Below, one piece after another: positions 1 through 18,110 of a stretch of DNA of 18,110 bases (the first letter of the stretch is position 1; every line of letters starts with the position of its first letter). The stretch is from Candidatus Stramentimicrobium fermentans (GTDB taxonomy: Bacteria; Atribacterota; Phoenicimicrobiia; Phoenicimicrobiales; Stramentimicrobiaceae), in NCBI GenBank assembly GCA_012520575.1, contig JAAYOB010000043.1, positions 1 to 18,110 on the forward strand. The letters run 5' to 3'. The position numbers were made by a program, and so were the translations under genes. The notes below the pieces were generated by a model. The model was not told the origin of the DNA and searched no databases. It saw only the letters and a list, made by a program, of their open reading frames with translations.

Positions 1-16
1 CGTTATCAAAGAACAT
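1..16 (-). CDS. Start of a leftward gene, cut by the window edge
   Basis: Only five codons are present (M-F-F-D-N), so no function can be assigned. The gene is supported by its surroundings. An ATG at 14-16 on the minus strand lies 6 nt downstream of a run of eight G (23-30). The same style of G-run ribosome binding site precedes pgi, the osmC-like gene and the acyl-CoA synthetase in this window. A well-formed sigma-70-type promoter lies at 73-101 in the correct orientation. The gene is transcribed away from everything else visible here. The identity of the product depends entirely on sequence to the left of the window. Confidence 0.5.
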
Positions 17-72
17 AATCTGCCCCCCCCTTAAAGTATGGCTTCATTCGGCCTAAGGAAAGGGCAAATTAG

Positions 73-101
73 ATAGTAACAGACAATTTGGGAGTTGTCA
101 A
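73..101 (-). promoter_or_regulatory. Promoter of the gene that starts at position 16
   Basis: On the minus strand a perfect -35 box TTGACA (96-101) is followed after exactly 17 bp by TACTAT (73-78). TG one base upstream of it gives an extended -10 element. Transcription would begin near position 66 and leave a leader of about 50 nt before the ATG at 14-16, which has its own G-run ribosome binding site. The agreement of promoter, leader and ribosome binding site makes this one of the better promoters in the window. Confidence 0.65.
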
Positions 102-257
102 GAAAAAATATGGAAATTATTTGGATATTTTTAGAATTAATGGCGTATTCTCAAAGGGTCCTTATTAAAGGATTCCAGAAGAAATATGGTAAAATTTGAA
201 ACAAGTAAAATAGGAGCCTAGAAAATATTTCCATTCTTTAAATTGGCAAAACGCTCA

Positions 258-485
258 CTAACTTGCTGTAATTGCTTTCAAATTTTTTGACCTCATTGCT
301 GCTCCAACACCTGTCCTGCCTGCGGTTCGCTCTTTATCATTAATGATACAAACTAATTTTGACAAGGTTTCACCGGCTGAGACAATCTTGACCAATTTTC
401 TAAGCCTAATTTGGACTAAATGTGCAAACATGACTTGAAAATAGTACAAATTATAAATAAATTCAAAACGATAAGCCCCAATCAA
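258..485 (-). pseudogene. Relic of an aldehyde:ferredoxin oxidoreductase (AOR) gene
   Basis: This is a minus-strand reading frame of 75 codons. Its last ~45 residues (bases about 258-398) resemble an internal block of tungsten/molybdopterin aldehyde:ferredoxin oxidoreductases. The family has a pattern of the type GPAGEN..., a C-I-I-N-D-K stretch, then AAGRGGLGAVMGSKNLKAI. Here I read [17 protein letters not shown] followed by [18 protein letters not shown]. Intact enzymes are about 600 residues. Here there is no plausible start, the frame stops directly after the KNLKAI motif, and neither flank continues the alignment convincingly. After the stop, a shifted frame reads VSERFANLK, which could be the frameshifted continuation. 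It is therefore a short decayed remnant, not a functional gene. The family match is from memory of the motif. The part from about 400 to 485 is not recognisable and may not belong to it. Confidence 0.6.
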
Positions 486-862
486 TATCTTAACAACTTC
501 TTATTTGTAAAGGAAAAAATCATTGTCACTTACTTATAAATAAAGATATTTCTTTAAAAATGGCTGGTTGCTGACAAGAATCTTTTAAATAGAAAACACT
601 TTTTACCCAAGGACTCTTTGAATACATAATAATATGTCCGCATGACATTTTACCAGCTATTAACTGAAATTGTTAATTTGTAGTTGATTTTTTAATATTA
701 ATCCCTATATAATTAAAAAAGTTTGTGTTTCCAAGATTCAGATTATTTATTTTAAAACTCATTAATGTGAATTTTCTACATTTATTGTTTCTAATACATT
801 AGTTTTTATAAACTACAATCTAATTATCTGGTTGTTCAGAAAATATAATTTTGGAGGAGTAT
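486..862. other. AT-rich non-coding stretch before the oxidoreductase gene
   Basis: No reading frame with protein-like content is visible on either strand, and I see no RNA gene or riboswitch fold. The sequence is strongly AT-rich with many short homopolymer runs. It probably combines the decayed upstream part of the AOR relic (no alignable residues remain) with the promoter region of the gene at 863. The only functional elements I can propose are a weak promoter at 785-812 and the ribosome binding site GGAGG at 853-857. Confidence 0.5.
785..812 (+). promoter_or_regulatory. Possible weak promoter of the saccharopine-dehydrogenase-like gene
   Basis: TTGTTT (785-790) and TATAAA (807-812) are separated by 16 bp and lie about 50 bp upstream of the ATG at 863. 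The match is modest, and in sequence this AT-rich similar hexamers occur by chance. A TATAAT at 844-849 is too close to the ribosome binding site to serve. Confidence 0.3.
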
Positions 863-2110
863 ATGAAAGTTTTAGTCTTTGGTGGTTCAGGGAAAATGGG
901 AGCTACTGTTGCCTGGGATTTAGCTAAAAACAGTGACAATTATCAGGTAGAAGCTATCGGCATTGCCGGTCGTAATGGGGGTGCCCTGGAAGAGGTAAAA
1001 AAATGGATTGGCAGCAATAAAGTGTCTGCCCATATTTTAGATGTTCACAAACAGGAAGAGGCTCTTGAAATAATACGGCAATATGATATATGTGTATTTA
1101 CCCTTCCTGATAGAAGCACCAGTTACCAAGCTGCTGAACTGGCTATAAATGCCGGGGTAAATATTGTAGACATTCTGGAAGAATATCACCGCAAGCCGGA
1201 TGCTTTTGAAATTGAGGGCCTTAATATACCAGAGGGCATGAGTCTTGCGGAATATGGAGAGCATTTACATCAAAAAGCTATCGATAAAGGAATTAGCTTT
1301 GTTGATGGAGCCGGTTTTGCTCCGGGGATTACAAATTTTACCATAGGTGAAGGCATCAGTAAATTGGATAGAGCTGTATCTGCCATTGCCCGTTGCGGAG
1401 GTATACCTGCACCGGAGTATAGTAGAAATCATCCATTGAGGTATATGATTACCTGGGCATTTGACCATGTGCTGCGCCAATACATGATAAAAGTCGATAT
1501 CCGAAAAGATGGAAAAGTCATTTTGGCTGATGCGGCAACTGAATTAGAAAAATTTGAATTTAACCAATTGGGAATACATGAACAATTAGAATGTGCTATT
1601 ACGCCCGGTATGCCCAGCTTGCTGCATACCCGTCCTGAGTTACTTGACTGTTACGAAAAGACCATACGCTGGCCCGGTCATTGGGAAGGTATCCAGACTT
1701 TTAAAGAATGTGGATTACTTAACACTGAACCAGTGGATTTTAAAAATTGTAAGATTGCTCCACGTGAATTTTTAAGCCAGCTATTAACACCACAGCTGCA
1801 GCCTAAAGAAGGAGAAACTGATATTTGCGTTATGTGGAGCACCGTTACCGGTATTAAGAATGGGAAAAATACCAGATTTAATTATTATATGTGGGAAGGT
1901 GCGGATGTCGAAAACAACATTTCTGCCATGGGAAGAGTAACGGCATTCACTGCATCAATCGCTGCTATGATGTTAGGAAATGGTGAGATTAAACAAAAAG
2001 GAATCATAGCACCTGAGGATGCCTTTTTGGGGGCAAACTATGAAAAAATGATCGCGGAACTAAAAAAGAGAGGAGTTACCATTCTTGAAATCGAAGAAAC
2101 ACTATCTTAA
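863..2110 (+). CDS. Saccharopine dehydrogenase-like NAD(P)-dependent oxidoreductase
   Basis: A 415-residue protein of the saccharopine dehydrogenase (LYS9-like) family. The N-terminus is a Rossmann fold with nucleotide-binding loop GGSGKMG (residues 7-13), followed by AGRN near residue 35 and the strand INAGVNIVDI (about 95-104). The conserved block FVDGAGFAPGITNF (146-159) is typical of the family. Members act on amino acids joined to a keto acid or aldehyde by a secondary amine, in lysine metabolism or in carboxynorspermidine synthesis. The exact substrate cannot be read from sequence. The ATG at 863 is chosen because GGAGG at 853-857 sits 5 nt upstream; an in-frame TTG at 851 would lie on top of that site. 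The gene stands alone and ends at a strong intrinsic terminator, so it looks monocistronic. No lysine-pathway partner is visible nearby. Confidence 0.88.
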   Translation: MKVLVFGGSGKMGATVAWDLAKNSDNYQVEAIGIAGRNGGALEEVKKWIGSNKVSAHILDVHKQEEALEIIRQYDICVFTLPDRSTSYQAAELAINAGVNIVDILEEYHRKPDAFEIEGLNIPEGMSLAEYGEHLHQKAIDKGISFVDGAGFAPGITNFTIGEGISKLDRAVSAIARCGGIPAPEYSRNHPLRYMITWAFDHVLRQYMIKVDIRKDGKVILADAATELEKFEFNQLGIHEQLECAITPGMPSLLHTRPELLDCYEKTIRWPGHWEGIQTFKECGLLNTEPVDFKNCKIAPREFLSQLLTPQLQPKEGETDICVMWSTVTGIKNGKNTRFNYYMWEGADVENNISAMGRVTAFTASIAAMMLGNGEIKQKGIIAPEDAFLGANYEKMIAELKKRGVTILEIEETLS

Positions 2111-2165
2111 TTTTTCAGAATGGTATTGATAAAATCTTTTAGATCCAGATAGCTATAAAAAGTAA

Positions 2166-2199
2166 GGGGTCAGCATTTCAATGGCTGACCCCTTTTTAT
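2166..2199 (+). terminator. Rho-independent terminator after the oxidoreductase gene
   Basis: GGGGTCAGC (2166-2174) and GCTGACCCC (2184-2192) form a perfect 9-bp GC-rich stem with a 9-nt loop. TTTTTATT follows immediately. It lies 55 bp past the stop codon of the upstream gene. An A-rich stretch on the other side could let it act weakly in the opposite direction as well. Confidence 0.9.
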
Positions 2200-2746
2200 T
2201 ATGCGTATTAGACACCTCGCACCCTTACAGGCATGGTACTCTTGAAATTCAGGCTCTGTCTTTCCTGTATCTTCTTCTTGTATCATAATGTAGGCCTCGA
2301 TGATTTTATCATTGAGGCAGGCTGTTAAGACAGAGCAAATCTTAAGCCAATATACCTCCATCATACTGGTAGACTTTCTTTAAAACATTATGGTCTCTGT
2401 TGCTTTATACTCAAGCATATACTTAGGAATGACCATATACGAATGTATATGATTAAGATCTATGCCTATTTCTAAGAATTACCAATCCGGATAATATTTT
2501 TTTATCTCTGACATTCTTATATTAAGATAGCCTTATTACTCCTTTTCAAGAGTATTTTTCCTTAAGGATGTGTGTTATACAAGAGGATATGGCATTGGAT
2601 CTTATACACGGTATGAATAGATTTCCTGAGTCTCATAATACCTGTTATTATTATCAGAGTGCAATACTTATTTTTAACTTCAGTTGAAAGCAACTTACAT
2701 TGATCTAAATGAAATAAATAATTTGATATTGATACACCAAAATAAT
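2200..2746. other. Non-coding stretch between the terminator and pgi
   Basis: About 550 bp without a convincing gene. A minus-strand frame of 64 codons (2170-2364) has mixed, fairly hydrophilic composition. It runs through the terminator hairpin, has no ribosome binding site upstream of its ATG, and matches nothing I recognise. Another minus-strand frame (2562-2771) overlaps the end of pgi in a different frame and is implausible. I see no clear intrinsic terminator for the leftward pgi transcript. A short perfect inverted repeat at 2434-2451 is the only structured element. Confidence 0.5.
2434..2451. repeat. Short perfect inverted repeat
   Basis: CATATAC (2434-2440) and GTATATG (2445-2451) are separated by GAAT. 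The result is a 7-bp AT-rich hairpin with a 4-nt loop and no T-run after it on either strand. It is not a terminator. A protein site is possible, but nothing nearby needs regulation from this point. Confidence 0.35.
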
Positions 2747-4384
2747 TTATTTTTTTCGGTTCCAGTAGCAACGGATAAGTTGGGCGGTTGAACTGTCATG
2801 CTGTAAGTCACTGCTATGTGGATTCCGAAGTTCCTGTACAATTTTTGATGCCAGCTTTTTGCCTAACTCTACTCCCCATTGATCGAAAGGATTGATGCGC
2901 CAGATGACTCCCTGGGTAAAGACGGAATGCTCATAAAGGGCAACTAATTTCCCTAAATTGGCGGGTGTTAATTTATCTAATAGAATCAGATTGGAAGGAT
3001 TGTTTCCGGGCATTGTTTGAAAAGGTATCAGTTTTTTGCTTATCCCCTCTTCTTTTAATTCTTCTGCGGTCTTGCCAAATGCCAAAGCCTCTGCCTGGGC
3101 AAAGACATTGGAGAGGAGCAGCTCGTGATGCGGTATGATATTATACAACGGCTCTAAAAAAGCAATAAAATCACAGGGAATCATTTTGGTTCCCTGATGT
3201 ATCAACTGATAGAAGGAATGCTGTCCATTGGTACCTACCTCTCCCCAATAGACGGGTCCGGTCTGATAAGTAACAGCCCTCCCCTCTCGGTCTACATTTT
3301 TACCGTTACTTTCCATAGTTAACTGTTGCAGGTAAGCCGGAAACAGTTTTAGGTATTGCTCATAGGGAAGAATGGCTGCAGTCTGGCAATTAAAGAAATT
3401 GTTATACCAGATAGAGAGCAACCCCATAAGTACCGGTATGTTTTTCTCTAAAGGGGTATGGCGAAAATGTTCATCAACCTGATGGAATCCCTCTAACAAG
3501 GAATAGAAATTGTCCGGACCTATAGCTATCATGGTAGAAAGTCCGATGGCGGAACATAGTGAATAGCGCCCACCGACCCAATCCCAGAAGACAAACATAT
3601 TTTCAGGTGCTATGCCGAAATCTTCGACTTTGGTTTGATTGGTGGAAACAGCCACAAAGTGCCTGCTGATAGCGTTTTCATCTTTTAATCGCTCCAGCAG
3701 CCAGTCTCGGGCAGTGCATCCATTCGTCATCGTTTCGGTAGTAGTGAAAGTTTTGGAAGAAATTATAAATAAAGTCTCTGCCGGGTCAAGACCCTGAACG
3801 GTCTCGCTAAAATCAGTGCCATCCACATTGGAAATAAAGGCAAAGTTTATGTTACGTGCACTATAGAAGCGGAGTGCCTCATGTGCCATTCGAGGACCCA
3901 GGTCAGAACCGCCAATTCCGATATTAATGACGTTTCTGATGGGTTTTCCGGTAAACCCTCGCCAACTTCCATCACGTATCTCTTCGACAAAATCTGCCAT
4001 TTTTTCCAGTTCTTGATGGATTTTTGTTGTTACATCTTCACCTTCTACCAATAGAGATGAACCTTTGGGCATACGCAGGGCAGTATGTAGAGCAGCTCTA
4101 TTTTCGGTAAAGTTAACCTTCTCTCCTTGAAACATCGCCTCAATGTGTTTTGGTAAATCTGCCTCTTGTGCCAACTTTAGCAGCAACCCTATGGTTTCGG
4201 ATGTGACCCTGTTTTTAGAATAATCAAAATAGATGTCCATTTCCTCTATTGCCATATCTTTACTCCGCTGTGAATTTTCGGTAAACAGCTGGCGCAGATT
4301 TTTTCCTTTAATCTCCTGGTAGTGTTCCTCTAATCTATTCCAAACCGGATATATATTGGACAAGCCATTTACTTTTTTTATCAT
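2747..4384 (-). CDS. pgi: Glucose-6-phosphate isomerase
   Basis: A 545-residue cytoplasmic enzyme that interconverts glucose-6-phosphate and fructose-6-phosphate in glycolysis and gluconeogenesis. It is close to the long E. coli/eukaryotic type, which is about 549 residues, and not to the shorter ~450-residue form common in Firmicutes. The sugar-phosphate-binding SIS core carries IGIGGSDLGP (155-164) and SSKTFTTTETMTN (209-221). The signature WDWVGGRYSL is at 267-276. By alignment with the rabbit enzyme the catalytic residues are Glu358 in MESNGK, His389 in NGQHSF and Lys509 in ELGKKLA; all are present. The ATG at 4384 follows AAGGGGG by 6 nt. The gene is transcribed alone and divergently from the osmC-like gene, with a plausible promoter at 4425-4453. 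Confidence 0.97.
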   Translation of the reverse strand: MIKKVNGLSNIYPVWNRLEEHYQEIKGKNLRQLFTENSQRSKDMAIEEMDIYFDYSKNRVTSETIGLLLKLAQEADLPKHIEAMFQGEKVNFTENRAALHTALRMPKGSSLLVEGEDVTTKIHQELEKMADFVEEIRDGSWRGFTGKPIRNVINIGIGGSDLGPRMAHEALRFYSARNINFAFISNVDGTDFSETVQGLDPAETLFIISSKTFTTTETMTNGCTARDWLLERLKDENAISRHFVAVSTNQTKVEDFGIAPENMFVFWDWVGGRYSLCSAIGLSTMIAIGPDNFYSLLEGFHQVDEHFRHTPLEKNIPVLMGLLSIWYNNFFNCQTAAILPYEQYLKLFPAYLQQLTMESNGKNVDREGRAVTYQTGPVYWGEVGTNGQHSFYQLIHQGTKMIPCDFIAFLEPLYNIIPHHELLLSNVFAQAEALAFGKTAEELKEEGISKKLIPFQTMPGNNPSNLILLDKLTPANLGKLVALYEHSVFTQGVIWRINPFDQWGVELGKKLASKIVQELRNPHSSDLQHDSSTAQLIRCYWNRKK

Positions 4385-4424
4385 TTTGAACCCCCTTAAC
4401 TTTTAAAGAGAGAATTTCTATTTT

Positions 4425-4453
4425 AGTATAAAATGGACTTATTCTATGCTTAA
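4425..4453 (-). promoter_or_regulatory. Possible pgi promoter
   Basis: On the minus strand TATACT (4425-4430) lies 17 bp from a poor -35 match TTAAGC (4448-4453), some 40 bp upstream of the pgi start codon. The -10 box is good and the -35 box weak. The 296-bp region between pgi and the osmC-like gene must hold both divergent promoters. Confidence 0.4.
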
Positions 4454-4641
4454 TATCTTTTTCTTTTATTCCTATTTTAACAACTGTACTTTATTTTAGC
4501 GAACTATTTTAAGAATTATTATACTCTTCCGACTCTATTATTTAATCAAATGGTATCCCCAATCTTTGGATAATAAAAAGCAATTTTACTCTCTTGTTAT
4601 TTAAATGAGGTTTTAAGATACTCTTTCAACTATAAATCAGG

Positions 4642-4647
4642 TATAAT
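4642..4647 (+). promoter_or_regulatory. -10 box of the osmC-like gene
   Basis: A consensus TATAAT lies 33 bp upstream of the ATG at 4681 and is followed by the ribosome binding site AAGGGGG (4668-4674). No good -35 hexamer is present at 16-18 bp. The promoter may therefore be activator-assisted or weak. Confidence 0.45.
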
Positions 4648-4680
4648 AAAAAGAAATTAGTTTCAGTAAGGGGGTATTTT

Positions 4681-5118
4681 ATGGTTAAGTTATTTAAAGT
4701 TAATTCTGTGTGGCTGGAAGGGACTCAAATTGAAAGTGAAACCAGGGGATTTAAATTACTCTTGGATAAACCTGAGGATGAGAGCGGTACCAACTTAGGA
4801 CCCAAACCGGCAGAAGTAACTTTGCAAGCCCTAGGAGGCTGTCTCATTTTTGCCTATCTTTATGCTGCTCAACGTTTAGAAGTGGCAATTGAGGGGCTGA
4901 AGATAGAAATTGAGGGAGAGATAATTCCTGGCGGCTGGACCGATGAAAATGATAAGAAACATACCGGTTTTAAGACTGTTAATTTTAAGATAGAGGTCAA
5001 GACCAAACATTCTCAGGAAGAGCTGCAAAAAGTCCATGACCTGGCTTTGAAGGCGTCACCCATGTATGATACCCTGGTCAGTCCGGTGAATGTCACCGGT
5101 TCCTTTACTATACAGTAA
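4681..5118 (+). CDS. OsmC/Ohr-family protein with a single cysteine
   Basis: A 145-residue protein with the OsmC-like fold. The N-terminal strand region leads to GPKPAEVTLQALGGC (40-54), where Cys54 aligns with the peroxidatic cysteine. After the beta-rich middle come the C-terminal helix LALKASPMYDTL and SPVNVTGSF. Classical OsmC and Ohr enzymes are thiol peroxidases that reduce organic hydroperoxides with a Cys pair, the second Cys standing just before a Pro in the C-terminal helix. Here that position is Ser126 (ASP), and Cys54 is the only cysteine in the protein. It may work as a one-Cys peroxidase with an external reductant, or belong to a non-peroxidase OsmC branch. The ATG has the ribosome binding site AAGGGGG 6 nt upstream. 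It is transcribed away from pgi, and lexA downstream has its own promoter. Confidence 0.87.
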   Translation: MVKLFKVNSVWLEGTQIESETRGFKLLLDKPEDESGTNLGPKPAEVTLQALGGCLIFAYLYAAQRLEVAIEGLKIEIEGEIIPGGWTDENDKKHTGFKTVNFKIEVKTKHSQEELQKVHDLALKASPMYDTLVSPVNVTGSFTIQ

Positions 5119-5216
5119 TTATTGCCTGTCATAGATTATTCCGCAAATTGATTACTGGTATACTATTCTGGCTCCGGTTGGACAGTAAGATTCTGCAATA
5201 ACATTTTCGTCTACAC

Positions 5217-5245
5217 TTGACGTGAACATATGTTTACTTTATGAT
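5217..5245 (+). promoter_or_regulatory. lexA promoter
   Basis: TTGACG (5217-5222), a 17-bp spacer and TATGAT (5240-5245) make a near-consensus sigma-70-type promoter. Transcription would start near 5252, giving a leader of about 46 nt before the lexA ATG. The spacer is almost wholly occupied by the LexA operator, so repressor binding would block RNA polymerase directly. Confidence 0.8.
5222..5237. promoter_or_regulatory. LexA operator (SOS box)
   Basis: GTGAACATATGTTTAC is a 16-bp palindrome with a single mismatched pair. It has the GAAC-N4-GTT(C) layout of the Gram-positive-type SOS box (CGAACRNRYGTTCG). It lies between the -35 and -10 boxes of lexA, as expected for autoregulation. I found no second copy in front of dinB, sbcD, xth or deoC. 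dinB is therefore presumably controlled through this site as part of the lexA operon. Confidence 0.85.
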
Positions 5246-5297
5246 GAAATTACTTAGCGACTTGGTACCGCTAAAGATATTTTGAGGGAGCAGGATT

Positions 5298-5909
5298 ATG
5301 GCATATCCTAGAGGGACTCTTACCAAAAAACAGAGGATAGCTTTAGAGCTTATCCGTATCAGGATTCAGGAGACCGGCTATCCACCGACTGTGCGGGAAT
5401 TGTGTGAAGCTCTGGGCGTACAATCCTCCGCCACTGCTTTCAAATACCTCAAGATTTTAGAAAAGAAGGGTTATATACGGAGAGAAAAAGAGAAGACCCG
5501 GGCTATTAAATTACTGCCTCAAACCCGGAATATTCCTCTGGTAGGTAAGGTTGCCGCCGGTAACCCTCTGCTCGCCTTACAGGAATATACCGAGGTAATC
5601 CCGGTACCGGAAGAATTAGCCGGTACGGAAGATAGTTTTCTGGTACGGGTAGAGGGAGATAGTATGCTCGGTGACCATATTTTAGATGGAGACTATGTCC
5701 TGGTCCATCCTCAGAACAGTGCCGATAATGGAGATATTGTTATCGCCCTGCTCAATCGGGAAGAGGTTACAGTAAAGAGAGTACACCGAAACAGGGATAA
5801 AATAACTCTACAGCCCTCTAACCCGGCATATCAACCCATCATCACCAAGGATATAACCATTTTAGGCAAAGTAATCGGTGTTATTCGCAGATTTAATGGA
5901 AAGAAGTAA
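5298..5909 (+). CDS. lexA: LexA, SOS repressor and self-cleaving protease
   Basis: A 203-residue LexA of normal length. Residues 7-72 form the winged helix-turn-helix, with the recognition region SSATAFKYLKILEKKGYIRR. The scissile bond is Ala87-Gly88 in VGKVAAGNP. The S24-type peptidase domain carries the catalytic pair Ser122 (VEGDSM) and Lys160 (VTVKRVHR). On DNA damage RecA filaments trigger self-cleavage and derepression of the regulon. The start ATG follows a GAGGGAG/AGGA region. It is the first gene of an operon with the DUF72 gene (14 bp gap) and dinB. The operator in its promoter indicates autorepression. recA is not in the window. Confidence 0.96.
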   Translation: MAYPRGTLTKKQRIALELIRIRIQETGYPPTVRELCEALGVQSSATAFKYLKILEKKGYIRREKEKTRAIKLLPQTRNIPLVGKVAAGNPLLALQEYTEVIPVPEELAGTEDSFLVRVEGDSMLGDHILDGDYVLVHPQNSADNGDIVIALLNREEVTVKRVHRNRDKITLQPSNPAYQPIITKDITILGKVIGVIRRFNGKK

Positions 5910-5923
5910 AGAGTACAGAAATT

Positions 5924-6718
5924 ATGCTTTATATAGGAACTTCCGGCTACAGCTATGAGGATTGGGTGGGTGTATTTTATCCTGAGAATACTGCCAAAGG
6001 GGATATGTTAAACCTTTATGCCCGCCAATTCAATACCGTAGAGATTAATTCCTCCTATTACCGTATTATGCCGGCGGCCGCCTTCTGCCGTATAGGAGAA
6101 AAAGTTCCGGCTGACTTTAAATTTACTGTAAAAGCGAATCAAGCAATGACTCACACCCGGGTGGAAAATGAAACTCTCTACCGGGAGCTTAATGCTTCTC
6201 TGAAGCCTCTGTTGGAAACTAATAAACTGGGGTGCATTTTAGCTCAATTCCCCTATTCTTTCCATTACAATAGCACCAACCTGGATTATCTCTCCTACCT
6301 AAAAGAAAAGATGAGAGAACTTCCCTTAATTGTAGAGTTTCGTAATAATTGTTGGATAAAAGATTCTGTATTTGATTTTCTGAAAAAGAATGACATCGGA
6401 TTTTGTGCGGTAGATCAACCGCCCTTAAAAGGATTGATTCCCCCGCTGGCAACAGCCACCTCTCAACTGGGCTATATCCGTTTTCACGGACGCAATAAAG
6501 AAAAATGGTGGCAGCATGAACAGGCTTATCAGCGCTATGATTATCTCTACAGTGAAGAAGAGCTGCAAGAATGGGTGCCTCGTATTAAGCAGATTGCCGG
6601 CAAAACTACTGACCAGTATATCTTTATGAACAATCATTACAGGGGCAAAGCTGCCAAAAACGCATTAATGCTTATGAAACTGCTGCGGCAGCAAGTAAAG
6701 ACATATCATATATCCTGA
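5924..6718 (+). CDS. DUF72 (YecE-like) family protein
   Basis: A 264-residue full-length DUF72 protein, a family predicted or shown to adopt a TIM-barrel-like fold but without an established function. Recognisable family blocks are IGTSGYSYEDW at the N-terminus, FNTVEINSSYYR (about 35-46), FKFTVKANQAMTHTR (66-80), the ILAQFP strand, VEFRNNCW, the acidic AVDQPP, YIRFHGRN and the C-terminal FMNNHYRGKAAKNA. No signal peptide or membrane segment is present, so it is cytoplasmic. It begins 14 bp after lexA without a strong ribosome binding site of its own and is followed by dinB about 100 bp later. It is thus probably co-transcribed and SOS-induced. A role in handling damaged DNA or nucleotides is an inference from context only. 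Confidence 0.9.
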   Translation: MLYIGTSGYSYEDWVGVFYPENTAKGDMLNLYARQFNTVEINSSYYRIMPAAAFCRIGEKVPADFKFTVKANQAMTHTRVENETLYRELNASLKPLLETNKLGCILAQFPYSFHYNSTNLDYLSYLKEKMRELPLIVEFRNNCWIKDSVFDFLKKNDIGFCAVDQPPLKGLIPPLATATSQLGYIRFHGRNKEKWWQHEQAYQRYDYLYSEEELQEWVPRIKQIAGKTTDQYIFMNNHYRGKAAKNALMLMKLLRQQVKTYHIS

Positions 6719-6820
6719 GGGAAAAATAATAATGCAGCAAATTATCAAACTACCTTTCTGATCGATTAAAACAGGCTATAGGTAAAGCTATATATGATTA
6801 AAAAAGGAAGGTCTGTCAAA

Positions 6821-8035
6821 ATGGACAAAATCCGAAAGCGCTCCATTATCCATCTCGATCTAGATGCTTTTTTCGCCTCGGTAGAACAGCGGGCTAACCC
6901 CAAATATGCCGGAAAACCGCTTATTGTGGGCGGCATTTTCAATAAAAACGGGGAATTGTCCCGTCGTGGAGTGGTCTGTTCCGCCTCTTATGAGGCAAGA
7001 AAATGTGGGGTTCATTCTGCCATGCCTATCTGGGAAGCCCGGCAAAAATGCCCTAAGGCAATCTTTACCCCAGCTAGAATGGACCTTTATCGTACTGTTT
7101 CACAACAATTTTTCCATATATGCAGTTCTTATACTCCTTTTTTGGAGCCGGTGAGCATTGATGAGGTTTTTCTGGATGTTACCTCCTGTACTGCACTCTT
7201 TGGCACAGCTGAAGAGATTGCCTTAAAGATTAAAACCAAAGTAAAAGAAGAGCTGCATCTCCCCGTCTCAGCAGGGATTGCCTCTAACAAATTTCTGGCT
7301 AAGATTGCCACCAATTTAGGTAAGCCGGATGGGTTTTTTGTTCTTCCTGATGAACGGGTTGCAGAAATTTTAGCAGATTTACCGGTCGCCAAACTATGGG
7401 GAATTGGCGATAAAACCGAACAAAAACTGAACCGTGCCGGGATATTTAAGATAGGACAATTGGTAAGTATGCCTGATATGATACTGCAGTCCATCCTGGG
7501 AGAAAATGGGCCTAAGATAAAATTGCTGGCACAGGGCATTGACGATAGTCAGGTAGTATGTCCGGAAGAGGTAAAATCAATCAGTAGAGAGACGACTTTC
7601 TCGGAAAATATAACAGACCTGGAGCAACTATATAAGGTATTGTTAATACAGAGCCAAAAAATCGGCTATACCACACGTAAACAGGGCTATGCCGGCAAGA
7701 CTGTTACTCTAAAGGTGCGTTTTGCACCCTTTATAACCGTGCAAAAATCTATTACCTTGCCCAGAGCTACTAATCTGGATAATACCATTTACCAGACAGC
7801 CAAAGAACTCATGAATTCCATCAGTATCAGGCAACCGGGTATACGTCTTTTGGGTGTCAAGCTCTCCTCTCTGCAGCAGGACATCCAGCCCCGGCAGCTT
7901 AGCTTAATAGACAACCGGGATGGGGAAGAAAAATGGAAAAAGTTGACTTCTTCAGTCGATAAGATACAGGAAAAATATGGCTCTTCGGCCATAAAGCGCG
8001 CTGCTCTGTTAAGAAAAGAGAAGAAGACAGAATGA
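6821..8035 (+). CDS. dinB: DNA polymerase IV (Y-family translesion polymerase)
   Basis: A 404-residue error-prone polymerase that copies past lesions and mismatched termini. The palm holds HLDLDAFFASVEQ (Asp13) and SIDEVFLD (Asp114, Glu115), the metal-binding catalytic residues. SAGIASNKFLAKIATNLGKP and a helix-hairpin-helix thumb (LWGIGDKTEQKL) follow. A little-finger domain comes next, then the clamp-binding motif QLSLI at 359-363, which should tether it to the DnaN sliding clamp. The ATG at 6821 is preferred over an in-frame ATG at 6794. AAGGAAGG (6804-6811) sits at the right distance for it, and it gives a normal N-terminus. I see no SOS box in the 100 bp upstream, so expression probably depends on the lexA promoter. 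The stop codon lies 8 bp from the stop of the convergent sbcC. Confidence 0.95.
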   Translation: MDKIRKRSIIHLDLDAFFASVEQRANPKYAGKPLIVGGIFNKNGELSRRGVVCSASYEARKCGVHSAMPIWEARQKCPKAIFTPARMDLYRTVSQQFFHICSSYTPFLEPVSIDEVFLDVTSCTALFGTAEEIALKIKTKVKEELHLPVSAGIASNKFLAKIATNLGKPDGFFVLPDERVAEILADLPVAKLWGIGDKTEQKLNRAGIFKIGQLVSMPDMILQSILGENGPKIKLLAQGIDDSQVVCPEEVKSISRETTFSENITDLEQLYKVLLIQSQKIGYTTRKQGYAGKTVTLKVRFAPFITVQKSITLPRATNLDNTIYQTAKELMNSISIRQPGIRLLGVKLSSLQQDIQPRQLSLIDNRDGEEKWKKLTSSVDKIQEKYGSSAIKRAALLRKEKKTE

Positions 8036-8043
8036 CCGGAAAA

Positions 8044-10632
8044 TTATAAATGTACCATCTGAAATTGCGACCCTAAGACCGGGTCTTTCCAGACTTCAAT
8101 CCGTACCGGAAAGGCATCCTTTAACAGCGCCAGATGAGTTATGACCAAAATTTTGTCAAAATCATGCTGAATGGCATTGATGGCCTGAATCAATTTTTGC
8201 AATCCCTCTTCATCCTGTGTTCCAAAACCCTCATCGATCACTAAGGTTCGCAGACGTGCACCGGAACGTTGAGTTAATAATTTAGAGAGTGCCAGGCGTA
8301 TAGCAAAATCAATACGGAATGCCTCGCCACCACTGTAAAGCTCATATGGCCTATCTCCCATCTCATCCAGAATCTTAATATCCAGGGTCTCTCTCATCTC
8401 TCCGCTCTGTAGTTCCTTTAAGGACTCCAGACTGATAGTGATAGGTTCATCTGATAACTTAGCCAGAATAGTATTGGCTTCTTCTTCTAATTCAGGAATA
8501 GCATTTTCGATAATCATGGAAGGAATACCGTTTTTACCAAAGGCATTAGTTAATTTGCCATAAATATCTTTCTGATAGGAGAGCCGGCTAACCGTTTTTT
8601 CAATCTCCTTCTGTTCCTGCTCAAATTGCTCAATCTTATCCAGCTTTTCCTGTCCGGCTCCTATCTGTAGTAATAACTGATTCTGCTCTTTTTCTAATCC
8701 CTCTAAAAATTCTTTTTCTTTCGAAACTTCTTGTTTCACGTCAGAAATTCTTGCTATACTCTCCATTAATATTTCCTGGCTTTTTCTTAATTCGTTTATG
8801 CTCTTCTTTTTAATATCATGTTGCTTTGTAATTGCTGTCTTTTCATCATCCAATTTAAGTAATGACTTTTTAGCCTCTAATAATTTGTCTCTTTGTAGCG
8901 GAACTCCTCTTAAATTCCCTAACTCTCTATTAATATTGAGATATTTTTCATCATTATAGACATGTTTTTTTAGAACTGCTTCTATTTCCGACCATTTTTT
9001 CCTCTCAGACAAAGCAAACCGATCTTCTCTAATTTTAACTTGTAAGTTTGTTATGACGGGCTCTAGCTCTTTCATCTGAACATTTGCTTTTTTTACTTCC
9101 TGAGCCAGCAGGTAACAACTGTTGAGCTTATTCTGTACACCATCCTTCTGGACAAGTTCATCATATATTCTCTTGTACTCTTTTCGTAGAACATTTCTCT
9201 CCTGGTTTAATTGTTTAAGCTCATCATTTAATTTCCCGACTTCCTGTCTATTTTTAGCAATATCTTGTCTTAGGGTTATCATTATCTTTTCTTTTTTTGG
9301 TTCATCCAGTGGGGAAGAGCATAAAGGACAGGATTCTTGGGTACCTTTTTCCAGCAGAGAAATCTTCTCCTTATTATCGGTATTCTCTTCTTCTAATCTT
9401 TTTATCTGGTCATTCTTGCTTTCTATCTTTACCCCTAATGCGTTACCCTTTTCTTCGATACTTTCCTTCTTTTTCTGTAAATTATTGAAATTAGCTATTT
9501 GTAATTCTAATTTCTTTATTTCCGACTGCAGTAAGGTGAAAGAGTTCACTTTTTCGGTGAGCTCTTTTTGTTTTTCCTGTTTCTGCCCTAATTCCAATCG
9601 AAGCCGATTTTTAAAGTTTTCTATCCGATTTCCAATCTCCCTTTTTTCCTGTTCTAACTTGCGATACTGTTCCATCGACTGAAGCATCTCCTGGTTTTGC
9701 CGAGCTAATTGGAGATAAATGTCATAATCCGCTAATATCTTATTTTCCTGGGAGATAAACAGCTGACACTCTTTTATATTTTGCCCTATTCTTTCCTGTC
9801 TTTTCTTTAATTCTTGCAATTCTTTCTGTTCGGTAGCAAGTCGTGCGATTAATTCTTCTGCCTGCTGCTTATTAAAATGCAATTGGCTATATTCTTGCTC
9901 CAATTTTTGTAATTTTTCTTTCTTTTCCTGATAAAGTATTCGCTGTTTTTGTTCCTGTTCTTTTATTATCTTAATTTCTACCAACACTGTCTCTTTTTGA
10001 GCAACCTCTATTTGAGTCTGCTCTAGTCTGCTCTGATTGATATTGAGCTCTTTATCTAATTCTCGGAAATGGCGACGAGCTAATATGGAAAGCTCTTCGT
10101 AGCGTGAAAGGCCCAATACTTCAGACAAAATTTGTTTACGTTCTCTGGCGCTTTTCCTGGTAAATTCATCTACTCTGCCTTGCAAAATAAAGGCAGAGTT
10201 AATAAAGGTATCATAGTCCATCCTCAACAACCCATTAATCTTTTGCTGCGTCTGCCTCAGGGAAGGGGTGGATAGAGAAATAAACTCATTCTTCTCAGAA
10301 TCATAGACCATAAATTCTAATTCACTGATACCCCGGCTTTTGACTAAAGAAAACTTCCTGATAACCCGGTAGCGCTCTACCTCTAAATCAAAGACCAAAT
10401 CCACCCACATCTGCTTTTCTCCTACCTTCAACAGACCTCGGTCAGCTTTCCTCTCGGTTTGAGCTTTTCTTCCTTCACCCCATAATGCCCAGGTTAAAGC
10501 ATCGAGCAAGGCTGATTTCCCCTGCCCATTCCCTCCGGAAAGACAGGCAATATTAAACCGGGTAAAATCAAGTGCAGGAACATCTTTTCCATAACTTAAG
10601 AAGTTAGAAACTTGTAAGGTAACCGGAATCAT
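8044..10632 (-). CDS. sbcC: SbcC, ATPase subunit of the SbcCD nuclease (Rad50-like)
   Basis: An 862-residue SMC-like ATPase that partners SbcD to open hairpins and trim DNA ends. Walker A is GGNGQGKS at 33-40, and the Q-loop region is FILQGRVDEF (148-157). Long coiled coils rich in Glu, Lys and Gln occupy about 180-430 and 450-700. Between them is the zinc hook CPLC (Cys435, Cys438), which dimerises through Zn. The C-terminal head carries the signature LYSGGEAFRIDFAIRLALSK and Walker B LVIDEGFGTQD. The length is shorter than E. coli SbcC (about 1050) and close to archaeal Rad50. It overlaps sbcD by 4 bp (ATGA) with a GAGGGG ribosome binding site, indicating translational coupling. Its stop is 8 bp from that of dinB. 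Confidence 0.95.
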   Translation of the reverse strand: MIPVTLQVSNFLSYGKDVPALDFTRFNIACLSGGNGQGKSALLDALTWALWGEGRKAQTERKADRGLLKVGEKQMWVDLVFDLEVERYRVIRKFSLVKSRGISELEFMVYDSEKNEFISLSTPSLRQTQQKINGLLRMDYDTFINSAFILQGRVDEFTRKSARERKQILSEVLGLSRYEELSILARRHFRELDKELNINQSRLEQTQIEVAQKETVLVEIKIIKEQEQKQRILYQEKKEKLQKLEQEYSQLHFNKQQAEELIARLATEQKELQELKKRQERIGQNIKECQLFISQENKILADYDIYLQLARQNQEMLQSMEQYRKLEQEKREIGNRIENFKNRLRLELGQKQEKQKELTEKVNSFTLLQSEIKKLELQIANFNNLQKKKESIEEKGNALGVKIESKNDQIKRLEEENTDNKEKISLLEKGTQESCPLCSSPLDEPKKEKIMITLRQDIAKNRQEVGKLNDELKQLNQERNVLRKEYKRIYDELVQKDGVQNKLNSCYLLAQEVKKANVQMKELEPVITNLQVKIREDRFALSERKKWSEIEAVLKKHVYNDEKYLNINRELGNLRGVPLQRDKLLEAKKSLLKLDDEKTAITKQHDIKKKSINELRKSQEILMESIARISDVKQEVSKEKEFLEGLEKEQNQLLLQIGAGQEKLDKIEQFEQEQKEIEKTVSRLSYQKDIYGKLTNAFGKNGIPSMIIENAIPELEEEANTILAKLSDEPITISLESLKELQSGEMRETLDIKILDEMGDRPYELYSGGEAFRIDFAIRLALSKLLTQRSGARLRTLVIDEGFGTQDEEGLQKLIQAINAIQHDFDKILVITHLALLKDAFPVRIEVWKDPVLGSQFQMVHL

Positions 10633-11879
10633 ATCTCATCCCCTCCTGACGGTACCTCTTCCCGGAATAATTCCTGTTCCAGTTTTTTGGCATAAGAGAT
10701 TAGATCTTTATCCCAGTTCTGCCAGTTCTGTAAATCAATGTATTCTTTTAATGCGGTAAACAGATTCATCTCCTCGGATAAAGTACTTCTCTTAACAGGA
10801 GCTTTCCTAGTGGTATTTCTGCTGATGCCGGTCACTAAAAATGCCTCTTTGAGTGCTTCTCGGACCTTTTTAAAATCTATTTCTTGATTTGCTTCATCAG
10901 TTGCCTCATAACTAACACGCACTAATGCAGCTTTTAAATCATATTCTTCTATTTCTGCTATAAAATCCTTGGTTGGTTCAGCACTATCTTCGATTTTTAT
11001 ATTTAAGGTCAACATTTTCCGCACAGGAAGCGGAATAAATTCGTAGTCAACTCTACCCTTTTCATCTATACTTCCTATACAAAACCCCTTTTCATCTTTC
11101 TCCTCGCCAAAATTGATGCGGTCCATACTGCCGCAATATACTATGGGCAGTTTATGATCAGAATTCAAATTCTGATAGCGATGAATGTGCCCTAAAGCAA
11201 TGTAGTCAAAGGGAGAATCCTTTAAGAATTGTAAGGATAGGGAGGGGTCACTGCCCAATAAAGCATAGGTTTCTGAACCGGAGAAGACCGCCTCAGCTAC
11301 TGTTAAATGTCCGGCCAATATTTTAGGAATGTTTTCTTCTAACTGTTCGGTCAATTCAGTTATTCTTTTCATGAGCCGTAGCTGTATCTTTTTATTAACA
11401 GCATGTAAATCACTATCTCGATATTCTTCTTTTAGTAGATACTGGTTCTTAGTAGGCCAGGGAATTCCCACTACTTGAATATTTCCTTTCTTAGTGGGCA
11501 AAGTAAGAAGAGTGGGCTCAGTCACCACATAGATATTGGCAACATTGAGCGTTTGAAAGATGTCTAAAGAGCTGGCTCTACCGAAAGCTAAAGGATTGTC
11601 GTGATTGCCATTGATTAAAACAGTTGGAATACCCGCCTGGCTTAATCGGTAAAGTTGTTGGGCAAATTCTCGCTGATGGGTAGGATTGGGATTGTTATTC
11701 TTATAGGCATCACCGCAAAAGAGTGCAAAATCAACTTTTTCTTCCAAGCCAATATCTACTGCAGCAGTAAGTGTTTTGATAAAATCATTTAAGCGGGAAT
11801 GCAGTCCGGTCTGACTGTCAATATGTCCATAATTTTCTACACCTAAATGGATATCGGCAAAGTGCATAAATTTAATCAT
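10629..11879 (-). CDS. sbcD: SbcD, nuclease subunit of SbcCD (Mre11-like)
   Basis: A 416-residue Mn-dependent 3'-5' exonuclease/endonuclease. Metallophosphoesterase motifs appear in order: ADIHLG (Asp9, His11), CGDAYKN (Asp57), INGNHDNP (Asn92, His93), GHLT (His191) and GHIH (His231, His233). The C-terminal third is the capping and SbcC-binding region. I start it at the ATG at 11879 because that gives the normal [13 protein letters not shown] beginning. It overlaps the end of xth by 8 bp, with no strong ribosome binding site. A TTG at 11915 would add 12 residues unlike the family. Its stop overlaps the sbcC start. The tight packing points to one operon: deoC-xth-sbcD-sbcC. Confidence 0.93.
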
Positions 11880-12660
11880 AGTGTGAACTTGTGCCTGACT
11901 CAAAAGAGAGGTCAATACCTACCGGACAATGGTCAGAGCCGGCAACTTCCGATTGAATAAAGGCGGATTTTAAATTATCTTTTAAATTTTCACTGATAAA
12001 GAAGTAGTCAATTCTCCAGCCGACATTGCGTTCTCTGGCTCTGGTCTTATAATCCCACCAGCTGTAATTATCCGGTTCTGAGTTAAAATATCGAAAAGTG
12101 TCGATAAAGCCCGCTTCAATTAAGCGGTCAATCCATTCTCGTTCGATAGGGAGAAAGCCGGAAGTTTTTTCATTTTCTTTTGCCCGAGCTAAATCAATCT
12201 CTTTGTGAGCAGTATTAACATCACCACAAATAATAACCCGTCTTCCTTCTTTCAGTAAACTGACTGCCATCTTTAAAAAAGTTTCGTAAAAATCGAGTTT
12301 ATACTGTAGTCTTTCCTGAGAGGCTTTACCATTGGGAAAATAGATATTGAATAAGACAAATTCGGGAAAATCTAACCGCATAAAACGCCCTTCGACGTCA
12401 AAGCGTGGTATCCCCATCGCATCTGAAAAACCAATTGGCTTTTGTTTGGTCCAAAGGGCTACCCCGCTATAGCCTTTTTTTTCAGCATGGCTAAAAAAAC
12501 TATAACAGTTCGGTCTGTTGATAAGCTCATCCGGGATCTGCTCTGGCTGCAATTTGGTCTCCTGAATACAATAAATATCCGCCGGCTGCCCCAGCCATAT
12601 GTTAAAATTCTTGTTATAAATGGCTCTTAGGCCATTTACATTCCACGACAAAAGCCTCAT
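11872..12660 (-). CDS. xth: Exodeoxyribonuclease III / AP endonuclease
   Basis: A 262-residue endonuclease/exonuclease/phosphatase-fold enzyme that incises abasic sites and removes 3'-blocking groups in base excision repair. The start [13 protein letters not shown] contains Asn7. IQETKL gives the metal ligand Glu34. Tyr107 lies in [15 protein letters not shown] gives Asp147 and Asn149. WRIDYFFIS and GSDHCPVG give the catalytic Asp243-His244 pair. I start it at the ATG at 12660, which matches the family N-terminus and lies 10 bp after the deoC stop with GAGAG upstream. An in-frame ATG at 12684 overlapping deoC, and a start further up, would add residues absent from the family. The gene overlaps sbcD by 8 bp. 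Confidence 0.94.
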
Positions 12661-12670
12661 TTTAAAACTC

Positions 12671-13390
12671 TCATTTTTTATCATCGGGTAAATTAGCATA
12701 AGGACTTCCATTAACTATCTGCACTCCCTGACTGGCACCAATTCGGGTAGCACCTGCCTCGACCATCTTTACTGCAGTCTGGTAGTCTCTAATGCCGCCA
12801 GCAGCCTTAATTCCCAAGTACTCCCCTACCACACCTCGCATTAATTCTATATCAGCAGTGGTAGCACCTCCTTTATCAAAACCGGTGGAGGTTTTCACAA
12901 AATGTGCCCCGGCTTGCAACGCTAATTGACAGCCTACCATCTTTTCTTCGTCTGTTAAGAGGCAGTTTTCTAAAATCACTTTGCAGATTAATCCTGATGC
13001 TGATTTTACAACTACCTCTATATCTTTCCTGACCTTTTTATAATCTTTATCTTTTAAAGCGGAAACATTGATTACCATATCAATCTCCTGTGCTCCCTCT
13101 TTGATGGCCTCTTCTGTCTCATAGGCTTTCACCCTGGATAGGGTTACACCTAAGGGGAAACCAATCACAGTACAAATTTTAACATTTGAACCGCTTAAAA
13201 ATGATTTGGCTAAAGGGACAAAATATGGATTTATACATACTGAATAAAAATGGTAATGCAAAGCCTCCCGGCATAGTTTCTCGATCTGTACACCGGTCGC
13301 TTCAGGACGCAGTGCAGTGTGGTCGATTAATCTGGCAACATTTGTTTTAGCTAGTATCTGAGCAGTCTCAGTAGTAATTATTTCAGGCAT
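12671..13390 (-). CDS. deoC: Deoxyribose-phosphate aldolase
   Basis: A 239-residue class I aldolase that splits 2-deoxyribose-5-phosphate into glyceraldehyde-3-phosphate and acetaldehyde. This lets deoxynucleoside sugar enter glycolysis. The TIM-barrel motifs are all present: [12 protein letters not shown] (21-32), the IGFPLG loop (76-81), and Asp104 in EIDMVIN. Lys166 in HFVKTSTGF forms the Schiff base, and Lys195 in [10 protein letters not shown] assists proton relay. It is the first gene of the leftward repair operon, with xth starting 10 bp after its stop. The ATG at 13390 has a GGGG-type ribosome binding site at rather long spacing. No deoD, deoB, cdd or other deo genes are nearby, which is unlike the usual nucleoside-catabolic setting. 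Confidence 0.95.
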
Positions 13391-13449
13391 GTTATTTTTT
13401 ACCCCATCTCTTCAAAATATTCATATTCTCATATTTTAAATTTAAAAAA

Positions 13450-14076
13450 TTATTTTGGTCTTAACTCAGCCGCTAGCGGCTTTGCCGACTCTTTATCTAT
13501 ATGTAGCTTTATCTTATAATTACTATAGGCGAAATTTTTCCTAATAACCTCTTTATTATTTCCAGAAAAGATGCTCTCCATTTTACACTTTCCTTTACAA
13601 TTACACCTTAACAACTTTCCATCTTCTGAATGGACCGCTATATGGAGAGTATAGGGAGAAACAAATTTGATTTTTTTTGTAATCATAGGCGTGCTGTATG
13701 CTACTAATCGATGAATAATTCTGTAAAACAGGTCTTCTCCGATTTTTTTTCTAAAGGCGGAAAAGGTAGAGTGTGCGGGGGTTCTGGTAAAGTGATGAAA
13801 TCCACATAAAACACAATACCTGGTATTATAGCGCAAAGCTTCAGCTAGTTGACGATTTGATTCTGCTTCGCCTAAATACAAGAGTAGCTGAGCTTTAAAA
13901 AGGGAGAGCGGGCTATAGATAAGACCTTTATTATCGGGGTAAAAGTCTTTGACTAAAGGGCTGATAAAAGACCACTCGATTGATTCAAAAATAAGCTTTA
14001 GTGGATCATTCTTTTTTATCTTTTGGTAGGCTTCATAAGTAGAAAATGACAATTGTTGTCTTTTCGATTTTTTCAT
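13450..14076 (-). pseudogene. Truncated, catalytically dead transposase (IS5/IS1182-like N-terminal region)
   Basis: A 208-residue open frame resembling the N-terminal DUF772 half of IS5/IS1182-type DDE transposases. Blocks include NKGLIYSPLSLFKAQLLLYLGE, SNRQLAEALRYN, LCGFHHFTRTPAHSTFSAFRKKIGED and a CNCKGKC cluster (Cys158, 160, 164). The frame stops after HIDKESAKPLAAELRPK, where full transposases (about 400-500 residues) continue into the catalytic core. The first catalytic Asp, expected in a DST-H-IAVHS type motif, is replaced by Tyr142 in PYTLHIAVHS. It cannot transpose. The frame is nevertheless intact, with no internal stop. No terminal inverted repeats or target duplication are evident. 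I take the ATG at 14076; a TTG at 14094 is possible. The ribosome binding site is weak. Confidence 0.75.
13468..13481. repeat. Perfect 14-bp GC-rich palindrome at the end of the transposase relic
   Basis: AGCCGCTAGCGGCT reads the same on both strands and is conspicuously GC-rich in an AT-rich setting. It falls in the last codons of the relic, encoding Pro-Leu-Ala-Ala. An adjacent CGGCAAAGCCG on the minus strand offers an alternative hairpin. No T-run follows directly, so it is not a typical terminator. Confidence 0.4.
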
Positions 14077-14163
14077 TAAGTCCAATTTCCACAAAATTTT
14101 CCCTATTGGATAGGTATTTAAAAGGGAATAATCTCTAAATTAAATAGTATTGTTCATATTTAT

Positions 14164-15531
14164 TTATAATCTTTTATATTTCTTTCTTAAAAAAGTTGGT
14201 ATATTCAGATTCTCTCTATCCCTATATTTTTTAGTCATACCTAAATCATCTTCTTCTACGGGCATATAGACATCGAGGGTTACTTCTTTTTCCGCTTCTG
14301 CTCCTTTTTTTGTTAGAATTGTTCTTTCGGTTAATCTATCTGAATTATAAGTGGGAATGCTTTCCTTTCTATTATCCTCTTGCTCCAGTTTTTCCTGATA
14401 TTCCGGTACAATGATATCCTTATCACGTTTAGTAGCAATAACGGTAACCATTATTTCGTCCTGCATATTCTCAGAAATGATGGCGCCGAAAACAACATTA
14501 GCCTCCCTGCCCGCTGCTTTTGAAATCAGGTCGACAATCTCATTTATCTCATAGAGACTCATATCGAGTCCCCCAGTTACACTTACCAAGATGGAGCTAG
14601 AACCCTTGATAGATACCTCGAGCAAGGGACTGGAAATAGCCGCCTCGGCTGCTGTAGCAGCTTTATTATTTCCCCGTCCTATTCCAATACCTACTAAGGC
14701 AAATCCAGCATCTTGAATTACTGCTTTCACGTCTGCCAAATCAAGGTTGATTAATCCCGGAGTAGTAATCAGATCAGCAATCGCCTGAACTGATTGCCGT
14801 AAGACCCGGTCGGTGATATCAAAGGCATCCCGAACCGAGGTATCCTTGCTAATCATAGTGAGTAAGCGGTCATTAGAAATAGTAATTAGTGCGTCAACCT
14901 GCTTTTTAAGATTTTCTATCCCCTGCTCCGCCTGTACCATTCTTTTTTTACCTTCAAAACTGAAGGGGCGTGTTACCACTCCGATAGTAAGTGCTCCTTC
15001 CCTTTTAGCTATTTCAGCTACCACCGGGGCAGCACCACTTCCGGTACCTCCACCCATACCGGCGGTTATAAAAACAATATCTGAACCTTCCAACGCCTTC
15101 GCGATTGCACTCCTATCCTCTTCGGCTGCTTTTTTACCAACTTCCGGGTCACCACCGGCACCCAACCCCTTGGTAGTTAATTTACCAATCTGCACTTTCT
15201 GGGTAGCTTGAGATAGAGAAAGTGTTTGTAGATCGGTATTAATGGCTACCATTTCTAAACCGTTAATCCGGTGGCTGGCTATCTCCTCAATAGCATTATT
15301 TCCACTGCCCCCAATGCCAATCACCTTGATGTTAACAAAGCTATCAACTTTTTTTTGAGCCGGCAAAGGCACCCTTTCTTTTATCCGGTCAAAGATTAGA
15401 CTGCTATCATCGGGTCTGGAATAAGGAGATGGATCTGGTTTTTTATCCAAACCTTGGGAAGTATCCCTGATTAATTCTTGTTTATAGTCTATTATCCTGG
15501 TAAATCCGCGCGCTAATTTTTTCTTTTTCAA
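14164..15531 (-). CDS. ftsZ: FtsZ, tubulin-like cell division GTPase, N-terminally extended
   Basis: A 455-residue FtsZ that polymerises into the cytokinetic ring. The GTPase core begins with IKVIGIGGSGNNA at 68. The tubulin signature GGGTGSG is at 160-166, and NDRLL (220-224) follows. The T7 synergy loop NLDLADV carries Asp264 and Asp267. After a charged linker the C-terminal conserved peptide NIPTFLRKK is at 443-451, so interaction with an anchor such as FtsA or ZipA-like proteins is expected. About 55 residues precede the point where E. coli FtsZ begins its core, and they are basic, then Pro/Ser/Asp-rich. The start is TTG at 15531 with AGAGGTGAT (15537-15545) just upstream. This places it inside the last 50 bp of parA, so translation is probably coupled. 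No ftsA or dcw gene is adjacent. Confidence 0.95.
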   Translation of the reverse strand: MKKKKLARGFTRIIDYKQELIRDTSQGLDKKPDPSPYSRPDDSSLIFDRIKERVPLPAQKKVDSFVNIKVIGIGGSGNNAIEEIASHRINGLEMVAINTDLQTLSLSQATQKVQIGKLTTKGLGAGGDPEVGKKAAEEDRSAIAKALEGSDIVFITAGMGGGTGSGAAPVVAEIAKREGALTIGVVTRPFSFEGKKRMVQAEQGIENLKKQVDALITISNDRLLTMISKDTSVRDAFDITDRVLRQSVQAIADLITTPGLINLDLADVKAVIQDAGFALVGIGIGRGNNKAATAAEAAISSPLLEVSIKGSSSILVSVTGGLDMSLYEINEIVDLISKAAGREANVVFGAIISENMQDEIMVTVIATKRDKDIIVPEYQEKLEQEDNRKESIPTYNSDRLTERTILTKKGAEAEKEVTLDVYMPVEEDDLGMTKKYRDRENLNIPTFLRKKYKRL

Positions 15532-16303
15532 AGGAAATCACCTCTTCGGCAAGTTCTATATAATCTTCAGCTCCATGAGATTTCGGACGATAGTAAATAA
15601 TGGGAACCCCTTGGCTGGAAGCTTCCACCAATGCAATATTTTTCCTTATTATAGTCTTAAAGACTCTCTCTTTAAAATAATTTCTAGTTTCCTCAATAAC
15701 TTCTTTGGCAATATTACTCCTGGTATCTGCTATGGTAACTAAAACGTATATGTCTAAATAATGGTGTAAGTTTTGGTGTACAATTTTAATGGTCTCCATA
15801 AATTCCTCTATACCACGCAAGGCGAAATAATGGGGCTGCATAGGGATAATAACTTCATAGGAAGCTTTTAGAGCATTAATAGTCAGAATGCCCAATGAGG
15901 GCGGACAATCGATGATAATATAGTCAAATCTAATTTGGCAATTTTGAATACCGTTATTTAAAAAATCTTCTCTACCGATCTGGTCGATTAGTTTATATTC
16001 CGCACTGGCAAAATCAATATTGCTAGGCGCCAAATAGAGGTTGCCATTAGAAAATTTTTCTATTTTAATGGCCACATCTTCCATATTCAGTTTATTGGGA
16101 GAACGGACTGGCTCCATAACATTGAGCATAGTTCTTTCCAGCTCATTAGGTTCTATTCCCAAACCAATAGTGGTATGTCCCTGGGGATCCATATCAATAA
16201 GAAGTACCTTTTTCCCAAAATCAGCTAAGCAAGTTCCCAAATTAATAGCGGTCGTGGTTTTGGCGACTCCGCCCTTTTGGTTGGCAATGGAAATAATTCG
16301 CAA
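15482..16303 (-). CDS. parA: ParA/Soj-family P-loop ATPase
   Basis: A 273-residue chromosomal-type ParA without an N-terminal DNA-binding domain. The deviant Walker A is KGGVAKTTT (10-18) with signature Lys10 and Lys15. Walker A' is LLIDMDPQGH (35-43), and Walker B/switch II is YIIIDCPPSLGILT. The family's ATP-dependent dimers bind nonspecific DNA and position cargo, normally with a ParB partner; MinD relatives use the membrane instead. The C-terminus has no obvious amphipathic membrane helix. The start is TTG at 16303, chosen because AGGAGGT (16311-16317) lies 7 nt upstream and the protein then begins MRIISIANQKGG, as in homologues. No parB is in the window. The partner gene is ftsZ, which overlaps it by 50 bp. 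Palindromes upstream may be regulatory. Confidence 0.92.
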   Translation of the reverse strand: MRIISIANQKGGVAKTTTAINLGTCLADFGKKVLLIDMDPQGHTTIGLGIEPNELERTMLNVMEPVRSPNKLNMEDVAIKIEKFSNGNLYLAPSNIDFASAEYKLIDQIGREDFLNNGIQNCQIRFDYIIIDCPPSLGILTINALKASYEVIIPMQPHYFALRGIEEFMETIKIVHQNLHHYLDIYVLVTIADTRSNIAKEVIEETRNYFKERVFKTIIRKNIALVEASSQGVPIIYYRPKSHGAEDYIELAEEVISFEKEKISARIYQDNRL

Positions 16304-16368
16304 CTAGTGCACCTCCTGTTTTTAACGCACAAGATATCAAAACAGTCTTTTTATTGCTAATCTTTGGT

Positions 16369-16420
16369 TTATTGCAATAATAGTTTTACTATTTATTTGA
16401 GAAAGAAAGATAGTATACTA
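16369..16420. repeat. Cluster of three small palindromes upstream of parA
   Basis: TTATTGCAATAA (16369-16380) and TAGTATACTA (16411-16420) are perfect palindromes. AATAGT-TTT-ACTATT (16379-16393) is a 6-bp inverted repeat. The half-site ATAGT/ACTAT is shared by the last two. They lie 65-120 bp before the parA start codon, where an autoregulatory operator could be. AT-rich sequence yields such palindromes by chance, so this is tentative. Confidence 0.35.
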
Positions 16421-16452
16421 AAAAAACCAAACCTTATTTTTTAAATTGTTTT

Positions 16453-16477
16453 TGACAAATTGAATTTTAATTTGTCA
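16453..16477. repeat. Perfect 9-bp inverted repeat, possible operator
   Basis: TGACAAATT (16453-16461) and AATTTGTCA (16469-16477) are separated by 7 nt. The half-site TGACAAAT appears a third time at 16739-16746. It is not followed by a T-run and is not a terminator. A dimeric regulator of parA-ftsZ or of the acyl-CoA synthetase could bind here. Confidence 0.4.
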
Positions 16478-16811
16478 GTAATAGCTGTTAGCACTATTTT
16501 TTAAGACAATAAGGGAAATTTGCTTCTTTGAAAGTAATTACTATTAATTCTACATTATTATTAAATTCTACCGGAGTTGACTGGATTGAAAGACCATTAT
16601 TATGATTATATCACAATAGTTTATTTCAGCACTACTAGCTAAAATAAATTTACAAAATTCTTAGCTCTATTATTTGGCTGAGATGCAATCTATTTTAATT
16701 CAGGCAATTTATAATATTTTACCCTCTTTTCTTAAATTTGACAAATGTATTCTAAAATAGAATTCCCTCTGCTCTTTAAATTTATTAACTTTTAACTTAA
16801 CAATTTCCATA

Positions 16812-16840
16812 TTGACTTTTTTTATTTAAAAATATATACT
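16812..16840 (+). promoter_or_regulatory. Promoter of the acyl-CoA synthetase gene
   Basis: TTGACT (16812-16817), a spacer of exactly 17 bp and TATACT (16835-16840) match the sigma-70-type consensus at ten of twelve positions. Transcription would start near 16847 and give a leader of about 63 nt before the ATG at 16910. Confidence 0.72.
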
Positions 16841-16863
16841 TACTATTAATAGTTGGTACTAAG

Positions 16864-16875
16864 AACAGATCTGTT
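16864..16875. promoter_or_regulatory. Perfect 12-bp palindrome in the leader of the acyl-CoA synthetase gene
   Basis: AACAGATCTGTT lies about 18-29 bp downstream of the predicted transcription start and upstream of the G-run ribosome binding site. That is a classic place for a repressor roadblock, such as a fatty-acid-responsive TetR or FadR type protein. It resembles a LexA box only in its GAAC end; the spacing (N6) is wrong for LexA. Confidence 0.4.
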
Positions 16876-16909
16876 TTTCTATCTTCTGATATATGGGGGG
16901 GAAATTAGT

Positions 16910-18110
16910 ATGGTTTCACAAACTTTAAATGAAATGCTGGTCAACAGCCGAGATACCTTTAAACACCGACCGGCTTTTAAAGTAAAAGAGGATAAGCAAT
17001 TTAGAGTAATAACATTTCAAGATTTTTATGAGGAGGTTAGTCAATTTGGCACCGGTTTACTGGAACTGGGCTTTCAAAAAGGCGACCATATCGGTTTAAT
17101 TTCTGAAAATCGTTTTGAGTGGATTGTCAGTGATATGGCAATTATCGGCATTGGTGCAATAGATGTTCCCGCCAGCGGAAATAGCTATGGGCGGGATATT
17201 GCCTTTAAATTAGGACATTCCGATTCTATTGCTGTCATTTTAGAGGGAGAAAAAGCCTTAATAGAATACTTGAAGGTCTCTAAGCAGCTTCCCGATATTA
17301 GAAAAATAATTCTGTTAGAACCGGTTAAAATATTTGCTGAACTCGATGAAACGCCTGAATGGGCGAAAGCAATGCCCTTCCAGATTGAAGGGATAATCAG
17401 CAGTATATTCTATCAGAAAATCCATTCACTGTTAACTGAAAATTCTCTGTTATTATTAGTCTCAGAAAGGGCAAAATTATTCTTAGAACAATATCTCGCT
17501 AAACAGGGTGGGGAATTGGCTGCGGATTTTAAAATGGGCAGTGTCAAGGAATTAGAAGAAAAGCTTTGGCAGAAAGTACACTTGATTAGAGAAGGCACAA
17601 TTACCGTATTACCTGCTATCCATTCTTTCTCTAACATAAAAGAAATGGGTAAAAAACTGCTTGAAAAAGGTGATTATCGTTTTTCAGACATCGCGCAACG
17701 TGCCCTTCCTGATGATATAGTTACCATTATCTATACCTCAGGAACTACCTCGGACCCCAAGGGTGTCATGCTAACACATCGTAATATTATGCATAATGTC
17801 AATAATATCCCTGCTGCTTTAGGAGATTTTAATAAAAATGACAGATTCCTTTCGGTCTTACCCTCCTGGCATATCTACGAGCGTACCGTGGAATATTGCG
17901 CCATAAGCTTAGGTGCCTCTACTGCTTATAGTAAACCGTTTAAACAAGTCTTACTGCCCGATCTGCTTATGGAAAAGCCCACTGTTATGTGCACTGTTCC
18001 CCGTATTTGGCAGAGTTTGTACAAGGGAATTATGCAAAAGATAAAAAGTGGCGGCAAATTACACCGGCTGCTCTTTTTCAAAGGGTGCGATGTTGCCAGA
18101 AGATATAAGC
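16910..18110 (+). CDS. Long-chain acyl-CoA synthetase (AMP-forming), 3' end outside the window
   Basis: The first 400 codons of an ATP-dependent fatty-acid:CoA ligase of the FAA1/FadD15-like group (about 600 residues or more when complete). It activates fatty acids via an acyl-AMP intermediate. The N-terminal domain has RPAFKV, ITFQDFYEEV and GDHIGLISENRFEW. The ATP/AMP signature IIYTSGTTSDPKG is at 273-285, followed by VMLTHRNIMHNV, the conserved FLSVLPSWHIYERTVEY (313-329) and PTVMCTVPRIW. The ATG follows GGGGGGG (16895-16901) by 8 nt, and a good promoter lies upstream. Residues about 155-235 have no counterpart that I recall in this group; the sequence resumes with SFSNIKEMGKKLLEKGD. No signal peptide is present. 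The C-terminal lid domain lies beyond the window edge. Confidence 0.9.
   Translation, partial: MVSQTLNEMLVNSRDTFKHRPAFKVKEDKQFRVITFQDFYEEVSQFGTGLLELGFQKGDHIGLISENRFEWIVSDMAIIGIGAIDVPASGNSYGRDIAFKLGHSDSIAVILEGEKALIEYLKVSKQLPDIRKIILLEPVKIFAELDETPEWAKAMPFQIEGIISSIFYQKIHSLLTENSLLLLVSERAKLFLEQYLAKQGGELAADFKMGSVKELEEKLWQKVHLIREGTITVLPAIHSFSNIKEMGKKLLEKGDYRFSDIAQRALPDDIVTIIYTSGTTSDPKGVMLTHRNIMHNVNNIPAALGDFNKNDRFLSVLPSWHIYERTVEYCAISLGASTAYSKPFKQVLLPDLLMEKPTVMCTVPRIWQSLYKGIMQKIKSGGKLHRLLFFKGCDVARRYK

Follow-up and report, generated by a model that had tools for sequence, protein, structure and literature searches.

The analyzed window, a stretch of 18,110 nucleotides, spans the entire contig C29; the genome to which it belongs is 1.58 Mb in size and 98% complete. 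All features of the window described here lie on the minus strand. The upstream gene, parA2 (positions 15,482–16,303), has a TTG start preceded by the Shine–Dalgarno sequence AGGAGGTG (16,310–16,317), and encodes a protein of 273 aa, assigned to the ParA/Soj-fold P-loop ATPases by its AAA_31 match, its position in the tree, and the AF2 model. The gene ftsZ2 (14,164–15,531) starts with the TTG at 15,529–15,531 and encodes a second FtsZ of 455 aa (TIGR00065 and tree). The two reading frames share 50 nt (15,482–15,531), and both the start codon of ftsZ2 and its Shine–Dalgarno sequence, GAGGTGAT (15,537–15,544), are located within parA2, as stated in the initial annotation of this DNA. The same annotation described the genes as fused; they are two overlapping ORFs, not a fusion. 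Scans for promoters and terminators yielded nothing above the chance level.

FtsZ2 consists of an N-terminal extension of 24 residues (MKKKKLARGFTRIIDYKQELIRDT; 15,460–15,531), delineated by column conservation, profile search, and motif tests; a variable linker; the GTPase core at approximately residues 65–370 (14,422–15,339; Tubulin 67–227 and FtsZ_C 276–367); another linker; and a C-terminal conserved peptide of the FtsA-binding type, IPTFLR, at residues 444–449 (14,185–14,202). The core contains the T7 catalytic loop NLDLAD at residues 262–267 (14,731–14,748). Downstream of ftsZ2, an intact ORF of 214 aa (13,450–14,094) resembles the N-terminal part of IS1182/DUF772 transposases, lacks the catalytic part, and looks domesticated; such an ORF follows ftsZ2 in 17 of the 18 genomes of families f1 and f2 that have downstream sequence. 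The sbcC–sbcD–exonuclease III–deoC run further downstream (8,044–13,390), with small overlaps between genes, is kept as a block in family f1 only.

Across the phylum Atribacterota, 50 species genomes were surveyed, and 41 of them proved to carry the overlapping pair, which is thus not confined to a single genome. In three other genomes (G006, G009, and G012), a contig end truncates FtsZ2 or ParA2; of the six remaining ones, four are 63–75% complete, one (G035) is 91% complete, and one (G026) has minC–minD–minE. The overlap length varies from 32 to 56 nt, the Shine–Dalgarno sequence of ftsZ2 is the same in 41/41 genomes, and its TTG start is retained in 40/41. This recurrence in 41 species genomes, together with the invariant Shine–Dalgarno sequence, exceeds chance. 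An assembly artefact was considered as a source of the overlap and rejected, since 41 independent genomes carry it. The genes outside the pair differ between families f1–f2 and f3–f6; thus, the pair is the sole unit kept in both halves of the phylum. No ParA was found upstream of the non-Atribacterota FtsZ loci examined.

FtsZ2 scores 405.2 bits against the TIGR00065 ftsZ equivalog, above the cut-off of 295.2. Its T7 loop conforms to NxDxxD and is invariant across 29 sequences, and its C-terminal peptide (IPxFLR) has invariant P445, F447, L448, and R449. The same peptide is found in FtsZ1, the other FtsZ of this genome, which is encoded on contig C28 in the canonical order murG–murC–murB–ftsQ–ftsA–ftsZ. 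Given this canonical ftsA–ftsZ locus, the ftsZ of the window is not the only one in the genome but a paralogue; among the observations that the initial annotation itself had counted against its proposal, the existence of such a locus is the only one that was made. In the tree, FtsZ1 (98/95) and FtsZ2 (98/99) each form a monophyletic clade, and both clades track the families; therefore, the duplication is older than families f1–f6. FtsZ2, as well as ParA2, is a well-supported, vertically inherited clade, and the gene unit, the paralogy of FtsZ2, and the phylum-wide conservation form a solid basis. In G026, the only genome with minCDE (L238:141–1892 and L241:2027–3163), the plain FtsZ groups with neither FtsZ1 nor FtsZ2 and ends without IPxFLR; the placement of this genome in the phylum is to be taken with caution. 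A DivIVA gene (L008:7686–8282) lies close to the dcw ftsZ1 region; its product is a possible pole marker where Min is absent.

ParA2 matches AAA_31 with 198.9 bits (8.7e-59) and has the deviant Walker A motif of the ParA superfamily (KGGxxKT), including the signature Lys, as well as the catalytic Asp; K10, K15, D37, and D39 are invariant. The AF2 model of the monomer (pLDDT 83) has its best PDB matches among Soj/ParA structures, with TM of 0.8–0.9. In the tree, a long stem leads to a single clade of ParA2 proteins (100/100), which is separate from MinD and from the parB-linked Soj of the same genomes. Grouping with ParB-partnered Soj, named in the initial annotation as evidence against its proposal, was thus not observed, and the explanation of the orphan ParA2 as a misplaced Soj was rejected on the same grounds. 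The placement of the clade among the remaining ParAs is weakly supported. Its nearest neighbors, again with weak support, are ParAs without a detected ParB from two genomes of family f83 (L250:1498–2271, L251:1489–2268), which are not located beside ftsZ. ParA2 scores 68.9 bits against the MinD profile TIGR01968, below the cut-off of 212.9, and its match to MipZ (PF09140) is limited to the P-loop region at residues 3–46 and is not full-length. Compared with the membrane-targeting helix of MinD, the C-terminal helix of ParA2 (residues 243–272) in the AF2 model is longer and charged. There is no parB beside parA2 in the window; the only ParB_N match of the genome adjoins soj at the canonical soj–parB locus on contig C36.

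Mapping the numbering of Myxococcus xanthus ParA onto ParA2 via Motif 2 residues, we compared 38 ParA2 sequences. The hydrophobic pocket for ParB is kept (L137, I139, I/V142, I/L/M174, and L179). The pocket rim has clade-specific changes fixed in 38/38 sequences, V116 to Y103, Y81 to L60, E82 to N61, and E117 to K/R104; the ParB arginine is contacted by four residues of ParA, and the last three changes fall on three of these. We read the altered rim as a pocket retargeted to avoid cross-talk with Soj–ParB; a loss of the ParB mode would be an equally possible meaning. The DNA-binding Arg (R238 in M. xanthus) is replaced by Ala, Ser, or Thr, so nucleoid binding by ParA2 is not assured; R195 and R/H220–K/R221 are retained.

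In the 24-residue extension of FtsZ2, 15 columns are invariant (11 distinct sequences). The tail is ParB-like over residues 1–14, and its conservation continues through residue 24. The first 14 residues of FtsZ2 align from Met to Met, without gaps, with the tail of Atribacterota ParB (MKKKKLARGFTRII and MAKKGLGKGLESII, respectively). In M. xanthus ParB, L11, L15, L18, and I19 bind ParA, and R13 is needed for activation (PMC12462528); the corresponding residues of FtsZ2 in families f1–f2 are L6, F10, I13, I14, and R8. Hence, of the five determinants (four hydrophobic residues and a central Arg or Lys), all five are seen in f1–f2, with Phe at the L15 position, and four in f3–f6, where position 13 is Arg, Lys, or Gly and not hydrophobic. 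The motif in its strict form, as published in PMC12704722, is (L/F/I)G[KR]G(L/F/I); it does not match FtsZ2, which has Ala, Val, Lys, or Glu instead of Gly at position 7.

The resemblance was assessed in several ways. With the motif as a regular expression near the N-terminus, all 29 other matches among 963 other ORFs are ParBs by sequence. Of 15 ParBs from outside the phylum, 13 have the motif as well. With a score built from ParBs, none of 930 other N-termini reaches the FtsZ2 median, although, owing to the narrow ParB set, the FtsZ2 scores themselves are below zero. The shuffle test gives p of about 0.0016, and hhalign aligns the tail with ParB in register from Met1 (E 0.0014); all these statistics were run after the motif had been noticed. 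A tail profile searched against whole genomes matched FtsZ2 in the 41 pair-bearing genomes (E below 1e-13). The one other strong match is a GGDEF/HD-GYP protein of G010 (L278:5225–6625), with a diverged copy; having been fused once to another protein, the tail behaves as a portable module. Among the matches listed from 291 genomes, about 240 of them outside the phylum, no non-Atribacterota FtsZ aligned from residue 1. The 24-residue tail by itself had no matches in the PDB. The tail is modelled as disordered, as would be expected of ParB-type tails.

The extension has been read differently by Katayama et al. (2020; PMC7736352), who described two FtsZ in Atribacteria and predicted a membrane helix in RT761 and other Atribacteria. 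Accordingly, the tail might be a membrane-binding amphipathic helix, with FtsZ2 acting independently of FtsA on an extra intracytoplasmic membrane around the nucleoid, and with ParA2 having a regulatory role that involves no contact with the tail. The hydrophobic moment of the window tail is indeed high (0.80 over 11 aa, 0.61 over 18 aa), the tail in f1–f2 is amphipathic enough for membrane binding, and SepF is absent from 50/50 genomes, which leaves few anchors. However, in f3–f6 the tail is poorly hydrophobic (mean of 0.09 over 18 aa vs. 0.6–0.7 for FtsA tails), the model favors disorder, and FtsZ2 retains the FtsA-type C-terminal peptide. A membrane helix also accounts neither for the coupling to parA nor for the ParB-like register and the charged residues that are invariant (R8, D15, E19, R22, and D23); we regard it as unlikely, while still giving it some weight.

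The source genome has no detectable MinC and no MinD above the cut-off; its remaining AAA_31 matches look like Mrp/NifH-type proteins. The initial annotation listed ftsA, parB, and min genes as missing, and this is correct for the neighborhood and, as far as the above searches go, for Min in the entire genome; genome-wide, ftsA is present on C28, and parB, on C36. Such genome-wide statements are based on searches of the genomes and on the ORFs of the retrieved loci. Among the 50 genomes, MinC, MinD, and MinE occur in G026 only, with a single plain FtsZ and no ParA2. Weak, partial MinC_C matches (20–28 bits) are seen in other families, two of them passing the cut-off only after summation of neighboring matches in the frame. 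Min genes are unlikely to have been overlooked due to incompleteness: among the 22 genomes with a completeness of 90% or more and a contamination of 5% or less, none has a MinD scoring above the cut-off. The association between Min and the pair is not significant (Fisher test, p 0.12), since Min is present in just one genome and the correlation reflects one lineage.

These observations make a partnership of ParA2 and FtsZ2 very likely. We propose, with a probability of about one half, that FtsZ2 is both the partner and the cargo of ParA2 and carries its own candidate ATPase-activating peptide, in a ParA-type positioning of division that replaces Min. In this scheme, the two proteins would be produced together through overlapping translation, ParA2 serving as a Soj-fold ATPase without a ParB of its own, in a module specific to the phylum. 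The disordered FtsZ2 tail would bind the ParA2 dimer in the manner of the ParB N-terminal tail on Soj, and would thereby stimulate ATP hydrolysis. FtsZ2 polymers, being cargo and activator at once, would be positioned by ParA2, probably over the nucleoid, and FtsZ2 may then recruit FtsZ1–FtsA or co-assemble with it, doing the job of MinCDE. The best-supported, if unproven, reading is that of the tail as an activating peptide similar to that of ParB, and of the pair as the determinant of the division site instead of Min. In its boldest version, plausible at somewhat less than even odds, a ParA ATPase would have FtsZ itself as its direct cargo and activator; a ParB-like tail would have been gained by a duplicated FtsZ, and the resulting two-protein system would have replaced MinCDE throughout the phylum.

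Instead of positioning FtsZ2 as cargo, ParA2 could be an inhibitor similar to MipZ or MinD, its gradient blocking FtsZ1, FtsZ2, or both away from midcell, and the tail being a mere docking site. MipZ, a ParA-family inhibitor of FtsZ, is a precedent, and the absence of MinCD from pair-bearing genomes fits such a role. Still, ParA2 falls outside both families by profile and is separate from MinD in the tree; besides, MipZ depends on ParB, and no parB adjoins parA2. All this makes an inhibitor quite unlikely. Even less probable is FtsZ2 having no role in division and forming a separate cytoskeletal or partition device, acting on the nucleoid or inner membrane similarly to TubZ or PadC, with all cytokinesis left to FtsZ1–FtsA: the canonical dcw locus, the long divergence since the duplication, and the fact that ParA partners usually move cargo would be in line with it, whereas the score above the FtsZ equivalog cut-off, the preserved T7 loop and IPxFLR peptide, and the lack of Min where the pair is present are not. 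Finally, overlapping genes can be retained since separating them is disruptive, but simple operon inertia with no direct functional link is highly improbable given that the pair stayed while every other neighbor changed between family groups, that both genes co-occur throughout the phylum, and that FtsZ2 carries a ParB-like peptide.

The initial proposal of FtsZ positioning by a coupled ParA is thus partly retained: the conserved pair, the non-Soj ParA, and the lack of detected Min support it, while the sole ftsZ, the absent ftsA and parB, and the fusion are to be dropped. The functional link formerly relied on gene order alone; the ParB-like extension of FtsZ2 now suggests a specific, testable mechanism. 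How midcell is found in bacteria without Min, Noc, or MipZ is an open question for most phyla, and a conserved ParA–FtsZ unit in which FtsZ bears a candidate activating peptide opens it to direct testing with two small proteins. If the proposed scheme is true, it is ParA that places the division ring itself, a task usually performed by Min, and the Atribacterota extension, which previous work interpreted as a putative membrane anchor, has an alternative reading. The cultured member of this phylum is reported to surround its nucleoid with a membrane.

The second FtsZ and its extension were known before. In Atribacter laminatus RT761, the FtsZ encoded away from ftsA has an N-terminal extension, as it has in the genome studied here, and both FtsZ of RT761 are expressed; the main text of that paper says nothing of a coupling to ParA, of missing Min, or of a ParB-like motif (PMC7736352). 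Two FtsZ also occur in Synergistetes, Bipolaricaulota, Armatimonadetes, and Aquificae (PMC8178401). In the openly accessible journal literature, we found no report of ParA coupling, lack of Min, or ParB resemblance for Atribacterota FtsZ.

Chromosomal ParA(Soj)–ParB systems (PMC12462528) share with the pair the ParA2 fold and the hydrophobic peptide pocket, and have a partner with a similar N-terminal tail, L-x-R/K-G-L/F-x-x-I-I; they differ in that ParA2 forms a separate clade with an altered arginine pocket and DNA-binding Arg, and that the pair has no ParB domains, CTPase, or parS. PadC of M. xanthus (described in PMC12704722) associates with the cytoskeleton and, as proposed for FtsZ2, binds ParA through a motif of the ParB type; its fold, however, is that of a ParB CTPase, and it brings ParA to bactofilins instead of FtsZ. 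The MinCDE system serves site selection, which is the likely role of the pair as well; its components were not detected in the pair-bearing genomes and are present in G026, which has no pair. MipZ of Caulobacter is, as proposed for ParA2, a ParA-superfamily ATPase acting on FtsZ; however, it belongs to another family by profile, has ParB as its partner, and is encoded apart from ftsZ. No pomX or pomY was found beside parA2, its neighbors being ftsZ2 and unrelated genes. Nevertheless, the PomXYZ system of M. xanthus (PMC7993993) resembles our proposal in that an ATPase of the ParA/MinD family positively positions FtsZ; there, the activators PomX and PomY are separate from FtsZ, while here the candidate peptide resides on a second FtsZ, in a two-gene module.
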